Position numbers and translations under genes: made by a program. From assembly GCA_902517795.1 (NCBI GenBank), contig CABYDR010000012.1, positions 1 to 35,326 of the forward strand: a stretch of 35,326 bases of DNA. The letters are read 5' to 3'. This document shows positions 1 through 35,326 of the stretch, in pieces. This DNA comes from an uncultured Woeseiaceae bacterium (GTDB taxonomy: Bacteria > Pseudomonadota > Gammaproteobacteria > Steroidobacterales > Woeseiaceae). Under the pieces are notes generated by a model. That model ran no database searches, was not told where the DNA came from, and saw only the letters and a program-made list of their open reading frames with translations. How positions within the stretch are numbered: position 1 is the first letter of the stretch; every line of letters begins with the position of its first letter.

Positions 1-1823
1 GAAATCATCCTTTAATACCCAAACAAGGCATAAGACTGATGGAAAAAATCGTTGAGCCTGCAGAAGCATTTTTGGACAGCCAAAAAAGACTTTATTTCCA
101 TGGAGACAGATACGACCACTTTTTTTTAGGAAAAGGATCATCATTTCCATTGGTTAATGGAGGTGTTGGCATGTTACATGAGGCCAGTTCCTCTAGAGGC
201 ATTATGGTTGAAACACGAAATGGCATCCGAACATACAGAGAAAACATAATCAAACACTTCAGAACGAGCATAGCAAATGCTACAGGCGCCTTGAACAACA
301 GAATGGCTCTTTTGCAATACCAAAAGGATTTTTACCGAGAATCAGGTAACAAAGCAAAAAATCATCCGATCAAAGCTTACGTTGTCTCTGCAGGAAACGA
401 TCTTGCAAGACTCTATCATTTTGTTGATTTATTAAACTATCATCGAATTGAGGTACATGATCTCTCTGAGTCTACAAAAATTAATGACACGAATTTTAAT
501 AAGACCAACTCTATTGTTATTGACCTCGATCAATCACAGCATACCCTGGTAAGAGGATTATTTGATTTGGCGTTGGAATTCGAAGACAGTAAATTTTATG
601 ATGTATCAACTTGGACCCTTCCTCTGGCTTATGGAATGGAGTTTGAACCCATTGAGAACGACAATCTCAAAAAAAGATTAACAGGGGCGTTGTATGAAAA
701 CTCAAAACCTACGGCATCTTCCCCGGACGGCGCTGATTATGCGTTCGTAATGGAGTGGGACAATTACTATTCGCCAAAAGCGTTATATAAATTACTGGAT
801 AGGGGTTTACTTGCTAGAGTTGCGATGAGCCCTTTCGTGGGATCCACCACAAGAGGAAAACATGAATTTTCTAGGGGAAGCATAGTCATCTCGTTTGATC
901 GTCAGAATAAGTCTGAACAAGAGATTTTTCAGATTATGCAAGAAATAGCTGAAGATGAAGGTATTTTTGTTCATTCATTAATATCTGGAAAAAGTGCAAC
1001 TGGCATGGACAATCCGGACATTGGCAGTCAATTTATTGCAGCAGTAGAAAAACCTATAATTCTTGTTGTTGCTGGCAGAGACATGGATTGGTACAACGTT
1101 GGAGAAATCTGGCATCTGCTTGATAAAAGAATGCAAATACCAGTAACTCTCGTAGATAGAAACCTAATGAGTGATGTCAATCTTAATAAATACACACACA
1201 TTATTTATGCAGGAGGAAAATATTCTGATTATTCCCCAAAATACATGCGGGGCCTCAATCAATGGGTTGATAATGGTGGCACGCTAATCGGAATAAGACA
1301 AGGTGCTGATTGGATCGGTAAGAATATTTTAAATGGCAAAGACGACAAGAAGAAAAAAAGACAGGCTAAATGGGATAAAAAACCGAAAGAAAATAAAGAA
1401 AAAGACCCAAAAGATAAGGAAATTCAGAGATATAAGTATGCCGAAAAAGAATCACGAGACCCTCTAAATGTCATTGGTGGTACGATTTTTTCTGGCAATC
1501 TGGATATCACTCACCCAATTGGATTTGGTTACAAGAATGAGAATGTTGCTCTACATAAAAATACAACATCTATTTTGCCAAGACCAAATAACCCTTATGC
1601 GACTGTAATTGAGTATCAGAATAAACCTGTCATATCAGGCTATGCTTCAGAAGAAAACAAGAAAAAATTAGCTAATACTGCTGCTCTAATCGCAGAGAGG
1701 AAGGGGGAAGGCAGTATAATTTTGTTTGCTGATGATCCAAATTTTAGAGCAACATGGTATGGAACCAATAAGCTATTTTTAAACAGTTTATTCTTTTCCT
1801 TGCTTTTTAATCCGCCAAGGTAA
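1..1823 (+). CDS. M14-type zinc carboxypeptidase family protein, 5'-truncated by the window
   Basis: This is the C-terminal part of a large M14-family peptidase-like protein. The reading frame is open from base 3, and its first residues (NHPLIPKQGIRL) run straight into the Met at base 39. That ATG is therefore internal and the real start lies before the window. The stretch VNGGVGMLHEASSSRG, about residues 40-55 after that Met, looks like the end of the peptidase domain, with the Glu a candidate catalytic acid (inference). The rest resembles the class I glutamine-amidotransferase/DJ-1-like domain that often follows the peptidase in these roughly 850-900 residue proteins, with GNDLARLYHFVDLL and later VVAGRDMDWYNVGEIWHLLD. 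A Lys/Glu-rich stretch of about 40 residues interrupts this domain. The substrate is unknown. It converges on the amidohydrolase gene with a single base between the stop codons. Confidence 0.72.
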   Translation, partial: NHPLIPKQGIRLMEKIVEPAEAFLDSQKRLYFHGDRYDHFFLGKGSSFPLVNGGVGMLHEASSSRGIMVETRNGIRTYRENIIKHFRTSIANATGALNNRMALLQYQKDFYRESGNKAKNHPIKAYVVSAGNDLARLYHFVDLLNYHRIEVHDLSESTKINDTNFNKTNSIVIDLDQSQHTLVRGLFDLALEFEDSKFYDVSTWTLPLAYGMEFEPIENDNLKKRLTGALYENSKPTASSPDGADYAFVMEWDNYYSPKALYKLLDRGLLARVAMSPFVGSTTRGKHEFSRGSIVISFDRQNKSEQEIFQIMQEIAEDEGIFVHSLISGKSATGMDNPDIGSQFIAAVEKPIILVVAGRDMDWYNVGEIWHLLDKRMQIPVTLVDRNLMSDVNLNKYTHIIYAGGKYSDYSPKYMRGLNQWVDNGGTLIGIRQGADWIGKNILNGKDDKKKKRQAKWDKKPKENKEKDPKDKEIQRYKYAEKESRDPLNVIGGTIFSGNLDITHPIGFGYKNENVALHKNTTSILPRPNNPYATVIEYQNKPVISGYASEENKKKLANTAALIAERKGEGSIILFADDPNFRATWYGTNKLFLNSLFFSLLFNPPR

Positions 1824-1824
1824 A

Positions 1825-3249
1825 TTAATCTTTATCGATAAGATCTTTAGGAAATAGAACTTTGCCCTTGGAGATCACGAGATTGATTTGACGGGTATTT
1901 CTTATATCTTCTGTTGGATTCGCATCCAGCAAAACCATATCGGCCACTTTGTTGGGCTCTATGGTGCCCATCTTATCTTGCAAAGAAAAAAACTCAGCTG
2001 GTCTTATAGTAGCAGCATAAAGTGCTTCAATTGGTGAGAGGCCAGCCTCAACTAAAAATTCAAGCTCAGTATGCAAACTGTATCCTGGTAATGCATAACC
2101 GATCGGTGTATCTGTACCAGCACCAATTGGGACACCTCTTTTGTTCATTCTTCCTGTAAGCTCCAAGCTCCATTTAGCAAACTCTGAACCGTACCAATCT
2201 TGATCTTTTTTTTGTTCAAACCAATCATTTGTTGCCAAAATCCATTTTTCCTTGGCTCCTTCTGGAACATTATCGAGAACACTCTGCCAATCTTCTCTTT
2301 CATAACCAGGGTACATTGAAAATGAATTCAATCGAAGAGTAGGAACTTGAATTGTTGACTTAAGGTTGTCCATAGTTCTATTGCATTTCTCTTCATCATA
2401 ATTCTTAATTGCTGGCAGTCGCTGCATAGTATGCAGAGAGCTCCGAAGCGTAAGGCCCGCAACTTCTTCATGAGAATTAAGCACGCCGAGCCTCTCTTCA
2501 TGCAATTCAGCAGAGTTAAACGCACAATCTAATTCAACATTCCTAAGATGTTCCATTGAATCAACTTCTGGACCAGCAATACTTGCAGTCATAGAGAGTG
2601 GCACGTGAGCTGCGATAGGCAGATTATATTTTGAAGCAGCCTCTGACAATGCGGTAAATACTTCTGGTGAAACCATTTCATATATCTTTATGAAATCAAC
2701 GCCCTCTCTATTCAGCATGGACACAGTTTTCTCGGCCATTTCGATATCAGAATTTTTGGAACCAATCTCGGGCACTAAACCACCGTCATAAACTACAAGC
2801 TCCCCGTCTAATAAAGGCCCGCTAAAATACACTCTGGGAGAATTTGCATCTACTGCTCTCATTCTTTCTACAACAGGCTTGATTTTGTGTATCAGGCCCC
2901 CGGTGTCACGAACACTGGTTACCCCGTACGCCAAAAAGAGAGATGGCATGTCTTCAGTGAAGGCGTCATCATAAGTGAGGTGCACATGCATATCCCATAA
3001 TCCAGGTATTAAATATTTTCCTGTCCCATCAATCACTCTTGAAACATCAGAAATTTCTTTATCGGTCGGTTCAACGGAAATAATTTGATCCTCTGCAAAT
3101 ACAACTGTCTGCTTCTCAAGATTATCTCTATCAGCATTAATCACTGTTACATTTGTTATGGCAATAACATCCCTATGCGGGTCTTCGACACAAGCAATTA
3201 GAAATAACAAAGACGTTGTAAATACTGTTATGAGACGCATAATTTTCAT
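1825..3249 (-). CDS. secreted lipoprotein amidohydrolase (imidazolonepropionase-like)
   Basis: A metal-dependent amidohydrolase likely anchored to the envelope. The N-terminus MKIMRLITVFTTSLLFLIAC is a lipoprotein signal peptide with lipobox LIAC, and the mature protein starts CVEDP. The enzyme core shows the HxH metal motif (DMHVHL), a Lys in FIKIYE that may be the carboxylated metal bridge, His in AAHVP and MEHLRN, and Asp in GAGTDTPIG. This is the usual set for the TIM-barrel amidohydrolase superfamily, close to imidazolonepropionase and Xaa-Pro dipeptidase-like members. A longer frame begins at a TTG at 3264. I chose the ATG at 3249 because GAGGG lies about 9 bases upstream and the signal peptide starts cleanly there. 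The substrate cannot be told from sequence; the neighbouring peptidase gene makes peptide-type substrates plausible (inference). Confidence 0.85.
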   Translation of the reverse strand: MKIMRLITVFTTSLLFLIACVEDPHRDVIAITNVTVINADRDNLEKQTVVFAEDQIISVEPTDKEISDVSRVIDGTGKYLIPGLWDMHVHLTYDDAFTEDMPSLFLAYGVTSVRDTGGLIHKIKPVVERMRAVDANSPRVYFSGPLLDGELVVYDGGLVPEIGSKNSDIEMAEKTVSMLNREGVDFIKIYEMVSPEVFTALSEAASKYNLPIAAHVPLSMTASIAGPEVDSMEHLRNVELDCAFNSAELHEERLGVLNSHEEVAGLTLRSSLHTMQRLPAIKNYDEEKCNRTMDNLKSTIQVPTLRLNSFSMYPGYEREDWQSVLDNVPEGAKEKWILATNDWFEQKKDQDWYGSEFAKWSLELTGRMNKRGVPIGAGTDTPIGYALPGYSLHTELEFLVEAGLSPIEALYAATIRPAEFFSLQDKMGTIEPNKVADMVLLDANPTEDIRNTRQINLVISKGKVLFPKDLIDKD

Positions 3250-3330
3250 GTCTGAGGCCCTCAATTTTTAGGAAGTTTTATTTGCTACTATAGCATTGAA
3301 AAAAAATTTCTTCTTTTTCACATTATTGTA

Positions 3331-3359
3331 TTGACTCAAAAACAAACTATCGGCATTCT
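3331..3359 (+). promoter_or_regulatory. possible promoter for the DmdA-like gene
   Basis: TTGACT at 3331-3336 is followed after 17 bases by CATTCT at 3354-3359, then an AT-rich leader of about 40 bases to the ATG at 3402. The -35 is good and the -10 is poor (3 of 6). It lies in the 152-base gap between the divergent amidohydrolase and DmdA-like genes. The rest of that gap is AT-rich with no other clear signal. Confidence 0.35.
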
Positions 3360-3401
3360 AATTTTTTTATCGCATTAAATTCATAGAATAAATTACAAAA
3401 A

Positions 3402-4547
3402 ATGAAAAAATTTACTCCTTATATAAGCATTGGCTCCCGCGTTAGGAAATCTCCGTACTTTGAATCAACCAAGAGATGTGGTGCAAAAGCCTTTTCAATC
3501 TATAATCATATGTATATGCCAACTTTATACACCAGTGTGGTTGATGAGTATTGGAGCATGGTAAATGATGTGGTCATGATTGATGTTGGTGTTGAAAGGC
3601 AAATTGAAATCAAAGGGGCCGATGCACACAAGTTAGTTCAATTTATTACCCCGAGAGATGTATCCACTTGTGATTTAGGAAAATGTTATTACATTTTATT
3701 GACGGGTGAGGACGGCGGCATCGTCAATGATGCTGTATTGCTGAGATTAAGCGAAGATCAATTCTGGGTTTCTCCGGGAGACGGTGATGTTCTGCTCTGG
3801 ATTCAGGGCATAGCTATAAATTCAGGAATGGATGTTGAGATTTTCGAGCCAGACGTATCACCACTGCAGATGGGGGGTCCTAAATCACCACACGTAATGC
3901 GAGAATTATTTGGGGATCTTGCTATTGATCTAGGGTACTATCGCGCTGAGCAAACTGAAGTCAACGGCATACCACTTGTATTAGGCAGAACTGGTTGGAG
4001 CGGTGAAATCAGCTATGAGCTTTATTTACAAGATGGAACAAGAGGTAATGAGCTCTGGGAGCTGATTGAAAGCGCGGGAGAAAAATACAACATCAAGCCA
4101 GCTGCCCCACAATTAATTAGGAGCATTGAGGGGGGTATATTGTCCTATGCCTCTGATATAAGCAGACAAGATAATCCTTTTACGATAGGTTTGGATAGAT
4201 TAGTTAATCTTGATAGTGAGGATGACTTTATCGGTAAAGAAGCATTGAAGAAAATTAAGGCAGAGGGCACAAAACGAAAACTGGTTGGAATTTTTCTTGA
4301 TGGCGATCAAATTAATTCACCTCCAGAGCATTTGTGGACAGTAATGGATGGGGATGTTCCAGTTGGACATGTCACCAGATGTATTCATTCTCCCAGGCTT
4401 GAAAGAAATATTGGATTTGCAAATGTACCTGCTGAAAATTCTCAAATAGGCACTCAGTTAAAGATCGATTCACCTCAAGGAGTTCTGAATGCAACCGTTT
4501 GTGAAAATTCGTGGTTCCCAGCAGAAATTAAAATCTCATTAGATTAA
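3402..4547 (+). CDS. DmdA-related GcvT-family (aminomethyltransferase-like) protein
   Basis: A 381-residue tetrahydrofolate-type methyltransferase of the glycine-cleavage T-protein family, in the clade that contains the DMSP demethylase DmdA. Seen: SPYFEST, YNHMYMP, VERQIEIKGADAHKLVQFITPRDVS, GKCYYILLTGEDGGIVNDAV, DVLLW and EPDVSPLQ in the first half, and FIGKEAL in the C-terminal barrel domain. These motifs match DmdA in order and spacing. However, the middle reads RTGWSGEISYELYL, as in the broad DmdA-like clade of non-marine bacteria, whereas SAR11 DmdA as I recall it has a GYSKQGGYE-type motif. The substrate is therefore open: DMSP, another methylated sulfur or nitrogen compound, or sarcosine-like compounds. 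It is a single gene, divergent from the amidohydrolase and convergent on fadN with 9 bases between. There is no clear ribosome binding site before the ATG. Confidence 0.8.
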   Translation: MKKFTPYISIGSRVRKSPYFESTKRCGAKAFSIYNHMYMPTLYTSVVDEYWSMVNDVVMIDVGVERQIEIKGADAHKLVQFITPRDVSTCDLGKCYYILLTGEDGGIVNDAVLLRLSEDQFWVSPGDGDVLLWIQGIAINSGMDVEIFEPDVSPLQMGGPKSPHVMRELFGDLAIDLGYYRAEQTEVNGIPLVLGRTGWSGEISYELYLQDGTRGNELWELIESAGEKYNIKPAAPQLIRSIEGGILSYASDISRQDNPFTIGLDRLVNLDSEDDFIGKEALKKIKAEGTKRKLVGIFLDGDQINSPPEHLWTVMDGDVPVGHVTRCIHSPRLERNIGFANVPAENSQIGTQLKIDSPQGVLNATVCENSWFPAEIKISLD

Positions 4548-4556
4548 TAAAAAATC

Positions 4557-6881
4557 TTAATTTCGAAGCGGCTTTCCATAAGCCAACATATGCTTGATAC
4601 GCTCTTTTGTTTCTTTTGTTTTTGCTAGCGAGAGAAATGCTTTTCTCTCAAGTCCAAAGATATCATCTTCATTCATGATGGTGCCATCGTCTATGTCACC
4701 TCCAGTTACAATCATAGCAATTTGTGTTCCTGTAGTAACATCATGAGGCGTCAGGAATCCTTTTTTATGAGTATCCATTAACCACTTCTTCATTTTTTCC
4801 CAAATATCTCTGCCTGGCATTGACAAGTCGCCCCTATATGTAGGACTGTAATTATCTTTTAAATGGTCTACTTTTATTATGGCCTTGTCTAAGAGCCTGT
4901 CTCTATTCATTACAAATTCATCTCTGCCCTCAATAAACATTGCAAGTTCTTGGCCTTGAAGTGGAGATTGAGCGGTTTTTCCATAACCAATATTCATGAA
5001 GGTTTTCCATGCGGCTTCGCTTTCATTCTTTTTAATATCAAACCATCTATACAATATTTCCTTCACTCCGCCACCACCAGGAACAACCCCCACTAAGGAT
5101 TCGACAAGACCCGTTACAGAGTTAGCGTGATAAATCGATGCATCGGTATGCAATACAACCTCAAATCCTCCGCCAATAGAGAGGCCAGAAGGAGCTGAAA
5201 CAACAGGTATGCTTGAATACTTCATTTTTTTAACGGTTTTTTGAAAATGCTCTAGAAAAGCATCCAGTCCATCCCAATCACATACCTCAATATAATCCGC
5301 GATGCGTTCTAAGTTAACGCCACATGAAAAATGACTGGCATCATTGTGAATAACCATGCCTCGATGATTGGTTTCACTGTGATCGATTGCATCACTCAGC
5401 AGCCTCATGGATTCATCATCTAGTGCATTGGCTTTGCTATGAAATTCAACCATGCCTATGTCGTCATTGATTTCGAAGAAACTGGCAACTTTATTTGAGA
5501 AAAGAGGTTTTTTTGTTCGTCTTTCTTCAGAGAACCTTCTGGTTCCCTCCTCTCTTTTTAGATTTTTATATTCACCTGTTGCCAATAAATACTGAAGTTT
5601 ATTATCTTCGATTCTATAAAATGATTTGTTTCTAGCAACATGTAAAATTTTTGGAATACTTCTGTTTTCTTTTTCCAATCTTTTAATAAAATTATTTACG
5701 CCGATGGAGTCAATCATCTCGAACGGTCCCTGTATCCAGTTGTATCCCAGTTTCATGGCATCATCAATGGCTACCAATGACTCATTAACCTCTGGAACCA
5801 AAACAGCGGCATAGCACAGTGAATTTGATAAAACTTCCCATGCATAACGACCATACTTATCGTCACTCTCAAGCAGAAGTGTAAAATCATTTTCCATTTC
5901 AGCTTGAACAGCAATTTCAGGTTTTGAATAATTGTATTTACGATAAACGAATTTATTAAAATCAAGGGTTTCTCTTGTAGTGCTATCCTCTGGATCTTTA
6001 AATCGATAGAATCCGCCTTTTGTAGACTTATTTCCTAGCAATCCCTCATCCATCATTTTTCTCATGGAGGGTATTTCATCTGAAACCTCATGAAATACAT
6101 CGTTCTTTGGAAGGATATTTATCAAGCTCTTTGCCACATCGCTCATCAAATCTATGCCAATTAGATCGTATAAACCAAAAACACCTGTTTTTGGAATGCC
6201 CATCGGCCTCCCAAATATTGCATCGGCTTCTTCTGGTTCCAAATTCATTTCGAAGGCTTTATGCAATGCCGTTTGTATGGCAAATACGCCGACACGGTTA
6301 CCCAAAAAACCCGGTGTATCATTACAAAGAACAATTCCTTTGCCCATCTCTTTCTCATTAAATTTTGATAAACATTTGATAACTTCTGGTTTGGTTGATT
6401 CTCCTTTTACAACTTCAAGTAATTGCATATATCGCACTGGATTAAAATAATGCGTTATAGCGAACTCTTCTTTGAAACTTTCTGTCATGCCTTCAACCAA
6501 TAATGAAATTGGAATAGTTGAAGTATTGGATGAAACCATGGAGCCTTTTTTTCTGATCCGATCAATTGTTCTGTATAAGTCCTTTTTAATATCTAAGCGC
6601 TCCACGACCGCTTCAGCTATCCAGTCAGATTCAGATATTTTCTCTATGTCATCTTCAATATTCCCAATGGAAATTCTATTGAGAATATCCTTGTGAAGAA
6701 GTCCAGGCTGCTGCTCATCAAGTAGTCTTTCAATGGCTCTCTCGCAGATAGCATTTCTGTTACCCTCATTGCTGGGTAAATCCAATAAGAGCACATCAAT
6801 CCCAGCATTCGCTAGTTGTCCTGCAATCCCAAGACCCATTGTTCCTGCGCCTATGACAGACGCTTTTTTTATTTGATACAT
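4557..6881 (-). CDS. fadN: 3-hydroxyacyl-CoA dehydrogenase / enoyl-CoA hydratase fusion, FadN type
   Basis: A 774-residue bifunctional beta-oxidation enzyme: enoyl-CoA hydration and NAD-dependent oxidation of 3-hydroxyacyl-CoA. The dehydrogenase comes first: a Rossmann motif GAGTMGLGIAGQLANAG at residues 10-26, HYFNPVRYMQLLEVV near 145, and NRVGVFAIQTAL near 195. A second dehydrogenase C-terminal repeat (EVNESLVAIDDAMKLGYNWIQGPFEMID) lies near 365. The hydratase/crotonase part follows from about 470, with SCGVNLERI, GLSIGGGFEVVLH and VESLVGVVPGGGG. This order, dehydrogenase before hydratase, is that of Bacillus FadN and unlike E. coli FadB/FadJ. No thiolase or acyl-CoA dehydrogenase gene is adjacent. 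The start is 4 bases after the hydrolase stop, with AGGA 6 bases upstream of the ATG, so the two are probably co-translated. Confidence 0.88.
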   Translation of the reverse strand: MYQIKKASVIGAGTMGLGIAGQLANAGIDVLLLDLPSNEGNRNAICERAIERLLDEQQPGLLHKDILNRISIGNIEDDIEKISESDWIAEAVVERLDIKKDLYRTIDRIRKKGSMVSSNTSTIPISLLVEGMTESFKEEFAITHYFNPVRYMQLLEVVKGESTKPEVIKCLSKFNEKEMGKGIVLCNDTPGFLGNRVGVFAIQTALHKAFEMNLEPEEADAIFGRPMGIPKTGVFGLYDLIGIDLMSDVAKSLINILPKNDVFHEVSDEIPSMRKMMDEGLLGNKSTKGGFYRFKDPEDSTTRETLDFNKFVYRKYNYSKPEIAVQAEMENDFTLLLESDDKYGRYAWEVLSNSLCYAAVLVPEVNESLVAIDDAMKLGYNWIQGPFEMIDSIGVNNFIKRLEKENRSIPKILHVARNKSFYRIEDNKLQYLLATGEYKNLKREEGTRRFSEERRTKKPLFSNKVASFFEINDDIGMVEFHSKANALDDESMRLLSDAIDHSETNHRGMVIHNDASHFSCGVNLERIADYIEVCDWDGLDAFLEHFQKTVKKMKYSSIPVVSAPSGLSIGGGFEVVLHTDASIYHANSVTGLVESLVGVVPGGGGVKEILYRWFDIKKNESEAAWKTFMNIGYGKTAQSPLQGQELAMFIEGRDEFVMNRDRLLDKAIIKVDHLKDNYSPTYRGDLSMPGRDIWEKMKKWLMDTHKKGFLTPHDVTTGTQIAMIVTGGDIDDGTIMNEDDIFGLERKAFLSLAKTKETKERIKHMLAYGKPLRN

Positions 6882-6885
6882 CTAG

Positions 6886-7689
6886 TTATCCTGTTGGATT
6901 ATTTGAAAAAATGAAATTTTTCAATAAGTTGCGACATTCATTAGGCGACTCAAGTGGCAGCATATGCCCACAGTCATCAATGACATGCAATTCTCTTGTT
7001 TGTGGCAATGCGTCCGCCAAAGCCATCCCTGATTTTCTTGGAGCCATTAAATCTCTTCCAGCCAATATTAATTGACAAGGCGCCTTTATTGACGATGCTG
7101 CCTTTTTTCCACCTTTGTAATTATTGCACGCATGCAGATCTATATGGAGCGGATTCTTGAACATGGTTTTATAGCCACCAATCAACATAGAGCTGCCTGG
7201 TATTGTTCCTTGAAACATATGCCCCGCTTCACCAAAACCCCATGAGATCATCTTATTAACCGCTGTTTCAGGGTTATTTTCTGCGGCATCCAATAAAAAT
7301 GAATTAACGGGCGTTTCATATCCACTTGTGATGAGTGAAACACTCATAATTTTTTCTGGATAGCGTGATGCATATTCCATTCCTACCAGACACCCTTGGG
7401 AATGCCCAACAATTGATATTTGTTTTGCGTTTAAATGAGTTATCACATCATTCACCCAGTCGCCCATTTCCTCAATACTATGAAGCGCAGGACCATCGGA
7501 GTTTGTGTGCCCTGGTGTATCCAGACAAAGTACAGAATACTTTCTAAAAGCAAAGAATCTTGAATGCAATCCCCAAAATGTATGGTCTAAGCCACTACCG
7601 TGAATAAATAAAACTAATGGCTGATCTTTTGCGAAAGGTTTTCCGCCAGTTGATGCAAAAACTTTTTTTTTGTTTATTTCAATGTACAT
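6886..7689 (-). CDS. alpha/beta hydrolase
   Basis: A 267-residue cytosolic alpha/beta-hydrolase. The oxyanion strand motif HGSGLDHTFWG is near residue 30, the nucleophile elbow GHSQG near 95, the acid is likely Asp in LAGRDLMAPRKSG near 215, and the catalytic His is in DDCGHMLPLESP near 240. The triad is complete, so it should be active as an esterase, thioesterase or related hydrolase; the substrate is unknown. A TTG lies two codons upstream at 7695. I chose the ATG at 7689 because it overlaps the metY stop as TAATG, a typical coupling arrangement. It lies between metY and fadN on the same strand, so it may act on acyl-CoA or an ester from the same metabolic context (inference). Confidence 0.85.
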   Translation of the reverse strand: MYIEINKKKVFASTGGKPFAKDQPLVLFIHGSGLDHTFWGLHSRFFAFRKYSVLCLDTPGHTNSDGPALHSIEEMGDWVNDVITHLNAKQISIVGHSQGCLVGMEYASRYPEKIMSVSLITSGYETPVNSFLLDAAENNPETAVNKMISWGFGEAGHMFQGTIPGSSMLIGGYKTMFKNPLHIDLHACNNYKGGKKAASSIKAPCQLILAGRDLMAPRKSGMALADALPQTRELHVIDDCGHMLPLESPNECRNLLKNFIFSNNPTG

Positions 7690-8981
7690 TAACAAAACTT
7701 CTTCGCAGCGCGAAAGCCTTTATTAAAGTCATCCTGAATATCGGAAACATCCTCTATGCCCACAGAAATTCTCACCATGTCTTCTGTAATACCTGCGGCA
7801 ATGAGTGCCTCTGCATCAATTCGTGAATGAGTGGTAGTTGCAGGATGAATAATCAACGTTTTGGCATCCCCAACATTGGCAAGATGTGAAGCAAGTTTGA
7901 CATTTTCAATAAATGCTTTTCCAGCATCTCTTCCCCCTTTTACACCAAACGTTATGATTGAACCAGCGCCCTTAGGCATATATTTTTTTGCCATTTTATG
8001 GCTATCATGGCCAGGCAAATCTGGATGATTAACCCATGAGACTTGGTCATGGTTACTCAAATACTCAAGGAGGGCTTTTGTATTTGATAAATGCTTGTCC
8101 ATTCTCAATGAGAGTGTTTCTATTCCCTGTAACAATAAAAATGCATTCATTGGGCTCATTGATGGGCCAATGTCACGCATAGCTTCGGCTCTGATCCTTG
8201 TAGCGAATGCGCTTGGTCCGAATTCCTCCCAAAAATTTATGCCTGTGAATGGTGCATATGCTTCGGTAAGCGTTGGAAAATTATTGTTCAATCCCCAATC
8301 AAAATTTCCGCCATCTACAACCGCTCCTCCAATGGAAGTGCCGTGACCGCCCATCCACTTAGTCAAAGAGTGGACTATTATATTCGCCCCATGCTCAAAA
8401 CATCGACAAAGATACGGCGTGTTAAATGTCCCATCAATCATTAAAGGTAGATGGTTTTTTTTACAAATTTTAGCAACACCTTCAATATCCATAATTGATA
8501 GACCAGGATTACCGATGAGCTCACCAAATACAATTTTTGTATTTTCTTGAATGGCGGATTCAAGAGATTTGAGATCTGTGGGATCAATAAAAGTCGTTGT
8601 AATTCCAAATCTGGGCAAGGTATTTTTTAAGAGACTGATATTGCCCCCGTACATATTCGCAGAGGCAACGATATGATCACCCTGACTTACAATAGCAGTG
8701 AGAGCACAGAAGACAGCACTCATTCCTGATGAGACACACACAGAAGCGGAGCCACCCTCAAGCGCAGCAACCCTCTGCTCAAGCACACCAATTGTTGGAT
8801 TAGAAATTCTATTGTATACATGTCCGCCTCTCTCTAGATTAAATAAAGATGAAGCAGTATCTGTGTCAGGAAAGACATACGATGTTGTCTGATGAATTGG
8901 TTGTGCCCTGGAACCAAACTCTTTATCAAGTGTTTGCCCCGCGTGAAGACTCAGTGTGTCGAATGAGAGAAAATCAGCCAT
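7689..8981 (-). CDS. metY: O-acetylhomoserine sulfhydrylase (Cys/Met metabolism PLP enzyme)
   Basis: A 430-residue PLP enzyme that makes homocysteine from an O-acylhomoserine and sulfide. The N-terminus FDTLSLHAGQ and the motifs QTTSYVFPDTDTA, YNRISNPTIGVLEQRVAALEGG and SSGMSAVF are typical of MetY. The PLP lysine is in HSLTKWMGGHG near residue 208. Length fits MetY (about 425-440) better than MetB, MetC or MetZ (about 380-400). It lies 70 bases downstream of the homoserine O-acyltransferase gene on the same strand, giving both steps of direct sulfhydrylation together. No strong ribosome binding site precedes the ATG at 8981. Confidence 0.92.
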   Translation of the reverse strand: MADFLSFDTLSLHAGQTLDKEFGSRAQPIHQTTSYVFPDTDTASSLFNLERGGHVYNRISNPTIGVLEQRVAALEGGSASVCVSSGMSAVFCALTAIVSQGDHIVASANMYGGNISLLKNTLPRFGITTTFIDPTDLKSLESAIQENTKIVFGELIGNPGLSIMDIEGVAKICKKNHLPLMIDGTFNTPYLCRCFEHGANIIVHSLTKWMGGHGTSIGGAVVDGGNFDWGLNNNFPTLTEAYAPFTGINFWEEFGPSAFATRIRAEAMRDIGPSMSPMNAFLLLQGIETLSLRMDKHLSNTKALLEYLSNHDQVSWVNHPDLPGHDSHKMAKKYMPKGAGSIITFGVKGGRDAGKAFIENVKLASHLANVGDAKTLIIHPATTTHSRIDAEALIAAGITEDMVRISVGIEDVSDIQDDFNKGFRAAKKFC

Positions 8982-9051
8982 AAATATTAATATCTTTGCT
9001 TGAAGTATCTATAAAACCAACGAATATAATAAATCACACTCTATAAATTCG

Positions 9052-10122
9052 CTACTTTAAAATACCAAGTGGATTTTCTTTATCAATACCCTCCATATAC
9101 TGTTTGAGGCGATCATGACTGGTTAAGCTATAAACCAATCCAAGCCAATTATTAAATATCGCTTTGCCTGTGTCTCCCCAAGTATTATCAACGAATGAAT
9201 TAAGCTGGTCTTCAGGAAATATTGCATCACTATTTTTAGTATTTTTAGAGCGAATAATTTCATTGATATAAGTATCTGCAATTTTCTTTGCTTCTTCAGG
9301 AAAATAATTATCAGGAAATAGAGGTGGCTCTGATATTTCATCGAGTTGAAAGCGTATTACCTCTCTTTTGTATTCTTTTAACAAACTATTGAAATCGTAT
9401 TCTGGGTGGCCCTGAAAATAAACTGCTCGAATTTGATCAGGGCTAACTGCCATATGAACACCAGCATCATCACTTTCTGCCAAGACAGTTAGACCAGCTT
9501 TTTCAAGCTGATCTCTGTTTATTTCATTGTATCTAGAATGTGGGACATCAAATCGAGTATTAATATTGCGCATTATTGGGTGCTTTGGCTGAATAATTCG
9601 ATGACTGTAGACGCCCCAGCGTTTTTGGTTAAGTGGAATACGATCAATATTGTATATTTGTTTGACAATGGCGTGTGTTGCTAGGCAGGAACATAATGTT
9701 GAAGCCACATTATTTTGGGCCCATTCCATTACTACTGTTAATGGATGCCAAAATGGCTCTTCAGTTAAGTACGGCTGTTGAATATTTGCACCAGTTACGA
9801 TCAGTGCGTCAAGTCCCAATTTCTTCAATTGTTCAAATGTAAAGTAATGCTCACTTATGTGCTTTTTGGCTTTATCTCCTCTTACTAACTCGGGCAGAGT
9901 GAACGGATAGACATAAAATTGAGCAATTTGGTTGCAATTACCAACTAGCCTGATAAATTGATTTTCAGTAGCAGAAAGAGCTGCATCAGGCATCATATTG
10001 AGCAAACCAATATGTAACTCCCTTATGTCCTGTTTTGTAGCTCTAGATTTACTCAAAACAGTGTGCCCTTCGCTTGCAAGACGAGAGAAAGTTGGAAGTT
10101 CATTATGAGCAACTAACGGCAT
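9052..10122 (-). CDS. metA: homoserine O-acyltransferase, MetA family
   Basis: A 356-residue enzyme that activates homoserine with an acyl-CoA at the start of methionine synthesis. Motifs follow E. coli MetA: GLLNMMPDAALSATENQFIRL, LDALIVTGAN, then TLCSCLATHA with the catalytic Cys, VPHSRYNEI, and FQGHPEYDFNSL with the catalytic His. The residue aligned by eye with E. coli Gly111, which sorts succinyl from acetyl specificity, appears to be Gln (TGANIQ), so acyl-donor choice is uncertain. Pairing with MetY suggests acetyl, but MetY-like enzymes can also take succinyl esters. It is about 50 residues longer than E. coli MetA, mainly C-terminal. The upstream gap of 105 bases shows no clear riboswitch or MetJ operator. 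Confidence 0.87.
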   Translation of the reverse strand: MPLVAHNELPTFSRLASEGHTVLSKSRATKQDIRELHIGLLNMMPDAALSATENQFIRLVGNCNQIAQFYVYPFTLPELVRGDKAKKHISEHYFTFEQLKKLGLDALIVTGANIQQPYLTEEPFWHPLTVVMEWAQNNVASTLCSCLATHAIVKQIYNIDRIPLNQKRWGVYSHRIIQPKHPIMRNINTRFDVPHSRYNEINRDQLEKAGLTVLAESDDAGVHMAVSPDQIRAVYFQGHPEYDFNSLLKEYKREVIRFQLDEISEPPLFPDNYFPEEAKKIADTYINEIIRSKNTKNSDAIFPEDQLNSFVDNTWGDTGKAIFNNWLGLVYSLTSHDRLKQYMEGIDKENPLGILK

Positions 10123-10227
10123 TTTATTTCATCACTTGAGACATCAAGTTTATATCTTATAACAGTCTCTATTAGAACAGTAAATAATTATATGGCTCGA
10201 AAAACTGCTATTTTTTATTAATTTTAT

Positions 10228-10647
10228 TTACTGTTTAATGCCTTTGAGTTTTTGTGCGGCATGGTATCTTGCATTTGCTTCAGCGAGTTCAGCTTGCGCT
10301 CTTTTTATATCTGTTTCATCAGAGGCTCCTTCTAATGCTTCTTCTGCTTGTTTTTTCGCGCTCTCAGCAGCTGCTTCGTCGAGCTCATCCCCTCTGACTG
10401 CTGTATCGGCAAGAACAGTTACTATATGAGGCTGAACTTCAAGCATGCCGCCCGTGATATAAAAAAAATGCTCTTTTCCCTCCTCGTCTTCAACCCTTAC
10501 TTCACCAGGTTTTAGCGAAGTTAATAGTGGAGCATGTCTAGGCGCGATGCCAACTTCACCCATCTGAGCAGGTGCATATATCATGCTTGCATTACCAGAA
10601 TGGATCTCTCCTTCTGCTGAAACAATATCAATTTTTATTGTTGCCAT
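10228..10647 (-). CDS. atpC: F1Fo ATP synthase subunit epsilon
   Basis: A 139-residue epsilon subunit of the F1 central stalk; it couples gamma rotation to the c-ring and can inhibit hydrolysis. Seen: N-terminal beta-sandwich with IKIDIVSAEGEIHSGNASMIYAPAQMGEVGIAPRHAPLLTSLKPG and ITGGMLEVQPHIVTVLADTA, then an Ala/Glu-rich helical hairpin from about residue 87. Length matches the E. coli protein (139). It is the last gene of the atp operon, 19 bases after atpD. No convincing terminator hairpin follows it, so read-through into metA is possible. Confidence 0.96.
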   Translation of the reverse strand: MATIKIDIVSAEGEIHSGNASMIYAPAQMGEVGIAPRHAPLLTSLKPGEVRVEDEEGKEHFFYITGGMLEVQPHIVTVLADTAVRGDELDEAAAESAKKQAEEALEGASDETDIKRAQAELAEANARYHAAQKLKGIKQ

Positions 10648-10666
10648 TCTTGTTAGTCTCTAATTA

Positions 10667-12097
<1,431 letters not shown>

Positions 12098-12970
12098 TTA
12101 TTCTGAAACAGCTGCAGCTCCGCCCACAATTTCTGAAATCTCTTGGGTAATTGATGCTTGTCTTGCTTTATTGTATACAAGTTGTAATTTATCAATTATA
12201 TCGCCAGCATTGTCTGTTGCCGATTTCATTGCAACCATTTTTGCGGCCATTTCACATGCGAAATTTTCTGTAGCGCCTCTATATACTTGAGACTCAATGT
12301 ATCTCATTAAAACGCCATCGAGAAGATCAATTGCGTCTGGTTCATAAATATAATCCCAATGGGACTGCAATGAATCGCCATTCTCATCTAATATGCCCAC
12401 TGGTAGAAGTGTTTTTATTTCAGGTTTTTGGCTCATGGTGCTAACAAATTCATTGTGCGCAATAAGTAATTTATCTATTTTTTCATCATTGTATGAATCC
12501 AGCATAATTTTAATTGCACCAATCAAATCATTGACCTTTGGCTGATCACCAAAATGAGTAGCTGTTGCCAAAACATTGCCTCCGAGGCGCTTAAAAAACT
12601 GTACAGCTTTTGCTCCAATCAACACCAGATCAACATCAATGTTTTCCTTTTGATATGTCGCGATTTCTGAAATTACCTTTTTGAATAAATTCACATTTAA
12701 TCCGCCACACAAACCTCTATCTGTTGCGATAACGATGATTCCAACACGGTTTATTTCTCTCTCATTCAAAAATGGATGCTTATAGTCAGGGTTGGCTGCA
12801 CCAAGATGGCTAATGACTCTTCTTATTCTTTCAGCATAGGGCACTGAGGCATTCATTTGATCTTGTGCTTTTTTTATTTTGCTGGCAGCTACCATCTCCA
12901 TAGCACTAGTAATCTTCTGCATATTTTTTACGCTTCTGATCTTATTTAATATTTCTTTATCGCCTGCCAA
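12098..12970 (-). CDS. atpG: F1Fo ATP synthase subunit gamma
   Basis: A 290-residue rotor stalk subunit. The N-terminal helix [31 protein letters not shown] and the C-terminal helix [25 protein letters not shown] form the coiled coil inside the alpha/beta hexamer. RGLCGGLN is the conserved Rossmann-like domain motif. The start codon is TTG at 12970: it aligns with the usual MAG start of the family, AGAGG lies 9 bases upstream, and an in-frame TAA lies seven codons upstream with no ATG between. It is placed between atpA and atpD as usual. Confidence 0.97.
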
Positions 12971-13015
12971 TTTACTAGCCTCTCGTAATTACCATTTAAT
13001 TTTTTTATTGGATTT

Positions 13016-14557
13016 TTAGTAAGATCCATTTTTTGCAAAATCATCGCAGATTTTTTTCATTGAAGCTTCTATATCATCGTTATAGTCGCCAGTCTTGTTA
13101 ATGTTTTCTAACAATTCACTCTCATTTGATTTAGCATAATCATGTAAAGCGCTTTCGTAATCACTGATTTTGGCTACTTCAACATCATCAAGATAGCCCT
13201 CATTGACTGCGAATAATGATAAGGCCATTTCTGATACCGAAAGAGGTGAGTATTGTTTTTGTTTCATCAGTTCAGTTGCGCGTTGACCTCTTTCAAGCTG
13301 TTTTCTTGTAGCCTCATCTAAGTCAGATGCGAATTGTGCAAATGCCGCCAGTTCTCGGTATTGTGCTAAAGCCAGACGAATACCACCGCCTAATTTTTTT
13401 ATTATCTTAGTCTGAGCTGAGCCGCCAACACGAGATACTGATAGCCCTGCGTTTATGGCAGGCCTTATGCCAGCATTAAATAGATCAGTCTCTAAGAAAA
13501 TTTGTCCGTCTGTAATTGAAATAACATTTGTCGGTACAAAAGCAGAAACGTCTCCTGCTTGAGTTTCAATAATCGGCAACGCTGTCAATGACCCCGTTTT
13601 GCCTTTTATTTTTCCGCCCGAAACAGACTCTACATGCTCCTCGCTCACTCTTGATGCTCTCTCAAGCAAACGCGAATGTAAGTAAAAAACATCCCCTGGA
13701 TATGCTTCTCTTCCTGGGGGTCTTCTCAATAGTAGTGAGACCTGACGATATGCCCAAGCCTGCTTAGTTAAATCATCAAAAATTATTAATGCGTCTTCAC
13801 CAGAATCCAAGAAATATTCGCCCATTGATGTGCCTGAGTATGGTGCTATGTATTGCATTGCAGGCGAATCAGCTGCTGCTGCTGCGACAACTATGGTATG
13901 CTCCATGGCGCCTTCTTCTTCAAGCTTTCTTACTACTCCTGCAATTGAAGATGCTTTTTGACCAATCGCCACATATATACATTTAATCCCAGTTCCTTTC
14001 TGGTTAATGATTGCGTCAATAGCGACTGCAGTTTTTCCTGTCTGCCTGTCCCCAATAATCAACTCTCTTTGACCTCTTCCTATTGGAACCATTGAATCAA
14101 TTGATTTGAGTCCAGTTTGAACAGGCTGATCTACCGATTTTCTGGAAATTACCCCAGGAGCAACCTTTTCAATAGGTGCGGACAAGTTTGTTTCAATTGC
14201 GCCCTTGCCATCAATTGGATTTCCTAATGCGTCTACTACTCTTCCTAGCAATTCAGGGCCGATTGGCACTTCTAAAATTTTTCCAGTTGTCTTAACCGTA
14301 TCGCCTTCAGATAGATGTTTGTATTCACCCAATACAACCGCACCAACTGAGTCTTGCTCCAGATTCAGGGCCATACCAAAAGTGTTTTTTGGAAACTCGA
14401 GCATCTCACCGTAACGAGCATCTGTAAGACCATGAATTCTTACGATTCCATCAGTAACCCCGATGACTGTACCTACATCGCGCGCCTCTGCTGTTATTTC
14501 GAAATTCTCAATTCGCTCTTTGATCAATTTACTGATTTCTGAAGCTTTTAATGACAT
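13016..14557 (-). CDS. atpA: F1Fo ATP synthase subunit alpha
   Basis: A 513-residue non-catalytic nucleotide-binding subunit, the same length as in E. coli. Seen: [13 protein letters not shown] at the N-terminus that contacts delta, [28 protein letters not shown] beta barrel, Walker [10 protein letters not shown] near residue 170, [16 protein letters not shown] Walker B region, and [12 protein letters not shown] with the conserved Arg finger near 373. The ATG at 14557 has AAGGA 8 bases upstream. It lies 15 bases after atpH. Confidence 0.98.
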
Positions 14558-14572
14558 ATCTTTTTCCTTTCT

Positions 14573-15136
14573 TTAAGAATTAATTGCGTTAGTGAGACCT
14601 TTTAGGCTCGCTTTTAGTGATCCATCTATGACAACATCACCAGCACGAATTATCGCTCCACCAACAAGTGACTCATCAATTTCTGTTTGTATGAAAATCT
14701 CACTATCAAAGCGTTTTTTTAATGCTTCTCTTATTTGAGACTTCTGTTCATCGCTTAAAGGACTTGCTGAGGTGACCGTCACATTTACAGAGTTTTCGAT
14801 ATTAGATTTCAAGGTAGTAAAATGCTGTGCAATCTCAGGAAATACTGAGATTCTGGAGTTTTCAATCAGCAGCTTTATAAAGTTTGAACCTTCATTATGA
14901 TTGCTAGAAAATATCATTTTCTCGTCAGTTATTTCAGAAAATATTGATGTAATAAATGTAAATTTCTGCTCTGAAGATAACGATGGTTTAGACAGAAACT
15001 CCAATAGCTGATCATCTGCTAAAATAGACCTCCCATGCTCAAGGCTATTGGCCCATTTATCTATCTCGCCTGATTCCTGGGCAATATCAAATATGGCTTG
15101 AGCATAAGGTCTTGCGATTGTGTTATTGTCAGCCAT
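14573..15136 (-). CDS. atpH: F1Fo ATP synthase subunit delta
   Basis: A 187-residue peripheral-stalk subunit joining alpha to the b dimer. Seen: TIARPYAQAIFDIAQESGEIDKW at the N-terminal six-helix domain, and the C-terminal signature ESLVGGAIIRAGDVVIDGSLKASLKGL. It is about 10 residues longer than E. coli delta (177), the extra falling in the middle (SSNHNEGSNFIKLLIENSR). It lies between atpF (22 bases upstream) and atpA. Confidence 0.96.
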   Translation of the reverse strand: MADNNTIARPYAQAIFDIAQESGEIDKWANSLEHGRSILADDQLLEFLSKPSLSSEQKFTFITSIFSEITDEKMIFSSNHNEGSNFIKLLIENSRISVFPEIAQHFTTLKSNIENSVNVTVTSASPLSDEQKSQIREALKKRFDSEIFIQTEIDESLVGGAIIRAGDVVIDGSLKASLKGLTNAINS

Positions 15137-15158
15137 TTTCCGTAAATACCAGTTCTGT

Positions 15159-15629
15159 TTATAACTTTCTCGCTAATTCATCAAGTATGTCTGCATGAGA
15201 CTCCTCATTGACTTCGCGTCCTAAAATTTTCTCTGCCGATGCTATCGCAAGCGCAGAAACTTGCTCTTTTAGCTCGTCCCTGGCTTTATTTGTTTCTTGC
15301 TCAATATCATTTTTGGCCAGTGACAGTTGATGCTCTCTCTCTTTTAAACCGTCTTGTTTACCATCAGAGACGATTTCTGTAGCTCTTGCGTTTGCTTGAT
15401 CTAAAATATTAGTGGCTTGCTTACGAGCATCATCAAGAATCTTCTTTGACTCTATATTGGCATTATCGAGTTTTTTTCTTCCTTGTTCACCTGCGGCAAT
15501 ACCGTCAGCAATTTGTGTCTGTCGCTCTTCTATTGCTTCCATTAATGGGGGCCATATATATTTCATGCAAAACCAAACAAAAATAATCATTGCAATTGAT
15601 TGACCAATTATTGTCGCATTAATATCCAC
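15159..15629 (-). CDS. atpF: F1Fo ATP synthase subunit b
   Basis: A 156-residue peripheral-stalk subunit, same length as E. coli b. One N-terminal membrane helix (ATIIGQSIAMIIFVWFCMKY, with WPPLMEAIEERQ after it) is followed by a long charged coiled coil to the C-terminus. The start codon is GTG at 15629: AGGAG is 6 bases upstream and the protein MDINATIIGQ aligns with E. coli MNLNATILGQ. A single AtpF gene implies a b2 homodimer; no b' gene is present. Confidence 0.97.
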   Translation of the reverse strand: MDINATIIGQSIAMIIFVWFCMKYIWPPLMEAIEERQTQIADGIAAGEQGRKKLDNANIESKKILDDARKQATNILDQANARATEIVSDGKQDGLKEREHQLSLAKNDIEQETNKARDELKEQVSALAIASAEKILGREVNEESHADILDELARKL

Positions 15630-15680
15630 TTGGTGCTCCTGTCTATTTATTTAGTAAATTCAAATAGGTTGTTCTTTTTA

Positions 15681-16867
<1,187 letters not shown>

Positions 16868-16892
16868 TTATTCTATTTTTATACTTTGTAAG

Positions 16893-17282
16893 TTATTTCT
16901 CTTTATTAAGTAGCTCTATGCTAACTGCAAACTGAACGATCATGAAGCTTAAAAAAAGATACATAGCGTTCAAAGGCTTGACCTTATAAAAAACTAGGCC
17001 AAACAAAAGAGCGGTTAATATGACTTTGCCAAGCTCACCTAAATAAGCTGCTCTCAGAATACCTCTTACATTTCTATTTGAAAGCATCAATCTTGTGCCC
17101 AAAAAAATGTTTGGCACAAGGCATATTAATCCTCCTAAAACTGATGAATATCCCGCAACTTTACCTGCAAAAAACCAAATTATTGAAGCCAAAAAAACCG
17201 TCGCAAACAGCTGGTATATTAAAACTCTAATTATGCCAAAATTACTATGCTTTTCTTCGTTTTCGTCAGTTTTCTGATTCAT
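16893..17282 (-). CDS. atpI: ATP synthase assembly protein I
   Basis: A small membrane protein (129 residues) at the head of the atp operon; AtpI proteins help c-ring assembly and are not part of the final enzyme. Four hydrophobic segments are visible: VLIYQLFATVFLASIIWFFA, SSVLGGLICLVPNIFLG, GKVILTALLFGLVFYKV and AMYLFLSFMIVQFAVSI. The N-terminal 15 residues are charged and cytosolic. A TTG one codon upstream (17285) is possible but the ATG at 17282 is preferred; neither has a strong ribosome binding site. Confidence 0.9.
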   Translation of the reverse strand: MNQKTDENEEKHSNFGIIRVLIYQLFATVFLASIIWFFAGKVAGYSSVLGGLICLVPNIFLGTRLMLSNRNVRGILRAAYLGELGKVILTALLFGLVFYKVKPLNAMYLFLSFMIVQFAVSIELLNKEK

Positions 17283-17324
17283 CAATTTTGCCGTTTAAAG
17301 CCAATACACACACTCATTTATTGT

Positions 17325-17350
17325 AAGAAAAAACGAATATGTTTTTTCTT
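17325..17350 (-). repeat. perfect 10-bp inverted repeat in the atp leader
   Basis: AAGAAAAAAC at 17325-17334 and GTTTTTTCTT at 17341-17350 are exact reverse complements separated by six bases. It lies between the atp promoter and atpI, so the leader RNA of the operon should carry this AT-only-rich hairpin. It is not a classical terminator, since the stem has few G-C pairs; a run of T in one arm makes weak pausing possible. Confidence 0.6.
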
Positions 17351-17368
17351 TTATCAAACAGCAATTGC

Positions 17369-17397
17369 ATTATAGTTATGTGAAAACAACATGGCAA
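17369..17397 (-). promoter_or_regulatory. sigma70-type promoter of the atp operon
   Basis: Reading the minus strand, TTGCCA (17397-17392) is followed after exactly 17 bases by TATAAT (17374-17369): five of six and six of six matches to consensus. It lies about 87 bases upstream of atpI and just past the parB stop, so it would drive atpIBEFHAGDC independently of rsmG-parAB. Confidence 0.72.
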
Positions 17398-17437
17398 TGA
17401 TCTTCTATTAAATGGGTAAAAAATATTCAAATTATTG

Positions 17438-18334
17438 TTATTTTATATGATCAATTATTCCTTCTAATTCATCTAAAGAATTATAATTTATTATTATTTT
17501 GCCATTTCCATTGTTTTTATGATCGATTTTAAGTTTTGCACCAAGCTTTTCTGATATTGAAATTTCAAGTCTTTGTATATCGGGATTAATCAATGAATTT
17601 TTTTTTGCTTTTGCTTTATTGGTAGTGGTTTGATTATTTGATTGTTTTGCAAGCCTCTCAACCTCTCTCACAGAAAGGCCTTTTTTTATAATCATTTTAG
17701 CAATTTCTATTTGCAATGTTCTGTCGTTAATTGAGAGTAGTGCCCGTGCATGTCCCATTTCAATTTTTCTTGATTTCACAAGATCTGCTATTGTCTCAGG
17801 TAACTCTAATAATCTCAGAATATTAGAGACAGAGGAGCGTGATCTTCCTACTGCATCTGCAGCTTCTTGATGTGTAATATCAAATTCTTTAATTAATCTG
17901 TTTAATGCGAGCGCCTCTTCAAATGGATTAAGATTTTCTCTTTGTATATTCTCAATAAGTGCCATCGCAATAGCGTCAGAATCAGGTATGTTTTTTATAA
18001 CAACCGGAACACTTTTCAGACCTGCAATTTGAGCTGCTCTCCACCTTCGCTCACCTGCAATAATTTCATATCGCCCTTCTGTATCGCTATTTGATGCAAC
18101 CGGTCTGACAGCCAATGGCTGAATGATACCCTTTGATTTTATTGAGCTAGCAAGCTCTTCAAGTGACTCCTGTCGCATATCAATTCTTGGTTGGTATCGG
18201 CCCCTCTGGAGGCTTTCTAGCGGAACTTCGTTGAGCGTATCATTTGATTTTTCAGATGCAGATATTTGGTTGTCTTCTCTGCTGCTTGAAAGCAATGCAT
18301 CCAACCCTCTGCCTAATCTTTTTTTCGTGGTCAT
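17438..18334 (-). CDS. parB: chromosome partitioning protein ParB (Spo0J), parS-binding CTPase
   Basis: A 298-residue ParB. The N-terminus KKRLGRGLDALLSS contacts ParA. The CTP-binding/ParB core includes QPRIDMRQESLEELASSIKSKGIIQPLAVRP and GERRWRAA near residue 92, followed by ENIQRENLNPFEEA. The helix-turn-helix that reads parS is THQEAADAVGRSRSSVSNILRLLELP near 155. A linker with Lys/Asn leads to a C-terminal dimerisation domain ending LEGIIDHIK. AAGGA stands before the ATG. It lies 37 bases downstream of parA, and its probable targets are the two parS-like sites in recF. Confidence 0.96.
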   Translation of the reverse strand: MTTKKRLGRGLDALLSSSREDNQISASEKSNDTLNEVPLESLQRGRYQPRIDMRQESLEELASSIKSKGIIQPLAVRPVASNSDTEGRYEIIAGERRWRAAQIAGLKSVPVVIKNIPDSDAIAMALIENIQRENLNPFEEALALNRLIKEFDITHQEAADAVGRSRSSVSNILRLLELPETIADLVKSRKIEMGHARALLSINDRTLQIEIAKMIIKKGLSVREVERLAKQSNNQTTTNKAKAKKNSLINPDIQRLEISISEKLGAKLKIDHKNNGNGKIIINYNSLDELEGIIDHIK

Positions 18335-18371
18335 TTTTCCTTACTCATCTGTCTATTGAAAATATAGAGAC

Positions 18372-19157
18372 TCATGCAATTGATTGAGCTGCCTCATCCC
18401 CCCTTCTGAGCATTTCTCCAGCTAAAGCCAGATAAGCAACTGCGCCTCTAGACTTTCTGTCGTGAATGAGAACTGGTTTACCAAAGCTTGGTGCTTCAGC
18501 CAATGTTACATTTCTTGGAACCATGGTCCGAAATACTTTATCGCCAAAATGTTTTATCAGTTGCTCTGATACCTCATCGGATAGGTTCACCCTCTGATCA
18601 ACCATTGTCCTAAGCAGGCCAAATATTTCTAAATTTGGATTTACGGTCATTTTAATTTGCTCAATTGTGTTAATCAAAGAACTCAATCCTTCCAATGCAT
18701 AATATTCACACTGCATGGGAATAAGCACACCATCCGATGCTGTAAGTGCATTTACAGTGAGCATGTTGATAGAAGGAGGACAATCAATAAGAATATAATC
18801 GTAATTAGTTTTAATATCTTGCAGGGCGTTTCGAAGCTTCATCTCTCTTCCAATTTCCTGCATCAGCTTTACTTCTGAAAGAGTGAGCTCCTCATTACCA
18901 GGTAAAATATCAAAGTGACACTCTGGTACAGGCAATATCACTTCAGCGGGCGTCTTTTTTCCCAATAAAACATCGCATGCAGTTATATCAAGTGAATTTT
19001 TTTCAATACCACAACCCATGGTTGCATTACCCTGAGGATCCATGTCAATTAGTAAAACTTTTCTCTTTGTCGCAGCGAGAGAAGCGGCCAAATTGACGCA
19101 CGTAGTTGTTTTTCCCACGCCACCTTTCTGATTTGCTATTGATATAACCTTGATCAC
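18372..19157 (-). CDS. parA: chromosome partitioning ATPase ParA (Soj)
   Basis: A 261-residue deviant Walker ATPase that binds the nucleoid and moves ParB-parS complexes. The motif KGGVGKTTT is at residues 11-19 with the signature Lys, followed by DMDPQGNAT near 40 and the Walker B region YILIDCPPSINMLTVNAL near 120. There is no N-terminal DNA-binding extension, which marks it as the short chromosomal type. The ATG overlaps the rsmG stop by 4 bases. Confidence 0.97.
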   Translation of the reverse strand: MIKVISIANQKGGVGKTTTCVNLAASLAATKRKVLLIDMDPQGNATMGCGIEKNSLDITACDVLLGKKTPAEVILPVPECHFDILPGNEELTLSEVKLMQEIGREMKLRNALQDIKTNYDYILIDCPPSINMLTVNALTASDGVLIPMQCEYYALEGLSSLINTIEQIKMTVNPNLEIFGLLRTMVDQRVNLSDEVSEQLIKHFGDKVFRTMVPRNVTLAEAPSFGKPVLIHDRKSRGAVAYLALAGEMLRRGDEAAQSIA

Positions 19158-19801
19158 AATTTTGAGCCTTCTTTTTTATGTAACAGTATAATATGGCGTT
19201 GTTTGTCAGACATGCTTTCTACAGAAACCTCTCTCACATCTGTTATCCACGAATCATTTAGTAGCTTCAGTTCATCACTTGGATGTTTTCCTTTCATCGA
19301 GATTAAGACCCCTTCCTCTTTCAGTAAATGTTGAGATAATTTTATCAAGTTAGGGAGACTTGATAATGCCCTTGCAATTACAGTATCAAACACTTGATGT
19401 GGAAAAAAGTTTTCTATTCGAATTTTTTTTGTTTTTACATTCTTAATTTCTAAAAGATTAATTATATGATTGATAAATCCAATTTTTTTCCCATTGCTAT
19501 CCACCAATAAATAATTAACATTCTGATTTATTATCGCTAAAGGAAGGCCAGGAAAGCCTGCGCCTGTACCAATGTCAACAACTGAGTCTCCTTTAATATA
19601 TGGGTGAGCAGACAAACTGTCCATGAGATGGCCGGATATCATATCATCAACGTTTCGAATTGAAGTTAAATTGAACTTTTGGTTCCACTTATGCAACTCG
19701 TTAAGTAAAACAATAAATTGATCTATATTTTTATTAGAAATACTTTCGGAAACATTGCCTGCTATATTTATAATCTTAGATTTAAGATAATCTTTACTCA
19801 T
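19154..19801 (-). CDS. rsmG: 16S rRNA (guanine527-N7)-methyltransferase RsmG (GidB)
   Basis: A 215-residue SAM-dependent enzyme that methylates G527 of 16S rRNA. Seen: LHKWNQKFNLTSIR near residue 40 and the SAM-binding motif VVDIGTGAGFPGLPLAI near 75, then LLVDSNGKKIGFINHI and VIARALSSLPNLI. A GTG one codon upstream (19804) is possible, but the ATG at 19801 is preferred; no good ribosome binding site decides it. It usually follows mnmG directly, but here five metabolic genes lie between. It overlaps parA, as is common. Confidence 0.95.
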   Translation of the reverse strand: MSKDYLKSKIINIAGNVSESISNKNIDQFIVLLNELHKWNQKFNLTSIRNVDDMISGHLMDSLSAHPYIKGDSVVDIGTGAGFPGLPLAIINQNVNYLLVDSNGKKIGFINHIINLLEIKNVKTKKIRIENFFPHQVFDTVIARALSSLPNLIKLSQHLLKEEGVLISMKGKHPSDELKLLNDSWITDVREVSVESMSDKQRHIILLHKKEGSKL

Positions 19802-19862
19802 CACATCTAAAATTTAACGAAGAATAGATAAAAAAACCCATTTTTAATTGTTCACTTGTCAT

Positions 19863-21311
19863 TTAGAGGACTAGCAAAGACATAAACTCATCGACATCGG
19901 TTGAATTTAATTGTTCTCTATTTGGGCATAAGCTGCTCAATTTGTCCCACTGACTTTCATGTAATTTGTCCTGGATACTCGTCTCAAATTTTTTCTTGAG
20001 GATTGGAATGCCTTCCTTTCTTCTCTCTTTATGGCCAACCGGATAATCAATTGAAACTTTATCGGTTTTTGTTCCATCATTAAATTCTATTTGTATAGAG
20101 TTTCCAATGTACCTTTTACTCGGGTCGAAATAATCTTTCGTAAATGTATAATTTTCTTTTACATGCATTTTAGCCCTCAGCACATCAATTCTTGGATCAT
20201 CAGCAATTTTATCCTCGTAGTCAGAGGCTGTCAGGCGCCCGAAAATCAATGGAATAGCAACCATATATTGTAGACAATGATCACGGTCAGCTGGATTATC
20301 TAAGGGGCCAGTTTTGTCGATAATTCTTACTCCAGCTTCTTGAGTTTCGATTTGTACTGACTTAATAGTATTAAGCCTGTGTTTCACTGAACCATGTAAT
20401 TGCATTGCTGCTTCTACTGCCGTTTGGGCATGAAATTCGGCTGGATATGATATTTTAAACAAAATATTTTCCATCACATACGAACCAAACTCTTGATTGA
20501 TATTTACGCGGTTTCCCTTAAATAGGACATCATGGAACCCCCAGGTCTTTGCAGTCAATGCAGTTGGATAGCCCATTTCATTTTTCATGGAAATATATGC
20601 AAGGCGCATTGCACGGCTTGTAGCATCGCCAGCTGCCCAGCTTTTCCTTGAGCCTGTGTTAGGTGCATGTCTGTATGTTCTCAGTGCACCACCATCAATG
20701 AATGCATTAGAAACAGCATTAATTATTTGCTCTTTGGTCCCTCCTAACATGCCAGTTAAAACTGCTGTAGAAGCAACTCTCACGAGAAGAACATGATCAA
20801 GCCCAACTCGATTAAAGCTGTTTTCTATCGCCAAGACGCCCTGTATTTCATGCGCTCTTATCATGGCTGACAATATGTCTTTTACTTTAAGAGGCGTTTT
20901 TCCTGTCATTCTTGCTTGACGGCTCAAGTAGTCTGATAGAGCTAAGATGCCTCCCAAATTGTCTGAGGGGTGGCCCCATTCTGCAGCTAACCAAGTATCA
21001 TTAAAATCGAGCCACCTAACCATAGCACCAATATTAAAAGCAGCCATTACCGGGTCTAATTCGAAGGAGGTTCCAGGAATTCTCGCGCCACCTCGCAATG
21101 TTGCTCCTGGCACTACTGGGCCAAGCAGCTTTGTACAAGCAGAATAATCTAGCGCTTGAAACCCGCAAGCAAGTGTATCCATCAAACAATAGTGCGCTGT
21201 TTCATATGCTAAATCAGAGTGCTCATCATTTGAGAGCACGTAATCTGCAATCCTTATGAGCAGATCATCTGGTTCTCTTCTCACAGCGGAGCGAATATCA
21301 TCAGTTGTCAT
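19863..21311 (-). CDS. prpD: 2-methylcitrate dehydratase PrpD
   Basis: A 482-residue cofactor-free dehydratase of the MmgE/PrpD family, converting 2-methylcitrate to 2-methylaconitate and, in the PrpD type, acting within the methylcitrate cycle. Seen: YCLMDTLACGFQAL near residue 41, MVRWLDFNDTWLAAEWGHPSDNLGGILAL near 97, AHEIQGVLAIENSFNRVGLDHV, the TGSRKSWAAGDATSRAMRLA block near 222, and AKTWGFHDVLF. Length matches E. coli PrpD (483). The ATG has GGAG 5 bases upstream. It is the last gene of the prpB-prpC-prpD run. No AcnD/PrpF pair is present, consistent with PrpD doing the step. Confidence 0.95.
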   Translation of the reverse strand: MTTDDIRSAVRREPDDLLIRIADYVLSNDEHSDLAYETAHYCLMDTLACGFQALDYSACTKLLGPVVPGATLRGGARIPGTSFELDPVMAAFNIGAMVRWLDFNDTWLAAEWGHPSDNLGGILALSDYLSRQARMTGKTPLKVKDILSAMIRAHEIQGVLAIENSFNRVGLDHVLLVRVASTAVLTGMLGGTKEQIINAVSNAFIDGGALRTYRHAPNTGSRKSWAAGDATSRAMRLAYISMKNEMGYPTALTAKTWGFHDVLFKGNRVNINQEFGSYVMENILFKISYPAEFHAQTAVEAAMQLHGSVKHRLNTIKSVQIETQEAGVRIIDKTGPLDNPADRDHCLQYMVAIPLIFGRLTASDYEDKIADDPRIDVLRAKMHVKENYTFTKDYFDPSKRYIGNSIQIEFNDGTKTDKVSIDYPVGHKERRKEGIPILKKKFETSIQDKLHESQWDKLSSLCPNREQLNSTDVDEFMSLLVL

Positions 21312-21339
21312 GATTTCTCCGTTTCAATCATTATTAAAT

Positions 21340-21357
21340 TATTTAGATTATTTAGAT
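21340..21357. repeat. two 9-bp tandem copies of TATTTAGAT between prpC and prpD
   Basis: TATTTAGAT occurs twice without a gap immediately after the prpC stop. It may be simple AT-rich slippage; no function is suggested. Confidence 0.4.
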
Positions 21358-22467
21358 TTATGAATTCCATTTCTTCAAGCTCGGGCCAACGTACTCTGCT
21401 GCAGGCCTTATAAGTTTATTATTTTTTCTCTGCTCCATTGCATGTGCGGCCCAACCTGTAATGCGAGAACAAACAAATATTGGTGTAAATAAATAAGTTG
21501 GAACACCCATAAAATGATAAACGCTCGCCGCATAAAAGTCGGCATTGGCAAATAATTTTTTCTTTTCCCACATTGTTTTTTCGATCGCTTCAGATATGTC
21601 ATAAAGTTGGCTATCACCATATTCTTGAGCGAGAATTTTCGACATTTTTTTATTAACACTATTGCGTGGATCAGAAGTTGTATAAACACGATGACCAAAT
21701 CCCATGATTTTTTCTTTTTTTGCTAGCATTCGTGCTATTCCATCAATAGCCTCTTCTGGGGTATCAAAACTTTCGATTAATTCCATTGCAGCTTCATTCG
21801 CACCACCATGTAAGTTGCCACGGAGGGCCCCAATTGCTCCCGTTATTGCTGAATGCATATCAGAAAGTGTGGCTGTAATTACTCTGCCAGTAAATGTTGA
21901 AGCATTAAATTCGTGTTCAGCGTAGAGTATCAGGGTCGTATCTAGTGTCTTTCTGTGTAATTCCGAGGGCGCTCTATCATGCAATAAATGAAGAAAATGT
22001 CCGGATATGCTGTCCTCATTTGTTGCTAGATTTATTCGTACTCCATCAACATGAAAACGGTGCCAGTATAAGAGAATTGATGGCAAGCAAGACAGAAGTC
22101 TGTCTGCAGCCTCTTCTTGATTTGAAAAATCCCTCTCTTCTGGCTCAAAGTTACCAAGAAAAGATACGCCTGTTCTTAGAACATCCATAGGGTGTGTATT
22201 TCTTGGAATCATCTCCAGTACCGTTTTTAATTCACTCGGAAGATCCCTCATTAATTTTATTCGCTTAATGTAATCATCTAGTTCATTCTTATTGGGAGGT
22301 TTGCCTCTCAATAACAAGTATGCAACTTCTTCAAAACTAGCATTATCCACTAGATCGTATATGTCATAACCACGATATGTTAATCCTGCGCCCTCTTTTC
22401 CTACTGTGCATAGTGACGTTTCACCAGCATTTATGCCTGCTAATCCACCGGTTTTAGTGTTGTCCAT
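21358..22467 (-). CDS. prpC: 2-methylcitrate synthase PrpC
   Basis: A 369-residue citrate-synthase-fold enzyme condensing propionyl-CoA with oxaloacetate. The short length and the N-terminus GGLAGINAGETSLCTVGKEG...LTYRGYDI mark the PrpC class rather than the longer hexameric GltA. The catalytic residues are visible: His in NLHGGANEAAM near 218, His in MGFGHRVYTTSDPR near 256, Asp in NADFYAASVYHFMG near 310. The C-terminus AEYVGPSLKKWNS fits. GAGGAAG precedes the ATG at 22467. It lies 8 bases after prpB. Confidence 0.95.
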   Translation of the reverse strand: MDNTKTGGLAGINAGETSLCTVGKEGAGLTYRGYDIYDLVDNASFEEVAYLLLRGKPPNKNELDDYIKRIKLMRDLPSELKTVLEMIPRNTHPMDVLRTGVSFLGNFEPEERDFSNQEEAADRLLSCLPSILLYWHRFHVDGVRINLATNEDSISGHFLHLLHDRAPSELHRKTLDTTLILYAEHEFNASTFTGRVITATLSDMHSAITGAIGALRGNLHGGANEAAMELIESFDTPEEAIDGIARMLAKKEKIMGFGHRVYTTSDPRNSVNKKMSKILAQEYGDSQLYDISEAIEKTMWEKKKLFANADFYAASVYHFMGVPTYLFTPIFVCSRITGWAAHAMEQRKNNKLIRPAAEYVGPSLKKWNS

Positions 22468-22475
22468 ATCTTCCT

Positions 22476-23351
22476 CTATTTATCTCTTTGTTTTTTTTTA
22501 CTAAGAATTTTATCTACCTTTTCTTCATAAACTTCATAGTTCAGTGTTTTATAAAGAGCTGTCCTTGTTTGCATGTTTTCTATTTGATTTTTTTGTGTCC
22601 CTTCTTGCTTTATTGCCTCGTAAGTTTTCATTGCAGCATTTGCCATTGAACGTGCAGCGGATAGAGGATATAAAATAATTTTTACACCCGCACCTCTCAT
22701 CTCTTCAACTGAATATAATGGCGTCATACCAAATTCAGTTAAATTGGCTAGAACAGGCACATTAATTGAATCAGTAAAAGTTTTATATTGATCCAGGTCT
22801 GTTAGCGCTTCAGCAAATATAATATCGGCGCCAGAATTAATATATGTTCTTGCTCTATCGATTGATTTTTCCAGTCCTTCCGCTGCAAGAGCGTCTGTCC
22901 TAACAATGATTGTGAAGTCATCATCTCTGGCGTCAACTGCCGCTTTGATTCTGTCGTTCATTTCATTTACAGAAACAATCTCTTTGCCAGGTCTATGGCC
23001 GCATCTTTTTGAAGCAATTTGATCTTCAATGTGGCAACCACTTGCCCCAGCTTTTTTCATTTCTTTCACAGTTCTTGCCACCATGAATGCATTGCCCCAT
23101 CCTGTATCTGCATCCGCTATTAGAGGCAAATCACATGAATATGAAATTCGTCTAATGTCTTCACAAACATCGTTTAAAGTAGTCATCGCCAAATCAGGCA
23201 GACCAAGTGAGTGGTTGGCAACACCTGCTCCTGAAAGATATATTGCTTTAAAACCAGCATTTTTTGCTAACAAAGCGCTATAAGCATTAATTGTTCCAAC
23301 CATCTGAAGTGGCTGTTCATCCCTCATAGCTTGTTGTAGCATTTTGTTCAC
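22476..23351 (-). CDS. prpB: 2-methylisocitrate lyase PrpB
   Basis: A 291-residue TIM-barrel lyase of the isocitrate lyase/PEP mutase family, splitting 2-methylisocitrate into pyruvate and succinate. Seen: LSGAGVANHSLGLPDLAMTTL, LIADADTGWGNAFMVARTVKEM with metal-binding Asp, the active-site loop SKRCGHRPGKE near residue 115, and IVRTDALAAEGLEKSIDRA. The start is GTG at 23351: AGGA stands 6 bases upstream, whereas the ATG three codons inside (23342) would be too far from it. It is the first prp gene, 29 bases after the acuI-like gene. Confidence 0.95.
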   Translation of the reverse strand: MNKMLQQAMRDEQPLQMVGTINAYSALLAKNAGFKAIYLSGAGVANHSLGLPDLAMTTLNDVCEDIRRISYSCDLPLIADADTGWGNAFMVARTVKEMKKAGASGCHIEDQIASKRCGHRPGKEIVSVNEMNDRIKAAVDARDDDFTIIVRTDALAAEGLEKSIDRARTYINSGADIIFAEALTDLDQYKTFTDSINVPVLANLTEFGMTPLYSVEEMRGAGVKIILYPLSAARSMANAAMKTYEAIKQEGTQKNQIENMQTRTALYKTLNYEVYEEKVDKILSKKKQRDK

Positions 23352-23380
23352 TTCTTATCCTTTTCTTTTTTTTTTAAATA

Positions 23381-24370
23381 TTATTGAATTTTAACTACAA
23401 GCCTACCTCTTATATTACCTTCAATAAAATTATTGAATTGATCTGGCAGCTCATCGAATTCAATATGGTTTGGTGCGATTGTTTCCAGGTTTTTTGGTAA
23501 CAAATCTGTCCCAATTCTTTGCCAAACAATTTTTCTTAACTCCTTTGGGGTATCGACCGAATTTATTCCTAACAAATTTACAGCCCTCAAAATGAGCGGC
23601 ATAACTGTCGTTTCAAGCTTATGACTTGCTGCTAATCCAATTGAAGCAATATTTCCTCCGTAACGAGTTGTTTTCATTAGCCAAGACAAAACGTCTCCAC
23701 CTAAATTATCAATAGCGCCGCCCCATTTGGCTTTTTCTAGTGGTCTTTTCCCACAATCAAGATCCTGTCTAATGAGAATTTCATTAGCTCCAATGGAATG
23801 CAAAAAATCAGCTTGATCTTTTTTTCCTGTCAGCGCAATAACTTCATAACCCTTCTTGGCAAGCATATCAATTGCGATGCTTCCTACACCACCAGTTGCC
23901 CCTGAAACGAGAATTGGCCCTTTTTCAGGATGTTGCCCATTGAGTTCCATTTGGTGAATAGCTAATGCAGCAGTGTAACCAGCAGTTCCAATTTGCATGG
24001 CTTTATGACAATCAATATTTTCTGGCAGTTTCACAATTAGCTCTGCGGGCATTCTGGCATATTCTGTGTATCCACCATCACGAACTTCGCTCAAACCACA
24101 GCCATTTACTACTACTGTATCCCCTTTCTTAAGTGATGTTGAAGAAGTGTTTACAATTACTCCAGATAGGTCAATTCCTCCAATTAAAGGAAATTTTCTG
24201 AGAATTTTTCCTTTACCTGTAGCAGCTAATGCATCTTTGTAATTTATTGTGGAATGTGTAACTTTTATAATCGTATCGCCTTCTGACAGGTCATCCAATT
24301 CAAGATCGCAAAATCTAGTAGAAATTTTTTCTTGTTTATTATCAATTTGAAAGGCACGAAATTTTTTCAT
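23381..24370 (-). CDS. acuI: acrylyl-CoA reductase (NADPH), AcuI/YhdH family
   Basis: A 329-residue medium-chain dehydrogenase/reductase without zinc ligands. AcuI/YhdH enzymes reduce acrylyl-CoA to propionyl-CoA with NADPH, which detoxifies acrylate. Seen: STINYKDALAATGKGKILRKFPLIGGIDLSG at 40-70, the AcuI-type GGYTEYARMPAELIVKLP near 108, the nucleotide-binding motif SGATGGVGSIAIDMLAKKGYEVIALTGK near 156, and the C-terminus GRLVVKIQ. AGAGGA precedes the ATG. It stands immediately upstream of the methylcitrate genes, which consume propionyl-CoA, so the neighbourhood supports the assignment over a generic quinone reductase. Confidence 0.85.
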   Translation of the reverse strand: MKKFRAFQIDNKQEKISTRFCDLELDDLSEGDTIIKVTHSTINYKDALAATGKGKILRKFPLIGGIDLSGVIVNTSSTSLKKGDTVVVNGCGLSEVRDGGYTEYARMPAELIVKLPENIDCHKAMQIGTAGYTAALAIHQMELNGQHPEKGPILVSGATGGVGSIAIDMLAKKGYEVIALTGKKDQADFLHSIGANEILIRQDLDCGKRPLEKAKWGGAIDNLGGDVLSWLMKTTRYGGNIASIGLAASHKLETTVMPLILRAVNLLGINSVDTPKELRKIVWQRIGTDLLPKNLETIAPNHIEFDELPDQFNNFIEGNIRGRLVVKIQ

Positions 24371-24384
24371 TTTATCCTCTAAGT

Positions 24385-25329
24385 TTAGTGATTTTTTGAA
24401 AGCCAGTAATTCAATCCTGCAGCGTTTACGTATAAGTCTGTTTGTATAAAATTGTTTAACTTTTCCTCAATGTTACTGCAACCGTGTTCGAATAATTTAT
24501 TTTTTATATGCTCTTGAAGCGAGGAGTGAATAGATTGAAGTGTATCTTCCTCATTTGCATTTTTTTCAGCAATATCTACAAACTCATCAATAAATTTATG
24601 CAATACTGCCCCAATCTTTTCTATCTCATCTAACTGGCCAAAGTGAGCCGCGTAAATATATTTGGGTCGATATCCTATAATGGAATCAATTGAATTATGT
24701 GCTTCATCAGGATCAAATTGATTTGGTGATGTGATTGGTATACTTATCTTTCCATTAATAGAATCAAATTCTCTAAATGACATTCCAAAATTATCCCCAG
24801 AGAATACTGAGTTTGATATTTCATCAAAGATACAATAATGATGCTTAGCGTGACCTTCTGTAAAAAAAAGCTCGAATCTTCTATCTGATAGGTAGATTTC
24901 ATCTTTATCAGACGGAACGAATATTCTTTTCTCATCTATGGGAATAATTTCTCCGAACAAATGATCAAATAGATTTTTTCCATAGACTCTAACCGAGCTC
25001 TCTATAAGTTTTGATGGATTGATCATATGTTCCGCACCCTTAGGGTGGACAACAAGCTTTGCATTAGGAAGGAGTTTAATTAGCTTGCCCGCTCCTCCAG
25101 CATGATCCAAATGAACGTGTGTCAAGAAAATATACTTTACATCGGCATTATCAAGATTATTTTCTCTTAAAGAATTTTCAAGGATGTTAACGTTGTTCGA
25201 TGTGCCAACATCAATAAACGCTGCTTCACCATTTTGTAGAATCAGATGACTGGCATTGTATTGCGGTCTTACGAAATTTGTGTCGACGGTAATTATGCCG
25301 TTATCATTGATTATATTTTGTTTAGACAT
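24385..25329 (-). CDS. metallo-beta-lactamase-fold hydrolase, substrate unknown
   Basis: A 314-residue MBL-fold enzyme. The metal motif THVHLDHAGG is near residue 71, further ligands are likely His in TEGHAKHHYCIFD near 160 and Asp in VFSGDNFGM near 178, and YAAHFGQ near 230 supplies the last His. The dinuclear-metal set is complete. About 80 C-terminal residues, helical and charged, end in NAAGLNYWLSK, as in the glyoxalase II-like thioesterase branch. The ATG at 25329 is chosen over a TTG two codons upstream; both lie within 10 bases of the mnmG stop, without a strong ribosome binding site. Its place ahead of acuI and prpBCD suggests acyl-thioester hydrolysis (inference). Confidence 0.8.
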   Translation of the reverse strand: MSKQNIINDNGIITVDTNFVRPQYNASHLILQNGEAAFIDVGTSNNVNILENSLRENNLDNADVKYIFLTHVHLDHAGGAGKLIKLLPNAKLVVHPKGAEHMINPSKLIESSVRVYGKNLFDHLFGEIIPIDEKRIFVPSDKDEIYLSDRRFELFFTEGHAKHHYCIFDEISNSVFSGDNFGMSFREFDSINGKISIPITSPNQFDPDEAHNSIDSIIGYRPKYIYAAHFGQLDEIEKIGAVLHKFIDEFVDIAEKNANEEDTLQSIHSSLQEHIKNKLFEHGCSNIEEKLNNFIQTDLYVNAAGLNYWLSKNH

Positions 25330-25338
25330 AATCAAAGA

Positions 25339-27246
25339 TCAGGCAATTTTTTTATTGTTTTTTTTGAGATAAAGCAGCAACAATGAGAGAGTCGCTGGCG
25401 TTATTCCCTCTATTCTAGATGCTTGGCCAAGTGATTGTGGGAGAGTCTCCTGTAATTTTTGAATGGCTTCGTTCGATAGTCCATGTACACGAGAATAATC
25501 AATATCTCGGGGTAACATGAGGGATTCATTTTTTTCCAGTTTAAGTATTTCTTTTTCTTGTCGCTTTATGTAACCGGAGTATTTTGCTCTGGTTTCTAGT
25601 TGTGACTTGATTTGCTCTCTTTGTTCATCACTAAAATCATATGTGTTCCAATCTATTGGGCCAACAGTTGAGAGCGAAGTAACTATATCATGAGAGTATT
25701 CGGGTCTTTTTAACAGAGTTGCTGCATCGGTTTCTTTTTTATATTCACGGCCTAATATTTTTTTATCATCAGAAGTTAGTTTTTCTTTTGATAAAAATAT
25801 TGATTCTAGACGTAATTGCTCCTTATGAACAACATCCATTTTGTTGCTGAATGTTTCCCATCTTTGGTCATCAATCAGCCCCAGTTCGCGGCCTATTGGA
25901 GTCATTCTTTGGTCGGCGTTATCCTCTCTTAACAAAAGCCGATATTCTGCTCTGCTCGTAAACATCCTATATGGTTCACTTACGCCCCTTGAAGTTAAAT
26001 CATCAACCAAGACACCCATATACGAATTTTGTCTTGTAGGAACCCATTCATCCAATTTAAGCGAATATCTATGAGCATTTATCCCGGCAATTAAACCTTG
26101 AGCTGCCGCTTCTTCATATCCGGTTGTTCCATTTATTTGGCCTGCAAAAAATAAGCCTGATACTTTAATGGTTTCCAATGAAGGTCTTAATTCTCGAGGA
26201 TCGACAAAATCATATTCGATTGCATAGCCAAACTGGGTAATTTCAGCGTTTTCAAAACCAATAATTGATCTGACAAACTCAGTCTGAACTTCTCTTGGTA
26301 GGCTGGTAGATATCCCATTTGGATAAATTATTTTAGATTTAATTCCCTCTGGCTCTACGAATATCTGATGAGACTCTTTATTGGCAAAACGAACAATCTT
26401 ATCTTCAATGGAAGGACAATATCTAGGCCCAACGGATTCGATCACACCACTATATATAGGTGACGTATGGAGGGCTTCTGATATTATTTGATGGGTTTTC
26501 TTTGTTGTTTTGGTTATAAAGCAATTTAGTTGTTCAGGATGTTCTATTCTGGCACCCATAAATGAAAATACTGGCCTAGGATCATCGCCTGGTTGTTTCT
26601 GCATCTTTCTGTAATTTAAGCTATTCTTATCAAGTCTTGGTGGGGTGCCTGTTTTTAGTCTGCCAACCTTAAATGATAATGCCCTAATATTATTTGCTAG
26701 GTTGTTAGATGGCCTGTCGCCGATTCTCCCTCCTTCCTCTGAGTGATCACCAAATAAAATTTTTCCCGCTAAGAAAGTGCCTGTGGTGAGCACGACGCTC
26801 TTGGCAATGAATTTACCACTTTTTTTTGTTTGTACGCCTGTAATAATGTCTTTTTCGATGAGCAGCGAATCAACTGTCTCTTCAAGAAATGAGAGATTAT
26901 TCTGGTTTTTTAACAGCATGCTGACCGCGGCTTTGTATAGTGTTCTATCTGCCTGAGCTCTTGTTGCACGAACAGCGGGCCCCTTGCTTGCATTCAGGAC
27001 CCTAAAATGAATTCCAGCTTGATCAATTGCTTTAGCCATAATTCCTCCTAAAGCATCAATCTCTTTTGTAAGATGACCTTTTCCAATACCACCAACGGCT
27101 GGATTACAGCTCATTTCACCGATGGCTGATAATTTTTGAGTGATTAATAGAACCTTTGATCCAGCTCTAGCTGCAGCAGATGCCGCTTCTGTTCCCGCAT
27201 GACCGCCACCAATAATTATGACATCGTAACTATTATTTTGTTTCAT
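25339..27246 (-). CDS. mnmG: tRNA uridine-34 5-carboxymethylaminomethyl synthesis enzyme MnmG (GidA)
   Basis: A 635-residue FAD enzyme that works with MnmE on U34 of tRNAs. The FAD-binding motif GGGHAGTEAASAAARAG is at about 12-28, then MSCNPAVGGIGKGHLTKEIDALGG near 46 with one active Cys, GTFLAGKILFGDH near 157, RLKTGTPPRLD near 205, and YCPSIEDKIVRF near 279 with the second Cys. The C-terminal helical domain includes GYIKRQEKEILKLEKNE. Length fits the family (about 629). It follows mnmE by 51 bases; the usual next gene, rsmG, is displaced by about 5.5 kb. Confidence 0.97.
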   Translation of the reverse strand: MKQNNSYDVIIIGGGHAGTEAASAAARAGSKVLLITQKLSAIGEMSCNPAVGGIGKGHLTKEIDALGGIMAKAIDQAGIHFRVLNASKGPAVRATRAQADRTLYKAAVSMLLKNQNNLSFLEETVDSLLIEKDIITGVQTKKSGKFIAKSVVLTTGTFLAGKILFGDHSEEGGRIGDRPSNNLANNIRALSFKVGRLKTGTPPRLDKNSLNYRKMQKQPGDDPRPVFSFMGARIEHPEQLNCFITKTTKKTHQIISEALHTSPIYSGVIESVGPRYCPSIEDKIVRFANKESHQIFVEPEGIKSKIIYPNGISTSLPREVQTEFVRSIIGFENAEITQFGYAIEYDFVDPRELRPSLETIKVSGLFFAGQINGTTGYEEAAAQGLIAGINAHRYSLKLDEWVPTRQNSYMGVLVDDLTSRGVSEPYRMFTSRAEYRLLLREDNADQRMTPIGRELGLIDDQRWETFSNKMDVVHKEQLRLESIFLSKEKLTSDDKKILGREYKKETDAATLLKRPEYSHDIVTSLSTVGPIDWNTYDFSDEQREQIKSQLETRAKYSGYIKRQEKEILKLEKNESLMLPRDIDYSRVHGLSNEAIQKLQETLPQSLGQASRIEGITPATLSLLLLYLKKNNKKIA

Positions 27247-27297
27247 GGCAGTATATTAATCGAAAAATGCTTATGTATACATATTTAAAGAATATTC

Positions 27298-28644
27298 TTA
27301 TTTTCCAATACAGAACTCCGAAAATATCTTTCCCAACAAGTCATCACTACTCAATTTCCCTGTGATTTCTCCAAGTGCTTCACTTGCGATCCTTAGTTCT
27401 TCAGCAAATAATTCGCCAGCTTTGTGAGTGAGCAAATGCTCTTTTCCTAGAAGAAAGTGATCATAAGATCTCTCTAATGCTTTGATATGTCTAGTTCGAG
27501 CGGAGAAAACACCATCACTAGAAAAGTCATAGTTAGATAATTTTTTTATCCTTAGTAAGAGCTCATCTATGCCTATATTTAACTTTACAGAAATATTTAT
27601 CTTCTCGTCTTCATCAGGCATTTCATTTTTATTATTTATTAAGTCAATTTTATTATTGACATGCAAACATGATAATCCTGATGGCAATATCACAATATTC
27701 TCAGAGGAATTAGTTGAAATATCATTAATTAGAATGGCTATATCCATAGTCTCTAGCAATTTTTTAGTTCTTTTGATCCCTTCTGCCTCAATTTCATCTG
27801 GGTTATCTCTAATGCCAGCAGTGTCGTAAAAAATCACCTGCAAACCATCTATATCGACAGTAATTTTTAAAATGTCCCTGGTTGTTCCAGGGGCATCAGT
27901 AACAATTGCCTTATCACTCTTTGCTAGATGATTGAATAGGCTCGATTTACCTGCATTTGGGGGGCCGACAATTGCAACCTGGACACCATTTCTTAATATT
28001 TCACCTGATGTGGCTCCATCCAATGTTGATTTGAAGAGTTCCTGGCATAGCTCAATATTGGTAATGAGTTCTTGATCACTGAGAAAATCTATCTCTTCTT
28101 CTGGAAAATCAATTGCTGCCTCAACAAACAATCGAAGCTTCGTGAGTTTTGTATTTAGTTCAAAAATTAGCCCTGAAAATGTTCCTGATAGTGATTGAAC
28201 TGCTGCCTTTACCGATTTGGTTGTAACGCATGAAATAAGATCTGCAAGGGCCTCTGCCTGAATCAAATCAATTTTATTATTAAGAAATGCTCTTTTAGAA
28301 AATTCACCTGGCTCAGCACTTCTTGCACCTAAACCAACAATTTCATCAATCAAAAGCTCCCCTAATAAGGGGCCACCATGTGAATGAAATTCGACGACAG
28401 ACTCTCCTGTGAATGAGTTTGGTGAAGGGAAGAAAATTATTAACCCTATGTCAATGATTTCATTTTTTTTATTTCTAAATTTTCTATATGTTGCAATTCT
28501 AGGTGCCGGAAGATCGCCGATTATTTTTTTTGCAATTATTTCAGCATCGATTCCTGAGACTCTTATGACATTGATTCCACCAATTCCTCCGCCAGTAGCG
28601 CAAGCAACAATCGTATCCTCAATGTATGATTTTTCAGGCAGCAT
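27298..28644 (-). CDS. mnmE: tRNA modification GTPase MnmE (TrmE)
   Basis: A 448-residue dimeric GTPase, partner of MnmG. The N-terminal folate-binding domain has DTIVACATGGGIGGINVIRVSG and the FHSHGGPLL block, followed by EFSKRAFLNNKIDLIQAEALADLI near 118. The G domain has the P-loop GPPNAGKSSLFN near 222, TTRDI, DTAGI near 270 and NKID for guanine. The C-terminus FCIGK carries the conserved Cys of the family. Between yidC and mnmG, as usual. Confidence 0.97.
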   Translation of the reverse strand: MLPEKSYIEDTIVACATGGGIGGINVIRVSGIDAEIIAKKIIGDLPAPRIATYRKFRNKKNEIIDIGLIIFFPSPNSFTGESVVEFHSHGGPLLGELLIDEIVGLGARSAEPGEFSKRAFLNNKIDLIQAEALADLISCVTTKSVKAAVQSLSGTFSGLIFELNTKLTKLRLFVEAAIDFPEEEIDFLSDQELITNIELCQELFKSTLDGATSGEILRNGVQVAIVGPPNAGKSSLFNHLAKSDKAIVTDAPGTTRDILKITVDIDGLQVIFYDTAGIRDNPDEIEAEGIKRTKKLLETMDIAILINDISTNSSENIVILPSGLSCLHVNNKIDLINNKNEMPDEDEKINISVKLNIGIDELLLRIKKLSNYDFSSDGVFSARTRHIKALERSYDHFLLGKEHLLTHKAGELFAEELRIASEALGEITGKLSSDDLLGKIFSEFCIGK

Positions 28645-28680
28645 GTTACGAAATAATCAATATAGGTTATATGCTATTCT

Positions 28681-30369
28681 TTAACCCGAACTTTTTGGAA
28701 TGGTAACATCTACACCGAGTTTTTTATTAATTAGCCATTGCTGCATAATCGACAAGATCGTATTTGTGACCCAGTAAAGAACAAGTCCAGATGGGAAAAA
28801 AGCGAACATAACTGAGAACATTATTGGCATAATTTGCATAACTTTTGCTTGCATCGGATCGGCTGGCGCTGGATTAAGCTTTGTTTGAATGAGCATAGCC
28901 CCAGCCATCATCAGAGGTAAAACGAAGAAGGGGTCTCTCGATGATAAATCAGTTAACCAAAGAATGAATGGTGCCTGTCTCATTTCTACACTTTCAAGAA
29001 GAACCCAGTAAAATGCCAAGAAAAAAGGCATTTGTATCAACATGGGGACACAACCAGCAGCCGGATTTACTTTTTCTCTTTTATATAGTTCCATGGTTGC
29101 CTTGCCCAACTGCTCCCTGTTGTCTTTATAGCGTTCTTGAATGGACTTCAGTCTAGGCGCAAGAGCTCTCATTTTTGCCATTGAACGGCCTGATTTTTCT
29201 GTTAACTTATAGAAAAGCAATTTTATAAACACCGTAACCAAAATAATAGAAAATCCCCAATTATTGACGTACGAATATATGAAGCTTAGAAGCCAAAATA
29301 GCGGATCAGATAATAGAGTTAGAAAACCATAGTCAACAGTTAACTTAAGTGTTGGTGTGATTTCTTCCATTTGAGATTGAAGTTTAGGTCCTGTGAAAAA
29401 ATTAGTTTTAAATCTTATGTTTTCTCCTGGATATAAAGATTGGGTCGGACCAATAAGGCTAGCTATGATTTTGTCGTTATCTGCATTTATTTGATATCGA
29501 AATTCATTTTCCATTTCAGGGATAATTACTGTAACAAAGTGATGTTGAATTGTTCCTATCCATCCACTTGATGCGTCATATGTTAGTGAGCCCTCCTCAA
29601 GGAGATCCGATGGATCAACTTTCTCACTCTTCTCTCCATCGAAAATTATGGGACCATCAAATGAAAAGCTCTCAACATCGAACATTGATCTGTCATCCTT
29701 GCTTACTCTTCTCACCAGCTGAGAGTATTGTGCGCCCCTCCACTCCTGATTCGAATTGTTTCGGACAATTTGTTCTAGTCTAATATTATAATTACCCTGT
29801 TTAAGGATAAATTGCTTCTCTACACTAACACCATCCCCACCCTCCCACATAAATGGAACAATCAACTCACCATCAAAATTTAACTCATAATTTTTTGAAC
29901 CAGATGAAAATTTAACGAGGTGATTTGCTTCTTGTTTGTTATCAGAAGCTCTAATCCCCGATTGGATGAGTCCATAGTTATTGGGTGATTGGTTTATTAG
30001 CTCCACTAAATCGTCGGGCCTATCCTTTGAAACAGGATAGTTTAAAAGTTTTATTTCTTGAATTGTTGCTCCCATAAGATTTATGCTGATTTCCAGAACA
30101 TCTGTTTTTATTTTTATAATATCGGATCCCAGCATATCGCTTGATTGCAGTGGGCTTGCTTCCCTGATGGTTGATCTTGTTTGCGTATCAATTATTTCTG
30201 GAACATCGTTTTCAAAGCTTTTCTGATTGTTTTGCTTTATGTCTTGATCGGCGTCGACACTCCTTTCCATGTATTGATAATTTTGGATATCTTGTTGGAT
30301 CCAAGCTTGATAATTCAAAAGGCACATGAAGCCGAATACTGCCCATATAAAAAATCTTTGATTATCCAT
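28681..30369 (-). CDS. yidC: membrane protein insertase YidC
   Basis: A 562-residue YidC of the Gram-negative type. One N-terminal membrane helix (FIWAVFGFMCLLNYQAW) is followed by a low-similarity linker, a periplasmic beta-sandwich domain to about residue 340, and the conserved five-helix core. In the core, SGRSMAKMRALAPRL carries the groove Arg, and KVNPAAGCVPMLIQMPFFLAFYWVL is the strongest signature. The ATG lies one base after the rnpA stop (TAGTATG), so yidC is coupled to rnpA with no yidD between. Confidence 0.97.
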   Translation of the reverse strand: MDNQRFFIWAVFGFMCLLNYQAWIQQDIQNYQYMERSVDADQDIKQNNQKSFENDVPEIIDTQTRSTIREASPLQSSDMLGSDIIKIKTDVLEISINLMGATIQEIKLLNYPVSKDRPDDLVELINQSPNNYGLIQSGIRASDNKQEANHLVKFSSGSKNYELNFDGELIVPFMWEGGDGVSVEKQFILKQGNYNIRLEQIVRNNSNQEWRGAQYSQLVRRVSKDDRSMFDVESFSFDGPIIFDGEKSEKVDPSDLLEEGSLTYDASSGWIGTIQHHFVTVIIPEMENEFRYQINADNDKIIASLIGPTQSLYPGENIRFKTNFFTGPKLQSQMEEITPTLKLTVDYGFLTLLSDPLFWLLSFIYSYVNNWGFSIILVTVFIKLLFYKLTEKSGRSMAKMRALAPRLKSIQERYKDNREQLGKATMELYKREKVNPAAGCVPMLIQMPFFLAFYWVLLESVEMRQAPFILWLTDLSSRDPFFVLPLMMAGAMLIQTKLNPAPADPMQAKVMQIMPIMFSVMFAFFPSGLVLYWVTNTILSIMQQWLINKKLGVDVTIPKSSG

Positions 30370-30370
30370 A

Positions 30371-30712
30371 CTACTTTTCCTTAGAAATTCTGATCCAGTG
30401 ACGCATTAAGCTTTTGATCAGCACAAGCGTGTCATTATTATAGGTTGTATGTTTATTTAAGACTACAATATCATGCCCTTTAAGCTTAGATATATTGTTT
30501 CGAAATGATTCCCTTATTATTCTTTTTAGCCTGTTTCTCTTGCTAGCAAGCTTACAGTTCTTCTTTGAAATTATCAGGCCCAATCTAGGATAGTTTTTAC
30601 TATTTTTTTTATAAAGAACAGTGAAGTTTGAATCTTTTGTTCTTTTTGGGTTTTCAAACACACAATCAAAATCTTTTTTTAGTAACAGTCGATTATTTTT
30701 TCGAAACTGCAT
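30371..30712 (-). CDS. rnpA: ribonuclease P protein component
   Basis: A 113-residue basic protein that binds RNase P RNA for tRNA 5' maturation. The N-terminus RKNNRLLLKKDFDCVFENPKR and the RNR signature KRNRLKRIIRESFR near residue 58 identify it. Length fits (about 115-120). It follows rpmH by 43 bases. Confidence 0.95.
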   Translation of the reverse strand: MQFRKNNRLLLKKDFDCVFENPKRTKDSNFTVLYKKNSKNYPRLGLIISKKNCKLASKRNRLKRIIRESFRNNISKLKGHDIVVLNKHTTYNNDTLVLIKSLMRHWIRISKEK

Positions 30713-30755
30713 GCTATCAATTAATAGGATTTTATTTTCTTATGGTGCCAAATAA

Positions 30756-30896
30756 TTAGTGTGACGGTGAAAGCTGGATGCGTCCTTTAGCTCTTCTTCT
30801 GTTTATTACTGCCCTTCCTGCTTTTGTGGACATTCTAGATCTAAACCCATGAGTTCGAGCTCTTTTCAGGTTGCTTGGTTGGAATGTTCTTTTCAT
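30756..30896 (-). CDS. rpmH: 50S ribosomal protein L34
   Basis: A 46-residue, very basic ribosomal protein read on the minus strand from the ATG at 30896 to TAA at 30756. The sequence begins [18 protein letters not shown] and continues through [19 protein letters not shown] to LSPSH. It is the normal first gene of the rpmH-rnpA-yidC run, next to dnaA. AGGGC lies just upstream of the ATG. Confidence 0.98.
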
Positions 30897-30952
30897 CGGC
30901 CCTGCCCTAGTTATTGATTAATCTAATTTTTTCTTCAGAAAATGAGCCGAAA

Positions 30953-30981
30953 AGGTTACTTGTGCGTGATTCTTATGTCAA
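30953..30981 (-). promoter_or_regulatory. promoter of rpmH-rnpA-yidC
   Basis: On the minus strand, a perfect -35 TTGACA (30981-30976) is followed after 17 bases by TAACCT (30958-30953). The -10 is weak (3 of 6), but position and spacing fit the known placement of an rpmH promoter. The leader to rpmH is about 50 bases. Confidence 0.6.
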
Positions 30982-31016
30982 CTAAAAATTAATAGAAAAT
31001 TTACTATTAAAAAGAC

Positions 31017-31045
31017 TTGGACCTGTGGATAACTTTTAATATAAA
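31017..31045 (+). promoter_or_regulatory. probable dnaA promoter
   Basis: TTGGAC (31017-31022) and TATAAA (31040-31045) are 17 bases apart, and a further TATAAT lies at 31047-31052 without a good -35. The perfect DnaA box lies in the spacer. No clear ribosome binding site stands before the dnaA ATG. Confidence 0.45.
31024..31032 (-). promoter_or_regulatory. perfect DnaA box upstream of dnaA
   Basis: TGTGGATAA on the plus strand is TTATCCACA on the minus strand, an exact match to the strong DnaA box. It lies 51 bases before the dnaA start and within the proposed promoter, so DnaA could repress its own gene. Confidence 0.8.
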
Positions 31046-31083
31046 TTATAATATATTGTGATTTATGGTCTTAGTCTAAAACA

Positions 31084-32418
31084 ATGTCATTAGAAAACAC
31101 ACAGATATGGCCTGAGTGCCGACGAATTCTCAAGGGAGAGATCCCTGAAAAACTCTTTAATACGTGGATTCTCCCAATTCATTCTATTGAAAAAAACAAC
31201 AGTATCAAGCTCTTGGCACCTAATGACTTTGTTTTAAAAAGGGTGTCTCAAGACTACCTGGGTAGGATTGAAGAAATTATGCAAGAAAAAAACAGTTCGA
31301 TCGTTCTGTCTTTTGCTGTTGGCTCGAGAGATATTGAGATTACAACAGAGCAAAAGAGGCCACATGTATTTCAAGAGAGATCGGTTACACCAAAAGTCGA
31401 GAGCAGGCTCAACCCTGGCTTTACGTTTGATGCCTTTGTTGAGGGAAAAAGCAACCAACTTGCCAGGGCAGCGGCAATTCAAGTTTCAGAGAACATCGGA
31501 AGATCATATAACCCGCTTTTCATATACGGCGGGGTGGGCCTAGGAAAAACACACCTGATGCAGGCAGTTGGTAATTCATTACTTTCTATAAACCCGGGGG
31601 CCAGGATCAGTTATGTTCACTCTGAAAGGTTCGTTGGTGATATGGTTCGCGGGCTTCAACACAACACAATCTCAGAATTCAAGAGAACATATAGGTCATT
31701 GGATGCACTGCTAATAGATGATATTCAGTTCTTTGCAGGAAAAGAAAGGTCGCAAGAGGAGTTTTTTCATACTTTCAATGCTCTTTTAGAGGGCCAAAAA
31801 CAAATAATACTGACATGTGATCGATATCCAAAAGAAGTTTCTGGGCTAGAGGAGAGGCTCAAATCCAGGTTTGGGTGGGGGCTTACTGTGGCAATTGAAC
31901 CTCCTGAGCTTGAGACTTCCGTAGCAATTTTAATGAAAAAGTCCAATATGGAGGGGGTATACCTGCCTGAGGAGGTAGCATTTTTTATAGCCAAAAGGAT
32001 CAGATCAAATATTAGAGAACTGGAAGGGGCCCTCAGAAGAGTGATAGCTAATGCACAGTTCACTGGCTCAGAAATTAATTTAAATTTCACAAAAGATGCA
32101 CTAAAGGACCTTTTATCAATGCAAGAGAGGTTGGTATCAATAGAAAATATTCAAAAAACTGTTGCCGAATATTTCAAACTAAGGGTAGCAGACTTGTTGT
32201 CAAAAAGAAGAAGTAGGTCTGTCGCAAGACCGAGGCAAATTGCTATGACGCTAGCAAAAGAACTTACCAATCATAGTTTACCTGAAATAGGTGACGCGTT
32301 TGGAGGAAGGGATCATACTACCGTTTTACATGGTTATAGGCGTATAATGTCTTTAAGAGAAACAGAAAACAGAGTAAATGAAGACTATTTAAACCTGTTG
32401 AGAACACTGACAGGGTGA
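31084..32418 (+). CDS. dnaA: chromosomal replication initiator DnaA
   Basis: A 444-residue initiator. Domain I is about residues 1-85 ([22 protein letters not shown]). The AAA+ core starts at [23 protein letters not shown], with Walker [13 protein letters not shown] near 150, Walker [13 protein letters not shown] near 210, and sensor and arginine-finger residues in [14 protein letters not shown] near 260. Domain IV ends with the DNA-binding signature [15 protein letters not shown] near 413, which reads DnaA boxes. The linker (domain II) is short. Next to oriC and divergent from rpmH, as in most bacteria. Confidence 0.98.
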
Positions 32419-32451
32419 ATGTATAAATTGTAGATAAGTTTTTTTTCTTTT

Positions 32452-32460
32452 TTATCCACA
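32452..32460 (+). promoter_or_regulatory. DnaA box (perfect) in oriC
   Basis: TTATCCACA, an exact match to the strong consensus, flanked by a T-run on the left and AT-rich DNA on the right. Confidence 0.85.
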
Positions 32461-32549
32461 ATTTATTAACAATTAATAAATGATAAAGGAAGTATCTTAT
32501 AAGCCGATTAAAGTGTATTAAATTATTGTTTTTATTAAATAATAAGAAT

Positions 32550-32558
32550 TTATCCACA
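32550..32558 (+). promoter_or_regulatory. DnaA box (perfect) in oriC, next to the trinucleotide repeats
   Basis: TTATCCACA in the same orientation as the box at 32452. The sequence after it passes through GGTGTCCCCC into the TAA repeats. Confidence 0.85.
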
Positions 32559-32572
32559 ACATGGTGTCCCCC

Positions 32573-32587
32573 TAATAATAATAATAA
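32573..32587 (+). repeat. five TAA trinucleotides, candidate DnaA-trio element
   Basis: TAA is repeated five times without interruption, 14 bases after the second DnaA box and directly after a C-rich cluster. Box, G/C cluster, then repeating trinucleotides of type 3'-(G/A)AT-5' is the published layout of a basal origin unwinding system. A function here is inferred. Confidence 0.6.
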
Positions 32588-32625
32588 ATACAATATAATC
32601 CAACTAATATTAACAGGATAAAAAG

Positions 32626-33723
32626 ATGAAAATCGAAGTAAAAACCGAAAACCTATTAAAATGTCTACAGTCAATCATTGGTGTTGTCGAAAGAAAGCAG
32701 ACTATGCCGATTTTGGCTAATGTTCTTATAAATGTAGCAGATGAAAGGCTATCTATTACAGCAACAGATCTAGAGGTAGAGCTTATTGCAACAACTACTG
32801 TATCATCTTCTGAAAGCGGATCTTTTACACTTCCAGGACGAAAACTCTTAGATATTTGTAGGGCGCTTCCGGTTACATCTGATCTTTTACTTCAACAAGA
32901 TAATTCAAAGATTTCTATCTCATCAAAGAGAAGCAAGTTTAGTCTTTCAACTTTACCTGAAAACGAGTTCCCCCTTATAAAAGATATTAGCGACATAGAG
33001 GTTATTTCTGTTGAGCAGACCAATTTAAAAAGCCTCATTAACAAAACACACTTTTCGATGGCACAACAGGACGTTAGATATTATTTAAATGGTTTATTAA
33101 TTGAATCTGAAGGCACTAACCTAAGGGCAGTAGCGACAGACGGGCACCGACTAGCAATATCTGATACAGATTTAACAGAGTCAAGAGACGAAAAAAAACA
33201 GGTAATTCTTCCTAGAAAAGGTGTGATTGAGCTTCAAAGGCTACTTGATGAAAAGGGAAGAATTGAGGTCTTACTGGGGTCGAACCATATTCGTGTCAAG
33301 TTTGATGATGTGTGCTTCACTTCAAAACTGATTGATGGAAATTTCCCAGAGTATCAGCGCGTTATCCCACCTAACCCCGAAAACAAGCTAAAGGTTAACA
33401 CTGAAAAGCTAAAGGGGGCCCTATCTAGAGCCGCAATACTATCTAATGAAAAATACCGGGGTATTAGGCTAACAGTTCAGAAGAACAGCCTAGTTATTCA
33501 GGCACATAATCCGGAGCAAGAGCAAGCCGAAGAAAAAATGGACGTGGACTATGGTGGGGCAGAGATTGAGATAGGATTTAATGTTAATTATCTAATTGAT
33601 GCCCTGAATGCCGTTGATTCTGAAGATGTTCATGTGCTTCTCGTGGATAACAACTCAAGCTGTTTGATACAAGACACAGACAACAGCTCATACAGGTTCG
33701 TTGTAATGCCCATGCGTTTGTAG
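32626..33723 (+). CDS. dnaN: DNA polymerase III beta sliding clamp
   Basis: A 365-residue clamp protein; dimers ring the DNA and hold polymerase III. All three clamp domains are visible: the first with IGVVERKQTMPILANVLI and TATDLEVELIA, the second with TDGHRLAISD, the third ending in the conserved VVMPMRL. Length fits E. coli DnaN (366). AGGA lies 9 bases before the ATG. Between oriC and recF. Confidence 0.98.
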   Translation: MKIEVKTENLLKCLQSIIGVVERKQTMPILANVLINVADERLSITATDLEVELIATTTVSSSESGSFTLPGRKLLDICRALPVTSDLLLQQDNSKISISSKRSKFSLSTLPENEFPLIKDISDIEVISVEQTNLKSLINKTHFSMAQQDVRYYLNGLLIESEGTNLRAVATDGHRLAISDTDLTESRDEKKQVILPRKGVIELQRLLDEKGRIEVLLGSNHIRVKFDDVCFTSKLIDGNFPEYQRVIPPNPENKLKVNTEKLKGALSRAAILSNEKYRGIRLTVQKNSLVIQAHNPEQEQAEEKMDVDYGGAEIEIGFNVNYLIDALNAVDSEDVHVLLVDNNSSCLIQDTDNSSYRFVVMPMRL

Positions 33724-33730
33724 AAAAAAA

Positions 33731-34795
33731 TTGTATCTCAGTTTTTTAAAAGCATCAAACTTTCGTTGTTTTTCAGATATTGAGCTGGAATTTGATCAAA
33801 AATATAATCTTATTTATGGTGAAAATGGTTCAGGAAAAACCTCTGTTTTGGAGGCAATTTCATATTTAGGAAGAGGGCGCTCATTTAGAACAAACAGCGT
33901 ATCCGATATTGTCAAATGGGAAGCAGAAGACTTGCTGGTTTATGGAAAAACTACCTCTGCTGACACAGAGAGCTCACTTGGTATCATTAATGGAAAGTCA
34001 GGACTCGAATCAAGTGTTAACGGTGACCACACCAAGGGTATAGCAGGGTTAGCACATGCTCTACCCTTTCAAATCATAGACCCAAACACCCACAATCTAA
34101 TTGGTGGTGGGCCTGAAGCCAGGAGACAGTATCTTGACTGGATTTTGTTTCACGTGGAACCGGGGTATATTGATATATGGAGAAAATATAAAAAAACCCT
34201 CAAACAAAGAAATATTTTACTGAAATCACATAAAAACAAATCAGAAATTCAAAACTGGAACCAGGGCCTGGCCCAATTAGGCGAAAAAATCTCTCTAATG
34301 AGAAACGAGATATTTATCCTTCTTGAGCCGATTTTGATGGAATATGCTAGTGAGTTGCTTGATACAGACATCAGCCTGGTAATAAGTCGAGGCTGGAGTA
34401 GGGACATATCTCTTTTAGAGTCATTATCCGACCACATTAATCAAGATATCCAGTATAAAAGCACTCAAGTGGGTCCTCACAGGGCGGACATAAAGGTTTC
34501 TTTAGAAACTGGCATCGCTAAGAAGTATATATCCAGGGGACAACAAAAGCTTCTGGCGTGTGCACTTATAAATGCATCAATTGAGCTGGTTCAATCTTAT
34601 ATTGATAAACCAATTTTGTTGTTGCTAGATGATCCCAAAGCAGAACTAGACACTAATTCTACAAAAAAACTAATAAAACAGGTGTGCTCTCTAAACTCTC
34701 AAGTTATTGCCACCTCAATTGAGCCGGATGAATCATTATTTGGTTCCGGAACAAAGTTGTTTCACGTGGAACAAATAAATAACAATATCCATTAA
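33731..34795 (+). CDS. recF: DNA recombination/repair protein RecF
   Basis: A 354-residue SMC-like ATPase that loads RecA at gaps. The N-terminus LSFLKASNFRCF is typical, Walker A GENGSGKTSVLEAI is near residue 30, the ABC signature SRGQQKLLACALINAS near 258, and Walker B LLLLDDPKAELD near 296. The start is TTG at 33731: no other start codon stands near the conserved N-terminus, and the next Met is far inside. It begins 7 bases after dnaN. Two parS-like sites lie within it. Confidence 0.95.
   Translation: MYLSFLKASNFRCFSDIELEFDQKYNLIYGENGSGKTSVLEAISYLGRGRSFRTNSVSDIVKWEAEDLLVYGKTTSADTESSLGIINGKSGLESSVNGDHTKGIAGLAHALPFQIIDPNTHNLIGGGPEARRQYLDWILFHVEPGYIDIWRKYKKTLKQRNILLKSHKNKSEIQNWNQGLAQLGEKISLMRNEIFILLEPILMEYASELLDTDISLVISRGWSRDISLLESLSDHINQDIQYKSTQVGPHRADIKVSLETGIAKKYISRGQQKLLACALINASIELVQSYIDKPILLLLDDPKAELDTNSTKKLIKQVCSLNSQVIATSIEPDESLFGSGTKLFHVEQINNNIH
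34146..34161. other. parS-like site inside recF (two mismatches)
   Basis: TGTTTCACGTGGAACC matches the parS pattern TGTTNCACGTGNAACA at 15 of 16 positions, and differs from the fully palindromic TGTTTCACGTGAAACA at two. The central CACGTG is intact. Confidence 0.7.
34758..34773. other. parS site at the 3' end of recF
   Basis: TGTTTCACGTGGAACA fits TGTTNCACGTGNAACA completely and differs from the fully palindromic form at one base. It is the better of two such sites, 612 bases apart, and is the likely ParB nucleation point near oriC. Confidence 0.82.
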
Positions 34796-34887
34796 AATCA
34801 ATAACTTAAACAAAATAAACTCATGTTTTGATAATTATACACTTATTAAGATATGTCCCAAAAACTCAATCAATTCTGATGAAAAAA

Positions 34888-34896
34888 TGCTATAAT
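34888..34896 (+). promoter_or_regulatory. extended -10 promoter for gyrB
   Basis: TGCTATAAT is a consensus -10 (TATAAT at 34891-34896) with the upstream TGn extension. No good -35 lies at 16-18 bases, as is usual for extended -10 promoters. It stands about 25 bases upstream of the gyrB ATG in the 126-base recF-gyrB gap. Confidence 0.6.
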
Positions 34897-34921
34897 TTTA
34901 GATCTTATAAAGAGTTAACTA

Positions 34922-35326
34922 ATGGCTTCAAAAAAAGATTATACAAGCAGTAATATTAAAGTACTCAAGGGTCTTGAGGCTGTCAGAAAAAGACCTGGTA
35001 TGTATATTGGTGACACGGACGATGGAACCGGTCTTCATCATATGGTATTCGAGGTCGTGGACAACTCAATAGATGAGGCCCTCGCCGGACATTGTGATTT
35101 AATTTCGGTAACAATTCATTCAGACGAGTCAATTACAGTATCAGATGATGGTCGCGGTGTTCCGGTCGATATGCATCCAGAGGAGAAAAGATCAGCTGCA
35201 GAAGTTATCATGACTGTTTTGCATGCTGGCGGCAAATTTGATGATAATTCCTACAAAGTATCTGGAGGTCTTCATGGTGTCGGGGTATCTGTTGTAAATG
35301 CATTATCAGAAACGCTGACCCTAACG
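34922..35326 (+). CDS. gyrB: DNA gyrase subunit B, N-terminal part (cut by window end)
   Basis: The first 135 residues of GyrB, open to the last base. The GHKL ATPase domain is clear: [40 protein letters not shown] with the catalytic Glu and Mg-binding Asn, DDGRGVPVD near residue 80, and the lid region [29 protein letters not shown]. The start [21 protein letters not shown] is typical. It follows recF and has its own extended -10 promoter. Confidence 0.98.

Follow-up and report, generated by a model that had tools for sequence, protein, structure and literature searches.

The window, a 35,326-nucleotide contig (CABYDR010000012.1) from the genome of an uncultured Woeseiaceae bacterium that is only 65.6% complete, carries a five-gene cassette with propionate-related genes between the housekeeping genes mnmG and rsmG (Table 1). 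The ORF map confirms the minus-strand order mnmG–MBL–acuI–prpB–prpC–prpD–rsmG with gaps of 3–58 bp (3, 14, 29, 8, 46 and 58 bp from mnmG down to rsmG), bearing out the order described in an earlier note on this sequence; MnmG, RsmG, PrpB, PrpC and PrpD all score above curated cut-offs.

Table 1. Features of the mnmG–rsmG interval and its upstream surroundings in the window.
Feature	Position	Strand	Evidence and remarks
rpmH, 46 aa	30756..30896	-	TIGR01030 85 vs 37.7; heads close-packed run
mnmE-mnmG gap	27247..27297	-	-10-like hexamer just upstream of mnmG; weak, from consensus and by eye only
mnmG	25339..27246	-	tRNA-modification gene, upstream end of interval; NCBIfam TIGR00136 858 bits vs cut-off 525
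MBL-fold metallo-hydrolase	24385..25335	-	Pfam PF00753 87 bits; 3 bp after mnmG
acuI/yhdH-type acrylyl-CoA reductase family gene	23381..24370	-	TIGR02823 416 vs 297
acuI-prpB gap, 29 bp	23352..23380	-	Relatives' 33-nt promoter-like element and palindrome both absent
prpB, methylisocitrate lyase	22476..23351	-	NF008455 457 vs 353; TIGR02317 402 vs 354
prpC, 2-methylcitrate synthase	21358..22467	-	NF009006 586.5 vs 550; aligns to solved relatives
prpD, 2-methylcitrate dehydratase	19863..21311	-	NF006943 816 vs 575; TIGR02330 780 vs 458; solved PrpD 1szq/5mvi
rsmG, 16S rRNA methyltransferase	19154..19804	-	Downstream end of interval; TIGR00138 169 vs 99.5

The PrpB, PrpC and PrpD orthologues belong to the 2-methylcitrate cycle; PrpB contains the KRCGH motif and aligns to a solved 2-methylisocitrate lyase. 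Elsewhere the genome encodes an AcnA aconitase (TIGR01341 1368 vs 945), and its second PF00330 match is LeuC. Since PF00330 also catches LeuC, its matches in all nine genomes of the genus were not taken as aconitase; matches of aconitase length (frames of 890–955 aa) occur in seven of the nine, and G149 and G153 have only matches of LeuC length. The acuI-family protein, which could feed propionyl-CoA, exceeds the cut-off of the subfamily model TIGR02823 but not that of the AcuI equivalog NF051456 (349 vs 440); its solved relatives are 1xa0, YhfP 1tt7 and AcuI 5gxe/5gxf. The MBL gene starts with a TTG at 25335, and an in-frame ATG at 25329 is the end given in the earlier note. Its product shows the HxHxDH motif by eye as THVHLDH, with 3adr (E 7.7e-12) as the single solved relative at a threshold of E 1e-5. 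Neither prpE nor a prp regulator is found among the five cassette genes. All five are under purifying selection, with dN/dS values of 0.07–0.16 against the close relative G147. At 3402-4547 lies a DmdA-like gene whose score falls below the cut-off (363.6 vs 410; best solved relative 3tfh), and we make no claim of a link to DMSP.

The cassette is part of a close-packed run, rpmH-rnpA-yidC-mnmE-mnmG-...-rsmG-parA-parB. In the window dnaA, dnaN, recF, rpmH, rnpA, yidC and mnmE all score above NCBIfam cut-offs. Perfect DnaA boxes at 31024, 32452 and 32550 and a sign change of the GC skew near 30 kb support an oriC-proximal position of the cassette. Terminator-like sites between 18300 and 31200 are not above chance (7 vs 8.4 expected), and a promoter scan of this AT-rich region was uninformative (39 promoter-like sites vs 42 expected).

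Gene order in the genus, family, order and class

The genus set consists of nine genomes, in two of which mnmG was not found; in the other seven the local order mnmG–MBL–acuI–prpBCD–rsmG is identical. In Woeseiaceae outside the genus the corresponding island is longer; its usual order is mnmG–opp genes–DUF945–cytochrome c–MBL–acuI–prpBCD–S9 peptidase–rsmG, and opp genes are present in 18 of the 19 family intervals fetched. Across the order, the interval from mnmG to rsmG contains prpD in 34 of 80 scorable genomes (for the family, 19 of 21), and in none of the 80 are mnmG and rsmG less than 400 bp apart on one strand. The 80 were drawn from 147 genomes; those left unscored had the two genes on different contigs or on opposite strands, lacked one of them, had rsmG upstream of mnmG, or had them more than 40 kb apart. 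Three f6 genomes in which the two genes are divergently adjacent were thus left out of the count. Outside the order, 107 of 182 genomes of the class could be scored, with the same reasons for exclusion, and 76 of the 107 have the two genes less than 400 bp apart, among the matches listed.

The earlier note took mnmG and rsmG to be usual neighbours in gammaproteobacteria. Among the scorable genomes listed, this is true of most in the class beyond the order, but of none within it. The note further described the cassette as inserted, and proposed to compare mnmG–rsmG spacing across relatives; wide occurrence of the same order in the taxonomic order was to count against its reading. That is largely what the comparison found: these genes recur in this position in the genus, in the family and in several families of the order, and the term "inserted" is therefore unsupported.

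Promoter-like element and palindrome upstream of prpB

Of 22 family loci outside the genus, 20 have a conserved promoter-like element of 33 nt shortly before prpB, scoring more than 30 bits within the 200 nt that precede the gene; 8 of the 20 formed the training set. A palindrome, TTTTAATCnnGATTAAAA, scored with two mismatches or fewer, is likewise found upstream of prpB in 20 of the 22. The loci are L059-L063, L065-L075, L077, L080 and L083-L086. L080 and L083 (Gammaproteobacteria) and L084 (Proteobacteria UBA1847) were assigned to the Woeseiaceae on the basis of the gene map and a PrpD identity of 72%. L078 and L082 duplicate G090 and G072 and were not counted, nor was L064, whose prpB lies beyond the fetched stretch, although the exact element is present at that locus. 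As exceptions, G129 has neither feature, L083 is without the palindrome, and G137 has the palindrome and a weak element scoring 13.8 bits in the expected position. The element is not a feature of the whole order, since it was not found in six of eight prpB loci fetched from other families. Genes of 145 and 129 aa divergent to prpB in G072 and G133 were considered as regulators and rejected; they match the S4 domain instead.

Within the genus the palindrome is absent from prpB in all seven members scored. The element still scores 27-29 bits in G096, G152 and G153, and falls within the shuffled range in the window's genome (G000), G147, G149 and G151. In the tree G000 groups with G147 and G149 (support 1.0); in this clade the acuI-prpB gap is 19–33 bp and the 400 nt upstream of prpB hold no element match above shuffled sequence. 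Allowing up to three mismatches, the element pattern matches three times in the window, never upstream of prpB, and 14 of 100 shuffles reach three. The acuI-prpB gap, where the earlier note had suggested looking for a promoter, thus has neither of the relatives' two features. At the level of sequence conservation, a promoter-like element present at the relatives' prpB and missing in the window is the pattern predicted for genes captured by an upstream operon. Its loss may not have been a single event, since in G151, outside the window's clade, the element is degraded to 5.1 bits, a score within the shuffled range.

The palindrome is not confined to prpB. Genome-wide, 12 genomes have two to three sites each; in 10 of the 12 a non-prp site separates icmF from a TetR gene, and in three one lies upstream of ilvE. 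No icmF-type mutase (family PF01642) was found in the nine genomes of the genus. We infer that the palindrome is operator-like and common to prpB and the TetR/icmF locus (or ilvE), which would make TetR, icmF, ilvE and prpBCD a candidate regulon in a widespread marine family. Literature searches, mainly of non-subscription papers, did not turn up such a regulon, nor anything joining isobutyryl-CoA mutase with methylcitrate and TetR. LiuQ, a TetR-family regulator, controls branched-chain amino acid use in betaproteobacteria (PMC5343134). The two cases share their metabolic theme and the setting of a TetR-family gene next to one for branched-chain acyl-CoA metabolism; in Woeseiaceae the palindrome occurs at icmF, ilvE and prpB.

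Probable capture by read-through

Most probably genome reduction has left the cassette as a remnant, with no recent insertion. The ancestral state would be a catabolic island between mnmG and rsmG in the order, in which prpBCD, in most Woeseiaceae outside the genus, appear to be under their own promoter-like element and palindromic operator-like site. Genome reduction in the genus would have removed the opp, DUF945, cytochrome c and S9 genes, and MBL-acuI would therefore have come to abut mnmG. The genus would also have lost the putative operator at prpB, and the window's clade then the prp promoter. Because the genus is without the palindrome and the window's clade without the element too, we consider it probable that prpBCD now rely on read-through, started by a promoter at mnmG or somewhere before it, and respond little or not at all to substrate. 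The direction of the losses, the functions of promoter and operator and constitutive expression are parts of the same inference. The earlier proposal of transcription from the housekeeping operon gains support as a derived state, in that the window and the two genomes nearest to it have neither element nor palindrome, intergenic distances are small and terminator-like sites do not exceed chance; read-through and any gene-dosage effect are the conjectural part. The nearest candidate promoter may be the weak one in the mnmE-mnmG gap. The chances seem about even that in this small-genomed clade propionyl-CoA disposal has left a TetR-type regulon (prpB, icmF, ilvE), as first operator and then promoter were lost, and now lies under mnmG beside the origin, within the rpmH-to-parB run and made in step with housekeeping functions.

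A private promoter, perhaps within acuI or ahead of MBL, may instead have moved or become unrecognisable by divergence, leaving prpBCD separately regulated. The element is already degraded in G151 despite a gap of 123 bp, so promoters can turn over; promoter-like strings are plentiful in the AT-rich region, and a new promoter may have arisen inside acuI or MBL. Against this stand the gaps of 19-33 bp, the missing palindrome at prpB in all seven genus members scored and the lack, in the window, G147 and G149, of any element above shuffled sequence over the 400 nt before prpB, and we regard such a promoter as rather doubtful. It is unlikely that the order merely reflects neutral drift of gene packing, with prp expression low and irrelevant in the lineage. 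Other gaps are shorter too (mnmE-mnmG 51 bp vs 81 bp and prpD-rsmG 58 bp vs 150 bp in G096), but the five genes have been kept in all seven genus members while their island neighbours are missing, and their dN/dS values are low. Recent insertion of a foreign propionate/acrylate cassette would fit the adjacency of mnmG and rsmG in the class outside the order (76 of 107, among the matches listed), but is refuted by the gene maps, in which close relatives have the cassette at the same place, and is extremely improbable.

With capture by read-through as the preferred reading, the genomes form a readable series, from an island with promoter and operator, to promoter only, to neither, each state being assigned to a genome and open to reporter tests. 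The series suggests how, as a genome shrinks, a regulated catabolic operon could come to be carried along and constitutively expressed with a housekeeping operon.

Known prp genes are controlled by a Fis-family PrpR in Enterobacteria, and a GntR-family PrpR is predicted in Shewanella (PMC3223726). The cassette resembles a 2-methylcitrate cycle operon in its prpB, prpC and prpD order and in having AcnA elsewhere in the genome. It differs in having neither prpE nor a prp regulator among its genes, in being led by MBL and acuI-family genes, and in lying between mnmG and rsmG with the relatives' promoter element missing. An acuI-family gene upstream of prp is also found in the Ectothiorhodospiraceae MAGs L111 and L120 and in Salinisphaera L119; unlike AcuI proper, the window's protein is below the equivalog cut-off. 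The literature searched, mainly non-subscription papers, yielded no description of the mnmG–prp–rsmG arrangement, and nothing joining acuI with methylcitrate and acrylate or gidA/gidB with prpC/prpD. The main text of a study of benthic and planktonic Woeseiaceae contains neither "propion" nor "methylcitrate" (PMC12175321). The genomes it reports measure 1.7 +/- 0.7 Mb in the water column vs 3.1 +/- 0.8 Mb in sediment, a size contrast like that seen here, where the window's clade is small-genomed.

The mnmG-rsmG interval in the window and across the order

The genome that contains the window, as its contig C12, comprises 1.27 Mb and is 65.6% complete. As the earlier note described, five same-strand genes separate mnmG from rsmG, here on the minus strand; the packing is short, with 58 bp the upper value as stated, but the lower value is 3 bp rather than 8 bp when both flanks are counted (gaps of 3, 14, 29, 8, 46 and 58 bp). 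The largest gap in the whole run from rpmH to parB is likewise 58 bp, and rpmH and rnpA are 43 bp apart. In profile comparison, PrpB, PrpC and PrpD pass their NCBIfam equivalog cut-offs, the acuI-family protein is over the cut-off for a subfamily model only, and the MBL-fold protein is placed at family level without specific assignment. The flanking housekeeping genes were confirmed, ParA at family level only and below its equivalog cut-off. Among the matches listed, the best named relatives as judged by PrpD are all Woeseiaceae (MAG ANT-115, 76%; MAG Ww312, 75%; AG-313-J15, 75%). The cassette genes are clearly under purifying selection: against the genus member G147, dN/dS is 0.07 for prpD, 0.11 for prpC, 0.16 for prpB, 0.07 for acuI and 0.11 for the MBL gene, with 0.10 for mnmG. 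DnaA boxes and GC skew place a probable replication origin near dnaA.

The cassette had been proposed to be inserted between two normally adjacent genes. Adjacency is indeed usual in the class outside the order, where mnmG and rsmG lie less than 400 bp apart in 76 of 107 scorable genomes, but it does not hold within the order. There, 80 of 147 genomes were scorable (mnmG and rsmG on one contig and strand); none has a distance below 400 bp and only one, G145 at 1.3 kb, falls below 4 kb. prpD occupies the same place, between mnmG and rsmG, in 34 of these 80, and in 8 further genomes of the order (G018, G025, G047, G054, G057, G080, G091 and G141) it directly precedes rsmG, and the contig shows no mnmG in the vicinity. 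The cassette is not an insertion. Outside the order, among the matches listed, prpD is within 20 kb of rsmG in at least one genome of the class (G290, 16.5 kb). In Salinisphaera sp. Q1T1-3 (L119) the order is acuI-prpC-...-prpD-625 aa-rsmG-parA-parB, with prp genes close to rsmG in an apparently different lineage.

With variations, Woeseiaceae maps read mnmG-oppABC(DF)-DUF945 (divergent)-cytochrome c-MBL-acuI-prpBCD-S9 peptidase-rsmG. Among the 19 family intervals retrieved from outside the genus (L057-L075), 18 contain opp genes and G145 alone does not; in other families, at least one opp gene occurs in 16 of 20 selected intervals (L161-L180). A genus search found mnmG in 7 of 9 genomes, and all seven have the exact order mnmG-MBL-acuI-prpB-prpC-prpD-rsmG; an OppB relative, a weak match located elsewhere, was found in two of the nine. 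Erosion of the island may have occurred more than once, since G145 (L057), a second small genome of 1.5 Mb, retains acuI alone between mnmG and rsmG. According to PMC12175321, water-column Woeseiaceae have smaller genomes. In three genomes of family f6 (G034, L180; G020; G045), mnmG and rsmG are divergent neighbours without the island.

A promoter-like element upstream of prpB and its probable loss

The gap between acuI and prpB is 29 bp in the window, 19 bp in G147 and 33 bp in G149. The remaining four members of the genus have 123-132 bp here, and the nine family intervals retrieved from outside the genus in which the two genes are neighbours have 103-255 bp. Most of the long gaps contain a recurrent element, ATTTGGGAA-N14-GTTTAGAAT, readable as a promoter with a -35 TTGGGA, an 18-nt spacer and a -10 TAGAAT. 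Of 22 family loci from outside the genus, 20 score above 30 bits, at up to 200 nt upstream of prpB, under a weight matrix built from 8 of them; the 20 comprise the 8 training loci and 12 independent ones. The two misses are G129, whose best score is 4.4, and G137, which has 13.8 at the expected position. Within the genus, G096, G153 and G152 reach 27.0, 29.0 and 29.1 bits, and G151 scores 5.1, within the shuffled range. Over the 400 nt that precede prpB, the window (-6.0), G147 (-9.0) and G149 (-3.6) all stay within that range; the best match across the whole window, 12.7 bits, is about 11 kb away from prpB. The exact pattern occurs once each in 20 of 223 loci, several of them overlapping copies of one place, and nowhere in the window.

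In a tree of MnmG and AcuI, the window's genome, G147 and G149 form a clade (support 1.0) whose sister comprises G096, G151, G152 and G153 (0.998). The simplest reading of these sequences is that the element was lost once in the window's clade and decayed separately in G151. Eight fetched prpB loci of other families yielded the element in two (L169, 26.9 bits; L170, 32.6 bits) and not in the other six. The element may predate the order, because a relative of it is present in two Ectothiorhodospiraceae MAGs, about 65 nt upstream of acuI-prpB-prpC.

A shared palindrome and a candidate regulon

Downstream of the element, a palindrome, TTTTAATCnnGATTAAAA, was found with at most 2 mismatches in 20 of the 22 family loci, being absent at prpB in G129 and L083; at prpB it occurs in none of seven genus members. 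Genome-wide, 10 of 12 selected Woeseiaceae relatives have two sites and 2 have three, compared with 0-2 per genome for a backwards control; in the seven AT-rich genus genomes, sites were not above this control (42 vs 41 forward). All 12 selected genomes have one site at prpB. In 10 of the 12, icmF and a divergent TetR-family gene have a further site between them, and 3 of the 12 have one directly upstream of ilvE (G101, G035 and G056; loci L217, L221 and L223). G056 has all three kinds of site, and G035 has a third besides prpB and ilvE. The IcmF name comes from one protein (1673 vs a cut-off of 1500), TetR from three and ilvE from one, the other genomes being assigned by tblastn. The shared site marks a candidate branched-chain/propionate regulon. 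LiuQ and PrpR are treated in PMC5343134 and PMC3223726, respectively. icmF appears to be gone from the genus, as PF01642 mutases were found in none of its nine genomes, two of them more than 90% complete.

Propionyl-CoA metabolism and expression of the cassette

The 2-methylcitrate cycle was the sole propionyl-CoA route both tested and found; no mutase was found. The window's genome encodes an AcnA aconitase (1368 vs a cut-off of 945), which would provide the step missing from the cassette. This protein stays below the AcnD cut-off (835 vs 1420), and the genome's other PF00330 match is LeuC; aconitase-length matches occur in 7 of 9 genus genomes. By family resemblance only, the acuI-family enzyme would bring in acrylyl-CoA as a source. 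By term search, neither "propion" nor "methylcitrate" occurs in the main text of PMC7082342 or of PMC7451513.

In the genus, and in most of the other family members displayed, a -10-like hexamer can be seen by eye immediately upstream of mnmG, so that mnmG is the nearest candidate transcription start on a consensus reading only. Transcription would read through into the cassette, and output would be constitutive. A gene-dosage effect requires overlapping replication rounds; these, and hence the effect, are doubtful in a small-genome marine lineage.

Coordinates of sites and additional features in the window and in fetched loci
Feature	Location	Strand	Remark
594-aa ORF at contig start	window 39-1823	+	no match in Pfam at E 0.001; possibly truncated by contig end
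DmdA-like aminomethyltransferase-fold protein	window 3402-4547	+	363.6, below DMSP demethylase cut-off of 410
GC-skew sign change	window, near 30 kb		
Perfect DnaA boxes	window 31024, 32452, 32550		around dnaA
Relatives of the element, Ectothiorhodospiraceae MAGs	L111:2795, L120:2911		15 and 24 bits
Palindrome, icmF/TetR sites	L211-L216, L218-L220, L222, near position 4100-4600
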